Made by a program: the position numbers and the translations under genes
The notes under the pieces: model-generated
The model's input: only the letters and a program-made list of their open reading frames with translations
What the model was told of the DNA's origin: nothing
The model's database searches: none
Origin: Deltaproteobacteria bacterium
GTDB taxonomy: Bacteria; Desulfobacterota; Syntrophia; Syntrophales; UBA2210
Assembly (NCBI GenBank): GCA_016933965.1
Contig: JAFGTS010000022.1
Location: forward strand, 62,001 to 126,000
Length of the DNA stretch: 64,000 bases
Reading direction: 5' to 3'
Shown here: in pieces, positions 1 to 64,000 of the stretch
Layout of the letters: each line of letters opens with the position of its first letter
How positions within the stretch are numbered: position 1 is the first letter of the stretch

Positions 1-1570
1 GCGCCTTCCTGAGGGCCGGAACGATGTCCTTGTCCTTTTCAACCAGGATGCCGACACCACCCAGCGCTTCGACCACCTTCTCGTAATTCGCCGCCCGTAA
101 TCCGGAGCCGTAACAGCGTTTCGGACCATAGCCCAGTTCCTGCCCGTGCTTGATCATTCCCCATGCGCAGTCGTTACAGATAACACAGATAAAGGGTATC
201 TTGTGCCTGATGGCCGTATCGAATTCCATGGCATTGAAACCGAAGGAACCATCTCCCGTAATTACGACGACCGTTTTGTCCGGGCGCGCGACCTTTGCCC
301 CGATGGCAAAGGGTATGCCCGTGCCCAGGCACCCGAAGAGACCGCCCGAACCGGGAAGTACGGAACCTTTTTCCGTCGCCGTCAATCCCACAAGACCGAA
401 ATAGGACGTGTCACCGCCGTCGACCACGTAGATGGCATCATTGCCGATGGTGGCACGGACCTTCTCCACGAGCCTGGCCGGATGTATCGGGTGGGAAGGC
501 TTTTTCCGCGCCGCCAGTTCCTCGGCTATGAGCGGGGCATACCCTTCCTTGAGCTGCTTCAGCCATTTCTTCCGGTCGGTCTTTTTCACGGCTGCGTTCA
601 GTTCTTTCAGCGTGAGCCCGATATCTCCCACCAGTCCCACGTCGGACGCCCTGTTCCTGTCTATTTCGCTGGCTTCCACGTCTACTCTGACCACTTTTGC
701 CTGGGGAAAGACCTCGCCGTACATCTGGATCCAGTTGAGACGGATCCCGGCGGTGATGATCAGGTCGGCCATGGAAAATGCCGCCAGGATCCCCGAAAGG
801 CCGCCGTCCCAGATGGAGCTGGGATGATCGTCGGGCAGGACCCCCCTGCCGGCGTTCATCACGATGAAAGGAACACCTGTCTTTTCGATGAATTTTTTGA
901 ATTCCCCGTCACAGTCGCTCCAGCAGAGACCGTTGCCGCCGATCAGGAGCGGCCGCTCCGCCTTGTTGATGAGTTTCGCCGCCTGCCGTATTGACGCCGC
1001 GTCAGGACGGCACCGGTAGACCGTGCCTCCCTTCTTCTGGCGGGGCAGCTCAGATTCATTTACCTTGATGTTCAGGATGTCCGGGGGCAGTTCGAGAAAG
1101 ACGGGACCGGGCCTGCCCGCCACAGCGTTCCGAAATGCCGTTGCGAGGTATTCCGGGATACGCCTGACGTCGTAACATACGCCGTGCCATTTCACGAAAT
1201 CCTTGATCATGTCCGCCTGGCACATATCCTGCAGCGCCCCCTTGATCCAGTCCCTCACGGGTGCCGTCCCGCTTATGAAGACCATGGGAGCATTCTCAAG
1301 CCGGGCATTTACGATACCCGTGAGGGCGTTGGTAAATCCCGGGCCGGCCGTTACGAGGCATACGCCCGCTTTTCCCGTATACACGCTCCAGGCCTGTGCC
1401 ATCATCGCCGCCGCCTGTTCATGTCGGACATCAATGATCTTTACCTTGTATTCCAGGCATCCGTCGTAGATGTTGTCAATGTGGCCCCCTACGAGGGAAA
1501 AGATCGTGTCGATGCCTTCGACGTTCTTCAGATATTTGGCAACCAGGTGCCCACCAGTCAATTCAGCCAT
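1..1570 (-). CDS. ThDP-dependent lyase/decarboxylase, partial (3' end off window)
   Basis: About 523 residues are visible and the C-terminus lies beyond the left edge; relatives are about 550-560 residues. The protein has the acetolactate synthase/oxalyl-CoA decarboxylase/2-hydroxyacyl-CoA lyase fold. The cofactor-activating Glu sits in RHEQAAAMMA (E51), and the ThDP/Mg motif GDGSFGFNAMEF starts near residue 439. The ATG at 1570 is preceded by AGGAGGTGATGGC; the ATG five bases upstream is too close to the ribosome site. It is the last visible gene of a ten-gene minus-strand operon, 91 bases after the SDR gene. In an acyl-CoA operon, a lyase acting on a 2-hydroxyacyl-CoA or a decarboxylase is more likely than acetolactate synthesis, but the substrate cannot be read from sequence. 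ThDP enzyme: confident; exact reaction: unknown. Confidence 0.85.
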   Translation of the reverse strand, partial: MAELTGGHLVAKYLKNVEGIDTIFSLVGGHIDNIYDGCLEYKVKIIDVRHEQAAAMMAQAWSVYTGKAGVCLVTAGPGFTNALTGIVNARLENAPMVFISGTAPVRDWIKGALQDMCQADMIKDFVKWHGVCYDVRRIPEYLATAFRNAVAGRPGPVFLELPPDILNIKVNESELPRQKKGGTVYRCRPDAASIRQAAKLINKAERPLLIGGNGLCWSDCDGEFKKFIEKTGVPFIVMNAGRGVLPDDHPSSIWDGGLSGILAAFSMADLIITAGIRLNWIQMYGEVFPQAKVVRVDVEASEIDRNRASDVGLVGDIGLTLKELNAAVKKTDRKKWLKQLKEGYAPLIAEELAARKKPSHPIHPARLVEKVRATIGNDAIYVVDGGDTSYFGLVGLTATEKGSVLPGSGGLFGCLGTGIPFAIGAKVARPDKTVVVITGDGSFGFNAMEFDTAIRHKIPFICVICNDCAWGMIKHGQELGYGPKRCYGSGLRAANYEKVVEALGGVGILVEKDKDIVPALRKA

Positions 1571-1661
1571 GCCATCACCTCCTGTTGTATCATGATGTAC
1601 CCACTTACTCTTCAAAACACCGACATCGCGTGCCGGTCGCTTCACCATGAAATAATACCCC

Positions 1662-2531
1662 CTATTTCACCTCCCCTCTCCGCCGTTTCAGAAATTCTGA
1701 CGCCGATGGCGGAAGGAAGTCCGACCATCCACGCAGGGCAAGGCGGGCCGTACCGGCCACGCTCTTCCGTGATAACAGCCGCACCACGCCCTGATGCAGT
1801 ATCTTGTTCTGCCACCCTACAACGGTGAACATCCGGCCTTTTTTAAAAGCCTCATATCCCGTTCGTACTACATCATCCACACTATTACACGAGAGGGTAA
1901 AGGGGATCAGATCCCCGGGGAAGTGAGCGTCCTCGAGGAGCGCCGTATTGGTGAAACAGGGATTGAGTACGGATATGACAACGTTCGATCTCTTCGGAAG
2001 CTCATAGCGGATCGATTCGGCGAGGCTCTGGGTAAATGCCTTGGTGGCGGAATACACGGCCAATTGCGGTAGAGGCTGAAAGGCGGCCACGGAAGCGATG
2101 AACAGCATACCCCCGGCATCACGCTCTATCATCGCCGGCAGGCAGAGACGGGCAAGCTTGGCGTAGGCCATGCAATTGAGAAGGATCATCTTTTCCAGCC
2201 GCTCCTCATACGGCATCTGCGCGAACGAGCCGAACCAGCATATCCCGGCATTGTTCACCAGTATATGGATGCCGCCGGCTGTGGCTTCGGCTTCTCTGAA
2301 CAGAGTTTCCGGTCCCTTTGGTTCGGTCAGGTCGATCCCGAACGTCCAGGTGTTGATACCGTACCGTGATCCCAGCTCCGCCGCCCACTGGTCCAGTTTT
2401 TCACGCTCACGGGGCAGGTCTGCCAGTATCAGGTCGGCACCGTCCCGCGCGAAGCAGTGGGACAATCCCTTTCCGATACCCATGGCGGACCCCGTTATGA
2501 GCACCGTTTTCCCCGTGACATTCAGTTTCAT
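1662..2531 (-). CDS. Short-chain dehydrogenase/reductase (SDR)
   Basis: This is a 289-residue NAD(P)-dependent oxidoreductase of the classical SDR family. The Rossmann motif TGSAMGIGKG is near the N-terminus, NNAG follows, and the catalytic YSATK (Tyr and Lys) is in the middle. The ATG at 2531 follows AGGAGGGACGA; a GTG a few codons upstream overlaps this ribosome site and is unlikely. SDRs of this type oxidise or reduce a hydroxyl/keto group on acyl-CoAs, steroids or other lipids. The neighbours (thiolase, acyl-CoA dehydrogenase, ligase) suggest a hydroxyacyl or lipid-alcohol substrate. The C-terminus is extended and basic (ending RRRGEVK). Family: sure; substrate: not known. Confidence 0.9.
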   Translation of the reverse strand: MKLNVTGKTVLITGSAMGIGKGLSHCFARDGADLILADLPREREKLDQWAAELGSRYGINTWTFGIDLTEPKGPETLFREAEATAGGIHILVNNAGICWFGSFAQMPYEERLEKMILLNCMAYAKLARLCLPAMIERDAGGMLFIASVAAFQPLPQLAVYSATKAFTQSLAESIRYELPKRSNVVISVLNPCFTNTALLEDAHFPGDLIPFTLSCNSVDDVVRTGYEAFKKGRMFTVVGWQNKILHQGVVRLLSRKSVAGTARLALRGWSDFLPPSASEFLKRRRGEVK

Positions 2532-2595
2532 TCGTCCCTCCTTCACCGCTCAGCGGCCGTTATTGTCTCGACCTGACACGAATCTTGGAATGCCG

Positions 2596-3531
2596 TCACC
2601 TGCTGTGACGGATAAAATCTTCAAAGGCCTCCTTCGTCGTGTATCGGAACCGGTAGCCCAGTTCTTTCTTTACTTTCTCGTTACTGGCTATCCAGGAATT
2701 GATGACGAGGTTCAAACCGGGGCTGGGAAATTTCGTGATGAACGACGCTCTCAGGAACCACATCAGGTTATTGAGGGGGTACATGATGGGAAGGGGCAGT
2801 TTCAAACACCAGTTGCCCAGGCCGCGGACCATCTCATCGAAGGTCATGGTTCCGTCGGCGGCGAGATTATAGACGCCGCCCCTTTTTTCAATGAGCAGCC
2901 GGCACATGATCTCCACCAGGTCATCTTCATGAATGAACTGGAACGGGACCGTCTTCCGCGGCAGAATGACTATCTTCCGCTTCAAGTGCTGCGACAGGGG
3001 ATTATCGAAACCGGCACCGACAACGAAGCAGGGCCGAATGATGGTAAGACAGATCTCCGGGTGGGTCTCTTGAAATTCGGAACAAATAAATTCGAGCTCC
3101 TTCTTGTTCTTCGAATAGGTAAAATCATCGTTTCCCCGCAGCGGGCTGTCTTCGGTCAGGAGGGGCGGGTTATCGGGATGAAAGCCGTAGGCCGTGGTCG
3201 ATGAACAGTGCAGTACCTGGGGAATGGCCGCCCGCGCGGAAGCGTTCAGAGCGTTTTTCGTTCCGTTGATGTTGATGTCTTCCATGTAGGCCTTGTCATG
3301 CAGGGGCGGCAGGATAAAGGCGGCATGGATGAGCCGGTCGACATTCTTCCCCTCGAGCAGCGGGTAGATGTCGTCCCGTACGTCATGCCTTATGAATGTC
3401 AGTTTTTTCGACGTGAAGGAAGGCGGCTTCAGGTCGATCCCCCAGACCGCAGAGATCTCATCCTTCGTCTCGAACAGCGAGACCAGCTTGCTGCCGAAAT
3501 ATCCCGATACGCCTGTAATAAATACATTCAT
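2596..3531 (-). CDS. NAD-dependent epimerase/dehydratase (extended SDR)
   Basis: This is a 311-residue extended SDR. The N-terminal nucleotide-binding motif is GVSGYFGSKL and the active-site Tyr/Lys are in YSKNK. The first residues MNVFITGVSG are typical of the family, so I chose the ATG at 3531 (GGAGGA about 10 bases upstream) over more distant starts. The family includes sugar epimerases and 3-beta-hydroxysteroid dehydrogenase-like enzymes. Membership of an acyl-CoA operon favours a hydroxy-lipid or hydroxyacyl dehydrogenase over a sugar enzyme, which is inference. A clear relative sits at 25,430-26,386, also beside an SCP2-like gene and a ThDP enzyme. Confidence 0.85.
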   Translation of the reverse strand: MNVFITGVSGYFGSKLVSLFETKDEISAVWGIDLKPPSFTSKKLTFIRHDVRDDIYPLLEGKNVDRLIHAAFILPPLHDKAYMEDININGTKNALNASARAAIPQVLHCSSTTAYGFHPDNPPLLTEDSPLRGNDDFTYSKNKKELEFICSEFQETHPEICLTIIRPCFVVGAGFDNPLSQHLKRKIVILPRKTVPFQFIHEDDLVEIMCRLLIEKRGGVYNLAADGTMTFDEMVRGLGNWCLKLPLPIMYPLNNLMWFLRASFITKFPSPGLNLVINSWIASNEKVKKELGYRFRYTTKEAFEDFIRHSR

Positions 3532-3580
3532 TGCAACCGGGTCCTCCATTCCTGCAAACCAACCACCGAGCGACAGGTCA

Positions 3581-4570
3581 TCACAGGACCGCATCTTTCC
3601 TGACGAAGGGCCGCCACGTTTCGATCAGCATTGATGCCAGATCGGCGGTATGGTCGATCAAGCCGTTGCAAAAAGAAGAGCTGTTCATGTGGACGGCAAA
3701 ATCATGCCAGTCTTCAAACGTTCGCGCCGTGATCCGACTACATTCGAGCGACCCCGCAGCAGAAGCAAAGTTCTTCGCGAGGGTCGATCCCAGTCCGAAA
3801 GGCTCAGGCATGCCACGGGGGCGTTCCAGCAAAAGGTTCACATGGCCTATGAGAAAGGCGGAAAGGATCTGCAAATAGGACATATGGCGGACATCAATTC
3901 CGAAGAGCATGTTCAACGCCATGACCCCTCCCGCCAGCGCACCACAAAGGCCGCCGGTCAGTCCAATGCCACCGTCAAAAACGAAGGATAACCGCTCTAC
4001 GCGGGAGTCCCCCACGCCGGTCCGTTCACGGACCTTCTCAAGGACCGACCGGGCGCATCGGTATGACGGCATCTCCCGCGGAGACGTATCGTTCTCACTG
4101 AGCAGGATGGACGTTCCCGCACGGACGGGATCGAGATAATTCACTGCCTGTGTGATATGTCTAAAGCAGCGTGCCATGCGGTCCCCCGGCAGCAGGTATC
4201 GGATCTGACCGCCTACCCGGTTGAAATCAACTTCAGTTCTGACACGACAGATCGTGGTACCGAAATGAACGGTGAACCAGTCGATATACTTTTCAATGAG
4301 CCCGATCACATCGATCTCGGCGGCAAGACCACGTTCTTTCAGGGCATGGTCATGGAGCAGAGCGATCGCCAGGGCGCCACTGGTCACGACACCACAGGTA
4401 GAACCGCTGGCAACGGTCCCTCCCTCAAATCCGGTCGCCGCGCGAAGCAGCATGTCGTCCCTGCACTCGATCCGGTCCTGGAACACTTCCAGGGTGGCAA
4501 GGCCTCAGTTCAGATTCTTGAGCAGAAACAGAGCGCCTTTGAGCCCGAGGGAATTGTCGCTCTTTGCCAC
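3581..4570 (-). CDS. C-GCAxxG-C-C family selenoprotein (in-frame UGA read as Sec22)
   Basis: The frame opens at GTG 4570, five bases after a GGGGAGG ribosome site. It meets TGA at 4505-4507 (codon 22) and then stays open to 3581, giving 329 residues if the UGA is read through. The local order is LLKNLN-U-GLATLEVF, then LLRAATGFEGG and STCGVVTSG. Family members have Cys where U22 lies, followed by the GCAxxG-like segment and two further Cys (TTICRV, MARCF). The C-terminal half carries a second related module (GGIGLTGGLCGALAGG), so the protein looks like a tandem fusion. A hairpin with SECIS geometry lies just after the UGA. The family is a putative redox protein with metal or disulfide chemistry. 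It lies between thiolase and epimerase genes in the catabolic operon, suggesting a role in electron transfer for that pathway. A conventional call would start at GTG 4486 and lose the Sec region. Confidence 0.82.
4477..4507 (-). promoter_or_regulatory. Candidate bacterial SECIS element with its UGA codon
   Basis: On the minus strand, TGA (4507-4505) is followed by 18 bases and then a perfect 7-bp stem CCTGGAA/TTCCAGG (4493-4487 with 4483-4477) closed by the loop GTG. Published bacterial SECIS rules require an apical loop 16-37 bases after UGA, a loop of 3-14 bases, and a G among its first two bases. All three are met. The hairpin is inside the coding region, as expected for SelB-dependent recoding in bacteria. 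Confidence 0.75.
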
Positions 4571-4586
4571 GTATTCCTCCCCACCG

Positions 4587-4626
4587 ACCTGAACAGGCGG
4601 ATGACGAATGTCATCCGCCTTCAGGT
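4587..4626 (-). other. Long intergenic hairpin between thiolase and selenoprotein genes
   Basis: GGCGGATGAC (4596-4605) pairs with GTCATCCGCC (4610-4619) around a GAAT loop. Outside it, ACCTGAA (4587-4593) pairs with TTCAGGT (4620-4626), leaving two unpaired bases on one side, so 17 bp pair in total. No T-run follows on the minus strand, so it is not a standard intrinsic terminator. It could be an mRNA processing or stability element that sets the ratio of thiolase to selenoprotein transcript, or a partial attenuator. Confidence 0.7.
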
Positions 4627-4637
4627 GTTCCTTCCGA

Positions 4638-5876
4638 TCAGACCTTTTCCAGGATATGGATGGTCATCGACGCTTCTTCAACGCCGATATTCCCTCCGCC
4701 GTTTTCCGTCAGCCCGATCCGGGCGCTTTCCACCTGCCGCGCTCCCGCCTCTCCTCGAAGCTGATGGACCACTTCATAGATCTGGGCAAGCCCGGAGGCA
4801 CCGATGGGATGTCCCCTGCATTCGAGTCCCCCGCTGGTGTTGATCGGCAGGGAACCGCCGAGTTTCGTAGCGCCCGTTTCCGCAAACACACCGCCCTCGC
4901 CGACGGGGCAGAATCCCATCACTTCGGCCTGATGCAGTTCACCGTAAGCCGTGGCGTCATGCAACTCGGCAAGGTCTATATCCTCCGGGCCCAGGCCGGC
5001 CATGTCGTATGCCTGCCGGGACAGACGCAGCCCGATATCGGGACCGTCGAGCTCCCGGTCCGAGCCGGAACCGAGGACGGACGCCCGGACCTTCACGGGA
5101 CGGGCGTCCTTCAATTTCTTCAGGTATGAGGCGGAGCACAGGATGGCCGCCGCAGCTCCGTCACCGACGGGCGCGCACATCGCCCTGGTCAAGGGCCACG
5201 CGACGGACCGGTCGGCAAGCACTTCCTCAACGGTCATGTCCTGCTGATACTGTGCCAGCGGATTCAGCGATCCATGCCAGTGATTCTTCGCGCAGATGAC
5301 GGCGAGCTGCCGCTGCGTCGAGCCGAACCGGTCCATGTGCCACCGGCATCCCATGGCATAGGCATCCATGAAGATGCTCCTCCCTTCACCGGGAGGACTC
5401 TGACCTTCGGGAATTTTCACGTTCACCTGTTTGCTGACCTCTTCGAACATTTTAATATGTTCGTCGAAGTGTTCCACATCCATGCAGCTCGCGTACGCCC
5501 CCAGCGAAAGCGCCTTGTTCTCATGGGTGATCTTTTCCGACCCGATGGCCAGGACCACGTCATGCATGCCCGCCTTGATGGCCGTATACCCCAGAAGGAA
5601 CGCCGTCGATGCCCCGGCGCAGGCGTTTTCAACGTTCACGATGGGGATCGTGTCGATCCCCATATGCCACAGCATTACTTCACCCCTGATCGAATGCTGA
5701 TTCGAGAACATGCCCCAGAACGTGTTCGATACGTACGCCGCCTGAATGTCCTTTTTACCGAGCCCCGCGTCCTTCAGCACAAGGTCCACCGCCTGAGTCG
5801 CCATCCCCGTGACCGTCGCGTCCGGATACTTGTTGAATCGAATCATTCCGATCCCGATTACATACACATCGTCCAT
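4638..5876 (-). CDS. Thiolase family protein (SCP-x-like acyl-CoA acyltransferase)
   Basis: This is a 412-residue thiolase-fold protein. The nucleophile region is NACAGASTAF and the C-terminal catalytic segment is GGLECRGHPIGASG, which keeps the HP motif of the family. Thiolases cleave 3-ketoacyl-CoA with CoA or condense acyl-CoAs. The divergent sequence resembles the lipid-transfer (SCP-x) thiolase group rather than FadA/AtoB, fitting the SCP2-like protein at the head of the operon. The ATG at 5876 has AGGGGG nine bases upstream; an in-frame ATG at 5882 is too close to it. It lies 30 bases after the acyl-CoA dehydrogenase gene. Confidence 0.88.
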   Translation of the reverse strand: MDDVYVIGIGMIRFNKYPDATVTGMATQAVDLVLKDAGLGKKDIQAAYVSNTFWGMFSNQHSIRGEVMLWHMGIDTIPIVNVENACAGASTAFLLGYTAIKAGMHDVVLAIGSEKITHENKALSLGAYASCMDVEHFDEHIKMFEEVSKQVNVKIPEGQSPPGEGRSIFMDAYAMGCRWHMDRFGSTQRQLAVICAKNHWHGSLNPLAQYQQDMTVEEVLADRSVAWPLTRAMCAPVGDGAAAAILCSASYLKKLKDARPVKVRASVLGSGSDRELDGPDIGLRLSRQAYDMAGLGPEDIDLAELHDATAYGELHQAEVMGFCPVGEGGVFAETGATKLGGSLPINTSGGLECRGHPIGASGLAQIYEVVHQLRGEAGARQVESARIGLTENGGGNIGVEEASMTIHILEKV

Positions 5877-5906
5877 AATCATTTTCCCCCTGTTTGGGCT
5901 GTCCCG

Positions 5907-7139
5907 CTATTCCGCTTTCAGGAGAAGATGCGCTCCCGACAGCGCGAGACTTTCATTTGAACCGTCCTCGATCATGCCCGCCCGGGCATCCCTGAACAGC
6001 TTTTCTATCGGGTATTCCTTCGTCAGGCCGTTGCCGCCGAAGAGCTGGAGGGCATCACTGGTCACCTCAAAGGCCGTCTGGGTGCAGAAGATCTTTGCGG
6101 CGATAGAATACTGAGTCGCCGGCGGGCTCGTCGACAGGTTGTATATGATGGCCGACCGCGAGTACGCACGGCCCACCTCTATTTTCATGAACATGTCGAA
6201 GAGCATCCGCTGCACCGTCTCGTGTTCACAGAGCATCTTTCCGCCCTGGACCCGCTCACGACAGTAATCTATCGCAAGGTCAAAGGCCGCCTGGGACACA
6301 CCGGTGAAAAAGGCGCCCATGCAGGCGTTCGCCGTGGCAAGGGTGATGTCCGTGAACATCTCATAGCTTTCCGGGTCGATGATCATCTGCTCATCGGGAC
6401 ACACGGCATCATCGAAATAGATCTCTCCCTGGGGAAGCTCCCGCTGTCCCATCTTCTCAAGTGGCTTTCCCCTGGTAACACCCGGCTGCGTCAGATCGAT
6501 CAGGCAGATACCACCGCCCGACATACCCATTGATTTGTCGATGCCGACGAAGAGCGCCGCCTGTGTCGCGATCGGACCGTTAGACACCCAGGCCGCTTTC
6601 TGACCGTTGACCAACCATTTGTCACCCTTCTTTTCGGCACGTATCTGCTGCGTAATGCTCGGGGAATTAAAAAAAGGAGTAAAGGGCATCAGGATATCCG
6701 ACCCATGCTCCGGCTCGGTGATCGCCCAGCAGGACATGACGCTGGCGTCGGTGCATCCCACAAAGGGGGTGATGAAATTATTGATAAGGTTCTCTTCGGG
6801 AACCAGCGATGCGAAAAAGGCGGAGAAGCAGGAAACACCGAGGGATATCGTGAATCCTACGCTGCCGTAACTCAATTCCTCAAAAACGATGTGGATCCCC
6901 AGCGGGTCCAGGCCCAGGCCGCCGTATTCGTCGGGGATGAGGACCGTATGATAGGAATTCTGGTACATTTTTTTCATGCAGTCCCAGTACGGCGACCCCG
7001 GAGCAATGACTTCCTCGGCGCTCATCTTGTCAAGCTCCAGGGAAACCGGCCGGAGCACCTCTACGGAAAACTTGTGAACGTTCTCTTTCAGTGACTGATG
7101 CTCTTCAGACAGTTCAAGATTCAGTTCGGTATAGGGCAT
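5907..7139 (-). CDS. Acyl-CoA dehydrogenase
   Basis: This is a 410-residue FAD enzyme that introduces a double bond at C2-C3 of an acyl-CoA. Family landmarks are present: the flavin-binding segment SCWAITEPEHGSD, the QLFGGNGLTKEYPIEKLFRDAR stretch near the C-terminus (shown here as family-typical, not exact spacing), and a candidate catalytic Glu in MIEDGSNES. The start ATG at 7139 follows AAAGGAGGTAACT. It lies between the ligase and thiolase genes, so ligation, oxidation and thiolysis steps are contiguous. Electron acceptor genes (EtfAB) are not in the window. Confidence 0.9.
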   Translation of the reverse strand: MPYTELNLELSEEHQSLKENVHKFSVEVLRPVSLELDKMSAEEVIAPGSPYWDCMKKMYQNSYHTVLIPDEYGGLGLDPLGIHIVFEELSYGSVGFTISLGVSCFSAFFASLVPEENLINNFITPFVGCTDASVMSCWAITEPEHGSDILMPFTPFFNSPSITQQIRAEKKGDKWLVNGQKAAWVSNGPIATQAALFVGIDKSMGMSGGGICLIDLTQPGVTRGKPLEKMGQRELPQGEIYFDDAVCPDEQMIIDPESYEMFTDITLATANACMGAFFTGVSQAAFDLAIDYCRERVQGGKMLCEHETVQRMLFDMFMKIEVGRAYSRSAIIYNLSTSPPATQYSIAAKIFCTQTAFEVTSDALQLFGGNGLTKEYPIEKLFRDARAGMIEDGSNESLALSGAHLLLKAE

Positions 7140-7175
7140 AGTTACCTCCTTTTTACGGCACAGACAGGGTACCGG

Positions 7176-8789
7176 TTACTGATAGTCTTCATATTTGTAA
7201 ATTGTTCCCGCGCCCTTTTCAAAATCCTCCCGCAGCTTCCGATCCAGCGCCTTTTCGGAAACAGTCTTCGGTATATCGTCAACCACCTGAAGGTAGGAGG
7301 GAATAAAATTCGCTTCCAGGTCCTGCCGGCATTTCTGGAATATCGAGGCAGGGTCTATTGTTCTTCCCTCAAAGGGCGAAACAGCCGCCACCAGGTCGCT
7401 CTCACCGGGTGCCCCCGACGCGGCGGGTATTCCATAGACGCAGACCTCGCTCACGTCGGCATGCTCGCCGATGATCTTCTCCACATGATCCGGCTGGATG
7501 AAGTCCCCCGCCCTGCGCAGTTCGGTTCCCTTCCGAAAATCGAAAAAGTACCAGCCGTCTTCGTCACGATGGACGATGTCACCCGTTCTGAGCCATCCGC
7601 CCTTCGTTTTGTCCTTTGACGCGTCTGGCAGGCCAAGGTAGTCCACCCTGGTCTCGCCTTTCATCATCCGGCAGACGAGCTCTCCCTTTTCACCCGGCGG
7701 AAGGGGGCTGTCGTTGTCATCGACGACCCTGAACTCCATGACGCCGGGGATCGGTTTTCCAAAAGAACCGATGGGGCCTTTTCCGATCGGCTTGTAGGCG
7801 AACCCGCCCTCGATGGCACCGTACCACTCAAGGATCTGCACATTGAATCTCTTCTCGAAGGCTTCCCACATGGATACGGGCGTTCCCGCGCTGATGACCA
7901 CCTTTACGGGATTGTCACCGTCATCGGGTTTTTCCGGTTCATTGAAAATGCCGGCCATCATCCCGCCGAGCAGTGAGAACGACGTACACCCGTATTTTCT
8001 GCAGATATCCCAGATCCTGCTCTTCGTGAACCGGGGGCTGAACACGGCCTTGATACCCGCGTACAGCGCCGGGAAAAGGGTAACGGCCTGCGCGTTTCCG
8101 TGGGTGAGGGAAAGGCCGGTATAGAGGATCTCGTCCGGCCGATAGCGCCAGACAAGCCGGTTCAGGATCGTAAAGAGTCCTGTCCGGTTGTTCCTGATCT
8201 TCACACCCTTTGGATCACCGGTGGTCCCCGATGTGTAGATGATCTGCATGGGTTGCCGGACATCCATGATCTGCTGTTCCACGCGATCCCAGGAATCCTT
8301 CTCCAGGGTTTCGTTGAGCACCGGGTACCGGTCGGGAACGTCGATGCCGTGCTCGGGGCGTTTTACCACTGAAATGAACCGGAGCCCCGGAACATCGGCG
8401 ATGACCTCTTCCAGTTGCTCAAGGCACTGGTCCGACACGAAAAGGGCCTTCACGCCCGAGTTGTTGAGGAGAAATTTCAGGCGGTCACCCCTCGAGCGCG
8501 GGTCGATGGGCACCATGACCGCCCCGATGGTCGTCCCCGCCAGAAGGGCATGGACGAATTCGGGATGGTTCCGCATGAACACTCCGAAGGCATCGCCGGA
8601 CGTGATACCCTGATCGAGCAGCAGGCGGGCCACCTTGTTCGAATTCTCATAAAGGCTCTTGTAGGTCAGAACATCCTCACCGAACTCACCACGTTCGAAA
8701 ACAAGGATCTCCCTGTCCGGCTTCGCGTCGGCCTGTATCTCAACCATGTGTGAAGCGATCACCTGGTTCAGGTGTGCTTTTGAAGACAT
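7176..8789 (-). CDS. AMP-binding acyl-CoA ligase (CaiC-like)
   Basis: This is a 537-residue adenylate-forming enzyme that should activate a carboxylate with ATP and CoA. Motif A3 is IIYTSGTTGDPKGVK, A5 contains EWYGAIEGG, and A7 contains GWLRTGDIVHRD. The C-terminal A10 Lys motif is unusual: PKTVSEKALDRKLR instead of the common PKTxxGK, though the Lys is kept. Start ATG 8789 follows AGGAGGTGGAAC. The gene at 13,037-14,644 is an obvious paralogue with the same A10 variation. As the only ligase in the operon, it probably performs the first step on the pathway's free acid. Confidence 0.9.
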   Translation of the reverse strand: MSSKAHLNQVIASHMVEIQADAKPDREILVFERGEFGEDVLTYKSLYENSNKVARLLLDQGITSGDAFGVFMRNHPEFVHALLAGTTIGAVMVPIDPRSRGDRLKFLLNNSGVKALFVSDQCLEQLEEVIADVPGLRFISVVKRPEHGIDVPDRYPVLNETLEKDSWDRVEQQIMDVRQPMQIIYTSGTTGDPKGVKIRNNRTGLFTILNRLVWRYRPDEILYTGLSLTHGNAQAVTLFPALYAGIKAVFSPRFTKSRIWDICRKYGCTSFSLLGGMMAGIFNEPEKPDDGDNPVKVVISAGTPVSMWEAFEKRFNVQILEWYGAIEGGFAYKPIGKGPIGSFGKPIPGVMEFRVVDDNDSPLPPGEKGELVCRMMKGETRVDYLGLPDASKDKTKGGWLRTGDIVHRDEDGWYFFDFRKGTELRRAGDFIQPDHVEKIIGEHADVSEVCVYGIPAASGAPGESDLVAAVSPFEGRTIDPASIFQKCRQDLEANFIPSYLQVVDDIPKTVSEKALDRKLREDFEKGAGTIYKYEDYQ

Positions 8790-8813
8790 GTTCCACCTCC
8801 TCCGCGCGCTGTA

Positions 8814-9473
8814 TCAGAAATCTTCGCTTTCCACCGCACCGATGAACCCTCTGTTGAAGGTGGGGAACTCCTTGTTGAAGATCTCGTCCCAGTAATCCTT
8901 CGTCCAGAACTTATGACGGTCGAAGAAGGGGTCTTCTTTCGCGGCGCTCACGCACACGCTCACGACGATGTCCACTCCTTCGAGCACTTCCATCGCCCTC
9001 GCACCGAATCCCAGGGTGCTGAAGACCCGGCAGTGGAGTCCCAGCCGCCAGGCCATAGCGGCGGCCGCATCGGCGGCGATATTCAGGTTGATGTTCTTGA
9101 ACTGGCAACTCGGTCCGTTGGCCGTCAGCGACTCGACCTCCTCTGCCTTGTTCATTTCAGCGCAGGTGCGGTAACCGCATGCACCGCAGTTATAATTGAA
9201 ATGCGATTTTCTCGTATCCCCCAGAACCAGCAGGGCACAGGGCTCCTTGATCAATTCAACGACGAACCTGCCGTCCCGTGCGGCCAGCGGCGCCATATCG
9301 CCGAGGGAAAAACAGAATTCCGCGATCCGTTCCATCTCTTCAGTCCCGACGGCGATGATCTTGACCGTGTCTCTCCCGCCGAAGCGGAAACTGTTGTGGG
9401 CCGCGAGCGCCATCAGCTCAACGGCCCTCTCAAGGCCGTTCTGCACCAAGGTTTCCATTTCTATTATAGCCAT
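8814..9473 (-). CDS. DUF2148 (ferredoxin-domain) protein A
   Basis: This 219-residue soluble protein has a four-Cys cluster: C96, C99, C104 (NCGACGYRTCAEM) and C123 (PSCQF). This is the pattern of the DUF2148 ferredoxin-domain family, expected to hold an Fe-S centre. Its function is not established. ATG 9473 follows GGAGGAGAGGTC. A paralogue lies 17 bases upstream in the same operon, so the two may form a heterodimeric electron carrier or regulator for the acyl-CoA pathway; that is inference. Confidence 0.8.
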   Translation of the reverse strand: MAIIEMETLVQNGLERAVELMALAAHNSFRFGGRDTVKIIAVGTEEMERIAEFCFSLGDMAPLAARDGRFVVELIKEPCALLVLGDTRKSHFNYNCGACGYRTCAEMNKAEEVESLTANGPSCQFKNINLNIAADAAAAMAWRLGLHCRVFSTLGFGARAMEVLEGVDIVVSVCVSAAKEDPFFDRHKFWTKDYWDEIFNKEFPTFNRGFIGAVESEDF

Positions 9474-9490
9474 GACCTCTCCTCCTTTCC

Positions 9491-10168
9491 TCAGCTGTAG
9501 ATTGATCGGAACTGAGGCCAGAGCCGCTGAATGATACGGTCGTTCATGGTCCTCTCGTTGATCTCATCGTACCGGCGCGGGATATCCCTGAAGGGACTCT
9601 TTTCCGTGACGGACAGTCCGACGGCAAGTGCGAAACCCGTCGCCCGCGGAAGGATCCCCATCCGCATCGCCGCCAATCCCGCCGACCAGTACACGCCGTA
9701 ATCGATACCCAGGTTCCGTGCCATTGTGACAATACCGTCAATGGCATAGGCGATGTTGTTCGCTCTGAACGCGCAGAGCGGCCCCGTAAAGGCGACCCCC
9801 GGTTCGCTGGGCAGCTTTTCTTCCTCCTTCAGGTACTCGCAGGTCAACTTGCCGCACATGTTGCAGTTGATGTCGGCGGGGTCCGTGAGGCTCCTCAGGG
9901 AGGTGACGACCATGACCACATCGGCGTCACGCAGGACGGCCGCGTCCTTCTTGAAGAACTCCCAGGCCTTGTTCTCACCGGCCAGTTCTTCGACCATCTG
10001 GCAGAGGTCTTCGATGTCGCACTCATCATCGATGATGTGGGTCGTACATTCACCCACACCGCCAACACGGGGTGACGTCGTGGCCGACGCGAGAAGGAGC
10101 AGTGCCGCCAGCTTCACGGCGTCTTTCCGGTCTTCCTCGAATTGCTGCAAACTTCTCTCGATACTCAT
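9491..10168 (-). CDS. DUF2148 (ferredoxin-domain) protein B
   Basis: This 225-residue protein has the same layout as the next gene: C103, C106, C111 (NCNMCGKLTCEY) and C133 (PLCAF), counted from the longer start at 10,171. Two adjacent ATGs exist (10,171 and 10,168). The inner one has a better distance (6 bases) from AGGAGG, so it was chosen. The rest of the protein has diverged from its partner, especially the N-terminus, which suggests an old duplication with specialised subunits. It follows the SCP2-like gene by 18 bases. Confidence 0.78.
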   Translation of the reverse strand: MSIERSLQQFEEDRKDAVKLAALLLLASATTSPRVGGVGECTTHIIDDECDIEDLCQMVEELAGENKAWEFFKKDAAVLRDADVVMVVTSLRSLTDPADINCNMCGKLTCEYLKEEEKLPSEPGVAFTGPLCAFRANNIAYAIDGIVTMARNLGIDYGVYWSAGLAAMRMGILPRATGFALAVGLSVTEKSPFRDIPRRYDEINERTMNDRIIQRLWPQFRSIYS

Positions 10169-10186
10169 CATGATCCTCCTTCAGTC

Positions 10187-10579
10187 CTAAATGGGCAGAT
10201 TGAACTTCTTTGCGATGTCGGGATAGGCCTGATAGGCGGGTTTCAGCATGGGAAGCAGCTTGAGTATCTTCGGCATGGGTCCCTTTGCCTTGACAAGACC
10301 CTTCGCCAGTGCCACGGGAAGTTTGACCTGCTGGAGCCAGAACTTGTGACAGGTATCCCCGCTCAGCCACATCTGGATGGTCGGTTTCAGGTCGGCCTCA
10401 CCGCAGATGACCTTTCCTTCGTTCGACAGCCAGATATATCCGTCGGGACCATCGATGATGAACTGGATGACGATGTTCGCGTCGATGAATTTCTGACCCA
10501 TGACGGGGTCTTTCATCAAAATCTCGAACAACCCACCCAGCACCTCGTACATCTTTTCCGTACTTTCAAATACCGCCAT
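10187..10579 (-). CDS. SCP2-like lipid-binding protein
   Basis: This small 130-residue cytosolic protein resembles the sterol-carrier-protein-2 fold: an N-terminal helix, then FIIDGPDGYIWLSNEG and the KPTIQMWLSGDTCHKF segment, where the family forms the lipid tunnel. No signal peptide is seen. ATG 10,579 follows GAAGGAGGGACAGAGT. It is the first gene of the ten-gene operon and may present a hydrophobic acid or acyl-CoA to the enzymes. Recognition rests on pattern only, so confidence is moderate. Confidence 0.65.
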   Translation of the reverse strand: MAVFESTEKMYEVLGGLFEILMKDPVMGQKFIDANIVIQFIIDGPDGYIWLSNEGKVICGEADLKPTIQMWLSGDTCHKFWLQQVKLPVALAKGLVKAKGPMPKILKLLPMLKPAYQAYPDIAKKFNLPI

Positions 10580-11357
10580 ACTCTGTCCCTCCTTCTTCGT
10601 GTGATTTTGTTGATACGAACGTATTCGACATCCCCCGGGAATGCAGGGACGTGCACACAGGGTAAAACGGTAAAATTCGGAATCAGCAGGCAGCTCGTAA
10701 TGGAAGAAACATCCGGATGTCGCACGGCAAAGGCTCGATCGAAACAGGCTTTCCCGCCTGAGCGGCGGTATGTGGAAGACGACGCAGAGAGGACGGCTGC
10801 ATCCCCCCGGCCCCCCGTCCCTCCGCCGGCATCCGTTATGTCATCCGGCTGAAAGGGACAAAAACATAGTGCTTCGAACTGTGAACAACCCCCCGTTTAA
10901 CAGTTGAGAAATATACCGACAATCCCGGCAAATCACAAGAAATAATTTTTTTATCGACCGATCGAAATGCCCGCTGTTGCTTGAACCGCACCGTATCATA
11001 CGATAATTGCTGTATAACAACGCCCGGCAACCGGCATATCCCCGGCGCCGGACAGACTCCCGGGACATATTGTTTCCCGGGTAACGGCGTCACTTTTTGA
11101 CTGTAAAAGAAACCAAAATATGGTAATTATCGAACCCTGTGGGAACCGGACATTTTGTTTTCAACCGCCAGCGAAACAAGATCGGGGAGCATCTCCCATG
11201 TCTCTGCCCTTCAAGCCACAAACAACAGACCTCCTTGAAATATACAACCGATCCGTTCATGCCACTAACTGTGAAGGGATTACGGATCAGCGGATTACGG
11301 ATTAGCGGATTAGCGGATTAGCGGATTACGGGGGTTCGGGTATGAGGGGGGAATGGT
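10580..11357. other. Non-coding region between divergent transcription units
   Basis: These 778 bases have no convincing gene. They must contain the promoter of the minus-strand operon and that of the plus-strand carbonic-anhydrase-like gene, but I could not pick a clear -35/-10 pair. There is an inverted repeat CCCGGGA/TCCCGGG at about 11,059-11,081 around a nine-base AT-rich loop. The right end holds the GGATTA repeat listed separately. The part from about 10,880 to 11,040 is AT-richer than the surroundings, the likeliest place for promoters. Confidence 0.5.
11277..11330. repeat. GGATTA-type tandem repeat
   Basis: Two 15-base units (GGATTACGGATCAGC and GGATTACGGATTAGC) are followed by two 8-base units GGATTAGC and a final GGATTACG. 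It ends about 27 bases before the carbonic-anhydrase-like start codon. A related array (GGATTAC/GGATTAT) occurs at 50,802-50,830. Such degenerate heptamer/octamer arrays probably arise by slippage; no spacer structure is present, so it is not CRISPR. Confidence 0.8.
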
Positions 11358-11894
11358 ATGGTCTTGAGACCTGAAATTGACGATTCCGTTTTTATCGCCG
11401 AGGGGGTTCGAATATACGGCGACGTGAGAATCGGTGCCGGGTCGAGCCTGTGGTTCAACGCGGTCATCCGCGGTGACGAGGGACCGATCGTTATCGGCCG
11501 CGATACGAATATCCAGGACAACGTGGTCATCCATAGCGATCTCATGACGGGCACCACCATCGGCGACAACGTAACCATCGGGCACTGCGCTGTTATCCGT
11601 GGCTGCACCATCGAGGACAATGTCATGGTCGGTATGAACGCCACCGTCATGAGCAATGCCGTTATCGGTGAAGGCAGTATCATCGGCGCGAATTCCTTTA
11701 TTCCCTATAACGCGACCTATCCGGCCCACTCGCTTATCATTGGATCACCGGCCCGGTCGGTGCGGGTCCTGCGTGAAGATGAACGAGGGAATAACGCCGT
11801 AGCCGTCCTCATGTACCGGCAACTGTCTGAACGCTACCGGACGGGCGAGATTGCCGGGTACAGGAGGCATGCCGACGACTGGAAGGAGGAATAG
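11358..11894 (+). CDS. Gamma-carbonic-anhydrase-like hexapeptide-repeat protein
   Basis: This 178-residue left-handed beta-helix protein has hexapeptide repeats through about residue 120 and a C-terminal helix. In gamma carbonic anhydrases three His bind the metal. Here H59 (VVIHS) and H76 (IGHCAV) are kept, but the third position, five residues after H76, is R81 (AVIRGC). Loss of one ligand makes carbonic anhydrase activity uncertain; other members act as acyltransferases or have unknown roles. The ATG is preceded by GAGGGGGGAATGGT. It is the first gene of a plus-strand unit with the next three genes. Confidence 0.85.
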   Translation: MVLRPEIDDSVFIAEGVRIYGDVRIGAGSSLWFNAVIRGDEGPIVIGRDTNIQDNVVIHSDLMTGTTIGDNVTIGHCAVIRGCTIEDNVMVGMNATVMSNAVIGEGSIIGANSFIPYNATYPAHSLIIGSPARSVRVLREDERGNNAVAVLMYRQLSERYRTGEIAGYRRHADDWKEE

Positions 11895-11969
11895 AAAAAC
11901 AGGACGTGCCTTCACCGGGGGCCGGCACGATCGAAAAAACGGACAACCCTGATATGGAAGGAGGGAACC

Positions 11970-12497
11970 ATGCAGTGGATACGTGATGTTTACTCGAAGA
12001 TTGTCTGGCGGATCATCAGGAACAGGAGCGGTTACACCGATAGCGAGATTGATGAACTGAAAAGGACGAAATGGCTGATACCACTCACGGACATGACCAG
12101 AAGTTTCTACTGGTTCAAGGTGGAGATGGTCAAAACGAACCGGTGCACCGTGGGATGGAAAGAGGGTGACCGCCTCTACTTCGACTTTACGGGAATGCTG
12201 CTCAGGAGAAAAAGCCCCTGCCTGATCTGTCCCCACGCCATCGCCGCCCTGTCTCCGGTCATGTACACGGCGCTTGACAGGATCGGGCGGGGCGCCGACC
12301 CGACACAGCTCCAGTTCGATCATGTCTGCTGTACCGATCCCGGATACGACAAAAAGGGGCTCGGCAACAACATTATGAGGATCACCTGTGAGAAAGTCTC
12401 TCTCTGGGACTACCTCATGAACATGCTCCCCCTGCAGCCCTTTCTCTTTTACCGCGCCTGGAAGGCACGGGGGACGAACCCGGGAGGTCTGGCATGA
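11970..12497 (+). CDS. TIGR04076-like protein A
   Basis: This 175-residue protein has no signal peptide. Its central part, with KVEMVKTNRCTVGWKEGDRL followed by CLICPHAIAALSPVMYT, resembles the TIGR04076 family (CxxGHxxGD, then ICPxAxxxLxP), whose function is unknown. The conserved Cys, including the VCCTDPG stretch, suggest metal binding. ATG 11,970 follows AAGGAGGGAACC. It overlaps the next gene by four bases (ATGA), so the two are translationally coupled, and it precedes an acyl-CoA ligase. Confidence 0.6.
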   Translation: MQWIRDVYSKIVWRIIRNRSGYTDSEIDELKRTKWLIPLTDMTRSFYWFKVEMVKTNRCTVGWKEGDRLYFDFTGMLLRRKSPCLICPHAIAALSPVMYTALDRIGRGADPTQLQFDHVCCTDPGYDKKGLGNNIMRITCEKVSLWDYLMNMLPLQPFLFYRAWKARGTNPGGLA

Positions 12498-12997
12498 TGA
12501 AAGACACCGAATACCAGGAAAGAACCGCAGTTCCCCGGTCACGGCCATCTGCCCGTGACCCGGAAGCCGTCGCGGCGGCGTCACAGGTGTTGAAGGGATA
12601 TCCACTTTCGGAAGCGGAACAGGAGCTCTTTTTGCGATCCGACAAGCGAATAAACAAACTTCTGGGGATAGACAGGTACAAGGACAGGCGTATCGTCGTC
12701 GAGATAGAGGAATCGATGGCGTGCCTCGCCGGCCATACCGCCGGTGACCGGCTGTATTTCAATTCCGCGGGATTTCTCATGGTGGACGAATTAAAAAAGC
12801 CGGTCTGCGCCCGCCTGCTCAACAAGATATGGTACCGCCTGATCATGATCATGGACAGGATAGCGGATGGGACGGCGGATTATATCGGAGACGGCCGGTT
12901 CGAGGATGAGATCCTGGAAGTCCGCATGACCTGTTACGGAGCTGATTTTCCTTACGGAGACTGCGGTCAGGTGACCATGAAGGTCTCCGTGGAATAA
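12494..12997 (+). CDS. TIGR04076-like protein B
   Basis: This 167-residue protein is related to its upstream partner. The matching segment is VEIEESMACLAGHTAGDRLYF, keeping the CxxGHxxGD pattern, but the later CxxCP segment of protein A is replaced by KPVCARLL. An N-terminal extension of about 60 residues is low in complexity and charged. It starts inside the stop of protein A (ATGA overlap), which argues that A and B act together. The ligase gene follows after 39 bases. Confidence 0.55.
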   Translation: MMKDTEYQERTAVPRSRPSARDPEAVAAASQVLKGYPLSEAEQELFLRSDKRINKLLGIDRYKDRRIVVEIEESMACLAGHTAGDRLYFNSAGFLMVDELKKPVCARLLNKIWYRLIMIMDRIADGTADYIGDGRFEDEILEVRMTCYGADFPYGDCGQVTMKVSVE

Positions 12998-13036
12998 TAC
13001 GCGAATACCCCGGCATACCGGACGAAGGAGGAAACC

Positions 13037-14644
13037 ATGAACAGAGAACGAGTGGATGGCTTGTTTGCAGACGAACTCCAGACACGTTATGAGAAAACCC
13101 CCGACACGGCCATTGTGACTTTCGAGAACGGCGATTACCCCGATGAAACGGTCACCTATGCTGATCTCTTTCTGAACGGCTGCCGACTGGCAAAGTTCCT
13201 CCGCGACGCCGGTATCGGCCGGGGTGACCGCTTCAGCCTGGTCATGCGCAATCATCCCGAGTTTCTCTACGCCATGACAGCGGCGTCCCTGACGGGTGCC
13301 GTTATCGTATCCATCGACCCCCGTTCCAAGGGCGGCAAGCTGAGCTACCAGATCAAGGACTCCGGCTCAAAGGGGATTTTTCTGGCCAACGAATTCACCG
13401 AGGATGTCGAGGCAGCCCTGGCGGAGCTTCCCGATGTAAAGATACTGGGGATCTTCTATAAACCGGGTTTCGAAACACCCTTTCACGACAGGTACCCAAA
13501 TTTGAACGAACTGTTCCAGGGGCCCGAGATGCCACCGCCGGACGACAGGAACCGCGAGGCGGCGTCGGCGTTCCAGATCATCTATACATCGGGAACCACG
13601 GGCGACCCGAAGGGGGTGGTCGTCAAAGGGAACCGGCTGGCCATGTTCACGCTTGTCGCCCAGCTTGTCTGGCAATACCGGCAGGACGACAAACTCTATA
13701 CCGGCCTTTCCCTGACTCACGGCAACGCTCAGGCAGTGACCCTCACCCCTTCGCTCATGCTCGGTATTCCCTCGGTCATCAGCCGCAAGTTCACGAAGAG
13801 CAGGATCTGGGACATCTGCCGGAAACACGGCTGCACGGCCTTCTCGCTTCTGGGCGGCATGATGATGGGCATCTACAGTGAACCACGCCGTGACAACGAC
13901 GGCGACAATCCCGTGCGGCTTGTCCTCAGCGCCGGCACCCCACTGCCGATCTGGGGAGATTTCGAAAAGCGGTTCAATGTCAAGATCCACGAATGGTACG
14001 GCGCCGTGGAAGGCGGGTTCGCCCATAACCCGCCGGGAGCGGGTCCCATCGGTTCCTTTGGAAAACCGATCGAGGGGGTCATGGAGATGAAGGTCGTCCG
14101 GGAAGACGACAGTGAGTGCGAACCGGGAGAGATCGGCGAGCTGGTGTCACGGACCATCGGGCAGAAAGAAGAGGTCGTCTATCATGGAAAGAAAGACGCC
14201 TCCGAGGCAAAGACCCGCGGCGGGTGGCTGAGGACCGGTGACATGTGCCATCGCGACAAGGATGGATGGTTCTATTTCGATTTCAGGAAGGGCGGCGGCC
14301 TCCGGCGGCAGGGAGATTTTATTCAGCCGGAATACATCGAGAAGGTCCTGGCGGACCTTCCTGAAATATCCGATGTCTGCGTCTACGGCATCCCCGCTGA
14401 ATCGGGAGCACCCGGTGAAAGCGATATCGTGGCGGCCGTGGTCCCCGCACCGGGTTTCACTATCGAGCCCGCACCGGTGTTCGAAACGCTCTCGTCGCAC
14501 CTGGACAACAATTCGATCCCGTCATACCTTCAGGTCGTCGACGAGATTCCCAAGACGGCGTCGGAAAAGAACCTTGACCGGGTCCTGCGCGATGAATTCG
14601 CCAAGGATGCTTCAAATGTTTACCGGTTCGAAGAACACCGTTAA
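13037..14644 (+). CDS. AMP-binding acyl-CoA ligase, paralogue of the 7.2-8.8 kb ligase
   Basis: This is a 535-residue adenylate-forming enzyme with A3 motif IIYTSGTTGDPKGVV, EWYGAVEGGF, GWLRTGDMCHRD and the unusual A10 motif PKTASEKNLDRVLR. It aligns end to end with the ligase at 7,176-8,789, with long identical blocks such as TGLSLTHGNAQAVTL and FTKSRIWDICRK. ATG 13,037 follows GAAGGAGGAAACC. It is the last gene of the plus-strand unit starting at 11,358 and is convergent with the AhpD-like gene. Substrate is unknown; two specialised copies close together suggest related acids or a shared pathway. Confidence 0.9.
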   Translation: MNRERVDGLFADELQTRYEKTPDTAIVTFENGDYPDETVTYADLFLNGCRLAKFLRDAGIGRGDRFSLVMRNHPEFLYAMTAASLTGAVIVSIDPRSKGGKLSYQIKDSGSKGIFLANEFTEDVEAALAELPDVKILGIFYKPGFETPFHDRYPNLNELFQGPEMPPPDDRNREAASAFQIIYTSGTTGDPKGVVVKGNRLAMFTLVAQLVWQYRQDDKLYTGLSLTHGNAQAVTLTPSLMLGIPSVISRKFTKSRIWDICRKHGCTAFSLLGGMMMGIYSEPRRDNDGDNPVRLVLSAGTPLPIWGDFEKRFNVKIHEWYGAVEGGFAHNPPGAGPIGSFGKPIEGVMEMKVVREDDSECEPGEIGELVSRTIGQKEEVVYHGKKDASEAKTRGGWLRTGDMCHRDKDGWFYFDFRKGGGLRRQGDFIQPEYIEKVLADLPEISDVCVYGIPAESGAPGESDIVAAVVPAPGFTIEPAPVFETLSSHLDNNSIPSYLQVVDEIPKTASEKNLDRVLRDEFAKDASNVYRFEEHR

Positions 14645-14671
14645 TACCGGTTCTTAGCAATCGGGAAAGGT

Positions 14672-15262
14672 TTACTGTCTGCTGTTCAGCCGGCCGAGCA
14701 GGTAGGCGAGCACGGGAAGCATGGCCAGATAATAGGGAGCAAGCAGAAGGAAAATGATGATCTCATTTCCCGGGTCGCTTCCTTCAGCCGGAGATCCTTT
14801 TAAGCGGTCGAGAAAGGCGTCGACGGTGTTCCCCGCCAGGTTCCCGAAATAAATGATCTGCAGGTAGCTCAGGATATATTGCGCCTTTTTCTTTCCATAG
14901 TAATCGTAGAGCCGCTTCTCCGCCTCTTCCCGGGGGCACCCGCCTGATTCACTGTAGTGCTGCGCGAAAGCCAGAGCAACGGCTTCATCCTCCGGGAAAT
15001 AGCCCATTTCCTGGGACAGGAGCTTCTGTATTTCCGCCGATTTCACCCCATGGGTCAGAGCCATTTCACTGTGGAGCCAGGTACAGTATTTACAGGCAAG
15101 AACACCGCTGACGGCTACCATGAGTTTTTCTCTCAGGGCGTCACTGACCGTTGCGTTACGCGCATTCCTGATATAGGCGAAACCGTTTGCCCCGAGAAGG
15201 AAGAGGTCATGGAAAAAACCATCCAGGGTATTGTAAATTCTCTTGCGATGTTCGAACGACAT
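14672..15262 (-). CDS. Carboxymuconolactone decarboxylase/AhpD-like protein
   Basis: This 196-residue protein has the AhpD-type redox motif ACKYCTWLH (Cys-x-x-Cys followed three residues later by His), seen in alkylhydroperoxidase-like members of the CMD family. The C-terminus is hydrophobic (IIIFLLLAPYYLAMLPVL), so the protein may be membrane-anchored, which is unusual for the family. The ATG at 15,262 follows AAGGAGGATTGCC; an upstream in-frame start was rejected. It probably acts in thiol-based peroxide or electrophile defence, as does the peroxiredoxin-like selenoprotein nearby. Confidence 0.8.
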   Translation of the reverse strand: MSFEHRKRIYNTLDGFFHDLFLLGANGFAYIRNARNATVSDALREKLMVAVSGVLACKYCTWLHSEMALTHGVKSAEIQKLLSQEMGYFPEDEAVALAFAQHYSESGGCPREEAEKRLYDYYGKKKAQYILSYLQIIYFGNLAGNTVDAFLDRLKGSPAEGSDPGNEIIIFLLLAPYYLAMLPVLAYLLGRLNSRQ

Positions 15263-15318
15263 GGCAATCCTCCTTGATTCAAACGGTTGCATCAGGCTTA
15301 CAACGGATCGTATGCATA

Positions 15319-15666
15319 TTACATGATGCCGGGCGAAAATACATCATAAATCAGAAGTTCATCGGAAACGTCGAATATCCGGTGCTTTGTGCCGCGTGGG
15401 ACCCGTACCACCCTGCCCTTCTGCAACGGTATTTCCCCCACCCCGTCTATCCACATGGTCGCCGTGCCGGAGAGAATGAAAAGAATGTCCTCACTTCTTT
15501 CATGGACGTGTTCCGGCACCTCCTCTCCGACGGGAATTCTCACCATGAGGATCGTCGGACTGTCCGTGCCGAAACGTTCCGCAGTAACCACCTTTTTTAT
15601 GGAAACATTTTCAACAGTGGGATGGGCAACCCATGCCAGGCTTTCCGTGTCGTACATGATGTCCAT
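15319..15666 (-). CDS. Cupin-domain protein
   Basis: This is a 115-residue single-domain cupin. The first cupin motif includes PEHVHERSEDILFILSG, with metal-binding His and Glu; the second includes RVPRGTKHRIFD. ATG 15,666 follows AAGGAGATTGTC; the longer frame upstream lacks a ribosome site. Small cupins of this type bind a metal and may be enzymes or sensors; the role is unknown. It lies 56 bases upstream of the AhpD-like gene on the same strand, probably co-transcribed. Confidence 0.8.
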   Translation of the reverse strand: MDIMYDTESLAWVAHPTVENVSIKKVVTAERFGTDSPTILMVRIPVGEEVPEHVHERSEDILFILSGTATMWIDGVGEIPLQKGRVVRVPRGTKHRIFDVSDELLIYDVFSPGIM

Positions 15667-15899
15667 GACAATCTCCTTTTCCTCCGGCCGGCAGTCCACA
15701 CCGGAAAACAGCAAAAGACCTCGGGACAGTTTCACTTCCCTGGGTCCTGCTTTTTTTAGCTTATAATTGTAGCAAAGGTGGAATCATATTCACAACATGT
15801 GTTATCATCTTATACAATATTTCTAAAAATTGAGTTCGGCGTTCCGTTAGCATGTCCGTGAGCGCCGTGAAGTCACGGTCTTTACCGACAGGGGGAATC

Positions 15900-16274
15900 A
15901 TGCTTGAACACATCGGCATCACCGTCAACAGGAAAAAAGATATTGAGGCATTTTACAAAGGTGTGCTGGGACTGAAGGAGATCCACACATTCGAGGTTGC
16001 CGAAGAGGAGTCGGAAAAACTGTTCGGTATAAAAGGCGGGGCGCTCGTAACGCTTCTCGCCCGCGGCAACTTTCGAATGGAGGTATTCCTGACAAGAAGG
16101 AAACAACGGCCGGCGTACAATCACCTGTGCATCTCGGTCCGTGACAGGGAGAGCCTCATCGCAAAAGCGGACGCCCTCGGCTATTCCATGACGAAGCTCG
16201 CCCGGCAATCAAAGGAAAGCCTCGTGTTCCTGAAGGACGGTTCCGGCAACACATTTGAGATAAAAAGCCGCTGA
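15900..16274 (+). CDS. VOC (glyoxalase/dioxygenase-fold) protein
   Basis: This 124-residue protein starts MLEHIGITVNRKKD and ends VFLKDGSGNTFEIK, the beta-alpha-beta-beta-beta pattern of the vicinal oxygen chelate fold. Methylmalonyl-CoA epimerase, glyoxalase I and dioxygenases share this fold. His4 and a Glu near the C-terminus could be metal ligands. The ATG at 15,900 has AGGGGG just upstream. It stands 89 bases before the peroxiredoxin-like selenoprotein on the same strand. Exact activity is not assignable. Confidence 0.75.
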   Translation: MLEHIGITVNRKKDIEAFYKGVLGLKEIHTFEVAEEESEKLFGIKGGALVTLLARGNFRMEVFLTRRKQRPAYNHLCISVRDRESLIAKADALGYSMTKLARQSKESLVFLKDGSGNTFEIKSR

Positions 16275-16363
16275 GCATCAGGCTGTAGGGACCGGTCTGC
16301 ATTACGAATGCGACAAGGCGATTCCCGGTCCGGGTGAAAAATACAGAAAGTGAGGGAACGGTC

Positions 16364-16819
16364 ATGGCAAAGGTCGAGGTAAACACACGGGCGCCGGAGT
16401 TCACGTCGATCGATTGTAACGGGAGCAGCGTATCGCTTTCAGAGCTCACCGAACGAAAGAATGTGCTGCTTATCTTCAATCGTGGATTTTCCTGACCCTT
16501 CGCCCGCAGGCATTTGGCGCAGTTGCGTCATGATTATCAGCAATTCGTGCAGTTGAACACGGAAATACTCGTAGTCGGGTCGGAAAAGGCTGAATCCTTC
16601 AAAAATTACTGGCAGAAGGAAGAGCTGCCCTTTGTCGGGCTGCCCGATCCAAAACACAAGATTCAAAAATTATACGGACAGGAGGTCAAACCGTTCAGAT
16701 TGGGCAGGCTCCCCGCGCAGATGCTTGTTGATACATCCGGCATGCTTCGTTATGTGCATTACGGAAAGTCCATGGCGGACATTCCATCGAACGAGGAGAT
16801 ACTGGCCCTGATACGATAA
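16364..16819 (+). CDS. Peroxiredoxin-like selenoprotein (in-frame UGA read as Sec44)
   Basis: The ATG at 16,364 (TGAGGGA upstream) opens a frame with an AhpC/TSA-type N-terminus (TRAPEFTSIDCNG, VLLIFNRGFS). It meets TGA at 16,493-16,495 (codon 44) and continues in the same frame to TAA 16,819, giving 151 residues. The order FNRGFS-U-PFARRHLAQL matches redoxin-domain proteins with RGxxCPxCRxHLxxL, so U44 replaces the catalytic Cys. The second Cys of that motif is Ala (A47), so a resolving thiol must come from elsewhere, possibly glutathione-like or protein thiols. Downstream parts (LVVGSE, AQMLVDTSGMLRYVHYG) are typical thioredoxin-fold strands. A SECIS-like hairpin follows. The protein probably reduces peroxides in the cytosol. 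Ordinary annotation would leave a 101-residue fragment starting at TTG 16,514. Confidence 0.88.
16493..16550 (+). promoter_or_regulatory. Candidate bacterial SECIS element with its UGA codon
   Basis: TGA (16,493-16,495) is followed 31 bases later by a 13-base loop (16,527-16,539) whose first base is G. The loop is closed by AGTTGC (16,521-16,526) pairing with GCAATT (16,540-16,545, one G-U), and extended by GCGC (16,517-16,520) with GTGC (16,547-16,550) past one bulged C. Distance, loop size and the leading G fit the bacterial SECIS rules. The stem is less perfect than in the 4.5 kb gene. Confidence 0.6.
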
Positions 16820-16878
16820 TGAACTGCCGCTTTCGATGCGGCACCGAACCTGTCAACCCCGGTTCTGCGATCATCACA

Positions 16879-18102
16879 TTACAAAAACCGGCCGAACTCC
16901 AGCGTCTTCTTCTGGATGCCGATGCACAGGTCTTCCTGGACCACCTCATGGCCGGTGTTGCGAAACGGAAGGTATATCAGCGTCGACTCCCCCGCCCTGA
17001 AAGCTATCTCTGAAAGCAGCGGAAAGAGTTGTTTCTTTCGCATCGCCGAGTCGGCCAGAATGAGTGTCAGGCTCTGGAGCGCCTCGGCGTGAGGAAGTGT
17101 CACCGGGAACAGGTTCCTGTCGGGGATCGATTCCTCCAGGTCAACATTTCTCTGGGTGATGGTCAGCTGACGGCAAAGGGTCAGGAAGACCTGGGGCCGT
17201 ATCTTGAAGGCCGGGACCCAGAAGAACATGTCCTGGTCTTCCCAGCGCTTCTGAACGACACGAGGCTGATCGGTGACCCGTATGAAATCCGCATAGGTAT
17301 CGATCTTCACCCCGCTGCTCCTGGCGGCGATCATCCAGAACGGCAGATATACCGAATCCTTGTTACCGCGAACCATCCCGAAGGGCACTTCAACAAAACG
17401 GCCGTTCCGTGCCGACCACACCGTATCGCAGTTGCTGCAGGTCAGAACGACGCTGTCTTTTTCACCATCGAGGTTCCAGCCACAGTTCGGACATATGGTG
17501 GCAATGACGGTCAGCCCCCACCGCGGTTTTTCGTCCGCGGCGGAGCCGAACGTGTCCCGGCCGCCAGGCAGCTCCGCGACGGGCCGGCCGGTCACGGCAT
17601 CGAACAACCGGTTGTCCTGAATGAACAGGGGAAGATAGATGAGGCTGAGAACCTCACCGATACTGGCCTGGTGAAACACGGTTCCGGAGCCCGGAGACGA
17701 AGCCCGTTTTCCGACCGATTCAAGTACGTCCTCGGCGCGCAGGGTGTTCCGGATGAACGACCCGCCCAGATCGGGCGTGACGAATTTCATCTTGACGGCC
17801 TGGGGTTTCAGACCCAGGGTCACGGGAAGCTCTTCGAAGGGTGCGCCCCGGCGGGTGATATCCACGACCCGGTGACCGATGGATGTTTTCCCGCATACAT
17901 AGACGGTGCCCCGGAAACGGAGGTACGGGGCATACAGAATGTCCTTCCCGGTAACGTTACAGGGCAGGACGAAGCGAAAATAATCTTCGGTAAAGAGGAA
18001 GTTCCTTACATCACAGTAGGGGCAGAGAAGCACACGGCTGGCCTCTTCCAATTCAACGGGAGCACCGCACTGCGGGCATTCATGCTCGATTGTAAAGGCC
18101 AT
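16879..18102 (-). CDS. Zinc-ribbon protein (YdjG-like)
   Basis: This 407-residue protein has an N-terminal zinc ribbon (CPQCGAP ... LLCPYCD) and a second one near residue 210 (CPNCGWNL ... LTCSNCD). The rest shows no transmembrane helix. TFIIB-type zinc-ribbon proteins next to SPFH proteins occur in Bacillus subtilis ydjF-I, which is tied to membrane stress and PspA. Here the gene starts directly at the stop of the SPFH gene (TAAATG, no gap), so both are co-translated. The C-terminus (QEDLCIGIQKKTLEFGRFL) is unremarkable. Function by context only. Confidence 0.65.
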   Translation of the reverse strand: MAFTIEHECPQCGAPVELEEASRVLLCPYCDVRNFLFTEDYFRFVLPCNVTGKDILYAPYLRFRGTVYVCGKTSIGHRVVDITRRGAPFEELPVTLGLKPQAVKMKFVTPDLGGSFIRNTLRAEDVLESVGKRASSPGSGTVFHQASIGEVLSLIYLPLFIQDNRLFDAVTGRPVAELPGGRDTFGSAADEKPRWGLTVIATICPNCGWNLDGEKDSVVLTCSNCDTVWSARNGRFVEVPFGMVRGNKDSVYLPFWMIAARSSGVKIDTYADFIRVTDQPRVVQKRWEDQDMFFWVPAFKIRPQVFLTLCRQLTITQRNVDLEESIPDRNLFPVTLPHAEALQSLTLILADSAMRKKQLFPLLSEIAFRAGESTLIYLPFRNTGHEVVQEDLCIGIQKKTLEFGRFL

Positions 18103-19233
18103 TTAGTCTAACTTTTCCCCGCACTGATTACAGAACATGGAGTCGGGCAGGTTTTCGCTCTTGCAGTGGGGGCATACCAGGGGTTCGCGTTTCCGGTCCA
18201 CCGGCTGCCCGCACCGGGGACAGAACCTGGCATTGGGCGGCAGGTTCTTGCCGCACGCGGCGCACTGGTCAAAGACCAGTTGCTGATGGCCGCAATGGGG
18301 GCAATACCGGGCATTGCCGGGAACCGTCAGGCCGCAGTCCGGACAGTGTGCTTCCGGCGTCTCCGCGGCAGGTTTCGTCACCCCCTGTGATCTGAACGCG
18401 TCAGAGAACATGGCCGGCATCATAAAGCCCATTCCCATCCCCATGCCGGCGCCGGCTTCACCGGTCGCCTGCGCCGCCTTCTCCATGGCCATGGCTGCCT
18501 TCATCTTGACCAACCGGTCCAGATCAATGATAACGCTGAGGCGGCTCTTATCGTCAATGGCGTGCTGCACTTCCGGCGGCGGGGTGATTGAATTTATGTA
18601 AAGCTGGTCAAGGGCAAGGCCGAAGTGACTAAAGTCTTCCTGAAGACTGATCTGCAGGCCTTTTGAAATTTCATCATAGCGTCCGGGCAGGTTGAAGAGG
18701 CTGTCCAGGTGCTCACCCAGGTAATCATTGAGACGCGAGACGATGACCTGCTTCAGATACTCCTCGATCTCTTCCGTGGTGAACTTGCCCATGGTCCCCA
18801 CCAGGCTGTTGATGAACAGGATGGGCTGTATTACCTGGATGTTGAACACGCCGTGAGCCCGCAACCGTACCAGGCCGAGTTCCGAATCCTTGAAGGCCAC
18901 CGGGTCCCGTGTTCCCCATCTGAGATTGGGGAATATCTTCATGTTGACAAAATAGACCTCGGCCCTAAGCGGACTTGTCATGGCCCAGGGAATGGCCAGG
19001 ATCTTTGTCAGCACGGGGATATTGGCCGTCGTGAGGGTGTGGCGTCCCGGCCCGAACGCCTCGTAGGATTTTCCCTTGTAGAACAAGACCGCCACCTGGC
19101 TCTCGCGAGCTATCAATTGCGCGCCGAACTTTATCTCACCGGAGCCTTTTTCAGGTATACGATGCACCAGTTCCCGGCCGGTCTCATCAAACCACTCCAG
19201 CACCTCTAAGAAAATGATGTTGTCCGTACCCAT
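18103..19233 (-). CDS. SPFH-domain protein with C-terminal zinc ribbons (YdjI-like)
   Basis: This 376-residue protein has a SPFH/virion-core-like domain over about residues 20-260, a Met/Gly-rich linker (EAGAGMGMGMGFMMP), then three zinc-ribbon units: CPDCG...CPHCG, CAACG...CPRCG and CPHC...CNQCG. SPFH proteins oligomerise on membranes as scaffolds; this subgroup lacks an obvious transmembrane anchor. The ATG at 19,233 has GGGGG four bases upstream and a plausible promoter about 50-75 bases further up. It is translated with the zinc-ribbon gene downstream. A role in membrane stress is inferred from the YdjI comparison. Confidence 0.78.
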   Translation of the reverse strand: MGTDNIIFLEVLEWFDETGRELVHRIPEKGSGEIKFGAQLIARESQVAVLFYKGKSYEAFGPGRHTLTTANIPVLTKILAIPWAMTSPLRAEVYFVNMKIFPNLRWGTRDPVAFKDSELGLVRLRAHGVFNIQVIQPILFINSLVGTMGKFTTEEIEEYLKQVIVSRLNDYLGEHLDSLFNLPGRYDEISKGLQISLQEDFSHFGLALDQLYINSITPPPEVQHAIDDKSRLSVIIDLDRLVKMKAAMAMEKAAQATGEAGAGMGMGMGFMMPAMFSDAFRSQGVTKPAAETPEAHCPDCGLTVPGNARYCPHCGHQQLVFDQCAACGKNLPPNARFCPRCGQPVDRKREPLVCPHCKSENLPDSMFCNQCGEKLD

Positions 19234-19277
19234 TGCGCCCCCATTATATGTTTGCAGGATCATATTTCAGGATTGTG

Positions 19278-19306
19278 AGTGTAGGGAAAATACCATCTGA
19301 TGTAAA
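19278..19306 (-). promoter_or_regulatory. Possible sigma-70-type promoter for the SPFH unit
   Basis: On the minus strand, TTTACA (19,306-19,301) and TACACT (19,283-19,278) are separated by 17 bases. They lie 45 bases upstream of the SPFH start codon, in a non-coding stretch of about 290 bases. The match is reasonable but not perfect. Confidence 0.45.
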
Positions 19307-19524
19307 GGATTAAATGGGGCCGGACAACAGCAGTCGACCCCGTAAACGCGTGGTCCGGACCATATGAAAATTATGGAAACGGGATGAAATGCGTATGAAT
19401 GTATCATTTCATCACCATGGTATAGTACACGGAACCGTTATCCGAATCCTTACGTGTTGCGCTCACTTGAAAGAAAGTGCATTATTGAGTTCATGGATGC
19501 CTGCATCAAGGAGCGGTCCGGCCC

Positions 19525-20298
19525 GTGTCGAATAAAGCGAAAGCCATGGAAAAACTCAATGAGGACGTTCGCGCCTGCGAGGGCTGCCGTCTATTTCTCA
19601 CCAGGACACACCCCCTGTATGGCGAAGGGAACCTGAACGCACGGTTGCTGCTTGTGGCCCTCTCTCCCGGCAGCGCGGAGGACCTGCTTGGCAGAATGTT
19701 CATCGGTCCCTCCGGTCGCGTGCTGGATCAGCTCCTGAACGTGGCGGGGGTTCATCGCGACAGCATTTACATGACCAACCTGATCAAGTGCATGTTACCA
19801 AAGAACCGGCGGCCAAAAATGGAAGAGATCGAATCCTGCCGTCACTTTCTTGAGGAAGAAATAGCGATCATTCATCCCGGGGTCATCGTACCCTTGGGCT
19901 ACTACGCGACGAGGACTATCCTGACAAAATATCATGCCGATCCGCCGTCCGCGCGAAAGGATTATCCGGGCCTCTATGGAACGCTCATTTTTTCGGATGG
20001 ACAGAAGATATTTCCCGTCCCCCACCCGGCGACCCTCCTCTACAACCCGGCCTTTGAACCCGGAACCGCTGAACTCTACAAACAGCTGTCCGTTCTTTCA
20101 CGGGACTGTAAGTGGTATCTCTGCTGTCCCATGAAATTCTTTTACGAGGAGGGACGGTTGGAACGCCGCTGGATCGAGCTGTACTGCAAGGGACTCTGGC
20201 ACCGGTGCATCCGTTACCACATGGAAGAGAGGGGTGAATATCATCCGGACTGGATGCTTCCCGATGGAACCCTGGATCAGCGATTAGCAGGCATATGA
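19525..20298 (+). CDS. Uracil-DNA glycosylase, Fe-S type, with C-terminal extension
   Basis: This 257-residue protein has an N-terminal family-4-like UDG domain over residues 1-200. Four Cys in the family positions would hold a 4Fe-4S cluster: C18 and C21 (CEGCR), C89 (IKCMLP) and C105 (SCRHF). VALSPGSAED is the active-site loop region, and VPHPATLLYNP carries the C-terminal catalytic HP. The last 55 residues (CCPMKFFYEEGRLE to the end) form an extra module with three more Cys. It should remove uracil from DNA. Start is GTG 19,525 with AGGAG about 10 bases upstream. A degraded copy of the last 26 codons lies at 22,515-22,592. Confidence 0.85.
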   Translation: MSNKAKAMEKLNEDVRACEGCRLFLTRTHPLYGEGNLNARLLLVALSPGSAEDLLGRMFIGPSGRVLDQLLNVAGVHRDSIYMTNLIKCMLPKNRRPKMEEIESCRHFLEEEIAIIHPGVIVPLGYYATRTILTKYHADPPSARKDYPGLYGTLIFSDGQKIFPVPHPATLLYNPAFEPGTAELYKQLSVLSRDCKWYLCCPMKFFYEEGRLERRWIELYCKGLWHRCIRYHMEERGEYHPDWMLPDGTLDQRLAGI

Positions 20299-20316
20299 AG
20301 ATCTGTGTGTGCTACA

Positions 20317-21675
20317 TCACTGAGAAGCCTTCCATTCCCGGAGGGGGATGACTGCCTTGCACGCCGCGTTCACAATCGGATACATGATGGGAGATGACGT
20401 GAGCGCGGGATGTGTTCCCATCTGAAATTTCACAATGTCATTGGCCGTCATCCTGTGCATGATACAGGCGCTGAGCACGTTGACCATTTCCCCAACCGGT
20501 TTTCCACCCGATATCGCGCCTCCTATCAAAGTGGAGGTGTCTTTCGTAAATATGAGTTTTACCGTTGTGGAAGTGGAATTCGGCATGCCGCCGGGATGGG
20601 TGTCGGGAGCCTGGGCCTCCGTTTTGATATACTTGGTGCCTGTCTGTTTTACCCACCGTTCGGTCACACCCGCGACAGCGAAGGCCCTGCCATTGATAAT
20701 GGTGGAAAAGACACTGACGGTTCCGCAGTTCTGGTGTGTCGGTGAGAACAGATTGGCACCGGCGATCCGTGCCTCCGAAGTGGCAATGGATGCAAGCATA
20801 ACACCGCTCGGGCGTCCGTCAAAGAACGAAACCTTTTCCGCACAGTCACCACACGCGAAAATATCGGGATCGGTATAGGTCTGCATGTACCGGTCAACCT
20901 TTATCGTGTTCCTGAATCCCAGCTCCAGGCCGCATTTCGCTGCGAGTTCCGTGTTGGGAACCGCACCAATACCGAGGATAACGATATCAGCATCAAGTTC
21001 CCTGCCGCTTTCCAGCTGCACTCCCGTAACCGCACCGTCACCGATTATGGCTTTGACCTTTTCATTCACCAGAACGGTTACTCCCGTTTCCTCGATCTTC
21101 TGTTTTGCTTCATCGCAGAACTCATCGTCCATCGCCATCTGCAGACAGTGCGGCAAGGCTTCCACAACAGTCAAATTGACGTCCCTGCCCTTTCGGCACT
21201 CATCTGCAAATTCCATTCCTATAAAACCACCACCGACGATAACAACATTCTTCGCATTGTTCATCTTGTCCACGAGATCCGCCAGATAATCGAATTCCTT
21301 CTTTACCGGGAACACATTCTCCTTGTCGATCCCCGGGATAGGGGGAATCAACGGTCCCGAGCCGGTCGCGAACACGAGCTTATCGTACCTGACGGTCTCA
21401 CCGTCTTTCAAGGTAACGATCTTATTCGTCCGGTCAACATCAACGGCTTCCCCTTTCAACAGTTCAATGCCGTTGTTCTCCAGAAGCCCATCGGGTATGA
21501 CGTTGTTTTCCGGACTCCCGACCGTCCCGTAAATATATGGAATTCCGCACGGAACAAGAACCGTCCCCTCTTTTCTGATCAGTATGATCTTTTTATCAGG
21601 ATAATGCCTCCGACAACTGATACCTGCAGTAATTCCCGACAGCCCTCCCAAAATCGCCACATCAGCTTCTTTCAT
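20317..21675 (-). CDS. FAD/NAD-dependent oxidoreductase, CoA-disulfide reductase-like
   Basis: This 452-residue two-dinucleotide-binding flavoprotein has an FAD site AILGGLSGITAG at the N-terminus, a redox Cys in VPCGIPYIYG near residue 43, an NAD site VVIVGGGFIGMEFADE near residue 145, and FACGDCAEK before the C-terminal dimerisation domain. The single N-terminal Cys is typical of CoA-disulfide reductase, NADH oxidase and persulfide reductase (Npsr) enzymes. It is divergent from the FNR-type regulator, and the shared 143-base gap contains an FNR box, so control by redox or oxygen state is likely. Physiological substrate is unclear. Confidence 0.85.
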   Translation of the reverse strand: MKEADVAILGGLSGITAGISCRRHYPDKKIILIRKEGTVLVPCGIPYIYGTVGSPENNVIPDGLLENNGIELLKGEAVDVDRTNKIVTLKDGETVRYDKLVFATGSGPLIPPIPGIDKENVFPVKKEFDYLADLVDKMNNAKNVVIVGGGFIGMEFADECRKGRDVNLTVVEALPHCLQMAMDDEFCDEAKQKIEETGVTVLVNEKVKAIIGDGAVTGVQLESGRELDADIVILGIGAVPNTELAAKCGLELGFRNTIKVDRYMQTYTDPDIFACGDCAEKVSFFDGRPSGVMLASIATSEARIAGANLFSPTHQNCGTVSVFSTIINGRAFAVAGVTERWVKQTGTKYIKTEAQAPDTHPGGMPNSTSTTVKLIFTKDTSTLIGGAISGGKPVGEMVNVLSACIMHRMTANDIVKFQMGTHPALTSSPIMYPIVNAACKAVIPLREWKASQ

Positions 21676-21768
21676 AGTATCAACCTTTCCTCCCTGCGGA
21701 TCTTCAAATGTCTTCTCTACTTCTAAAAAATTCGATTTCCCTTATACAATAATTTTTCATATTTATCG

Positions 21769-21795
21769 TTGATACAGGTCATTGATATAGATCAA
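21769..21795. promoter_or_regulatory. FNR box, with an overlapping second imperfect site
   Basis: TTGATATAGATCAA at 21,782-21,795 matches the FNR consensus TTGAT-N4-ATCAA exactly. Overlapping its left side, TTGATACAGGTCAT (21,769-21,782) is a weaker second site. The perfect site ends 23 bases before the regulator's ATG, a position suited to autorepression, and is upstream of the divergent flavoprotein gene, where it could activate. Confidence 0.8.
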
Positions 21796-21818
21796 TTTTT
21801 GAAGTAGAGTAACACCCC

Positions 21819-22496
21819 ATGGGCATACATTCCTTTTTACAAACCATTTCTCTTGGCAACAATCTTTCCGAAGAACAACTGGACATCCTTGTACAATCAT
21901 CACGGAAAAAGAGATATAAAAGCGGCCAGCTTATTTTTTGTGAAAAAGATGAGTCCCGGTGTTTTTTCGTCGTAATGAGCGGCACGGTCAAGCTGTACAA
22001 AAGCTCCCCGGACGGCAAGGAGCAGACCCTGTATCTGCTCGGGCCTGGAGAGCTTTTCGGTATGTGCGCCGCATTTTCGGACTCGGTCTTTTCAGCAAAT
22101 GCCATGGCCCTCGAAGAAAGCACGATCATCGTATTTCCCGGTGACGTGCTCGACATTATGGCACGAAAAGATCCCACGATCCTGTTCAACATGATCTCCA
22201 TCCTTTCCTGCAGGCTGAAGGAATCCATGGCACTGATTGAAGCGCTGTCCCTGATGGAGACCCCTCAGCGGGTTGCGTCGTTCCTGCTTTTTTCGATCCT
22301 GAAAAAGGATTGCCGTGCAGGGGATGACATGGAAATAACGATCAGCCGACGGGAGATGTCGAAAATAATCGGGACCGCTCCGGAAACCCTCTCACGGGTC
22401 CTGAAAATGATGGTCTCGGAAAAAATAATAAGCATCCAGGGCAGGAACATCCGCATCCTGGACTGCGAAGAACTCGAGGGAATGGCACGGGGATAA
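21819..22496 (+). CDS. Crp/Fnr-family transcription regulator
   Basis: This 225-residue protein has a cyclic-nucleotide-binding-like beta-roll over residues 10-125 (LLGPGELFGMCAAF) and a C-terminal helix-turn-helix with ISRREMSKIIGTAPETLSRVL. The ETLSR recognition helix is the form that reads TTGAT-N4-ATCAA, the site found in its own upstream region. The N-terminal Cys cluster of classical oxygen-sensing FNR is absent, so the signal is probably not via a 4Fe-4S cluster at that place; Cys42, Cys48 and others exist. It likely regulates itself and the divergent flavoprotein. Confidence 0.88.
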   Translation: MGIHSFLQTISLGNNLSEEQLDILVQSSRKKRYKSGQLIFCEKDESRCFFVVMSGTVKLYKSSPDGKEQTLYLLGPGELFGMCAAFSDSVFSANAMALEESTIIVFPGDVLDIMARKDPTILFNMISILSCRLKESMALIEALSLMETPQRVASFLLFSILKKDCRAGDDMEITISRREMSKIIGTAPETLSRVLKMMVSEKIISIQGRNIRILDCEELEGMARG

Positions 22497-22514
22497 TATG
22501 ATTGGTGATACTGG

Positions 22515-22592
22515 ATGGAAGAGAGGAGCAACTACCATCCGGACCGGATGCTTCCCGGCGGAACCGTGGATGAACGATCAGCCCCTATGTGA
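22515..22592 (+). pseudogene. Relic of the uracil-DNA glycosylase C-terminal tail
   Basis: These 78 bases align without gaps to the last 78 bases of the UDG gene (20,221-20,298). By hand count 61 of 78 positions match, and both end in TGA. The reading frame gives MEERSNYHPDRMLPGGTVDE, against MEERGEYHPDWMLPDGTLDQ in the intact gene. No upstream portion is recognisable and the copy starts 18 bases after the regulator's stop. It is probably what remains of a second gene with this tail, or of a duplication. Confidence 0.75.
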
Positions 22593-22614
22593 GCAGGCAT
22601 GATCATAATCATCG

Positions 22615-22643
22615 TTGACTTTCATGCATCAACAAACTAAAAT
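22615..22643 (+). promoter_or_regulatory. Sigma-70-type promoter of the transketolase operon
   Basis: TTGACT (22,615-22,620) and TAAAAT (22,638-22,643) are spaced by 17 bases and lie about 70 bases upstream of the first start codon (22,712). The next four plus-strand genes have gaps of at most 57 bases. Confidence 0.65.
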
Positions 22644-22711
22644 CCCCCCATTCCTAACACAAAGATCGATCCCTTCTCTCCCCCGGCAGAACGATTTCAA
22701 AGGAGTGTGTT

Positions 22712-23551
22712 ATGCCTCTCAGTGAACAGGAAATTTCGGTATTCCGGCAACAGGCGAAACAACTGCGGCTGGACATCCTGGATGTCACCTTCTGGGCGGG
22801 CGGCGCCCATATCGGTGGAGCGCTCAGCATCGTCGAGATCCTGGTCCTGCTGTATTACAAGTACCTTTCCATTGACCCGAAGAATCCCGAGAAAGAGGAC
22901 CGGGACCGGTTCATCCTCAGCAAGGGCCACTCGGGTGTGGGTCTCGCGGCGCTGCTTGCCCGAAAGGGGTTCTTCGATTTCGAACTGCTGAAAGACTTCA
23001 ATAAATTCAATTCGCCCTTCGGCATGCACCTGGACAAAAACAAGGTGCCGGGATTGGATGCATCGACCGGGTCATTGGGTCACGGACTGCCCATTGCCGT
23101 GGGGCTCGCGCTCGGTGCCCGGCTTCAGGGGAAACAGTGGAAAACCTATTGCCTGCTCGGTGACGGTGAATGCAACGAGGGTTCCATCTGGGAAGCGGCG
23201 ATGGCCGCATCCCATTACAAACTGACGAACCTGATCACCATCGTGGACCGCAACAAGTACTCCGTGGACGGTAATACGGAAGATGTCATGGCCCTTGAAC
23301 CCTTTGCGGACAAATGGCGGTCCTTCGGGTTTATCGTGAAAGAAGTAAACGGACACAACTGGATGGAGGTTTCCCAGGCCATCGAGGAAGCCCTGAGCGA
23401 GACGAAGGCACCGGTCCTGATACTGGCCCACACCATCAAGGGCAAGGGCGTGGACTTCATGGAGGATGATGTTCGATGGCATTACGGGGGGCTTGATTCC
23501 GACATGCTGGCAAAAGCAAAGCAATATGTGGCGAATTCAGTTGACGAATAA
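22712..23551 (+). CDS. Transketolase, N-terminal (ThDP-binding) subunit
   Basis: This 279-residue subunit binds the diphosphate of ThDP. The motif is GDGECNEGSIWEAAM near residue 150, followed by IVDRNKYSVDG; GHSGVGLAALLA lies near residue 75. In split transketolases it pairs with a separate C-terminal subunit, here the next gene, to move two-carbon ketol units in the non-oxidative pentose phosphate pathway. ATG 22,712 follows AAAGGAGTGTGTT. The presence of an SCP2-like gene and an epimerase downstream leaves open a ketol-transfer role outside sugar metabolism. Confidence 0.9.
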   Translation: MPLSEQEISVFRQQAKQLRLDILDVTFWAGGAHIGGALSIVEILVLLYYKYLSIDPKNPEKEDRDRFILSKGHSGVGLAALLARKGFFDFELLKDFNKFNSPFGMHLDKNKVPGLDASTGSLGHGLPIAVGLALGARLQGKQWKTYCLLGDGECNEGSIWEAAMAASHYKLTNLITIVDRNKYSVDGNTEDVMALEPFADKWRSFGFIVKEVNGHNWMEVSQAIEEALSETKAPVLILAHTIKGKGVDFMEDDVRWHYGGLDSDMLAKAKQYVANSVDE

Positions 23552-23608
23552 TACCGGGACCCCCCGGTCTTCAAAGGGGACGCAACGGTCAATGGACGGA
23601 GGTATACC

Positions 23609-24619
23609 ATGGCGGAAGGTCTGACCTGGAACGTATATGACGCCAATACGATGACACAGGCCGATATTTACGGCGAAGTGCTCTGCAGGCTCGGTGAAAA
23701 ATACGACCGCATCGTCGGTCTCTCGGCCGACCTGGCCAAGTCCACGAAGATCGGAAAATTTGCCGAAAAATATCCTAACCGCTTCTTCAATGCGGGCGTG
23801 GCGGAGCAGAACATGTTCGGCATGGCGGCGGGGCTGGCCCTGTCGGGCCTTATGCCGGTCGTATCGACCATGGCTGTTTTCACTACCATGCGCGCCGGCG
23901 AGCAGGTCAGGACCGACATCTGCTATCAGAATCTTGATGTGAAGATCATCGCAACCCACGGCGGGATATCCTTCGGGCAGGCCGGCACGACCCACCAGTG
24001 TACCGAGGATATCGCCATCATGCGGTCAATGGCCAACATGACGGTCATCGTCCCCGCCGACGGCATTGAATGCGCCAACGCCGTTATCGCCTGCATCGAG
24101 CATCCCGGCCCGGTCTATATACGGATCGGTCGCGGGTTCGAACCTACCTGCTATGAAGACGACCGGTATGGCTTTCAGATCGGAAAGGCGGTGGAGATCA
24201 ACCCGGGCACCGATCTTACGTTGATCTGCTGCGGGATCACCGTACTGCAGGCCCGTGAGGCGGCGCGTATCCTGGAGAAGACCGACGGCCTGAGTGTCAG
24301 GGTCATCAACATGCATACACTGAAGCCCCTTGATACCGAAACGGTTGTGAAGGCTATAGACGAAACGCGCAGGATCATTACCTTCGAGGACCACAATATT
24401 TACGGGGGATTGGGAAGCGCGGTGTCCGAGGCGATCGCCGAAAGCGGCAAGGCGTGCGCCTTCACCAGGGTCGGCTTGCCTGACTGCTATTCCCTCGTCG
24501 GATATCCCGAAGACCTCTATAACTATTACAAGCTTGATGCGGATGGTATCGTCGAGAAGGTCAGAGAGGTCATGGGGAAAGACTTCGAAGAGGACGAAAG
24601 CTGGGAGGACGGCTTCTGA
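23609..24619 (+). CDS. Transketolase, C-terminal (pyrimidine-binding) subunit
   Basis: This 336-residue subunit carries the pyrimidine-binding domain (RFFNAGVAEQNMFGMAAG, with the catalytic Glu in VAEQN) and the transketolase C-terminal domain (ITFEDHNIYGGLGSAV). It complements the upstream ThDP-binding subunit; the active site forms at their interface. It starts 57 bases after that gene with GGAGGTATACC upstream of ATG 23,609. The following gene begins one base after its stop, implying coupled translation. Confidence 0.9.
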   Translation: MAEGLTWNVYDANTMTQADIYGEVLCRLGEKYDRIVGLSADLAKSTKIGKFAEKYPNRFFNAGVAEQNMFGMAAGLALSGLMPVVSTMAVFTTMRAGEQVRTDICYQNLDVKIIATHGGISFGQAGTTHQCTEDIAIMRSMANMTVIVPADGIECANAVIACIEHPGPVYIRIGRGFEPTCYEDDRYGFQIGKAVEINPGTDLTLICCGITVLQAREAARILEKTDGLSVRVINMHTLKPLDTETVVKAIDETRRIITFEDHNIYGGLGSAVSEAIAESGKACAFTRVGLPDCYSLVGYPEDLYNYYKLDADGIVEKVREVMGKDFEEDESWEDGF

Positions 24620-24620
24620 C

Positions 24621-25406
24621 ATGCAACCCGACAAGGACAGAATGGCAGCGCAGCTTTTTCTGCGGGCCCTTTTCCCCTTACTGAAAGTGGTACTGAAGGA
24701 TAATCCGAAGATCAGGGAGAAGTTCACCGGCGTGAATGCCAGGTTCCAGTTCGTGGCGAAGGATGACCGGCACGGCGATCTCGGCGCCTATCTTTCATTC
24801 ACCGATGGAGAACTGGAGATCGTCCAGGGCATCTGTGACAACCCCGATATCGCGTTCAAGTTCTCCAGCGTCAAGCGAATGGCAGCCATGCTGGCGGGTA
24901 AACCCGCCCTGTTCCGCATCAAGGGCATTCACCGGCTGGGGCTGTTGTCAAAATTGCTGGCCCTGCTGATGAGCCTGACACTCCTCATGCCCAACGCGCG
25001 TCCAAAGACCCCGGACAAAAAACGAATGAAGGTCAAACTTTCCATCTTCATGATGGCGGCCGCGTTGAGCAAATACAACAAGCTGGGAGACCCCGAGATG
25101 AACAGGTGGACGGGAAAACAACCGGAACGTATCTATCAGTTTTCCGTCATCGGCGAAGAGGACATCGCTGCGTATCTGCGGGTGAAGGCCGGCAACACAC
25201 AGGCGGCACCGGGCAGGTATACCCGAAGGAAGCCCTTTGTGCATATGAAATTCAGAACCGTGGATGAAGCAATACCCGTGCTGGCAAATGACATCAATAT
25301 GGTGAAAGCCGTCGAAAAGGGGTATCTGTCCCTGGAGGGATCACCCGAATACGCGCGGGACGTCGGCAATTTTCTGATGAGGATCCAAGACCTCGTCATG
25401 GGATAA
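24621..25406 (+). CDS. SCP2-like protein (long form)
   Basis: This is a 261-residue protein. Residues 20-110 contain a segment resembling the SCP2 lipid-binding fold (FQFVAKDDRHGDLGAYLSF, LEIVQGICDNPDIAFKF). A hydrophobic patch (LLSKLLALLMSLTLLMP) follows, and the C-terminal half (KPFVHMKFRTVDEAIP) may be a second such domain. The ATG at 24,621 lies one base after the transketolase stop, so the frame's upstream extension is an overlap artefact. Lipid or acyl-CoA binding is inferred from the fold only. Confidence 0.6.
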   Translation: MQPDKDRMAAQLFLRALFPLLKVVLKDNPKIREKFTGVNARFQFVAKDDRHGDLGAYLSFTDGELEIVQGICDNPDIAFKFSSVKRMAAMLAGKPALFRIKGIHRLGLLSKLLALLMSLTLLMPNARPKTPDKKRMKVKLSIFMMAAALSKYNKLGDPEMNRWTGKQPERIYQFSVIGEEDIAAYLRVKAGNTQAAPGRYTRRKPFVHMKFRTVDEAIPVLANDINMVKAVEKGYLSLEGSPEYARDVGNFLMRIQDLVMG

Positions 25407-25429
25407 GCACAATCCGGGAGGAAACGGAA

Positions 25430-26386
25430 ATGGCTTCGTCAGAGAATATTCTCGGCATCACCGGGGCCTTCGGCTACATAGGCAAGCGCCTGTTGAAGCG
25501 GCTCGAACGTGATACCGGGTTCCGGAAGATAATCTGCTTCGATATCATACCGCCTCCGTTTGCTCTTCCGGAACGGTTCGAGTATCGCCGGTGCGACATA
25601 CGGGACGGGGAAAAACTCCTTTCCCTGTTTGTGGAGGCAGGGATCTCCACGGTCATTCACCTCGCTTTCATAGCCTATCCAACGCACGACCCCGGATTCG
25701 AGTTCGATGTGGACGTAAAAGGCACTGCGAACGTCCTGAACGCCTGTGAGAAGACAGGGGTCCGAAAGCTCGTCATCGCCAGTTCAGACTGTGCCTACGG
25801 GTTCTTTGAGGGAACACCCGATTACCTCACGGAAGATACGCCGCCGCGAACCACACCGGGGTTCCCCTACGCCGAGAACAAGGCCGAAATAGAAAAACTG
25901 GTTGCGAAATTTGCCGACGCCAATCCGTCATGCCGGGTCGTCGTGCTGCGGCCATGCATTGTCATGGGCCCCACCTGTGCGAGTACGACGGCGAAATCCA
26001 TGAAAGACCCCGTCATCATCGGCGTGCAAGGCTATGATCCGATCATGCAGTTCGTTCATGAAGATGACGCGGCGGAAGTGTTCTACCAGGCTGCCGTCCG
26101 CGAGGTGTCAGGCATTTTCAATCTGGCTGCCGATGAGGGGCTCAGATATTCCGAACTGGCACGGTTCCTGAACAAGCCGTTCATCACTCTCCCATCCTGG
26201 CTGATCTACAACCTGGTGGAACTCCTGTTCCGTCTCAGGATCGTTCCCTTCGGGAAAGCGCAGATCGACTACATCCGCTACCCATTGTCCATGGACATAC
26301 AAAAGATAAAAACGGAACTCGGCTTCGAACCCCGTTTCTCCACCAAGGAAACCCTGCGCTCCTTCATGGACGCTGCACAACAATAG
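25430..26386 (+). CDS. NAD-dependent epimerase/dehydratase (extended SDR)
   Basis: This is a 318-residue extended SDR: NAD motif GITGAFGYIGKRL, active-site YAENK, and the FVHEDDAAEVF segment typical of the family. It is related to the enzyme at 2,596-3,531, which has FIHEDDLVEIM at the same place. ATG 25,430 follows GGGAGGAAACGGAA. It closes the four-gene transketolase operon and faces the alcohol dehydrogenase gene tail to tail. A hydroxy-lipid or sugar substrate is possible. Confidence 0.82.
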   Translation: MASSENILGITGAFGYIGKRLLKRLERDTGFRKIICFDIIPPPFALPERFEYRRCDIRDGEKLLSLFVEAGISTVIHLAFIAYPTHDPGFEFDVDVKGTANVLNACEKTGVRKLVIASSDCAYGFFEGTPDYLTEDTPPRTTPGFPYAENKAEIEKLVAKFADANPSCRVVVLRPCIVMGPTCASTTAKSMKDPVIIGVQGYDPIMQFVHEDDAAEVFYQAAVREVSGIFNLAADEGLRYSELARFLNKPFITLPSWLIYNLVELLFRLRIVPFGKAQIDYIRYPLSMDIQKIKTELGFEPRFSTKETLRSFMDAAQQ

Positions 26387-26411
26387 AGAGGATTCCGTTC
26401 CGCTGCCGTTT

Positions 26412-27611
26412 TCAGCCGATATCGAAAACCGCCTTGATCACATCGGCCGATTTTTCCTTGACGAGTTTGAAAGCCTTCCGGTAGTCATCAAGCGCAAACC
26501 GGTGTGTGACGAAATCTTCCAGATGAACCTTTTCTTCCCGGATCATCTCGATGGCAAGTTCAAAGCTGCTGATGTCCCGGCCGTCGTAATGCTCACAGCC
26601 ATGGGCGTTGATCCCCACCATCGTGATCTCCTGCTGCCAGACGGGGGTCTGATCAAAGTGAACAGGTTCCAGCTGGTTGCCGATCATGACATAGGTCCCC
26701 CTGGCCTTCAGCCACCGCAATGAGTCATGAATGGTATTTGAATAGCCGACACAATCATAGATAAGATCGAAACCGCCCAGTATGTTGTTGTTTCCGAGGG
26801 GGGCACGATACAGCTTGCCGCCGGTCTCCCCGGCGATCGACTCATAGGGGTCACCTTCGATGGAAACATCCGCTCCGAGTTTCCGGGCCAGTTCCTTTTT
26901 AAAGGGGATCTTTTCAAGAACGTACAGCCTGCATTCCGGCATCAGGACCTTTGCGAATTGAATGACATTCAATCCAATGGTCCCCGCGCCGAGAACCAGG
27001 ACTTTCTCGCCACGCTTCGGAGGACGCTTCAGAACGGCATGAAGGGACACCGAGGCCGGCTCGATAAGAACGGCGATCGTATCCGGTATCCCATCGGGGA
27101 CCTTTACCAGTTGCGTTTCATGGGCGATGAAGTTCGGGCCGAATCCCGCTCCAAGATTTTCAGGCAGCGCTCCAACGGAAAAATTTTCACAGAGCGTATA
27201 GTTTCCTTCGCGGCACTGCGGGCACGCCGGCTCTATCTCCTTCATGGAGCAGCAGGGAAGATATTTCTGCAGAACGACATGGTCTCCCGTCTTCAAATGC
27301 TGAACACCGCTGCCCACCTCGACGATGCTGCCGACGGCTTCATGGCCCATGAAGGCCCTCTTGACCCCGGGCAGTGCCGCTATCGAGATCCGGGGACTGG
27401 CCTTCACAAAGAACATGGAGATGTCCGCTCCACATATGCCCGTCATGATCGTTCTCACCCGCACCCACCGAGGCCCCGGCAGGTCCCGCTCGGGGATATC
27501 GCCATAGGCAACCGGCGATATCGGGCTGTAATACACAAAGGGGAGAATGCCTCCCAGTGCCTTGGTGGCAAGGATCTTCGGAATGTTGACATCAAAGTAG
27601 ATAGATTTCAT
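26412..27611 (-). CDS. Zinc-dependent alcohol dehydrogenase (MDR family)
   Basis: This 399-residue medium-chain dehydrogenase binds catalytic zinc through Cys in TGICGADI and His/Glu in GHEAVG. A Cys-rich structural-zinc loop spans CCSMKEIEPACPQCREGNYTLC, with five Cys in place of the usual four. The NAD motif is VLGAGTIGLNVIQFA. The protein oxidises an alcohol or reduces an aldehyde; the substrate is unknown. It is a single gene with about 720 bases of sequence without an intact gene upstream. Confidence 0.85.
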   Translation of the reverse strand: MKSIYFDVNIPKILATKALGGILPFVYYSPISPVAYGDIPERDLPGPRWVRVRTIMTGICGADISMFFVKASPRISIAALPGVKRAFMGHEAVGSIVEVGSGVQHLKTGDHVVLQKYLPCCSMKEIEPACPQCREGNYTLCENFSVGALPENLGAGFGPNFIAHETQLVKVPDGIPDTIAVLIEPASVSLHAVLKRPPKRGEKVLVLGAGTIGLNVIQFAKVLMPECRLYVLEKIPFKKELARKLGADVSIEGDPYESIAGETGGKLYRAPLGNNNILGGFDLIYDCVGYSNTIHDSLRWLKARGTYVMIGNQLEPVHFDQTPVWQQEITMVGINAHGCEHYDGRDISSFELAIEMIREEKVHLEDFVTHRFALDDYRKAFKLVKEKSADVIKAVFDIG

Positions 27612-28112
27612 GGCTGCTCCAGTTCCGGAACCGATCGGTTCCTTATTGCTGAGACTTAACCATTTTCTTTTTTCCCTGAGATGCCATTATGACACCGGCA
27701 ACTCCATATGACAGAGCGGTTACTCCAAGGAACGCGTGAATTCAGGATCAGGCTGGATACCGGATCGCGTTCACCATGACAGGTAAAATGATATGTACCG
27801 ACCATTTATAAGGTAAATTGCACATAATTCAAAGGGGAATTCAAGGGTTCTGTATCGGGTCATCCCGGCAGGAAAATCAAAGGAACAGGCAGGCAAGAGA
27901 CCTGATCCCGGATTTTACCGAATTACATTTCCATTTTTTCCCGAACTTTTATGGAGGGATCGCACTATGGCACACCGAGGAATTGTCATGGAATCCGATA
28001 TCTGATACATTCGCGGGGCTTCCATGATACAATTTTTTGCGTTTTTCGACAGAATCCGAACGAGAGAGATCAGCACAATACATATTTCGAGGAAAAGTTA
28101 CGCGAGGTTTAG
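27612..28112. other. Intergenic region, no intact gene
   Basis: About 500 bases upstream of the alcohol dehydrogenase show no recognisable gene. The left end must hold that gene's promoter. The right end runs into the acyl-CoA synthetase relic, and part of this stretch may be further decayed sequence of the same gene, but I could not recognise synthetase motifs in any frame. Confidence 0.5.
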
Positions 28113-28265
28113 TATCCGATCGAGTGGTGCAAAGGGAAAACGGCAAGCTACAGAGTTCCGAAATCAGTCGATTTTGCAACTGATTTTCCAAGGACGGCGG
28201 CCGGCAAGGTGCTGAAAAAGACCCTGCGGGAGAAATACTGGGAAGGACATAAACGTAAGATCTGA
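28113..28265 (+). pseudogene. Relic: C-terminus of a fatty-acyl-CoA synthetase
   Basis: An open stretch of 50 codons ends in TGA 28,263-28,265 and reads YPIEWCKGKTASYRVPKS, then VDFATDFPRTAAGKVLKK, then TLREKYW near the end. This is the standard A10 C-terminus of AMP-forming long-chain acyl-CoA synthetases, including the catalytic Lys in AAGK. A TAG stops the frame immediately upstream (28,110-28,112) and no earlier part of a synthetase is recognisable. It is a truncated remnant. It differs from the two intact ligases of this window, which have SEK in place of AGK. Confidence 0.78.
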
Positions 28266-28284
28266 CCACATTTCGCATTTTGTC

Positions 28285-28325
28285 AGAAAAAACAGGGGGT
28301 CACGACATTATCGTAACCCCCTGTT
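28285..28325 (-). terminator. Intrinsic terminator of tRNA-fMet
   Basis: AACAGGGGGTTACGA pairs with TCGTGACCCCCTGTT (one mismatch or wobble pair) around a short loop, followed on the minus strand by a T-run (complement of 28,285-28,290). It lies seven bases beyond the tRNA 3' end. Confidence 0.85.
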
Positions 28326-28331
28326 CTTATT

Positions 28332-28408
<77 letters not shown>

Positions 28409-28434
28409 TCATGGTCGCCTCTCAGAAGTGACGA

Positions 28435-28463
28435 ACTGTAACCAAATCTCTTACGGATGTCAA
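28435..28463 (-). promoter_or_regulatory. Promoter of tRNA-fMet
   Basis: On the minus strand TTGACA (28,463-28,458) and TACAGT (28,440-28,435) are separated by 17 bases, about 27 bases upstream of the mature tRNA 5' end. It is a near-consensus sigma-70 promoter located between the cyclase stop codon and the tRNA. Confidence 0.75.
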
Positions 28464-28469
28464 GCCCTT

Positions 28470-29450
28470 TTACGGCAAAGAATTGAGAAGGGCGTATACG
28501 CCGACCTTACGGAGAGTGCCTTTCATCACCAAGGGATCCACTCTATGAACAGGGGCGATCCCCTGTGTCTCCCTCATGGTCTCCTCGCAGATCAGGATCT
28601 GATCCTTCCCGGCACGGCTTTCAAGCCGGGCCGCCACGTTCACGGGCGGTCCGAACACGGTATATTCCTTTTTACGCGGGGAGCCAAAAATGCCCGCCAG
28701 GACCTCACCCGTGCTGATGCCGATCCCGATGGACAGGCCGGCGCTGTTTCTCCCGGCTATTTCCCGCATCATCGCTCCCGCACACCGGACGGCCCGCAGC
28801 GCGGCGTCATCCTGCGCGACGGGCACCCCGAAGACACCCATGATCCCGTCACCGATATGCTTGTCCAGCGTACCGTCATGCTCGCAGATAATCCGGTCCA
28901 TGGGCGAAAAATATTTGACGTTCACCAGTTCCGACAGTTCGTCGCCCGTCAGCCGTTCCGACAGTTCCGTGAAACCCCTGATATCGCAGAAGAGTATCGT
29001 GGCCTTGCGCAGCCTCGGAAGGATCCGCATTCCCTCTTTCTGCATCTCCCGGAAGACCTCCTCGGACACGAACTGCTTCAGGCGTCTTTTCAGGGTGCAT
29101 TCACGGACTTTTACACGGAGCTCGGCATTTAAAAAGGGCTTCGTGATAAACCCGTCAATCCCGGCATTCACCGATTCGATCGCGCTTTCCATCGTGGCGT
29201 ACCCGGTGAGCATGATGCGCGTTATCTCGGGGTTCAACCGCCCGATCTCGACCAGCGTTTCAAGGCCGTCGATACCCGGCATTTTGAAATCACATATGAC
29301 CGTTTCGATACCCTCCATGCAGCGTTTCACCAGTTCGATCGCGTCCCGCCCGTTCCGGGCTGTGTGCACCGCGTAGCCGTCATGCTCAAGTGCTTTCCGC
29401 AATGACCGCCTGACCCCCTCTTCATCATCGACAATCAGAAGTCCCATCAT
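28470..29450 (-). CDS. Response regulator with class III adenylate/guanylate cyclase domain
   Basis: This 326-residue protein has a receiver domain over residues 1-120 ([12 protein letters not shown], phospho-acceptor Asp in VICDFKMPG, Thr/Ser in MLTGYAT, Lys in FITKPF). A class III cyclase domain covers about residues 150-315, with the metal-binding Asp in ATILFCDIRGFTELSERL and in LDKHIGDGIMGVFG. The cyclic nucleotide made should depend on phosphorylation by the adjacent kinase. ATG 29,450 follows GAGGAGGACAT and overlaps the 3' end of the kinase gene by 26 bases, so the pair is co-translated. A cyclic-nucleotide output could feed a Crp-type regulator; that link is speculative. Confidence 0.88.
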   Translation of the reverse strand: MMGLLIVDDEEGVRRSLRKALEHDGYAVHTARNGRDAIELVKRCMEGIETVICDFKMPGIDGLETLVEIGRLNPEITRIMLTGYATMESAIESVNAGIDGFITKPFLNAELRVKVRECTLKRRLKQFVSEEVFREMQKEGMRILPRLRKATILFCDIRGFTELSERLTGDELSELVNVKYFSPMDRIICEHDGTLDKHIGDGIMGVFGVPVAQDDAALRAVRCAGAMMREIAGRNSAGLSIGIGISTGEVLAGIFGSPRKKEYTVFGPPVNVAARLESRAGKDQILICEETMRETQGIAPVHRVDPLVMKGTLRKVGVYALLNSLP

Positions 29451-31659
29451 ATGTCCTCCTCTCCACGGGAAGCGTGACCGTGACAACAGCGCCCTTCCCT
29501 GTTTCGCTCAGCACCTGGATGTCCCCGCCGTGACGTTTTACGATCTCATGGGACAGGTAGAGGCCAAGGCCGGTACCGGCGCCGGGTTCCTTGGTCGTAA
29601 AGAACGGTTTGAACATTTCCTGCATGATGTCCTGCGGTATTCCCCGGCCCGTGTCACGACATTCGATCCGGATCTCTTTTCGGCTTCCGTCATATGCTGT
29701 GCGCAACAGGATCGTTCCGCCCGGTCGCGGCAGGGCATCAATGGCATTTCCAATGATGTTGATGAAGACCCGGCCGAGATTGGAAAAATTACCCATGATA
29801 CAGGGTATGGTTTCGTCCAGTTCCCTGACCACGGCAACGTCTTCCTTCCTGCAGCGGTTGCCCAGGACCCGAAGAGCATCGTCCACGACCCGGTTCATAT
29901 GAACGGGTTCTTCATAGGTGTCCGTCTGCCGCGACACGCCCAGAAGGCTTTTGACGATCTCCCCCGCACGGCTCAGTTCCTTCAGAGAAAAGTCGAGATC
30001 ATCACGGGCTTCGGTAAAACGATCATCGGAAGAACTCAATTCATCGAGCATTTCTGCGGTCGTTTCAACAAGGCTTGACGCGCTCGCCAGGGGATTGTTC
30101 AACTCGTGAGCCGCTCCCGCCACGAGCTGTCCGATGGCAGCAAGGCTTTCGGAACGGATCAGCTGCTGCTGGGTGCGCTCTTTTTCAGCAAGGGCGTTCA
30201 TCAGTTCCCGCGTTCGCTCTTTGACCTTCTCTTCGAGGTGCGTATTCATTGCCTCTATCTCTTCATAGCGCCGGGCGTTCTCAAGGGCGATCGCCGTCTG
30301 GTTCGCGATGGTGGTCAACAATTCTATGTCTTCCGGAACATACATTTCACCGGACTCTTTCTGTGAGAGGCCGATGACGCCGATGGGAACGTCGCCTGAC
30401 AGAACGGGCACGAGAAGCGTTGCCCCGGTTTTTGTGAAAAGGTCCGCCAAGGATTGGTGCTCTTCGGGCGTCGCTTTCTTCCGTTCAAGACCTGCCGTTG
30501 TGAGCGCCGCCGGTTCCCTTCTGAAATATTCCGACACCCGTCTCCAGGAGGTCGGTCCGGTTGCATCTGTCCGGCAATATCCCGAGGGATATGACACAAC
30601 CATCGCCGCGCCGCGGTCGGAGAACAAAAGGAACACCTTTCCGATACCCATGGAGGATCTGATGGAACGCATCAGATAGGCGGCGATCTCTTCCATTCGC
30701 AGGAGAGATGTCATGACGCGGCTGATCTCCCTGAGTGTCGCGCGGTAATCGTACCGGCCCGGGAAGAAGAGTGTGTCAACGAAGCGCTGAACGACCGCCC
30801 GCAAGGGATTGAAGATCAGAACGACCGCCACAGACACGATGAGAGGCACCACCAGAGGGTCACCGCCGGCAAACCCCAGGGAGAACCGGTTGAAGGCGTA
30901 AAGAGCGCAGATATACAGAACTGTCAGCGATCCCGTGAGAATGATATAGACCGAGCCCTTCCGTATGACGGCACCCATGTCGAGCAGATCATATTTGAAG
31001 ATGCCCACGGCAAGAATGATCCCCGGGATGAAACTGAAATTGCCCATGGGATAGATATTGTATCCGGCGATCGGCAGTGAGTTCATCAGGATCATGAAAG
31101 ACATCCCACCCATGCCGACGAGAATGTATCTGATCCTGTTCCTGAACAGGCTGTCAGGGGTTTCCTCCATTGTCCTGAGCAAAATAAAAACGCAATAGAG
31201 AACGGTGATGGCACCGCCGCCGATGAACAGGAGATAGAGGGGGCCGGCATCAGCGATGACCCCGAAGGAGTATTCATTGAATCCCCTGATAAAGTTGCCT
31301 CCCTGGGTAAAGGGAACCAGGAGCACGCTGAAGGCGAACCCGGCCAGCTCCAGTTTCCGCCGGTTCCGAATGCCAAGGAAGGCATGGACGAATCGAAGAT
31401 AGAGGGGAACGCTGAACAGGAACAACAGATAGGCGGCACGGTCAAGTTTCAGGGCGAGACCCTTGTCCGCCAGGATCGATACCTGGGCGATGTCAAGATT
31501 AATGAGCGTGCCGAGAAGGCACAGAAGGGCGAACAGACAGGTCACGGCATTCTTCCGGCCCTTCAACAGAGAAATACAGGCAAGGGCCAGGAGGATACTC
31601 GCTCCCAGCACGGGCGGCAGAAAAGCGACACCCGGCTCTCTGAAACCGTTTGAACACAC
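29425..31659 (-). CDS. Membrane sensor histidine kinase (7TM-like, GAF, HisKA, HATPase)
   Basis: This is a 744-residue protein. The N-terminal half has about eight to nine hydrophobic segments (for example [35 protein letters not shown]), like the histidine-kinase 7TM input region. A GAF domain spans roughly residues 310-460 ([10 protein letters not shown] at its end), then a coiled coil, then the phospho-acceptor H-box [12 protein letters not shown], and the ATPase boxes ([28 protein letters not shown]). It is expected to phosphorylate the overlapping response regulator/cyclase. The start is GTG 31,659 with GGGGGG ten bases upstream. The ligand is unknown. Confidence 0.9.
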
Positions 31660-31759
31660 AGCTACTCATCCCCCCGACTATAGCTGTGATCTTCCGTCTC
31701 TTATGGAACGGACGGAGCAAAACCGACAGGAATCCCGACACGGTCCCCAAACGACCGGT

Positions 31760-32308
31760 TCAGAAGAGGAACACCGCCGCGGCCACTACCGAGGTGTAGC
31801 CGCCGTTCTTCGCAATGGCGGACTGTGTCATATTCCTGGTCTTGACGATCTTTCCACTGATCTTGAATATCTCTTCCTTTTCGTCCCAACTTGCATCAAC
31901 ATCGAAATCAATGCCCAGTGTCGACGCGAGCATGGCCGCCGCGAGGTCTTCAGCATAATCTCCGGCTTCTTTTTCGGTCTGGCCGAAGGCGTGATGTTCG
32001 CTGATATATCCGTAGGCGCTCTTATCAGCGGGAATGGCGCATCCCACGGTCGCGGCGATGAGCCGCCGTGGTTCGTTGCTGCAGTTCCGGCTCATGACGC
32101 AATAGGTTATATTTCCCGGTTCCAGCAGCTTCAGACCCCGCTCCCGCGATATGAGCTTGCATCCCGGCGGGAAAATGCTGGATACCATGACGAGATTGCA
32201 TTTTTCTATTCCGGCGTCTCTGAGGGCAAGTTCGAAGGAATGGAGTTCTTCCTTGTGAAAGCCGACGCCCTTCGTGAAAAACATCTTTTTGGGAACATAA
32301 TCGTTCAC
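31760..32308 (-). CDS. pdaD: Pyruvoyl-dependent arginine decarboxylase
   Basis: This 182-residue proenzyme should cleave itself between Ser43 and Ser44 in [11 protein letters not shown], giving a beta chain and an alpha chain with an N-terminal pyruvoyl group, the cofactor for converting arginine to agmatine. [21 protein letters not shown] in the second half is typical of the family. The GTG start at 32,308 has AGGGGG eight bases upstream. Agmatinase is encoded 23 bases upstream, so together they make putrescine from arginine. Confidence 0.93.
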
Positions 32309-32331
32309 TGTTTTCGCCCCCTGTCCTGTAT

Positions 32332-33183
32332 TTACGATCGGTCGGCATATCCGATGATCCGGTACACCAGCTTTGCGGCCAAGAAATCAGGAGCGATCAT
32401 CCCCGGGATCGGGCATAATTCCACTACATCAAAACCGCATATATGGCAGGAAAGTGAAACTTCACTGATAAGCCGGATTACTTCTTTCCAGTTCATTCCA
32501 CCTGGTTCAGGCGTACCCGTGGCGGGCATGATCGCCGGATCGAATACATCTAGATCGAGTGAGACATATACATCGTTTGACAAGTTATCACAAATTTTTT
32601 TTACCCACTGAGGCTCACCATCCATGTTATCGGGTGAGACCTGCATGATATTGTTATCACTCACATATTCAGCCTCTTCGACACTCATGCTCCTGACGCC
32701 GACCTGAACGATCGGGCATGTCTCGACTATTCTCCTGGCAACGCAGGCGTGACTGAAAGGGCTGCCCTGGTATGATTCCCGCATATCGGCATGGGCATCG
32801 AGGTGAAGGACGGAGATAGACGGGTAGCGTTCCTTCATGGCATGGACCGCGCCGATGGTCACGCTGTGCTCTCCCCCCAGAAGGATGGGGACCCGGTCGC
32901 CGTCGAGAATCTCCTCGACCGCCTTCTGGACCCTTTCAACCATGAACCCGGGACCGCGGGCATCCGCCTCAAGGGGCGGCAGCGTGTGAATTCCCGCTCG
33001 AAAGGTTTCCTTTCGAAGCTCATCGTCGAACAATTCCATGTTGGCCGATGCCTCGAGGATCGCCGCCGGCCCTTTTCTCGATCCGGCCATATAGGTGGAT
33101 GTGAGGTCATAGGGCACCGGCAGCACGACAAAACGCGCCGTCTCCAATGCCGCGTGTTCCACGCCGATACCACCGAAGTTCAT
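32332..33183 (-). CDS. speB: Agmatinase (ureohydrolase)
   Basis: This is a 283-residue binuclear Mn2+ enzyme. The metal motifs are all present: [13 protein letters not shown] and SLDLDVFDP. It should hydrolyse agmatine to putrescine and urea, using agmatine from the neighbouring decarboxylase. The start at ATG 33,183 follows CAGGAGGTCTCTCA. Arginase and guanidinobutyrase share the fold, but the partner gene favours agmatinase. No downstream spermidine synthase gene is nearby. Confidence 0.92.
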
Positions 33184-33217
33184 TGAGAGACCTCCTGTAA
33201 CATACCGTTGTTGACCA

Positions 33218-33937
33218 TCATCGATCATACTTCATAAGGGTAAACGTGCCTGCTTCATATTGAAGATAGGTGAACTGGCTGATCCAGTCCCCCAGGAGCG
33301 CCAGGGTCCGCTCCGTCCCGTTCAGGAACCGTCGTTCCAGAAGGGCTTCATGGCAGTGCCCCAGGATCACGGCGTCGTAACCCTCAGCAAATTTTTCCCC
33401 GGCGAATGATTTCATCTTCTCCACCAGCCCGTGATCAAGGGCGCCGAGATGGTCCCGGCTTATGTTCGAACTGAACAGGGCCACTTTCCATATGAGGGCC
33501 GGCGGAAGGATACGCTGCAGAGCGTAAAGGCTTCGACTCCTCAGTATCCTTCTCAGAAAGAGGTACCGGCGATTCGTTCTGTCCACGGTATCTCCGTGGG
33601 CCAGGTAGATGCGGCTACCGTCAAGCCGGATATCGGCGCTTTCGGAAAAAACGGTCACCCCGCGAGGTTCGAAAAAATCCTTCAGAAAGAAATCATGGTT
33701 CCCTTCGCAATAGGAAATTCGCACCCCGCTTGATCCCAGTTCGAACAATGCATCGAGAACGGGTTTAAAATCCTCGTAGATCGCATTTTCATGACAGAAC
33801 CAGAAGTCAAAGAAGTCTCCGGCGACAAAAAGATGGTCAACGGCGCCGTTCATGGAACGGAGGAAATCCAGAAGACGCCCGTATCCCGGTTGTGTCCGTT
33901 CTTTCAGATGCGCGTCGGAGAGAAAGATCGCCTTCAT
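33218..33937 (-). CDS. Metallophosphoesterase, UDP-diacylglucosamine hydrolase (LpxH)-like
   Basis: This 239-residue calcineurin-type phosphatase has the full metal signature: SDAHL, GDFFDFW, EGNHD, LAHGD and LGHCHEA. The size and the GDFFDFW/EGNHDFFL segments are those of LpxH, which releases UMP from UDP-2,3-diacylglucosamine in lipid A synthesis. It begins four bases inside the stop of the PHP gene (ATGA overlap) and precedes agmatinase. The lipid A role is likely but not proven, as related enzymes act on other nucleotides. Confidence 0.78.
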   Translation of the reverse strand: MKAIFLSDAHLKERTQPGYGRLLDFLRSMNGAVDHLFVAGDFFDFWFCHENAIYEDFKPVLDALFELGSSGVRISYCEGNHDFFLKDFFEPRGVTVFSESADIRLDGSRIYLAHGDTVDRTNRRYLFLRRILRSRSLYALQRILPPALIWKVALFSSNISRDHLGALDHGLVEKMKSFAGEKFAEGYDAVILGHCHEALLERRFLNGTERTLALLGDWISQFTYLQYEAGTFTLMKYDR

Positions 33938-34590
33938 GAGCCCTGTACGATCTGTTGTACCAGGGCGGCCGAGTTCCGAAACATCTGGAGGATCTGTTCG
34001 TCGGACAACCCGGCACCCCGCGCCACGGCGACGGCACGCTCTTTTCCGATCAGATCGCCCGGACCGTGACTGTCCGTGTTCAGAACAAGCGGCGCCCGAT
34101 ATTGCGCCGCCAGCTTCGCTACATGACCGTTTGTCAGGCTGTGCCCTTTCCGAGCCGATATTTCAAGGAACAGTGACTTCGAGGCCGCCAGCTCCACCTC
34201 GTCTTCGTGTATCAATCCGGGGTGCGCGAGGATGTCGATCCCTGCTTCGATGGCCGCCCGGTTCGTTCCGGGCATGACGGGTTCGGCGATGGTCTCGCCG
34301 TGAACCACGATGAGACGGGCGCCCAGTTGCCGGGCCTCCCGTGCCAGAGACGCAATATCCGCGGGATGGACATGGGTCAGTTCAATACCCGGTATCGCCG
34401 TGATCGTTCCGTGCCGGGTGATGTTCCCGCAGGCCCTGACAAGGCGCGGAACAATAAAGTCGAGGTTCGAGTGGTCGGCATGATCCGTAATGGCAATGGC
34501 CCGGCACCCCGCAACCTCCGCCCTTCTGGCGAGCTCGGCGGGGACCAGTTCCCCGTCACTGAATATCGAATGCATATGAAGGTCGATCAT
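33934..34590 (-). CDS. PHP-domain phosphoesterase, histidinol-phosphatase-like
   Basis: This 218-residue PHP protein has metal-binding motifs MIDLHMHSIFSDGE at the start, AITDHADHSN, GIELTHVHP, DILAHPGLI and NTDSHGPGD at the end, typical of a trinuclear zinc or manganese centre. Many members hydrolyse small phosphates or act as histidinol phosphatases. ATG 34,590 is preceded by GGGGGGTGTT. It starts a minus-strand unit with the metallophosphatase, agmatinase and arginine decarboxylase. Substrate is unknown. Confidence 0.82.
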   Translation of the reverse strand: MIDLHMHSIFSDGELVPAELARRAEVAGCRAIAITDHADHSNLDFIVPRLVRACGNITRHGTITAIPGIELTHVHPADIASLAREARQLGARLIVVHGETIAEPVMPGTNRAAIEAGIDILAHPGLIHEDEVELAASKSLFLEISARKGHSLTNGHVAKLAAQYRAPLVLNTDSHGPGDLIGKERAVAVARGAGLSDEQILQMFRNSAALVQQIVQGS

Positions 34591-34782
34591 AACACCCCCC
34601 GCGAAGAAAGATGTAATCGTTTAACAAATTCACCGTTCAAGGTCAACTGTGAAGGATGCCTCGCATTTTCCACACCCCGTGCACAGCACAGGGGCATGGC
34701 CGATTCTTTCTCTATTTTCATATATTTTCATCTATGCTATATGCTGAACCGAAGCGTTCAAAACATTGGATACCGTGACGGC

Positions 34783-35967
34783 ATGGGGACAATCATCGGA
34801 AGATACATACTGAGAGAAATTTCGCTGCCATTCTTTCTCATGCTTTTTATCCTGACCTTCGTGCTCATCATGGGCAGGATACTGCAGCTCATGGACCTTA
34901 TGGTCAACAAGGGGATCGGCCTGCCGGTGATCCTGGAGCTTCTGGGGTGCCTTGCCCCCTCATTCCTGGTGCTGACGATCCCCATATCTCTCCTGATCTC
35001 CATTCTCATCGGTCTGGGAAGACTCTCCGGCGACAATGAGCTCATTGTTCTGAAGTCATCGGGGATCAGCCTGTATCAGTTGATCCCGCCCGTTGCCGTC
35101 CTGACCGTTCTTGCCCTCATCGTCACCGCCGTGACGGGGATTTTTCTGGCACCGGCGGGCAACCTGAAAACGAAGACGCTCCTGTTCGAGATCGCAAAGC
35201 AGAAAGCCAGCGTCGGCATCAAGGAAAAGGTTTTCAACGACGATTTTGGCGGTCTCATTCTCTACGCCAACACCATCCCGGTCCACGGGGACTACATGGA
35301 GGGCGTCTTTATTTCCGACAGCAGGCTCGGGAAAGACCCGGTCACCATCATCGCGGAAAAGGGGTACCTGGTGTCAAACCTCGAATCGATGACCGTCATG
35401 CTTCGGCTCGAAAGGGGGAGCACGCACTCCGTCGACGATGCCTTCCAGCGATACCAGAAAATGGAATTCAGCACCTACGACGTCCAACTTGATTTTGAGG
35501 AGACGATGGGGGAAGGCGGCAAAAAACTGAGAAAAGATGAAAAGGAAATGACCATTGCGGAGTTGCGGGGAAAGCTCATGGACCCGAAGCTGAAACCCCG
35601 CACGAGGCGTGAAATGATCATTGAACTGCATTCCCGGTTCGCCATTCCCCTGTCCTGCATCGTATTCGGCATCCTGGGCATCCCCCTGGGCATATCGAAA
35701 CACCGGAGCGGCAAGTCCCGGGGGTTCGTGGTGGGAATATTCATCATCATGACCTATTACGTTCTTCAGTTAAGTGGTATCGCCCTGGGAGAGACGGAAA
35801 GGATACCACCCGCTGTCGGCCCCTGGGCACCGAACATTCTTCTAGGCTGTCTCGGCATCTATCTCTTTTTCATGGCGGCACGGGAGCGGACCGTTCTGCC
35901 CTTTGATAACCTGAGCGGCGAGTCATTCCGACGGTTCATGATGGAACGTATCATGAAGAAACGATAA
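34783..35967 (+). CDS. lptF: LPS export permease LptF
   Basis: This is a 394-residue inner membrane protein of the YjgP/YjgQ family. Three N-terminal transmembrane helices (FFLMLFILTFVLIMG, APSFLVLTIPISLLISILIG, LIPPVAVLTVLALIV) are followed by a periplasmic jellyroll of about 170 residues and three C-terminal helices. With LptG and the ATPase LptB it extracts lipopolysaccharide. The start ATG at 34,783 gives the conserved MGTIIGRYILREI opening. Upstream in-frame codons lie across the divergent PHP gene and are not coding; an ATG at 34,741 is a possible alternative. It is followed by lptG after 16 bases. Confidence 0.88.
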   Translation: MGTIIGRYILREISLPFFLMLFILTFVLIMGRILQLMDLMVNKGIGLPVILELLGCLAPSFLVLTIPISLLISILIGLGRLSGDNELIVLKSSGISLYQLIPPVAVLTVLALIVTAVTGIFLAPAGNLKTKTLLFEIAKQKASVGIKEKVFNDDFGGLILYANTIPVHGDYMEGVFISDSRLGKDPVTIIAEKGYLVSNLESMTVMLRLERGSTHSVDDAFQRYQKMEFSTYDVQLDFEETMGEGGKKLRKDEKEMTIAELRGKLMDPKLKPRTRREMIIELHSRFAIPLSCIVFGILGIPLGISKHRSGKSRGFVVGIFIIMTYYVLQLSGIALGETERIPPAVGPWAPNILLGCLGIYLFFMAARERTVLPFDNLSGESFRRFMMERIMKKR

Positions 35968-35983
35968 CTCAGGGGATATCTCC

Positions 35984-37069
35984 ATGCGCATTCTTGACCG
36001 CTACATATCAAGGGAATTTATCAAGACATTTCTGCTGATCATGGTATCGCTGGTCGCACTCTACCTGATCGTGGATTTTTTTGAACGCCTCAGGATGTTT
36101 CTGAGCCGGGATGCAACGGTACTCCAGGTGGTTTCATATTTTTTCTTCACCATTCCCATGATCGTCACCCAGATGCTTCCGGTGTCCTTTCTCCTCGCGG
36201 CCCTGATCACTTTCGCCATCCTCTCGAAGAACAGCGAGATAACGGCGATACGGGCCAACGGTATCAGCCTTTTTCGCCTTTCCCTGCCGGTCATCGTCCT
36301 ATCCATCGCCGCATGCTTTCTGTCGTTCGTCCTCAGCGAGTTCATCACCCCGGCAGCCAATGAGCGGGCGAAGTATATCAAGCTCGTGGAAGTGCAGAAA
36401 AAAAAGAAACTCGGCTCCTTTACCCAGAACGAGATCTGGTACCGGGGAGATGACGGCATCTACAATTTCGCCGTTTATGACCCTGAAAAAGCAATGCTCA
36501 AAGGGGTCCGTATCTATTACCTCGATCAGAACATGCATCTTGCCAGGCGGATCGACGCCAGGAAGGCCCGGTGGGAAGCAGGTCGCTGGATCTTCGACGA
36601 TGTCATGATCACCACCTTTCCGGAAGAACCCGGTTCCTTTCCGCGGATCGAACGATATTCGACGACAGAGATCGATCTTCCAGAACAACCCTCGGATTTC
36701 CTGATCGTTCAGAAGGACACCGATGAAATGGGGTTTTTTGAACTGAGGAGTTACATACGCAAGATCCGGTCTGAAGGATACGACGCTACCCGTTACATAA
36801 CGGACATGCACGGCAAGATCGCCTTCGCTCTGGTCAATGTTATCCTCGGTGTTCTGGGAATTTCCTTCTCGCTGCGGACGGAAAGGAGCGGCGGGATAGC
36901 CCGCAGCATCGGAACGGGGATCATAATCGGGTTCTCATACTGGATAGTCTTTGCCTTCGCTGTTTCCCTCGGCCGCTCGGGGAGCCTCCCTCCCCTGCTC
37001 GCCGCGTGGGCGGCAAACCTGATCCTCGGCCTGGTGGCGGTCGTCTCTTTTATGCGGGTGAGAACATGA
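35984..37069 (+). CDS. lptG: LPS export permease LptG
   Basis: This is a 361-residue partner of LptF with the same layout. It opens MRILDRYISREFIKTF, has helices LLIMVSLVALYLIVDFF and IVTQMLPVSFLLAALITFAIL, a periplasmic domain, and C-terminal helices ending GLVAVVSFM. It should form the transmembrane channel of the LptB2FG transporter with LptF. The ATG at 35,984 follows AGGGGATATCTCC. lptB and the other lpt genes are not in the window. Confidence 0.88.
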   Translation: MRILDRYISREFIKTFLLIMVSLVALYLIVDFFERLRMFLSRDATVLQVVSYFFFTIPMIVTQMLPVSFLLAALITFAILSKNSEITAIRANGISLFRLSLPVIVLSIAACFLSFVLSEFITPAANERAKYIKLVEVQKKKKLGSFTQNEIWYRGDDGIYNFAVYDPEKAMLKGVRIYYLDQNMHLARRIDARKARWEAGRWIFDDVMITTFPEEPGSFPRIERYSTTEIDLPEQPSDFLIVQKDTDEMGFFELRSYIRKIRSEGYDATRYITDMHGKIAFALVNVILGVLGISFSLRTERSGGIARSIGTGIIIGFSYWIVFAFAVSLGRSGSLPPLLAAWAANLILGLVAVVSFMRVRT

Positions 37070-37105
37070 ACATGGTGGTCGCAAAAATCATGTTCGAAAA
37101 AATTA

Positions 37106-37134
37106 TTGACAGAAAAGTCCGATATACATATAGT
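37106..37134 (+). promoter_or_regulatory. Promoter of tRNA-Gln
   Basis: TTGACA (37,106-37,111) and TATAGT (37,129-37,134) are 17 bases apart, an almost perfect sigma-70 promoter, 66 bases upstream of the tRNA. The leader contains a CACCGG/CCGGTG hairpin. Confidence 0.85.
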
Positions 37135-37199
37135 ATCGCCCTCAGAGTCGGAGCACCGGTCATACCCGATGGCCGGTGGATAATGAAACAGATCAGTGC

Positions 37200-37273
37200 T
37201 GGGGGATCGTTCAATGGTAGGACACCGGACTCTGACTCCGTGAATCAAGGTTCGAATCCTTGTCCCCCAGCCA
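37200..37273 (+). tRNA. tRNA-Gln (anticodon CTG)
   Basis: This is a 74-base cloverleaf with encoded CCA: acceptor TGGGGGA/TCCCCCA, D arm GTTC...GGAC, anticodon loop CTCTGAC (anticodon CTG, reads CAG), T arm CAAGG-TTCGAAT-CCTTG. The last anticodon-stem pair is a C-T mismatch. A glutaminyl-tRNA synthetase gene lies 7 kb away, so direct charging of Gln-tRNA is available. Confidence 0.95.
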
Positions 37274-37285
37274 TATGAAAACAAG

Positions 37286-37318
37286 GAGCGGCCACACAGT
37301 GACCGCTCTTTTTTTTGC
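37286..37318 (+). terminator. Intrinsic terminator of tRNA-Gln
   Basis: GAGCGG-C-CAC pairs with GTG-A-CCGCTC around ACA, with a single C-A mismatch, and runs into eight T residues just after the tRNA. Confidence 0.85.
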
Positions 37319-37420
37319 TGATACTGGCCCTATACGGGGGTCATGTCTTGCAATATGACATCTCCAGCGGCTGAGGTATACGATGCGCCTATTGGAGGGG
37401 GAAGAAGGAGGATAAATATC

Positions 37421-37570
37421 ATGGTTGACTGGAATATGGCGGTGAGGATCGCCGCGGGTGGTTTCGGTCTGGTGTTTCTGCTCCTTACCATGCTGGCCTG
37501 TTCGGTATGGGTCACGAAGGAACTCCTGGAGCGGATCGAGAAGCGCGGCGGCGACAGGAAACAAGCGTAA
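37421..37570 (+). CDS. Small membrane protein, OadG-like gamma subunit
   Basis: This 49-residue protein has one transmembrane helix (AAGGFGLVFLLLTMLACSVWV) and a short charged tail, the size and layout of the gamma subunit of Na+-translocating decarboxylases. It is anchored next to the beta subunit, which follows after 79 bases. ATG 37,421 sits after GAAGGAGGATAAATATC, a strong ribosome site. It lacks the long Pro-rich/His tail found in some OadG. Confidence 0.65.
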   Translation: MVDWNMAVRIAAGGFGLVFLLLTMLACSVWVTKELLERIEKRGGDRKQA

Positions 37571-37649
37571 CGGATTCAAGGCTCACGACGGGCGGCTTGC
37601 GGGCATGCCGGTCCATGAGCCTGTGAGCATAACGATACGACAACGAGGG

Positions 37650-38999
37650 ATGGCCGTGTTTGGATTACTGGAAAGCGGATTTCAGTTGTTTACCTGGGGC
37701 AACGCCCTGATGATACTCATCGGCCTGGGGTTGATCTACCTGGGCGTGGCGCGGAAGATGGAGCCCTTGCTTTTGGTCCCCATCGGGTTCGGCATCATGC
37801 TGGTGAACCTGCCGCTGGGTGGCATGATGGACTACGAGCTGCTGCTCCGGGCGCCGCAGCCGGGCGTAGTCATGGAGGTGGATGCCCGGAGGGGAGGCAC
37901 CTTTACGAGCGGGGATGCCCTGGTCACCCTGGACACGGGGGCGATCGCCGCCCCGGTGTACGGCCGGGTGGACGAGCTGCGGGTGGCGAAGGGCCAGGTA
38001 GTGACGAAGGGCCAGGTGGTCGCCCGGCTAATCACGACAGAGCAGACGGACCAGGCAGTGCTGCCCACGAAGCCCATCGGGCTGCTGTCGCGGATCTTTC
38101 ATTTCGGGGTCATGTGGCAGCTCCTGCCGCCACTTATGTTCTTATGCCTGGGGGCACTGACGGACTTCGGTCCCATGCTGGCCAATCCCAGGACGCTGCT
38201 GCTCGGTGCCGCGGCACAGTTCGGCGTGTATTTTGCGTTCTTTTTGTCGCTCTTTTTCGGGTTCAGCCTGCCCGAGGCCTCGTCCATCGGGATCATCGGC
38301 GGTGCCGAGGGGCCGACCACCATCTACGTCACGTCCGTCTTGGCGCCCCACATCATCGGGGCCACGGCGGTGGCCTGTTATTCCTACATGGCTCTGGTAC
38401 CGGTGATCCTGCCGCCGGTGATCAAACTGCTGACCACGAAAGAGGAGCGGCGCATCTACATGAAGCCGCAGTTGCGGAAGGTCTCCCAGCGGGAGAAGAT
38501 CCTCTTTCCCCTGGTAACCACCATCATCGTCATCCTCTTCGTGCCGTCATCGGCGCCGCTCATCGGCTGTTTCATGGTGGGCAATCTCTTCCGGGAATGC
38601 GGGGTGACGGAGCGGCTCACGAACACGGCGCAGACGGCCTTCGTGGATATCATCACCATCTTCCTGACGCTGGCCATCGGCGCCTCCATGCCGGCGGAGA
38701 ACTTTCTCCAGCCCCGGACGCTTCTGATCCTGGTGCTGGGGGTGGTGTCCTTTGCCTCGGCGGCGGCGGCGGGGGTGTTGCTGGCGAAGTTCATGAACCT
38801 CTTTTTGAAGGAGAAGATCAATCCCATGATCGGTGCGGCGGGGGTATCGGCGGTTCCCATGTCGGCCCGGGTGGTGCAGGTCATGGGGCAGCAGGAGAAC
38901 AAGAAAAACTTCCTGCTCATGCATGCCATGGGACCGAACGTGGCGGGCGCCATCGGCGCGGCCATCGCCGGCGGGGTCTTTATTGGTATCCTTGGCTAA
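37650..38999 (+). CDS. Na+-translocating decarboxylase beta subunit (OadB/GcdB/MmdB family) with inserted barrel domain
   Basis: This is a 449-residue polytopic protein. GNALMILIGLGLIYLGVARKMEPLLL, GIGAL-like TDFGPMLANPRTLLLGAAAQFG, and NPMIGAAGVSAVPMSARV are standard OadB blocks; the last keeps the Asn, Gly, Ser and Arg reported as essential in the Klebsiella enzyme. Two things are odd. Residues about 66-143 form an extra soluble domain with two half-barrel repeats (GVVMEVDARRGGTFTSGDAL, GRVDELRVAKGQVVTKGQVV), like a biotinyl/lipoyl carrier but without a MKM biotinylation site. The motif usually written GGADGPT is GGAEGPT here. No alpha subunit is adjacent. Codon use is G/C-rich at third positions relative to its neighbours. 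It probably couples decarboxylation to Na+ export, if the Glu works. Confidence 0.88.
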   Translation: MAVFGLLESGFQLFTWGNALMILIGLGLIYLGVARKMEPLLLVPIGFGIMLVNLPLGGMMDYELLLRAPQPGVVMEVDARRGGTFTSGDALVTLDTGAIAAPVYGRVDELRVAKGQVVTKGQVVARLITTEQTDQAVLPTKPIGLLSRIFHFGVMWQLLPPLMFLCLGALTDFGPMLANPRTLLLGAAAQFGVYFAFFLSLFFGFSLPEASSIGIIGGAEGPTTIYVTSVLAPHIIGATAVACYSYMALVPVILPPVIKLLTTKEERRIYMKPQLRKVSQREKILFPLVTTIIVILFVPSSAPLIGCFMVGNLFRECGVTERLTNTAQTAFVDIITIFLTLAIGASMPAENFLQPRTLLILVLGVVSFASAAAAGVLLAKFMNLFLKEKINPMIGAAGVSAVPMSARVVQVMGQQENKKNFLLMHAMGPNVAGAIGAAIAGGVFIGILG

Positions 39000-39047
39000 A
39001 TAAAGTAGTACAGTATTTTTCTTCAAAACAAATGAAGGAGCAAGGCA

Positions 39048-39386
39048 ATGATCGTTCGTCACTTCACGGATGTCACGGCGGAACAGATAGCTGACGGGTT
39101 CCGGAAGCGGGTGGTAATCGGACAAAACGAAGGCGCACCGAACTTCATCATGCGCGTTTTCGATGTGGAACCGGGATTCTCAAGCCCGTTTCATGAGCAT
39201 TTCTGGGAACATGAGATTTTTGTGGTCAGCGGCGAAGGGTATATACGCAACGGACAGGAAGAGGATCTCCCTCTTGGGGCCGGTGATACCATCTTTGTGC
39301 CGCCCTATGAAAAGCACTGCATGGTGAACAAAGGCAGTGATATTTTCCGGTTCGTCTGTCTCATCCCGGTCGGCGCTGAAAATTGA
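39048..39386 (+). CDS. Cupin-domain protein
   Basis: This 112-residue single cupin has motif 1 SPFHEHFWEHEIFVVSGEG, with metal-binding His and Glu, and motif 2 FVPPYEKHCMVN. ATG 39,048 follows GAAGGAGCAAGGCA and it lies 48 bases after the decarboxylase beta subunit, so it could be co-transcribed. Function is unknown; it could be a small-ligand sensor or isomerase. Confidence 0.8.
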   Translation: MIVRHFTDVTAEQIADGFRKRVVIGQNEGAPNFIMRVFDVEPGFSSPFHEHFWEHEIFVVSGEGYIRNGQEEDLPLGAGDTIFVPPYEKHCMVNKGSDIFRFVCLIPVGAEN

Positions 39387-39395
39387 AATATCTTA

Positions 39396-40613
39396 TTACT
39401 GCATCAACTCGCCTACCAGGTCCAGATAATCAATGAGGAGACGGGTGATCAGGAACCTTTCACGTACCGATTCCTTCGCCCTGCGGCCGATCTCCTGAGC
39501 CAGCTCACGGTCCCGCAGGAGGGTCACTATCCGATCCGCAAAGGCATTGTTGTCATGCGGTTCAACGAGGAAACCGTTTTCCCCGTCCTCTATCTGGAGG
39601 GGGATCCCCCCCACCCTCGAGGCGACCACCGGCGTCCCTTTCCACATGGCTTCAGTCACCACAAGTCCGAATCCCTCCTTCTGGGATTTCTGGATAATGG
39701 CCGACGAAATCCGCTGAAGCACGTTTATGAAGATAAAATTCGAGGCGATCGGATCGCTCACAAGGATCACATCGCCTGAGGCAAGCAGATTCTTGGCGTC
39801 CCGCTCTGTCTTTTCATACATCCTCAATCCCTCGGGATCGTCGGTCGCGATGTTCCCACACAGAACCAGCCGGCAGTCGATCTTTTCCTTGACCTGCTTG
39901 AAGACCTGTATCACCCCTCCGGGGTCCTTCCATTTGTCGAAACGGGATATCTGGGTGATAAGCGGCTTGTCCGTCTTGATCCTATACTTGCCGAGATACC
40001 GTGACAGGATCGTGTCGGTAAGCTCCATGTTCTTCGCCGTCAGGGGATCGATGGCAGGATGGATGATCCGCTGTTCTATGGGTATGTTATGCCGGACATA
40101 GGAATCATTGGAAACGATCATAACATCGTATTTGCGCACAAAAGTACTGAGGAAATCCCACAGGGACGGGTTCGGGTTCGACAGGTCCACATGACACCGC
40201 CACACCCAGGGCTGCCGTTTTTTATAAAAATTGACCAGCGCGACCGGTTGCGGATCATGAACGATGACACAATCATGGTCCAGGTGAGTGTACTCGGCGA
40301 ATTTTTCATTCGTCTGGAGGTAGAGGGATTTTTTCCGTGCGGTGAAATTGATATCATCGCCTTGAAGTGCATTATGAAACTTCTTCGTGATCTCGAAAAA
40401 ATCCGGATAACCGTGAAGGGTCCTCCACCCGGCGTCAATGCCGATATTGTTCATCAGCGGCACAAGGCTGTTCAGGATCTCCGCCACCCCGCCCCCCTGA
40501 AAGGTGGAGTTTATATGCAGGAGGTGTTTGCCGTAGAGCTTCCGCACTTTTTTACGTATCTCCGAGATCGTTTTTGTCCCCACGATGTCCTGGTATCTTT
40601 CGATATCAATCAT
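39396..40613 (-). CDS. GT4 glycosyltransferase, trehalose synthase (TreT)-like
   Basis: This is a 405-residue GT-B fold enzyme. The N-terminal half has HINSTFQGGGVAEILNSLVP and CHVDLSNPNPSLW; the C-terminal half has QISRFDKWKDPGGVI and the donor-binding EGFGLVVTEAMWKGTPVVAS. These resemble TreT, which joins NDP-glucose and glucose to trehalose. It overlaps the 3' end of the OtsA-OtsB gene by eight bases (ATG 40,613 with GGAGG eight bases upstream), so the two are translationally coupled. A second trehalose route or a trehalose derivative is likely. Confidence 0.8.
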   Translation of the reverse strand: MIDIERYQDIVGTKTISEIRKKVRKLYGKHLLHINSTFQGGGVAEILNSLVPLMNNIGIDAGWRTLHGYPDFFEITKKFHNALQGDDINFTARKKSLYLQTNEKFAEYTHLDHDCVIVHDPQPVALVNFYKKRQPWVWRCHVDLSNPNPSLWDFLSTFVRKYDVMIVSNDSYVRHNIPIEQRIIHPAIDPLTAKNMELTDTILSRYLGKYRIKTDKPLITQISRFDKWKDPGGVIQVFKQVKEKIDCRLVLCGNIATDDPEGLRMYEKTERDAKNLLASGDVILVSDPIASNFIFINVLQRISSAIIQKSQKEGFGLVVTEAMWKGTPVVASRVGGIPLQIEDGENGFLVEPHDNNAFADRIVTLLRDRELAQEIGRRAKESVRERFLITRLLIDYLDLVGELMQ

Positions 40614-42801
40614 TCCGCTTTCCTCCGTCCCGCAATTCTTCAAGGAGAGAAATGACATCATTCTGAGATTTCAGGTTGAATCGTGCAGATGTCGGGCCAA
40701 GTCCCACCTTGAGTGAATAACCCCATTTGGGAATGACCGAAAACATGTCCTCGTCGGTCCGGTCATCCCCGATCGCGAGGATGAAGTCCCATTCATGTTT
40801 CGCGATCCAGTGCATTGCCATGCGCCCCTTATTGATCCCTCTGTGTTTTATCTCCACCACCTTGTTGCCCTCGAGTATCTGCAGATCAAGATTCGCCGTC
40901 AGATGCATGAGATCGTCGATCAATTCCCTCACGCGGATCGTGCTTAACTCAGAGCTTGTTTTCCGATAATGCCAGACCAGGGAATACTCCTTTTCCTCAA
41001 TAAATGAACCGGGGGTCCTGTCCATGTAAAGTTCGATTGTCGGGTAGATCTCGGCTTTCCAATCATCATTGAGCGGTTCCGCCATTTCCCATGTACCGTC
41101 CCTGATCCAGGCTCCATGCTCCGCCACGAGACCCACCGGAAGTTTTCCGAACCAGTCGTCAAGGACCTTCCGGTCACGTCCACTGATTATCACTGTCCGG
41201 TTTCCCGGGGCATTCGCCAGATCAATGATCAACCGCATGAGATCTTTTCCCGGTTTTGCCTCTTCAGGTTTGTGATGAAAAGGAACCAGCGTGCCGTCAT
41301 AATCCAGAAGAAGCAGCCGTTTCGACGCGCGCCGGCAATCGGCAAGCAGCGCCTGTCGCGACGAATCGATGAGTTCGTTGCTTCGCATCTCACGCTGGCG
41401 GTCCTTCACGTCCTCGAGCCTTTCGATGAATTCACCGGCCCAGCGGCTCACGGTATACCGTTGCAGTCGAGACCGCATCACCCTGTTTTGCTGAACTCTT
41501 TCATTTTCGCTCATCTTCAGGGCCCTCACCAGCGCGTCGGTCACTTCCTCACGGTTATTGGGATTAACGATGATCGACTCTCCGAGTTCCTTCGCCGCCC
41601 CGGCCATCTCGCTCAGAATAAGGACTCCGGCGCCGTCCGTTTTCGAGGCGAGATACTCTTTGGCGATCAGGTTCATGCCGTCCCGGACCGGAGTGACAAG
41701 GCAGACATCGGCCAGGTTATAGAGGGCATTCAGTGTTGTAAAGGGAAGAGAGCGATACAGGTACCAGATTGGAGTCCAGCCGATGGTTCCGTATTTCCCG
41801 TTGATCATGCCGACCAGTTCATCGATGTGCCGTTTCAGTTGCTCGTAGTGCTCGACCTTCGTCCGGGACGGAACAGCCAGCAGAATGAGAACGACCTGCT
41901 CTCTGAATTCCGGATGCTCCTTAAGGAATTCATCATAGGCTTCGAGCCTCAGAGGAATACCTTTGGTATAATCCAGACGATCGACCGACAAAATGATCCT
42001 GTAGCCGTGAAGGCGTTTCCTGAAGTTGTGAAGGTCCCTCTGTACCTTCGGATTCTCAATGGCCTTCGCAAAGCGCTCATAGTCGATACCCATCGGAAAC
42101 GTGTCGACACGGATACGTCTGTTCCCGGCGGTAAACTGTCCCAGGTTATTGTCGTATCCGAGAACGCGGTGGACACTGCTTAAAAAATGGCGCGCATAAT
42201 CATAGGTGTGGAATCCGATCAGGTCCGAACCCACAAGTCCCTCAAGGAGCTGCCTTCTCCATGGCAGCATTCGAAACAATTCATAGGATGGAAAGGGTAT
42301 ATGGTGAAAATATCCAATTGTTACTTCCGGATTTTCCTCTCTGATAAACTGCGGGACGAGCATCAGCTGATAGTCATGGACCCAGATAAGATCGTCTTCA
42401 CGAAGGATTTCGGAAACCTCGTGGCTGAACCGCTCGTTGACGTGACGGTAAGCCTGCCAGTACCGGGTATCGTGCACAACGAACTGAGGAAAATAATGGA
42501 AGAGAGGCCACACGGTCTTGTTGCTGAATCCCTCATAATAGAGGCTGACATCCCTTTGAGAAAGAAAGAGGGGATGGCAGTTGAACTCTGATTTCAGCCG
42601 TTCAGTGATCAATTCTTTTTCGTCGCCGCCGAGTTTGTCGCTCGCTATGCCGGGCCAGCCGACCCAGACGCTTTCATGGCTCTGATAGAAGGAGCTCAAT
42701 CCCGTCGCGACACCGCCGGCGCTCTGGCGGTAATAGAATGTTCCTTTCCTTTTTTCTATCGTTACGGGCAATCTGTTCGATACGATCAGTATCCTTTTCA
42801 T
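40606..42801 (-). CDS. Trehalose-6-phosphate synthase/phosphatase fusion (OtsA-OtsB)
   Basis: This 731-residue protein joins two activities. Residues 1 to about 470 are a GT20 synthase: [29 protein letters not shown] and the C-terminal EYLASKTD. Residues about 490-731 are a HAD phosphatase: [24 protein letters not shown], and [12 protein letters not shown]. It should make trehalose from UDP-glucose and glucose-6-phosphate in one chain, as in plants and yeast but also many bacteria. The start ATG at 42,801 has a weak ribosome site. The TreT-like gene overlaps its end. Confidence 0.92.
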
Positions 42802-42994
42802 GGCTCATGTTTTCTCTGTCTTTTGAATGCCTTGTGACACTCCCCGGCAATCGCGTGAGGCGATCACGCGAACCCGCGACATCTCTTACCGGTTCGGTCA
42901 AGCCGGCCTGGGTGATGTTCATTATGCCAGCATATTCCGGGCCTGCTGTCAAATCGGGGAGAGTGTTCGGGGGCTGCATCCTTCACGCGGTCCA

Positions 42995-44062
42995 TCATGA
43001 AACCCCGCCCTCAGTTTTGTGCAATGTCGCACGGAACAGAGGGAGTGAACCGGGATAGTTTCTCCGGATGAAATCGATCATTTTCTCCCGGACCGTGCAT
43101 CGCAGTTCCCATGCCTTCGAGGAGTCGACGGCGCTGACGAGGGCCCGCAATTCCATTACGCCCTCCTTCAGGTCCGTTACCTGAAGAGCGCATACCCGGC
43201 CGTCCCACGTGTCGGTCTGGCGAACGATCCGTTCCAGCTCGCTTCGCAGAGGGGACACGGGCATGGTGTAATCGACCAGGAAATATACCGTTCCCAGAAT
43301 TTCCGAGGTGGTCCTCGTCCAGTTCTGAAAAGGGTGCTCGAGAAAATAGATGATGGGCAATACAAGTCGCCGCTGGTCCCAAATTTTGACCACGACATAG
43401 GTCAGGGTAATCTCTTCTACCCTTCCCCACTCATTTTCAACGACAACTACATCATCAAGGCGTATGGGCTGTGTCACGGCGATCTGGATTCCCGCAAGAA
43501 GATTGGCAATGGTTTTCTGGGCGGCGACGCCAACGATGATACCGATGATACCGGCCGACGCCAGGATGCTGGTACCGACCTGGCGCACCGACCCAAAGGT
43601 CATCAATACGATCCCCAAACCAAGGATGGAAACAATGACAACGATGACACGCTTGATGATCCGTATCTGGGTGGTAACTGCGCGCGCCCTGAGGTTGTCT
43701 TTCGCGGATATGTCGAACTTGCTGAGCAGATACATCTCAAAGACCGACGTCATTGTAATGAGGAACCATACCAGTGAGGTTATCAGAAGGAGACTGAGCA
43801 ACTGCTTGAAAAACGTCATGTGCTGACCGGAAATACCCGTGATGGGAGAGACATAATACAGGACAAGCACAACAATGAACAGCCGTGCCGGTCCCCTGCC
43901 GTATCGGATCACGGAATCGTCCAGTGTGGATTCCGTCCGTCGCGAAAGACGGTCCCCCATTTTAAAGAGTGCGAAGTGGATGATAAGTGCAACAAGAATG
44001 GACGCACAAATAACACCGAGTCCAAAAATAAAACTTTCCGCGGAATGAGCAAGCCCTTCCAT
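42995..44062 (-). CDS. Mechanosensitive ion channel (MscS family)
   Basis: This is a 355-residue membrane protein. Several hydrophobic helices occupy residues 10-170, then the pore-lining helix ILASAGIIGIIVGVAAQKTI and the MscS beta-domain QPIRLDDVVVVENEWGRVEEI. The C-terminal domain forms the cytosolic cage. It should release solutes on hypo-osmotic shock. It lies next to the trehalose genes on the same strand with a 193-base gap, making a small osmotic-stress group. Confidence 0.9.
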   Translation of the reverse strand: MEGLAHSAESFIFGLGVICASILVALIIHFALFKMGDRLSRRTESTLDDSVIRYGRGPARLFIVVLVLYYVSPITGISGQHMTFFKQLLSLLLITSLVWFLITMTSVFEMYLLSKFDISAKDNLRARAVTTQIRIIKRVIVVIVSILGLGIVLMTFGSVRQVGTSILASAGIIGIIVGVAAQKTIANLLAGIQIAVTQPIRLDDVVVVENEWGRVEEITLTYVVVKIWDQRRLVLPIIYFLEHPFQNWTRTTSEILGTVYFLVDYTMPVSPLRSELERIVRQTDTWDGRVCALQVTDLKEGVMELRALVSAVDSSKAWELRCTVREKMIDFIRRNYPGSLPLFRATLHKTEGGVS

Positions 44063-44279
44063 GGGAACGATCCCTTCGTGAAAAAAGTATTGTCATGAAG
44101 AATGGAAATCAGCGGGGCACATTATCTGTGTGGTGAATTGAGACCGGATTGCGAGACCTGTCGACGCTCACGTGTTCGTTTGATTCCCATATAATGGTTA
44201 TATTTATATGATATCCAGGGGGTGGACGTCAAGGAGCGGTTTCGAGAGATCGTGGCCTGACCGACCGGGGTTCCACTTT

Positions 44280-45968
44280 CTAACCCTTTGCGACTATCTT
44301 TCCCCAGGTATCCCGAAGCGGTACGACCCTGTTGAATACAGGCTTTCTGGGCCCCGTATCTTTCAGGTCCGCGCAGAAATAGCCGAGTCGCTCGAACTGG
44401 TATCGGCTTCCCGGCTCGGCGTTCACCAGGCTTGCCTCGACGGGGCAGGAAGGAAGGATCTCCAGGGATGAGGGATTCAGGTACGTGAGGTAATCGTCGC
44501 TTTCGCCGGCCGGATCGGCGACAGTGAAGAGCCTGTCGTAGAGACGCACCTCAGCGGAAACAGAGTGCTCGGCCGACACCCAGTGAATGACCCCTTCCAC
44601 CTTTCTGCCGTCACGGGGCAGCCCGCTCAGTGTTTCGGGATCATAGGTGCAGTGAAGTTCGATTATTTTTCCTGTTCGTTCATCCTTCACCATGCGCTCA
44701 TACTTGATGACATACGCGTTCCTCAGTCGGACCTCCCGGTCCGGCCCGAGCCGGCGATATTTCTTCGGCGGGTCCTCGTGAAAATCATCCTGTTCGATAT
44801 AGAGCGTCCGTGAAAAGGGGACCCTGCGAACTCCCATGGCGGGATCCTGGGGATGGTTCGGGACCTCGAATTCCTCGACCCGGTCCTCCGGGTAATTATC
44901 GATGACGACCCGCAGGGGACGCAGGACCGCCATGGCCCGCGGCGCCGTTTCGTTCAGGTCTTCGCGAACACAGTGTTCGAGCAGCGCCAGGTCTATCAGG
45001 TTATCGTTCTTGGCCACCCCGATGGTCGTACAGAAGTTCCTGATCGCCCGGGGCGTGTAGCCCCGTCTGCGCATCCCGGCCACTGTTGGCATACGCGGAT
45101 CATCCCACCCGGCGACCTGGTTCTTCCTCACCAGTTCGATGAGCATCCGCTTGCTGAGAACGGTATAACTCACATTGAGGCGGGCGAATTCTATCTGCTG
45201 CGGGCGACTTCCTTCTATCAACTGCTCGACGATCCAGTCATAGAGAGGACGGTTGTTTTCGAACTCAAGGGTGCAGATCGAATGGGTGATCCCTTCAAGT
45301 GCGTCGGAAAGACAGTGGGCGAAATCATACATGGGGTAGACGACCCATTTCATTCCCGTCCGGTAGTGGGGTTCCCGCTTTATCCGGTATATGACGGGAT
45401 CGCGCATCACCACGTTCGGAGAGGCCATATCGATCCTGGCACGGAGCACATGGGCGCCGTCCTCGAATTCCCCGGCCCGCATCCGCTTGAAAAGGTCCAG
45501 GTTTTCCTCGACCGAACGGTTCCGGTACGGGCTCTCCCTTCCCGGTTCGGTGAATGTCCCCCTGTATTCCCGGATCTCGTCCGCGTTCAGACTGCACACA
45601 TAGGCCTTGCCGGCCCTGATCAGTTCGACGGCGAAATCATAGAGGGCTTCAAAGTAATCCGATGCGTAATAGAGACGGTCTTTCCAGTCAAACCCAAGCC
45701 AGCGGATATCCTTCATGATCGATTCAACGTATTCAAGGGTCTCTCCACTCGGGTCCGTATCATCGAATCGAAGATTGCAGGTACCTTTGTACTTTTCAGC
45801 GGTGCCGAAATTCAGGCAGACGGATTTGGCGTGGCCGATATGGATATATCCGTTCGGCTCCGGCGGAAAACGGGTGGCCACCCTTCCCTCGTTCTTTCCC
45901 ACCTCAAGGTCTTTATCAATGATCTCATGAATGAAATTAACCGGTGCCAAGTTCGACTTCTCTGCCAT
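44280..45968 (-). CDS. glnS: Glutaminyl-tRNA synthetase
   Basis: This is a 562-residue class I synthetase. The HIGH signature is in [16 protein letters not shown] and the KMSKS equivalent in VLSKRML. The anticodon-binding beta-barrels occupy the C-terminal 200 residues ([29 protein letters not shown]). It charges tRNA-Gln directly; a cognate gene is at 37,200. ATG 45,968 follows GAGGAGTTGCATATTC. A terminator separates it from ahcY upstream. Confidence 0.96.
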
Positions 45969-46025
45969 GAATATGCAACTCCTCTTTATATGGGCGGTCC
46001 CGGTAACGTTCGCACGGCGGCTGAG

Positions 46026-46057
46026 AAAAAAAGGCCGACGGCCACCGCCGCCGGCCT
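46026..46057 (-). terminator. Intrinsic terminator after ahcY
   Basis: On the minus strand AGGCCGGCGG pairs with CCGTCGGCCT (one G-U) around CGGTGG, followed by seven T. It lies between the ahcY stop (46,075) and glnS, ending the DUF502-metK-ahcY unit. Confidence 0.85.
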
Positions 46058-46074
46058 CTCCAGCCTGTGTTTCC

Positions 46075-48512
<2,438 letters not shown>

Positions 48513-48535
48513 ACAGACTTCCCCTTTATCATGAT

Positions 48536-49189
48536 TTATTTTATCGTTTTCTGCACTTCACCCGGTCGCTCCGCATCCTTGACCTTCTCCGGCGCTATGA
48601 TGCCGCCCGATATGATAAGACGGAAGGCCTCCTCCACGGTCATGTTAAGATTGACCACGTCACCCTCGGGGACCATGATGTAAAACCCTGATGTCGGATT
48701 CGGTGTCGTGGGCACAAAGAGATTGATGCAGTGCTGATTCGTTTTCTGCTGGACCTCTCCCTTGGCTTCGCCCGTTACAAAGGCAATGGAATACAGTCCC
48801 TTGCGCGGATACTCGATAAGGACCACCTTTTTGAAACTGTTGGCCTTTTCGCTGAACAGGGCATCGACAAGTTTTTTCACGGCACCGTAGATACCACTTA
48901 CAAGAGGTATCCTGGCAACGATCCTTTCACCGATCTGTACGACCTTATTGCCGATATAGCTCTTGACGATGAGTCCCAGGACCAGTATCAGGATCAGGGC
49001 TATGAGAATATCAAGGCCCGGAATGGGAAAGGGAAGCAGGTTCTTGAGCTGGAACCGGGCCGGAACGATATCAACGATCCTGTTCAGAAACTTGATTATG
49101 AACAGGATAATGTATATGGTCGCCGCTATCGGGATAATAGCGGCGATACCTGTCAGAAATGTGTTCTTCAGTTTTTTACGCATTGACAT
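48536..49189 (-). CDS. DUF502 membrane protein
   Basis: This 217-residue protein has two transmembrane helices (GIAAIIPIAATIYIILFIIKFL and ILIALILILVLGLIV) and a soluble C-terminal domain. The family signature IPLVSGIYGAVKKLVDAL and LFVPTTPNPTSGFYIMVPEGDV is present. The function of DUF502 is unknown; plant and bacterial relatives link it to membrane trafficking or adaptation. It leads the metK-ahcY unit, which is uncommon company. Confidence 0.85.
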   Translation of the reverse strand: MSMRKKLKNTFLTGIAAIIPIAATIYIILFIIKFLNRIVDIVPARFQLKNLLPFPIPGLDILIALILILVLGLIVKSYIGNKVVQIGERIVARIPLVSGIYGAVKKLVDALFSEKANSFKKVVLIEYPRKGLYSIAFVTGEAKGEVQQKTNQHCINLFVPTTPNPTSGFYIMVPEGDVVNLNMTVEEAFRLIISGGIIAPEKVKDAERPGEVQKTIK

Positions 49190-49266
49190 GCCGTCATAAA
49201 CCCCTTCATGTAAAGCGAGCCTTTGTTATCAAAAACCCCCTGTTATTTCAACCTATCTTTTCCCGA

Positions 49267-49295
49267 CAAAAAACGGGGCTTCAGTGCCCCGTTTT
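49267..49295 (-). terminator. Intrinsic terminator after panD
   Basis: AAAACGGGGC pairs with GCCCCGTTTT around a six-base loop, with a T-run continuing on the minus strand. It is 45 bases after the panD stop. It could also function in the other direction, but no plus-strand gene ends here. Confidence 0.8.
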
Positions 49296-49339
49296 CAGAT
49301 ACTTCTGTGACGTGATCCCGGAATCGGTCTTTCCTGTTG

Positions 49340-49699
49340 TCACCGGTTGATCTTTTTGACCTTGTTTTCATTGCCGAGGAGAACACAGGTGGCCTTCCAG
49401 CCTTTCACCTCGCTCTCGTCCACGTTGACATAACTGGCAATGATGATCAGGTCCCCTTTTGAACATTTCCTCGCCGCGGCACCGTTGAGACAGATGACAC
49501 CCGACTCCCTTTTCCCCGGAATCACATAGGTTGAGAACCTCTCCCCGTTGGACACATTGTAGATGTCAACCTTTTCATGATTCACGATATCGGCGATCTC
49601 CATGAGATTCTCATCGATCGTGATGCTGCCCTCATAGTGGAGGGACGCGTCGGTTACCGTGGCCCGGTGCAGCTTTGATTTCAGCATTATCCTCTGCAT
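49340..49699 (-). CDS. panD: Aspartate 1-decarboxylase proenzyme
   Basis: This 119-residue pyruvoyl enzyme makes beta-alanine for pantothenate. Self-cleavage occurs at Gly24-Ser25 in HYEGSITID. The rest ([26 protein letters not shown]) is standard. It is 24 bases after panC, so both precursors' enzymes are produced together. It is unrelated to the other pyruvoyl enzyme of the window (pdaD). Confidence 0.95.
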
Positions 49700-49723
49700 G
49701 ATTCACCCCGCCCTTCATGTTTT

Positions 49724-50581
49724 TTATATTTCAAGAGGTTCACCGAATACGTAATTATCGATCAATCGCGGCACACCAACCCAGACCGCCAGGGCCAGCA
49801 CGGATTCACCTGAAAGGGTTTCGACGTCCTCCATGGTCGCCGTGTCGCAGATCTTTACATAATCGACCTTCGTACCGGAATGCTTGTCGATGAAATCCCG
49901 AACAGCCTGAATGATCTTTCCGGCACTTCTTTCTCCCCGGTCATAAAGACCGGCCGCGAGCTTCAGGGAACGGCTGAGGCTCAGCGCCGATTCCCGCTCG
50001 TCTTCCTTCAGATAGGAGTTGCGCGAACTCATGGCCAGGCCGTCCGCTTCCCGAACCGTCGGGAGGCCGACGACCTCGAGGTCCATGTTGAGGTCTTTCA
50101 CCATCCGCTGAATCACAACAAGCTGCTGAAAATCTTTTCTTCCGAATATGGTCACGTGAGGTTTGACGATGTTGAAGAGCTTGGCGCAGACCGTGGCCAC
50201 TCCTCTGAAGTGGCCGGGCCTCGTAAGACCACAGAGATTCTGCGTAACGTTCTCTACGGTCACATAGGTTTGATACTGCGGGGGATACATCTCGGCATTG
50301 GATGGATAAAAAATGACGTCGCAGCCTGCTTCACGGGCAAGCATCTCGTCACGCTGAAAATCCCGGGGATACTTGTCGAGGTCCTCGCTCGGCCCGAACT
50401 GTGTCGGGTTCACGTAAATGCTGACGACCAGACGATCTCCCCTTCTTCGCCCCTCTTCCATCAGGCTCAGATGTCCCCGGTGAAGATACCCCATGGTGGG
50501 AACAAAAGCTATTTTGGTCCCCTGCCCCCTGAGGGACTCGGAATATCTCTGCATTTCATGAACAGTTTCAATAACTTTCAT
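49724..50581 (-). CDS. panC: Pantothenate synthetase
   Basis: This 285-residue enzyme condenses pantoate and beta-alanine with ATP. The motifs are PTMGYLHRGHLSLM, KDFQQ and the KMSKS-like SSRNSYL. The ATG at 50,581 gives the normal start MKVIETV; an earlier in-frame codon would add eight unusual residues. The ribosome site is weak (GGAACG). panB is not nearby. A 274-base non-coding gap with a GGATTA repeat separates it from rsmA upstream. Confidence 0.94.
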   Translation of the reverse strand: MKVIETVHEMQRYSESLRGQGTKIAFVPTMGYLHRGHLSLMEEGRRRGDRLVVSIYVNPTQFGPSEDLDKYPRDFQRDEMLAREAGCDVIFYPSNAEMYPPQYQTYVTVENVTQNLCGLTRPGHFRGVATVCAKLFNIVKPHVTIFGRKDFQQLVVIQRMVKDLNMDLEVVGLPTVREADGLAMSSRNSYLKEDERESALSLSRSLKLAAGLYDRGERSAGKIIQAVRDFIDKHSGTKVDYVKICDTATMEDVETLSGESVLALAVWVGVPRLIDNYVFGEPLEI

Positions 50582-50801
50582 CGTTCCACAATAAAAAAGC
50601 CCCACGTCGGAGACGGGAGGCCTGCGGTATCATCCTCGTAATACATTGTTTCAAACCTTCCGTCCCAGTCCGTTCCCGGATCCAGGCGGTTTTTTTCGGC
50701 ACCTGCCTAACAGATGTAACACATAATTGTCAAGTAATTTCTGTGATGAATTCGTAAAAAAGTTCCACAAACGGGCAAGGGCGTGGGGCGAAAACATATA
50801 C

Positions 50802-50830
50802 GGATTACGGATTATGGATTATGGATTACG
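50802..50830. repeat. GGATTAC/GGATTAT heptamer repeat
   Basis: Four heptamers in tandem (GGATTAC, GGATTAT, GGATTAT, GGATTAC) lie in the gap between panC and rsmA. They resemble the array at 11,277-11,330. Both sit in intergenic DNA. Confidence 0.75.
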
Positions 50831-50855
50831 AATAACGATTCCCGAGCCCCGACAG

Positions 50856-51704
50856 TCATTTCTCAGAGACCGCCCGGGTTATCGCAACGAATTCTTCCAC
50901 GGTCAGCGTTTCACCTCTTCTCCGGCCGTCGATGCCGAGAGAGGCAAGAAGTTCCCCGGGGTCCAGGCCCGTTCGATCCAGAAAGGAAGCAGTCCTGAGG
51001 TTGTTCAGCAGCGTCTTTCTCCTCCGGGCAAAGGCGGTCCTCACAACGGTGGTGAAAAGTTCATCGTCCGCGACATCTCCCCGCGGCTTGTCGAGGATCT
51101 CGAATTTAAGCACCGCGGAATCGACTCGGGGCTTTGGGTAAAAACAATGGGGAGGAACGGCCATCATCTTCCACGAACGGGCGTACCGGGCCGTCAGGAC
51201 CGAGAGGATCCCATAGTCACGGCCTCCGGGCGACGCCGTTATGCGGTCCGCCACCTCCTTCTGAAACATAAGGACCATCGAGGAAATGACCCGCCGCGAT
51301 GAGAGCAGGTGAAAGAGTATCTGGCTGGAAATATTATAGGGTATGTTTCCGAGGACCTTCACCGTCGACGGCGTACCGACCATACCGTCGAGAAAAGAGG
51401 CAAAATCACAGGTCAGAACGTCGGCTTCCAGCACGGTCAGATTCGGAAACTCCATCAACTCGCTGCGGAGGATTCCGATCATCACGGGGTCGACATCGAT
51501 CGCCACAACGCTCTGGGCCCGCTCGGCGATACGGGCCGTCATGACACCGAGGCCGGCGCCGATCTCAATGACCCGGTCGTCTTTCCCGATATCCGCGGCA
51601 TTGACGATCTTGCCGATGATGTTCGGATCGATGAGAAATGATTGCCCCAGTCCCTTTCGGGGACGCAATCCATATTTTTTGATGAGTTCCCAGGGCGTCG
51701 TCAT
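50856..51704 (-). CDS. rsmA: 16S rRNA dimethyladenosine transferase
   Basis: This 282-residue SAM-dependent enzyme dimethylates two adjacent adenines near the 3' end of 16S rRNA (KsgA). It opens LIKKYGLRPRKGLGQSFLID; the SAM site is VIEIGAGLGVMTARIAE and the catalytic motif is GNIPYNISS. Start choice between ATG 51,704 and GTG 51,719 is uncertain; the ATG is favoured because the GTG lies too close to its AAAGGG site. It follows tsaD by 42 bases. Confidence 0.94.
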   Translation of the reverse strand: MTTPWELIKKYGLRPRKGLGQSFLIDPNIIGKIVNAADIGKDDRVIEIGAGLGVMTARIAERAQSVVAIDVDPVMIGILRSELMEFPNLTVLEADVLTCDFASFLDGMVGTPSTVKVLGNIPYNISSQILFHLLSSRRVISSMVLMFQKEVADRITASPGGRDYGILSVLTARYARSWKMMAVPPHCFYPKPRVDSAVLKFEILDKPRGDVADDELFTTVVRTAFARRRKTLLNNLRTASFLDRTGLDPGELLASLGIDGRRRGETLTVEEFVAITRAVSEK

Positions 51705-51746
51705 GACCGGTTGCGGCACCCCTTTCTTACCGCCGTCACGCGAACC

Positions 51747-52769
51747 TCAGCAACCACCGGGTTTCGGTCTGTCGTCGAGGGGCCACCGGGAAACGGGTGC
51801 CAGGTCATAGCCGTCCCTCCTTCCCGCGGCGAGAAGATGCGTCCCCACAACGGCCACCATCGCCGCGTTGTCCGTGCAGAGCACCGGTGGCGGAACGAAG
51901 ATATCGATCCCCCTGGCCTCCCCTTCCTGACGGAAACGCTCCCGGAGCCTGCTGTTCGCAGCGACACCTCCCGAAACGACGACACGGGCAAGACCATGCT
52001 CACCGGCCGCCCGAAGGGTCTTTTCAACGAGCACTTCCACCACCGCTTCCAGATAACTTGCCGTTATATGTGGTAATTCGTCCTTTGAAACGGGAGTTTC
52101 CCGTTTTTTGAGGTAGGTAAGCAAGGATGTCTTCAGCCCGCTGAAGCTGAAATCATTGCTTCCGCGCATGGCCTGGGGAAACCGGATGTACGACGTATTA
52201 CCCCCCCTCGAAAGCCGGTCGATGACGACGCCACCCGGATATCCGAGGTCAAGCATCTTTGCCGCCTTGTCAAGGGCTTCTCCGGCGGCATCATCCCTGG
52301 TCTGTCCCAGGACCGTAAAGCTTTCGAAACCGTCGACCCGGTAGATATTCGTATGACCGCCCGACACGACCAGCGCCGCAAAGGGAAAATCAGGGCGGTT
52401 CTCCGCGAGAAAAACGGCGGCGATATGGCCCTCGATGTGATTCACCCCGACAAAGGGAAGACCCCGTGCATACGCCAGTGCCTTGGCGGTGGTAAGGCCC
52501 ACCAGGAGCGAACCCACGAGACCGGGTCCCCGGGTCACGGCAATGCCGTCAATATCGCTCATGGTAACACCCGCGCCGTCAAGCGCCTCCTGGATAACGG
52601 GCATGATCGCTTCGATATGCTTTCGCGAGGCTATTTCAGGCACAACACCGCCGAACCGTGTGTGGATGTCTATCTGAGAGGCGATCACGTTCGACAATGC
52701 CCGTGTCCCGTCGGCCACAACGGCGGCGGCGGTTTCGTCACAGGATGATTCTATTCCCAAAACAAGCAT
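51747..52769 (-). CDS. tsaD: tRNA threonylcarbamoyladenosine transferase TsaD
   Basis: This 340-residue ASKHA-fold enzyme transfers threonylcarbamoyl to A37 of ANN-decoding tRNAs. It starts MLVLGIESSCDETAAAVV, and the metal-binding His pair is in NHIEGHIAAVFL. The C-terminal GGVAANSRLRERF is typical. ATG 52,769 has AGGGA upstream. tsaB, tsaC and tsaE are not in the window. It is divergent from nadB. Confidence 0.95.
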   Translation of the reverse strand: MLVLGIESSCDETAAAVVADGTRALSNVIASQIDIHTRFGGVVPEIASRKHIEAIMPVIQEALDGAGVTMSDIDGIAVTRGPGLVGSLLVGLTTAKALAYARGLPFVGVNHIEGHIAAVFLAENRPDFPFAALVVSGGHTNIYRVDGFESFTVLGQTRDDAAGEALDKAAKMLDLGYPGGVVIDRLSRGGNTSYIRFPQAMRGSNDFSFSGLKTSLLTYLKKRETPVSKDELPHITASYLEAVVEVLVEKTLRAAGEHGLARVVVSGGVAANSRLRERFRQEGEARGIDIFVPPPVLCTDNAAMVAVVGTHLLAAGRRDGYDLAPVSRWPLDDRPKPGGC

Positions 52770-52900
52770 GGACCGTTCCCTGATATAATGAATACTCGCT
52801 CCCGAAGGCATTGAACGCCCGCGGGAAAGATGTCCCTTTGCAAAGGATCGAAAAAGGTATATAAGAAAGCCCGTCGTTTGTAAATAGACAGGGATGAAAA

Positions 52901-54544
52901 ATGGAAATTCAAAGTGATTTTCTCATTCTCGGCAGTGGTATCGCCGGACTGTGTTTCGCCATCAAGGCATCGGAACTGGGAACGGTGGCCGTGGTCACCA
53001 AGAAAGAGAAGGTTGAGTCGAACACCAACTATGCCCAGGGGGGGATCGCGGCCGTCACGACGGAGCGGGACAGTTTCGGCTCACATGTGGAAGATACGCT
53101 TCAGTGCGGTGCCGGGCTCTGCAAGGAACCGATCGTACGAATGGTCGTCACCGAGGGTCCGGATCGGATCAGGGAATTGATCGACTGGGGGGTTCACTTC
53201 ACTAGGTCGGAAGAGGTCTATTCTTCCGAATATGATCTGGGACGGGAAGGCGGTCACAGTCACCGGCGTGTCCTTCACGCCGAAGACCTGACGGGAAGAG
53301 AAATAGAACGGGCCCTGATAGAAAAGGTATCATCAAAAAAGAACATCTCGATCTACGAGAATCACTTCGCCGTGAATCTCATCACCAAATCCCAGCTTAC
53401 CGACGTCGGCAGGGGCAGGCGCGACACCTGCCTCGGAGCCTATGTCTTCGATATCGAGAACAACTGTGTCCATACCTTCCGCGCCCGTTTCACGGTGCTG
53501 GCAACCGGCGGTTCCGGGAAAGTGTATCTCATCACCACCAACCCCGACATCGCCACGGGTGACGGCGTCGCGATGGCCTACCGGGCCGGCGCGGAGATCA
53601 ACAACATGGAGTTCATTCAGTTCCATCCCACGTGCCTCTTCCATCCCGAGGTAAAATCATTCCTCATCAGCGAGGCGGTCCGCGGCGAAGGAGGGATCCT
53701 CAAGCTGCAGGACGGCACGCCCTTCATGGAACGGTATCACCCCATGAAGGACCTGGCACCCCGCGACGTGGTGGCGCAGGCCATCGACGCTGAACTGAAA
53801 AAATCGGGGGACCAGTTCGTTCTGCTCGACATCACTCACCGTGACCGTAACTTCCTCGCGGGGCGATTTCCTTACATATACGGGAAATGCCTTGAATTCG
53901 GCATTGACATGTCGGAAGACCCCATACCGGTGGCACCGGCGGCCCACTACCAGTGCGGCGGCGTCGCGATCGATCCATGGGGCCAGACCAACATCGACCG
54001 CCTCTTCGCCTGCGGAGAGGTCGCCTGCTCCGGCCTTCACGGCGCCAACAGGCTCGCAAGCAATTCGCTTCTTGAAGCACTCGTCTTTTCCCACAATGCC
54101 ATCACGCGGATCACCGAACTACTGCCGGACGCCCGTGACATATCCATTCAGATACCATCCTGGAACCCCGGCGGAGCGACGGAAAGCGATGAATCCATCG
54201 TGGTTTCCCACAACTGGGACGAGATCAGGATGTGCATGTCCAACTATGTGGGGATCGTGCGTTCGAAGAAGAGACTTGAGCGGGCGCAGCGCAGGATCGA
54301 CGTTATCAGCCAGGAAATAGACGAATATTACTGGAACTTCAAGATCACTTCTGATCTTCTCGAGCTCAGGAACATCGCCACCGTGGCGAAGCTCATCATC
54401 GAATGCGCCCGGATGAGAAAGGAAAGCCGCGGTCTTCACTTTAACATCGACTACCCCGAAAGAGACGACCGGAACTGGTTGAAGGACACGGTGCTCCTGA
54501 AAGATACCGGCCTTCGCCGGTCCCGCCGCGAAAAAACTGGTTGA
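52901..54544 (+). CDS. nadB: L-aspartate oxidase
   Basis: This is a 547-residue FAD enzyme of NAD synthesis that makes iminoaspartate. The FAD motif is LILGSGIAGLCFAIKA; the family marker GREGGHSHRRVLHAED follows and the active-site HPTCLFHPE is at about residue 245. It is full length with the C-terminal helical domain. In anaerobes fumarate rather than O2 serves as acceptor. nadA and nadC are not adjacent. It runs 73 bases ahead of gcvT in the same direction. Confidence 0.94.
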   Translation: MEIQSDFLILGSGIAGLCFAIKASELGTVAVVTKKEKVESNTNYAQGGIAAVTTERDSFGSHVEDTLQCGAGLCKEPIVRMVVTEGPDRIRELIDWGVHFTRSEEVYSSEYDLGREGGHSHRRVLHAEDLTGREIERALIEKVSSKKNISIYENHFAVNLITKSQLTDVGRGRRDTCLGAYVFDIENNCVHTFRARFTVLATGGSGKVYLITTNPDIATGDGVAMAYRAGAEINNMEFIQFHPTCLFHPEVKSFLISEAVRGEGGILKLQDGTPFMERYHPMKDLAPRDVVAQAIDAELKKSGDQFVLLDITHRDRNFLAGRFPYIYGKCLEFGIDMSEDPIPVAPAAHYQCGGVAIDPWGQTNIDRLFACGEVACSGLHGANRLASNSLLEALVFSHNAITRITELLPDARDISIQIPSWNPGGATESDESIVVSHNWDEIRMCMSNYVGIVRSKKRLERAQRRIDVISQEIDEYYWNFKITSDLLELRNIATVAKLIIECARMRKESRGLHFNIDYPERDDRNWLKDTVLLKDTGLRRSRREKTG

Positions 54545-54617
54545 CAATCCCCGGGCGATGACCGTATGAAACATATCATACGGCCCGCCTTTGAAATTAT
54601 CTACCGGGGGAAAATCA

Positions 54618-55892
54618 ATGGGTGAAAATGTCAAGTCAACACCGCTGATTGACTGGCACAGGGGTCACGGCGCCAACATGTCCGTTTTTGGAGGCTACGA
54701 GATGCCCCTCTGGTATGGGACGGGGGCAAAAACGGAACACTGTTCCGTTCTGACCGCAGCGGGCCTCTTTGATACGAGCCATATGGCGGTCATCACCCTG
54801 TCCGGGTCTGATGCCTTCGACCTGCTCCAGTACTGTTTCACGAAGGACCTCACCTCATGCATCGGAAAGAACAAGGGCCCGCTGGTTCCGGGAAGATGCG
54901 TCTACGGCATTTTTCTCGACCCTGAGGGGTGCACGATCGATGACGCCATCGTCTATCGCCTGGACGAGACGGATTATATGATCGTTGTGAACGCCGGCAT
55001 GGGTGTTGCGATAACGGCCCATCTGTCCGCAAACAGGTCGGGCCGAAGCGTCATCATCACCGATCTTACGGACCAGGTGGGAAAGGTCGATATTCAGGGT
55101 CCGGCAAGCGGCGGGATTATGAAAATGGTGTTGGAAAATCCCGGGGACGTACTGCGGGAAATGCCCTATTTCAGTTTCAAGGGCCGTTTCGACAAAAAGA
55201 CGGCCTCACCTGACGCTCCGCGTATGAAGGACGGAAGGGCCTTCCTTCTTTCACGGACGGGTTATACGGGAGAGTTCGGCTTCGAGCTCTTCATGGAACG
55301 CGATCATCTCCTCGATCTCTGGGAGATGCTGCTCGACGCGGGCATGAAACAGGGCATGATCACCTGCGGGCTCGCGGCGAGGGATTCGTTGCGCGCGGGC
55401 GCCGTGCTCCCTCTTTCCCATCAGGACATCGGTGCCTGGCCCTTTGCGCGGAACCCCTGGCTGTTCGCCCTGCCGCACAAGGAAGACGCCCCGGGATTCA
55501 CGAAAGACTTCATAGGAGCGGAAGCACTGCAAAACACCGGTCATGCCGATCACACCTACCCTTTTGCGGGTTTTGACCTGAGAAAGGTGTCCGTCGGCGA
55601 TCCGGCCCGGGTATATGACCGTGAAGGAAGGGAGATCGGGACCGTGCTCACCTGCGCCACCGATATGGGGATCGACCGGGTCGAGGGCCGGATCTACAGT
55701 ATTGCCAGCCCGGAGAAACCGGAAGGATTTTCACCCCGCGGCCTGTGCTGCGGATTCGTCAAGGTGAACAGGAGACTTGACCCGGAAGAACGGATACATC
55801 TGCGGGACAAGCGTCGAAGCATCGAGGTAATGATCGCGACGGACGTCCGGCCGGACCGGACGGCGCGGCGGCCCCTGGGCGAGATGCTCTGA
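54618..55892 (+). CDS. gcvT: Glycine cleavage system T protein (aminomethyltransferase)
   Basis: This 424-residue protein transfers the methylene group from the lipoyl arm to tetrahydrofolate. It has the T-protein start HRGHGANMSVFGGYEMPLW, DLTDQVGKVDIQGP in the middle, RTGYTGEFGFELF and the Arg-containing LAARDSLRAGAVLPL. ATG 54,618 follows GGGGGAAAATCA. It is about 50 residues longer than typical GcvT, with extra residues in the C-terminal half. First gene of the gcv operon. Confidence 0.92.
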   Translation: MGENVKSTPLIDWHRGHGANMSVFGGYEMPLWYGTGAKTEHCSVLTAAGLFDTSHMAVITLSGSDAFDLLQYCFTKDLTSCIGKNKGPLVPGRCVYGIFLDPEGCTIDDAIVYRLDETDYMIVVNAGMGVAITAHLSANRSGRSVIITDLTDQVGKVDIQGPASGGIMKMVLENPGDVLREMPYFSFKGRFDKKTASPDAPRMKDGRAFLLSRTGYTGEFGFELFMERDHLLDLWEMLLDAGMKQGMITCGLAARDSLRAGAVLPLSHQDIGAWPFARNPWLFALPHKEDAPGFTKDFIGAEALQNTGHADHTYPFAGFDLRKVSVGDPARVYDREGREIGTVLTCATDMGIDRVEGRIYSIASPEKPEGFSPRGLCCGFVKVNRRLDPEERIHLRDKRRSIEVMIATDVRPDRTARRPLGEML

Positions 55893-55953
55893 AGGGAGGC
55901 GGTCAAGGGGGTTTCGGATTTGAAAAACATACCACGGTCCAAAGGAGAGACTT

Positions 55954-56358
55954 ATGAAAGAAATTCAAGAACTTTCGATACCGGATGACCTGCGATACGC
56001 GAAGGACCACGAGTGGGCGCGGCGGGAAGCCGACCTGGTTCGTGTCGGCATCAGCGATTACGCCCAGGACCAGCTCGGGGACATTGTGTTCGTCGAACTT
56101 CCCGAAGTGGGCTCTGTATTTGACAAAGGACAGGAGTTCGGCTCCATTGAATCGGTCAAGGTCGTTTCGGACCTGTACATGCCCGTGGGGGGAGAGATCG
56201 TCGAGATAAACACGGCACTCGAGGAAACACCGGAACTGGTGAACCAGCAACCCTATAATGAAGGATGGCTTGTGGTGATCAAACCAGCCGATATAGCGGA
56301 ACTGGATGGCCTCATGGAGCAGAAAGCCTACGTGGCCATGCTCGGGGGAGAAGAGTGA
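55954..56358 (+). CDS. gcvH: Glycine cleavage system H protein
   Basis: This 134-residue carrier protein takes lipoate on Lys69 in GSIESVKVVSD. The hallmark DHEWARREADLVRVGISDYAQ is near the start. It shuttles the aminomethyl group between the P, T and L proteins. ATG 55,954 follows GGAGAGACTT. The stop overlaps the GTG of the embedded acyl-CoA dehydrogenase by three bases. Confidence 0.94.
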   Translation: MKEIQELSIPDDLRYAKDHEWARREADLVRVGISDYAQDQLGDIVFVELPEVGSVFDKGQEFGSIESVKVVSDLYMPVGGEIVEINTALEETPELVNQQPYNEGWLVVIKPADIAELDGLMEQKAYVAMLGGEE

Positions 56359-57830
56359 TCCGATTCCTTTCTCATGTCGCGCCGACCGACCTGGTCGATA
56401 CCGTCCCGGCCCTCACAAGACTGAAGGCATGCAATCCGTCATACATACGAAGGGCCGAGGCGGCCCTGAAAACCGGCCGGGATTTCGCGGAGAGGGTCAT
56501 GCTTCCGCGGGTCCTCGACATTGACTCGCGCTGCACCGATGACCCGCGGTATTTTGACTGGGAGCTCTGGCGCCGGGCGAACAGTGAAAAACTGACCGTT
56601 GCCCTCATACCGGAAAAAATGGGAGGCCTCGGGTACACGGCGCTGGGAGCAACGATCCTCTGCGAAGAGATGACATCAGCCTGTATGGGAATGACGGCAA
56701 ATATTCTGTTCAATAATTTCGGCCTTCTCGGTGCCCTTGTTGAATTCAGGACGGGGATCCTTATGCGGGTCATCAGTGACATGATAGAGGCGCAGCGCGC
56801 GGAGCGGCCGTTGTTCTGGGCCTGGGCCATCACGGAGCCGAGCGCCGGCACCGATGTGGAAGACGCGCAGGCCATGCGCACCATGAGACCCTCCACCTGG
56901 GCGGAAAAAGTGAAAGGCGGGTACCTGATCAACGGAACAAAATGTTTCATCACGAACGGGAGTCTCGCCCATTATGTGATAGCGACCATTCCCACGGACC
57001 GCGCGGCGCCGCTCGAATCGATGGCGACCTTTCTCATACCGGCGGATTCGAAGGGATATGCCGTCGGCAAGGTCGAGCGCAAATGCGGCCAGAAAGCGTC
57101 CCAGACGGCGGAATTGATCTTTGAGAACCTCTTTGTTCCCGAGGAAAACTGTTGGGAACCGCCGGGACGGGGGTTGCGGCATACCAGGGAAATTCTCTCG
57201 ACGACGCGGGGGTTCATCGGTGCCGCCGCCCTGGGTGTCGCCCGGGGCGCCTTTGAGCGGTGTGTCGGCTTTGCCGCGGGCGTGTCGGTGCGCGGCCATC
57301 GTCTCATTGAAGAAGACTGGGTGCAGATAGCTCTCGCGGACATGTTGAAGGACATCAAGACGGTCCGGGCGGCCTGTTACAATTTTGCCGTATCCGTTGA
57401 TACGCTCCATGTCATGCGGCTTTTTGAAAATCTGCCGGTTCGGGCGCTGCTCAGGATCGTACCGGAATCCTTTCTTATGGCAAATACCGTTAAAAAGCTG
57501 GCCGGCTCAGCGATCATTGAGAACATGGCAGCACGGCTCAAACAGTCACTCGTCTCAGACGAACGGGTGGAGGATTTCGTCAAGGAAGGCTCGGCGGTGA
57601 AGGTGGCCGGCACCGATCTGGCGACCCGGATATCGGTTCGCGTGCTTGACATAGCGGGGATCGAAGGCATGTCCTATCGGTACGGTCTCGAGAAAAGCTA
57701 TCGTGACGCAAAGATCACACAGATCTACGAGGGAACCAATCAGGCGAACAGGATCGACCTTTTTCATGGTGACATCTACGGACGGCTCGGTTCGCTGTTC
57801 GTGAAAGAGGGACGTCCCGTTGGGACCTGA
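56355..57830 (+). CDS. Acyl-CoA dehydrogenase embedded in the glycine cleavage operon
   Basis: This 491-residue protein begins at GTG 56,355, overlapping the gcvH stop (GTGA), with GGGGGA upstream. Landmarks are FWAWAITEPSAGTDVED for the flavin/substrate cleft, AELIFENLFVP, and the C-terminal QIYEGTNQANRI, where the Glu is the catalytic base of short/medium-chain acyl-CoA dehydrogenases. It is longer than normal (about 380-400) by about 90 residues, mainly in the N-terminal part and near residue 380. Its position between gcvH and gcvPA, with coupling to gcvH, suggests a connection to glycine-cleavage metabolism, but the substrate is unknown. Confidence 0.88.
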   Translation: MIRFLSHVAPTDLVDTVPALTRLKACNPSYIRRAEAALKTGRDFAERVMLPRVLDIDSRCTDDPRYFDWELWRRANSEKLTVALIPEKMGGLGYTALGATILCEEMTSACMGMTANILFNNFGLLGALVEFRTGILMRVISDMIEAQRAERPLFWAWAITEPSAGTDVEDAQAMRTMRPSTWAEKVKGGYLINGTKCFITNGSLAHYVIATIPTDRAAPLESMATFLIPADSKGYAVGKVERKCGQKASQTAELIFENLFVPEENCWEPPGRGLRHTREILSTTRGFIGAAALGVARGAFERCVGFAAGVSVRGHRLIEEDWVQIALADMLKDIKTVRAACYNFAVSVDTLHVMRLFENLPVRALLRIVPESFLMANTVKKLAGSAIIENMAARLKQSLVSDERVEDFVKEGSAVKVAGTDLATRISVRVLDIAGIEGMSYRYGLEKSYRDAKITQIYEGTNQANRIDLFHGDIYGRLGSLFVKEGRPVGT

Positions 57831-57874
57831 GAGAGCAAGAACACTTGAAACAGCACGGAAAGGAACGGAACCCT

Positions 57875-59206
57875 ATGCCCTATATTCCTCATACCGACGA
57901 AGACATTGCGGCCATGCTCGAGGCGGTCGGCACGCCAAGCGTTTCCGATCTTTTCACGATGATACCGGCCGAATGCCGGGCAGGCAAAGACCTGGACCTC
58001 CCCGCGAACCTCACGGAATGGGAACTGAAGGACCACATGGGCGCGCTCGCTGAAATGACGGCCCGGGAACCGGAGTACACGATATTTCTCGGCGCGGGAA
58101 GCTACCGCCATTATGTTCCGGAATCGCTGACGCATATCCTGAACCGGACGGAATTCGTCACATCCTACACGCCCTACCAGCCGGAGCTGAGCCAGGGGAC
58201 CCTCCAGGCGATATACGAGTACCAGACATTGATGGCCCGTCTCCTGGGAATGGAGATATCGAACGCCTCCCTGTACGACGGCGCGTCGGCTCTCGCCGAA
58301 GCCCTGCTCATGGCGGCGCGCGTCACAAAAAGAAAGACCGTGGCATTGTCAAACCTGATCCACCCTTTTTACCGGGACGTGGTCAGGACCTATCTCGAAC
58401 CTTCGGGCCACGAGATCATCGAGATCTCGGCCGGTGAGAACGGAACAACCGATTGCGCGAGCCTTGATAATGTGGATGAGCTCGCCGCTGTCGCCCTGCA
58501 GTCACCCAACTTTTTCGGATGCATCGAAGCTCTTGCTCAGGCAGCCGACCTCGCTCACAAAAAGCAGGCACTGTTCATAACGGTCTTTACGGAACCGCTT
58601 GCCTACGGCCTCTATAAAAACCCGGGAAGCCTGGGCGCCGATATCGTGTGCGGTGAAGGTCAGAGTCTCGGCATTTCACAGAGCTTCGGCGGTCCCGGTC
58701 TCGGCATGTTCGCGACAAAAATGGAATATGTCCGGCACATGCCCGGAAGACTCGTGGGCAGGACAAAAGATGTCGACGGCCGTGATGGATACGTGCTGAC
58801 GCTGGCAACCCGGGAGCAGCATATCCGTCGCGGGAAGGCGACGTCGAACATCTGCACGAACAACAGCCTCTGCGCCCTGGCGGCGACGGTGTACCTGGCG
58901 TCCCTCGGGGCCACCGGCATGCGGGACCTGGCCCGCCTCAACTATGATAAAACGGAATACCTGAAAGAACTTTTCAGAAAGGCCCGTTTTGAGATCCCCT
59001 TTCCGAAACCGACCTTTAACGAGTTCGTCGTGAAAATGCCGGCCGGTTCCGAATCGATATACAAACGAATGCTGGAGAAAGGGATCGTCGCCGGTCTGCC
59101 GCTCGATCCGTACTATCCCGAGCTGACCGACCATTATCTTTTATGCGTCACCGAGGTCATTTCAAAAGAAGATATGGACGCTCTGGTCACGGAGGCAAAA
59201 TCATGA
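57875..59206 (+). CDS. gcvPA: Glycine dehydrogenase (decarboxylating) subunit 1
   Basis: This 443-residue subunit is the N-terminal half of split P protein. It starts MPYIPHTDEDIAAML and has SYRHYVPESLTHILNRTEF, TPYQPELSQGTLQAIYEYQT and GEGQSLGISQSFGGPGLG. It pairs with the PLP-bearing subunit 2 encoded next, overlapping by four bases (ATGA). Start chosen at 57,875 because upstream codons are in the tail of the acyl-CoA dehydrogenase gap. P protein releases CO2 from glycine. Confidence 0.94.
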   Translation: MPYIPHTDEDIAAMLEAVGTPSVSDLFTMIPAECRAGKDLDLPANLTEWELKDHMGALAEMTAREPEYTIFLGAGSYRHYVPESLTHILNRTEFVTSYTPYQPELSQGTLQAIYEYQTLMARLLGMEISNASLYDGASALAEALLMAARVTKRKTVALSNLIHPFYRDVVRTYLEPSGHEIIEISAGENGTTDCASLDNVDELAAVALQSPNFFGCIEALAQAADLAHKKQALFITVFTEPLAYGLYKNPGSLGADIVCGEGQSLGISQSFGGPGLGMFATKMEYVRHMPGRLVGRTKDVDGRDGYVLTLATREQHIRRGKATSNICTNNSLCALAATVYLASLGATGMRDLARLNYDKTEYLKELFRKARFEIPFPKPTFNEFVVKMPAGSESIYKRMLEKGIVAGLPLDPYYPELTDHYLLCVTEVISKEDMDALVTEAKS

Positions 59207-60660
59207 GTACGTTCACGGGCACCACCGGACTTGTCCACAACGAAGGCTCGCTCTGGAAAAGGGGGAAACGAGGGCGACGCGCCTATTCACAACCACGCCG
59301 TGATGTCGACACGCACCCCCTTGATGAAACGCTCATCAGCGAAGGGGTTGACCTGCCCGACCTCAGCGAACTGGACGTGGTACGGCATTTCACCCGTTTG
59401 TCCCAGTGCAATTTCAGCGTGGACAGCGGCATGTACCCTCTGGGCTCGTGCACGATGAAGTACAACCCGAAAATAAATGAGAAGCTTGCCGCCCTGCCGG
59501 GGTTTTCCGCCGCCCACCCCCTGCTTCCTTCCCTTCTGGCCCAGGGCATTCTCAGGATCATGCATGAACTGGAAACATGGCTCTGTGAGATCACGGGCAT
59601 GGACGCCGCCACGCTGCAGCCCGCGGCCGGTGCCCAGGGTGAATTAACGGGCATGCTGCTCATGCATGCCTATCACGCCGGAATGGGCAGCCGCAGGACG
59701 AAGATCATCGTCCCCGATACCGCCCACGGAACGAATCCGGCCAGTGCCGCCCTTTGCGGGTATCAACCGGTGCCGGTCGCATCAAACGAGCGGGGCATCC
59801 TCTCTCCGGATGCCATCGCCGCCGTGATGGATGAAGAAACGGCGGGTATCATGGTGACCAATCCCAACACGCTGGGACTCTTCGAGGAGAACATCCGGGA
59901 TATCGCGGACATTGTTCACGCCAAGGGGGGTCTGCTTTACGGCGACGGAGCAAATATGAACGCCCTCATGGGGATCGTCAGGCCGGGGGATATCGGCATT
60001 GATATCATCCATCTCAACCTTCATAAGACCTTTTCGACCCCCCACGGCGGCGGCGGTCCGGGTTCCGGTCCCGTGTGCGTGAAGGAAAACCTCGCGCCCT
60101 ACCTGCCCGTTCCGCGCGTCATCGAAGAAAAAGGGAAGTATCACCTCTCGCAGGACCAACCACGATCGATCGGCAGGGTCCAGGCCTTTTATGGAAATGT
60201 GGGGGTCATGCTCAAGGCATATTGCTACATCCGCACGATGGGAGCGGAAGGGCTGAAACAGGCGAGTCAGATGGCCGTCCTCAACGCCAATTACATAAAG
60301 GAAAAATTGAAGGGCTCCCTCTACCTGCCCTATGACGTACCCTGCATGCATGAGTGCGTCTTCTCCGACAAACTGCAAAACCCCTTCAAAGTTTCGACGC
60401 TCGACATGGTCAAGAGGCTCATGGACCTGGGATTCCATCCCCCTACGATATATTTTCCTCTCGTCGTACCGGGGGCAATTATGATAGAACCAACGGAAAC
60501 GGAATCAAAAGAGGAGATCGACCTCTTTATTGAAGCAATGAAATCCATTTGCCGGGAAGCTTCTGAAAACCCCGGATTGCTTCACGAGGCACCCCTGAAA
60601 TGCAAGGTTCGCCGTCTCGACGAAACGATGGCGGCGCGACACCCGTGCCTCGCGGGTTAG
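59203..60660 (+). CDS. gcvPB: Glycine dehydrogenase (decarboxylating) subunit 2
   Basis: This 485-residue subunit carries the pyridoxal-phosphate Lys in DIIHLNLHKTFSTPHGGG. QPAAGAQGELTGMLLMHAYH and IVPDTAHGTNPASAA are family features. Together with subunit 1 it completes the P protein. The start codon at 59,203 overlaps the gcvPA stop. The L protein (lipoamide dehydrogenase) gene is not in this window. It ends the gcv operon; the next gene starts 27 bases later. Confidence 0.95.
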   Translation: MSTFTGTTGLVHNEGSLWKRGKRGRRAYSQPRRDVDTHPLDETLISEGVDLPDLSELDVVRHFTRLSQCNFSVDSGMYPLGSCTMKYNPKINEKLAALPGFSAAHPLLPSLLAQGILRIMHELETWLCEITGMDAATLQPAAGAQGELTGMLLMHAYHAGMGSRRTKIIVPDTAHGTNPASAALCGYQPVPVASNERGILSPDAIAAVMDEETAGIMVTNPNTLGLFEENIRDIADIVHAKGGLLYGDGANMNALMGIVRPGDIGIDIIHLNLHKTFSTPHGGGGPGSGPVCVKENLAPYLPVPRVIEEKGKYHLSQDQPRSIGRVQAFYGNVGVMLKAYCYIRTMGAEGLKQASQMAVLNANYIKEKLKGSLYLPYDVPCMHECVFSDKLQNPFKVSTLDMVKRLMDLGFHPPTIYFPLVVPGAIMIEPTETESKEEIDLFIEAMKSICREASENPGLLHEAPLKCKVRRLDETMAARHPCLAG

Positions 60661-60686
60661 GATGTGTGCATAAAGGAGGACAATCA

Positions 60687-61550
60687 ATGGAATCAAGAAA
60701 AAGAGCATGGAAGCGACCTCCCCGGGCCTGGTCGGTCCTGCTGTGTCTCTTGGGCGGAATCCTTCTGTGCACGGGATGCGGCCACGAAAAAGCGGCCCTT
60801 GACACGTCCAAGTATTTCACCGGGACCGCCTTTACGAACAGCATCGGCATGGAATTTCTCCTCATCCCCCCGGGAACGTTTCTCATGGGAAGCCCTCCAG
60901 GCGAAAAAGGAAGAGATGTCAACGAGCTGCAGCACGCGGTCACCATTGAAAAACCCTTCTTTCTCCAGACGACCGAGGTAACCCAGGAACAATGGAAGGC
61001 GGTTATGGGGACCGTGCCGTTCTATTACAAGCACTGCGGTCCTCACTGTCCGGTGGAGAGCGTGACCTGGTATGAAGCCGTCGATTTTGTCAGAAAGCTC
61101 AACAGCATGGAAAAGACAAAAAAATATCGTCTTCCCACCGAGGCCGAATGGGAATACGCCTGCCGTGCCGGAACGACGTCACCTTTCAATACCGGCTCCT
61201 GTATCACCGCCGCGCAGGCGAACTTCGATGGAAACCGGCCCTACCCCGGCTGTGAAGGCGGCATTTACATGGATGCCCCCATGCCTGCCGGAAGCTTCCC
61301 CCCGAATCCCTGGGGACTCTTCGACATGCATGGAAATGTCTGGGAATGGTGTAGCGAAAGCCGGCATGGAGTCGCGGAGGAATCAACAGCCCCTGTCGCA
61401 GGCCCCGCATCAAAGGAATACAGGACACATCGCGGTGGTTCCTGGTATAACGATGCTACTCATCTCCGCTCGGCAAGCAGAACCAGGCTGTATCCGATGT
61501 ACAAATTCCGGTTCGGCGGGTTCCGGGTCGCCGCGGACACGGCATCCTGA
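60687..61550 (+). CDS. FGE/sulfatase-modifying-factor-like lipoprotein without the catalytic Cys
   Basis: This 287-residue secreted protein has a basic N-terminus, a hydrophobic signal and a lipobox-like CTGC at about residue 31, so it is probably lipid-anchored. Residues 50-285 carry the formylglycine-generating enzyme fold (NSIGMEFLLIPPGTFLMGS, RLPTEAEWEYACRAG, GNVWEWC, HRGGSWYND). The active-site Cys of FGE that precedes the RxAxR motif is Leu here (THLRSASR), so enzymatic activity is unlikely. ATG 60,687 follows AAAGGAGGACAATCA. Non-catalytic relatives bind other proteins or sugars at the surface. Confidence 0.8.
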   Translation: MESRKRAWKRPPRAWSVLLCLLGGILLCTGCGHEKAALDTSKYFTGTAFTNSIGMEFLLIPPGTFLMGSPPGEKGRDVNELQHAVTIEKPFFLQTTEVTQEQWKAVMGTVPFYYKHCGPHCPVESVTWYEAVDFVRKLNSMEKTKKYRLPTEAEWEYACRAGTTSPFNTGSCITAAQANFDGNRPYPGCEGGIYMDAPMPAGSFPPNPWGLFDMHGNVWEWCSESRHGVAEESTAPVAGPASKEYRTHRGGSWYNDATHLRSASRTRLYPMYKFRFGGFRVAADTAS

Positions 61551-61571
61551 CGGCACTGACAGAACTGCCGC

Positions 61572-62570
61572 TCACGCGGGTATAAACGATTCCTCCCGAA
61601 TCTGAACAAGCATGACGGCTTCCACGGGGCACACGCCTGTGCAGAGGCCGCATCCGATACAGAGGTCTTCGTCGACCACGGCGCAATCACCGTCATCGTC
61701 AAGCGCCAGGGCTTCAACAGGACAGATATCTATACAGGAACCACAGGCCGTGCAGAATTCCGTCTCCACGGAGGCACGGTATCTGCTCGGGGCCACGATC
61801 CCTCTCGTCGCGGGATTTTTCAGATAGGGAAGCGCTTCACAGCAGCACTCACAGCAATTACACAGGACCGTTCCGACCCCTGATTTATTTTCAGTGGTGT
61901 GAACCAGGCCCGCCTCTTCGCATTCCTTCAGTATCCGCTTGGCTTCATCAACACTTATCTTCCGGCCCGTCCCGCGCCTGATCGCGTAATCGGCCCCCTT
62001 GTTGAGCTGCAGGCAGACTTCCAGAGGCTTGTCACACTTCTTCATTATAAGCCGGCAGGTGCAGTTCGTAACAGCGATATTGTCCGCTTTCTCAACGATG
62101 GCCGCTGCATCCTCATAGGGAAGTACCTTGCTTTTCGCTTCGATTCCTTCGTTTATGGGGATGACCCGGAAAAAAGCCGGATAGTTGATCGCGGTCAGCA
62201 TCTCCGGTATCTGGGGGAATTCCTCTTCCATATACCTGATCCAGAGGTCGATCATTTTCTCCGGAGCCTCTTTCCAGAGGATCGTGGCATCATGAAACTG
62301 TATGATATGGCGGGGCATCCGGTAAACGGTCTTCTCTTCCTTGGTGTAATCAAATACGACCCCCTTGAGGAACAATTCGTTCAGTATCCTGTTCATGTCT
62401 TCCGGTGACCGTCCGAACCGCTGTGCCAGGTCTTCGGCCGTGGCGGGCATTGCGTCCAGAATTGCCGCCTCCTCTTCTGAACAGATATGCCGCCATATTT
62501 CCGGTATGAGCACAGAATTTTCCATGCCTATCTTCTTTGCCAACTGCCGGTAGATATCGGTATCACTCAT
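61572..62570 (-). CDS. 4Fe-4S dicluster protein with extra Cys-rich regions
   Basis: This is a 332-residue protein. Residues 1-110 look like a winged-helix domain (ATAEDLAQRFGRSPEDMNRIL). Two ferredoxin-type 4Fe-4S motifs lie near the C-terminus (CTACGSCIDICPVEA and CIGCGLCTGVCPVEA). Between them and the helical part there are CTCRLIMKKCDKPLEVC and a very Cys-rich CNCCECCC stretch. The start at ATG 62,570 follows GAGGAGGATACC. Proteins of this type are known near redox enzymes of anaerobes; the precise role is not known. Convergent with the FGE-like gene. Confidence 0.75.
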   Translation of the reverse strand: MSDTDIYRQLAKKIGMENSVLIPEIWRHICSEEEAAILDAMPATAEDLAQRFGRSPEDMNRILNELFLKGVVFDYTKEEKTVYRMPRHIIQFHDATILWKEAPEKMIDLWIRYMEEEFPQIPEMLTAINYPAFFRVIPINEGIEAKSKVLPYEDAAAIVEKADNIAVTNCTCRLIMKKCDKPLEVCLQLNKGADYAIRRGTGRKISVDEAKRILKECEEAGLVHTTENKSGVGTVLCNCCECCCEALPYLKNPATRGIVAPSRYRASVETEFCTACGSCIDICPVEALALDDDGDCAVVDEDLCIGCGLCTGVCPVEAVMLVQIREESFIPA

Positions 62571-62683
62571 GGTATCCTCCTCAACAATATTCAGTTCAGC
62601 CGGTGTCACCTTCCTATACTACAGAATCTCCTTACATTGAAGAACTGATTACCGGTTCTTTTTACCGCCGACGACACCGCTCC

Positions 62684-62711
62684 TTGACAAAACACAGAGG
62701 GTGATTATCTT
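62684..62711 (+). promoter_or_regulatory. Promoter of the Hsp20 cluster
   Basis: TTGACA (62,684-62,689) and TATCTT (62,706-62,711) are 16 bases apart and lie about 70 bases upstream of the first hsp20 start. No sigma-32 -10 (CCCCAT) or CIRCE element is present. Confidence 0.6.
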
Positions 62712-62780
62712 ATGGTCAAGGACAATTAAAGCAATATAATTAGTTAGTTGTAGAAAAATATATGAAAGGAGGGTGTAGCA

Positions 62781-63224
62781 ATGTTGTTCTCCGACGTAAG
62801 AAAATTCAACAGCATGTTTGACCCCTGGCACGATCTTGATCACCTGCACAGGGAGATGAACCGCCTCTTTTCGGGCCGAAGCCTTCCTTTCTCCAGAGAA
62901 TATCCTGCGATAAACATCTGGGGAGGGGATGAGGACGTGATCGTGACCTCTGAAATTCCCGGCATCAACCCGGAAAATATCGACATATCCGTCGAAGGCG
63001 ATGTTCTCACCATCAGCGGCTCACGGACGATGCAAGACCTGAAGAAGGGAGAAAAGTACCATCGTCAGGAACGTGAGCACGGAACGTTCAAAAGAAAGGT
63101 ACGGCTTTCCTTCAGGATCGATCCGAACAGGGTCGCCGCCCGCTATGAACGGGGTGTTCTAAGCATAACGCTTCCCGGTCTCGAAGCGGATAAACCCAAA
63201 AAGATCTCCATCAAAACGGAGTAA
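62781..63224 (+). CDS. Hsp20 family small heat shock protein 1
   Basis: This 147-residue chaperone has an alpha-crystallin domain over residues 45-140 (PAINIWGGDEDVIVTSEIPGIN to LEADKPKKISIK). It should hold unfolding proteins in oligomers without ATP. ATG 62,781 follows GAAAGGAGGGTGTAGCA. First of three adjacent hsp20 genes with gaps of 15-18 bases, clearly one unit. Confidence 0.92.
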   Translation: MLFSDVRKFNSMFDPWHDLDHLHREMNRLFSGRSLPFSREYPAINIWGGDEDVIVTSEIPGINPENIDISVEGDVLTISGSRTMQDLKKGEKYHRQEREHGTFKRKVRLSFRIDPNRVAARYERGVLSITLPGLEADKPKKISIKTE

Positions 63225-63239
63225 GGGGAGGTGTTGATC

Positions 63240-63644
63240 ATGGCATACAAGACAAAAGATATAAAAACGGAAGTAGTACCGTCAACGGTCGATACGGAGC
63301 CGACCCGGGACCGGAAGGTATATATCCCCCGGGTGGACATACTGGAAACAGCGGACGGCATCACGCTGTGCGCCGATATGCCCGGTGTCAGTGAAAACAC
63401 TGTCGATATCACGCTTGAGAAGGGGGTCCTGACCATACAGGGAACGGTTGAACCGGACCGTTATGAAAAGCACCGGATCACCTATGCCGAATACGATATC
63501 GGCGATTTCCGTCGTTCCTTCTCCATATCTGATATCATCGACCAGGAAAAAATAGAGGCGTCCATGAAAGACGGTGTTCTATGGCTCACCCTGCCGAAAG
63601 CTGAGCCGGCAAAACCCAAAAAGATCGATGTAAAACCTTCATAA
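63240..63644 (+). CDS. Hsp20 family small heat shock protein 2
   Basis: This 134-residue chaperone has an alpha-crystallin domain, RVDILETADGITLCADMPG to the end (PAKPKKIDVK). ATG 63,240 follows GGGGAGGTGTTGATC. It is diverged from gene 1, with a shorter N-terminus, so the two could form mixed oligomers as described for IbpA/IbpB-type pairs. Confidence 0.9.
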   Translation: MAYKTKDIKTEVVPSTVDTEPTRDRKVYIPRVDILETADGITLCADMPGVSENTVDITLEKGVLTIQGTVEPDRYEKHRITYAEYDIGDFRRSFSISDIIDQEKIEASMKDGVLWLTLPKAEPAKPKKIDVKPS

Positions 63645-63662
63645 GGAAAGGAGGGATTTAAA

Positions 63663-64000
63663 ATGACAATACGAGATATTGTATCAAGAAACAAAGCGCG
63701 AAGGAACCTTCCGGCCCGGCGTGAGGAAGACCATCCTTTCTTCTCGCTGCAGCGCCAGATGAACGATCTCTTTGATTCCTTCTTTCACAACTTCGATGTC
63801 GCCCCCCTAAGGGAATTCGGTGAGTGGTACGGTGATTTCTCGCCGAGCATAGACATCAAGGAAAGCAGCAAGGAGATCACCGTTCACGCGGAACTCCCCG
63901 GAATGGATGAGAAAGACATTGAGGTGCTCCTGGCGGGCAATACACTGACCCTGAAGGGTGAGAAGAAGGAAGAGAAGGAAGAGAAGAACGAAAGCTCCTG
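63663..64000 (+). CDS. Hsp20 family small heat shock protein 3, partial (runs off right edge)
   Basis: About 112 residues are visible. The N-terminus has FFSLQRQMNDLFDSFFHNF, and the alpha-crystallin domain begins SPSIDIKESSKEITVHAEL followed by PGMDEKDIEVLLAGNTLTLKG. The C-terminal part and the stop codon are outside the window. ATG 63,663 follows AAAGGAGGGATTTAA. It is the longest N-terminus of the three and belongs to the more common bacterial Hsp20 class. Confidence 0.9.
   Translation, partial: MTIRDIVSRNKARRNLPARREEDHPFFSLQRQMNDLFDSFFHNFDVAPLREFGEWYGDFSPSIDIKESSKEITVHAELPGMDEKDIEVLLAGNTLTLKGEKKEEKEEKNESS

Follow-up and report, generated by a model that had tools for sequence, protein, structure and literature searches.

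A predicted selenocysteine in the first module of a tandem PF09719 protein from a Syntrophales genome, with UGA or Cys at the same codon in its homologues

PF09719 (C_GCAxxG_C_C) is listed, in a single mention, as a selenoprotein family in PMC9312934. Sec-containing PF09719 proteins are also given as known in PMC13188914, as "form 1" (a 2007 study of Olavius) and "form 2" (2008); a search of the main text of the 2008 paper gave no description of its PF09719 member with the keywords used. In Desulfococcus biacutus, the PF09719 protein DebiaDRAFT_04510 is prominent in acetone-grown cells, and its gene clusters with those of an acetyl-CoA acetyltransferase and a Zn-dependent alcohol dehydrogenase (PMC4103992). 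The gene analyzed here lies in a stretch of 64,000 nucleotides (hereafter the window) and encodes a protein with two such modules. An initial annotation called it an unrecognised selenoprotein and stated that Sec-containing members of the family were already recorded in databases. The second statement is correct, as the sources above and the NCBIfam name "C-GCAxxG-C-C family (seleno)protein" attest. The first is overstated, as listings of Sec in PF09719 go back to 2007-2008, and holds only in that the tandem form has no NCBIfam model of its own: the three models that match are broad or single-module ones and are shared by all 23 members.

On the minus strand of the window, GGGGAGGAATAC stands 5' of a GTG at 4570. 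The frame opened by this codon meets a TGA at codon 22 (4507-4505), is then open to residue 329, and ends with a TGA at 3583-3581 (Table 1). The protein matches PF09719 in two stretches (111.7 bits for a cut-off of 27, E = 2.7e-32) and TIGR01909 with 56.8 bits (cut-off 47.4), which places it in both by their curated cut-offs. Each module has four conserved Cys positions, one of them inside a GxCGA/STCG motif. Without recoding, the start would be the GTG at 4486, and the product would have 301 residues, 28 of the full protein being missing. We put the probability that UGA-22 of this gene is decoded as selenocysteine at roughly 0.94, on the basis of sequence comparisons.

Table 1. Features of the predicted selenoprotein locus and its neighbours (window coordinates)
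Feature	Position	Strand	Basis
Predicted selenoprotein gene: tandem PF09719 protein, 329 residues, GTG start, UGA (Sec) at codon 22, stop TGA	3581..4570	-	frame, profile and alignment
In-frame UGA, predicted Sec22; aligned homologues with Cys n=5, with UGA n=18	4505..4507	-	
Ribosome-binding-site-like GGGGAGGAAT ahead of GTG 4570	4573..4582	-	direct reading of sequence
First PF09719 module, residues 21-145: U22, C59, C108, C135	4136..4510	-	
Second PF09719 module, 4/4 positions Cys: C172, C209, C277, C301	3668..4060	-	
Shortened ORF from conventional ORF calling, GTG start, 301 aa	3581..4486	-	
bSECIS-like hairpin CCTGGAA-GTG-TTCCAGG, loop 4486-4484	4477..4493	-	
Upstream neighbour, thiolase-like protein, ordinary TGA stop	4638..5882	-	
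Downstream neighbour, NAD-dependent epimerase/SDR, start probably closer to 3531	2596..3594	-	
Neighbouring DUF2148 "ferredoxin domain" proteins (n=2), located upstream within the gene run	8814-9473 and 9491-10171	-	

Homologues were gathered by a search of the order and by an alignment-based scan of genome contigs, the latter giving 22 loci; a first scan of the contigs with a single protein as query had given no matches, and a search of viral contigs and plasmids gave no relatives of the tandem protein. Twenty-three distinct homologues have the tandem architecture. They are about 39-53% identical to the window protein and come from Smithella, Syntrophaceae, Desulfobacterales, Desulfococcaceae, and related MAGs. 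At codon 22, 18 of the 23 have TGA, five have a Cys codon, TGC or TGT (L035, L039, L041, L053, and L024), and none has a codon for any other residue. The alignment of 23 rows (the window protein and 22 homologues, L054 being left out) shows that the residues ahead of codon 22 are conserved, with N21 and position 22 invariant and L16 nearly so. The in-frame UGA is aligned to Cys and has conserved flanks on both sides. U22, C59, C108, C135, C172, and C209 are invariant among these 23 sequences, and C277 and C301 are absent only in L052, whose sequence ends early. In a tree built with the Sec region removed, the Smithella with Cys adjoin the Syntrophaceae with UGA, and at least three Sec/Cys switches are required. 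This exchange makes residue 22 a likely catalytic position.

A hairpin lies just 3' of the UGA. Its 7-bp stem (CCTGGAA/TTCCAGG) is perfect, and its loop, GTG, begins 18 nt past the UGA and provides the G in the apical loop that is characteristic of a bSECIS-like element. Taken alone, the hairpin of the window is unexceptional: its z-scores against shuffles range from -0.45 to -1.14, and when the peptide is recoded with synonymous codons, 240 of 4000 versions have an equally good stem, because LEVFQD favours a hairpin. It is the comparison of sequences that lifts the putative element above chance, through the UGA/Cys codon pattern, the covariation, and the absence of the hairpin from Cys forms. 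In the 19 UGA sequences, 92.5% of the stem cells are paired, versus 84.9% in shuffles (0/500 shuffles as high), and pairing falls to 26-58% when the partner strand is slid by 1-3 columns. Compensatory change has altered both partners in three stem pairs; CCTGGA/TCCAGG, for instance, is replaced by CCTGCG/CGCAGG in L050 and L051. A good hairpin is found in 18 of the 19 UGA forms (window included); in 16 of these its position is unchanged, and in L048 and L049 it is displaced. The five Cys forms all lack one (Fisher p = 1.4e-4, with no correction for relatedness). The only UGA form lacking a good one is L047. In L047, L048, and L049 (U codons at 8019, 8037, and 149), the hairpin is about 8 nt further downstream or weak, and these loci are possibly a natural case of SECIS drift inside one subfamily.

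If UGA-22 were a true stop, the real gene would be the 301-residue ORF starting at GTG 4486, and the frame upstream would be open by chance. An in-frame GTG is indeed available at 4486, and UGA is the commonest stop of the window, ending 34 of its 61 gene-like ORFs. Yet, one would then expect neither the conservation, across 23 sequences, of residues upstream of 4486 nor the five homologues that continue straight through with a Cys codon. Furthermore, the shorter protein would miss the first of its four conserved Cys, and its putative start codon coincides with the loop of the hairpin itself. We therefore regard a true stop at this codon as very improbable. When the 61 gene-like ORFs were scanned for an open, start-containing frame upstream of the TGA together with a strong SECIS-like hairpin, only one passed this filter, the Sec candidate at 3581-4570.

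The window comes from a draft assembly in 55 contigs (G000; 2.85 Mb, 96.7% complete), so that UGA-22 might reflect a sequencing or assembly error, or a decaying gene. However, 18 other loci have UGA at the same codon, one of them (L034) on a 3.4 Mb chromosome record, and the frame is otherwise undamaged and conserved. The recurrence of the same UGA in independent genomes argues against a sequencing error, and error or decay thus has a negligible probability.

Decoding of UGA-22 as selenocysteine requires a dedicated machinery, and this genome has SelA (606.8 bits) and SelB (365.4 bits), both above cut-off, SelD (L064, G000:C2:14091-15020, minus strand; 377.6 bits), and a tRNA-Sec with anticodon UCA. 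The latter occupies the end of contig C32 (L001, 1-86, minus strand), the contig edge cutting its 3' end, and it scores 56.9 bits with the Rfam model for a gathering score of 47; ARAGORN misses it because its 3' end is removed in this way. All four components are thus found, the tRNA being incomplete at the 3' end. This SelD is likewise a candidate selenoprotein, its frame having a UGA within the segment GAGUACK. Among eight relatives tested, carriers of Cys forms included, SelB was found in all and SelA in seven; SelA was not found in G034, a UGA-form relative whose genome is 87% complete. Since SelA and SelB are present in Cys-form relatives, the loss of Sec decoding does not explain the Cys forms. 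That UGA-22 is instead read by general suppression or in a reassigned code (e.g., as Trp) has hardly any likelihood, given that most genes in the window, including the thiolase just upstream, end normally with UGA, that the aligned residue is always Cys and never Trp, and that the genome has the Sec system.

In conclusion, the codon comparison, the hairpin, and the machinery strongly favour the predicted selenoprotein of 329 residues put forward in the initial annotation. The ribosome site and frame, the UGA at the first conserved Cys of the tandem protein, the stem and its distance from the UGA, and the loss of 28 residues in default annotation were all found as described there. The three points on which that annotation could have failed were also favourable: the Sec genes are in the genome, the residues ahead of codon 22 are conserved, and the TGA is shared by independent genomes. 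The tandem protein is a well-supported addition, as far as sequences can tell, to a family already known to hold selenoproteins.

In the proposed mechanism, SelB with the Sec-tRNA (anticodon UCA) would bind the hairpin just 3' of UGA-22, and a SelB-dependent step would insert selenocysteine at this codon. Of the four conserved Cys positions in module 1, Sec22 would occupy the first, whereas module 2 is all-Cys. Sec22 would act as a redox-active selenol, perhaps partnered by an invariant cysteine of module 1 such as C59, and module 2 (C172, C209, C277, and C301) may be a Cys-based partner or scaffold. The conservation of the Cys and the genomic context suggest that the tandem protein is probably a Sec/Cys redox protein. 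The AlphaFold2 model is all-helical and confident (pLDDT 87.4, pTM 0.88). Searches of solved structures by sequence gave no relative of the tandem protein, and searches of the PDB with Foldseek and VIA-align 2 gave no convincing fold match (best Z 2.7); a missing match in the PDB is no proof of a new fold.

The gene is part of a same-strand run that comprises two DUF2148 proteins, an acyl-CoA ligase, an acyl-CoA dehydrogenase, and the thiolase-like protein ahead of the Sec gene, followed by an NAD-dependent epimerase, an SDR, a thiamine-diphosphate enzyme, and a Zn-type alcohol dehydrogenase-like protein (named from likeness, not from an HMM). The catabolic operon of the initial annotation is thus observed at the window locus, but when the operon was tested across the homologous loci only two were found to share it: L037 has much of it in common and L045 its downstream part, and the remaining loci have other neighbours. 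In L037 (6700-9930), the thiolase is 92% identical to that of the window, versus 53% for the adjoining Sec protein, which therefore diverges much faster than its neighbour. Because only L037 and L045 keep the operon, this setting is a weak cue to function. A specific role in this lineage, as a redox accessory to an operon that oxidizes acyl-CoA/keto compounds, can be suggested tentatively, with the odds somewhat against it. A broader proposal is that tandem PF09719 proteins are a separate, unmodelled selenoprotein subfamily of unsolved fold, in which a Sec module and an all-Cys module act together as a redox relay within one molecule and thereby serve the anaerobic breakdown of acyl-CoA compounds or ketones by syntrophs and sulfate reducers. 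As a whole, this proposal seems unlikely.

A family of little-known chemistry gains in this way a clearly supported tandem selenoprotein, whose function can be tested at residue 22. There are also indications of a systematic annotation error, by which PF09719 genes of this order with UGA at the first Cys would lose a key residue by truncation.

The comparison with described systems shows different degrees of resemblance. The D. biacutus gene DebiaDRAFT_04510 shares with the locus the PF09719 domain and the two kinds of neighbouring enzyme named above, as judged from the published description, and the remaining genes of the cluster differ from those at the locus. By analogy, its link with acetone may be taken as a lead, and only as a lead, to the function of the tandem protein. 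The NF045501 HUGP/GUXX-star fusion selenoprotein is also a fusion, HMM-related to one module of the locus, but the window protein matches its model with a single module and far below the curated cut-off (46.5 vs 325 bits). Similarly, the NF045669 DVU_1555 family C-GCAxxG-C-C protein is related to one module, with a score under its cut-off (54.2 vs 103 bits). PF09719/TIGR01909 proteins have in common with the locus the domain, the Cys pattern, and the existence of Sec-containing members; those found here are mostly single modules in open frames of about 130-230 aa, whereas the locus has two modules and Sec in the first only. Among the single-module genes of the same order, 15 (L095-L109) were chosen for a PF09719 match starting just past the first Cys position, and reading these upstream revealed a TGA at the first Cys in 15/15, so that Sec at this position would recur in PF09719 of this order. 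Ordinary ORF calling would place the starts of these genes 3' of the Sec codon. They form two groups, HU-SQAVLAVGQEKL and LU/RU-AESVLLSV, each with downstream hairpins. Both groups differ from the tandem gene in having one module and in belonging to other sequence subfamilies, but they share with it the UGA at the first Cys and a hairpin at a similar distance.
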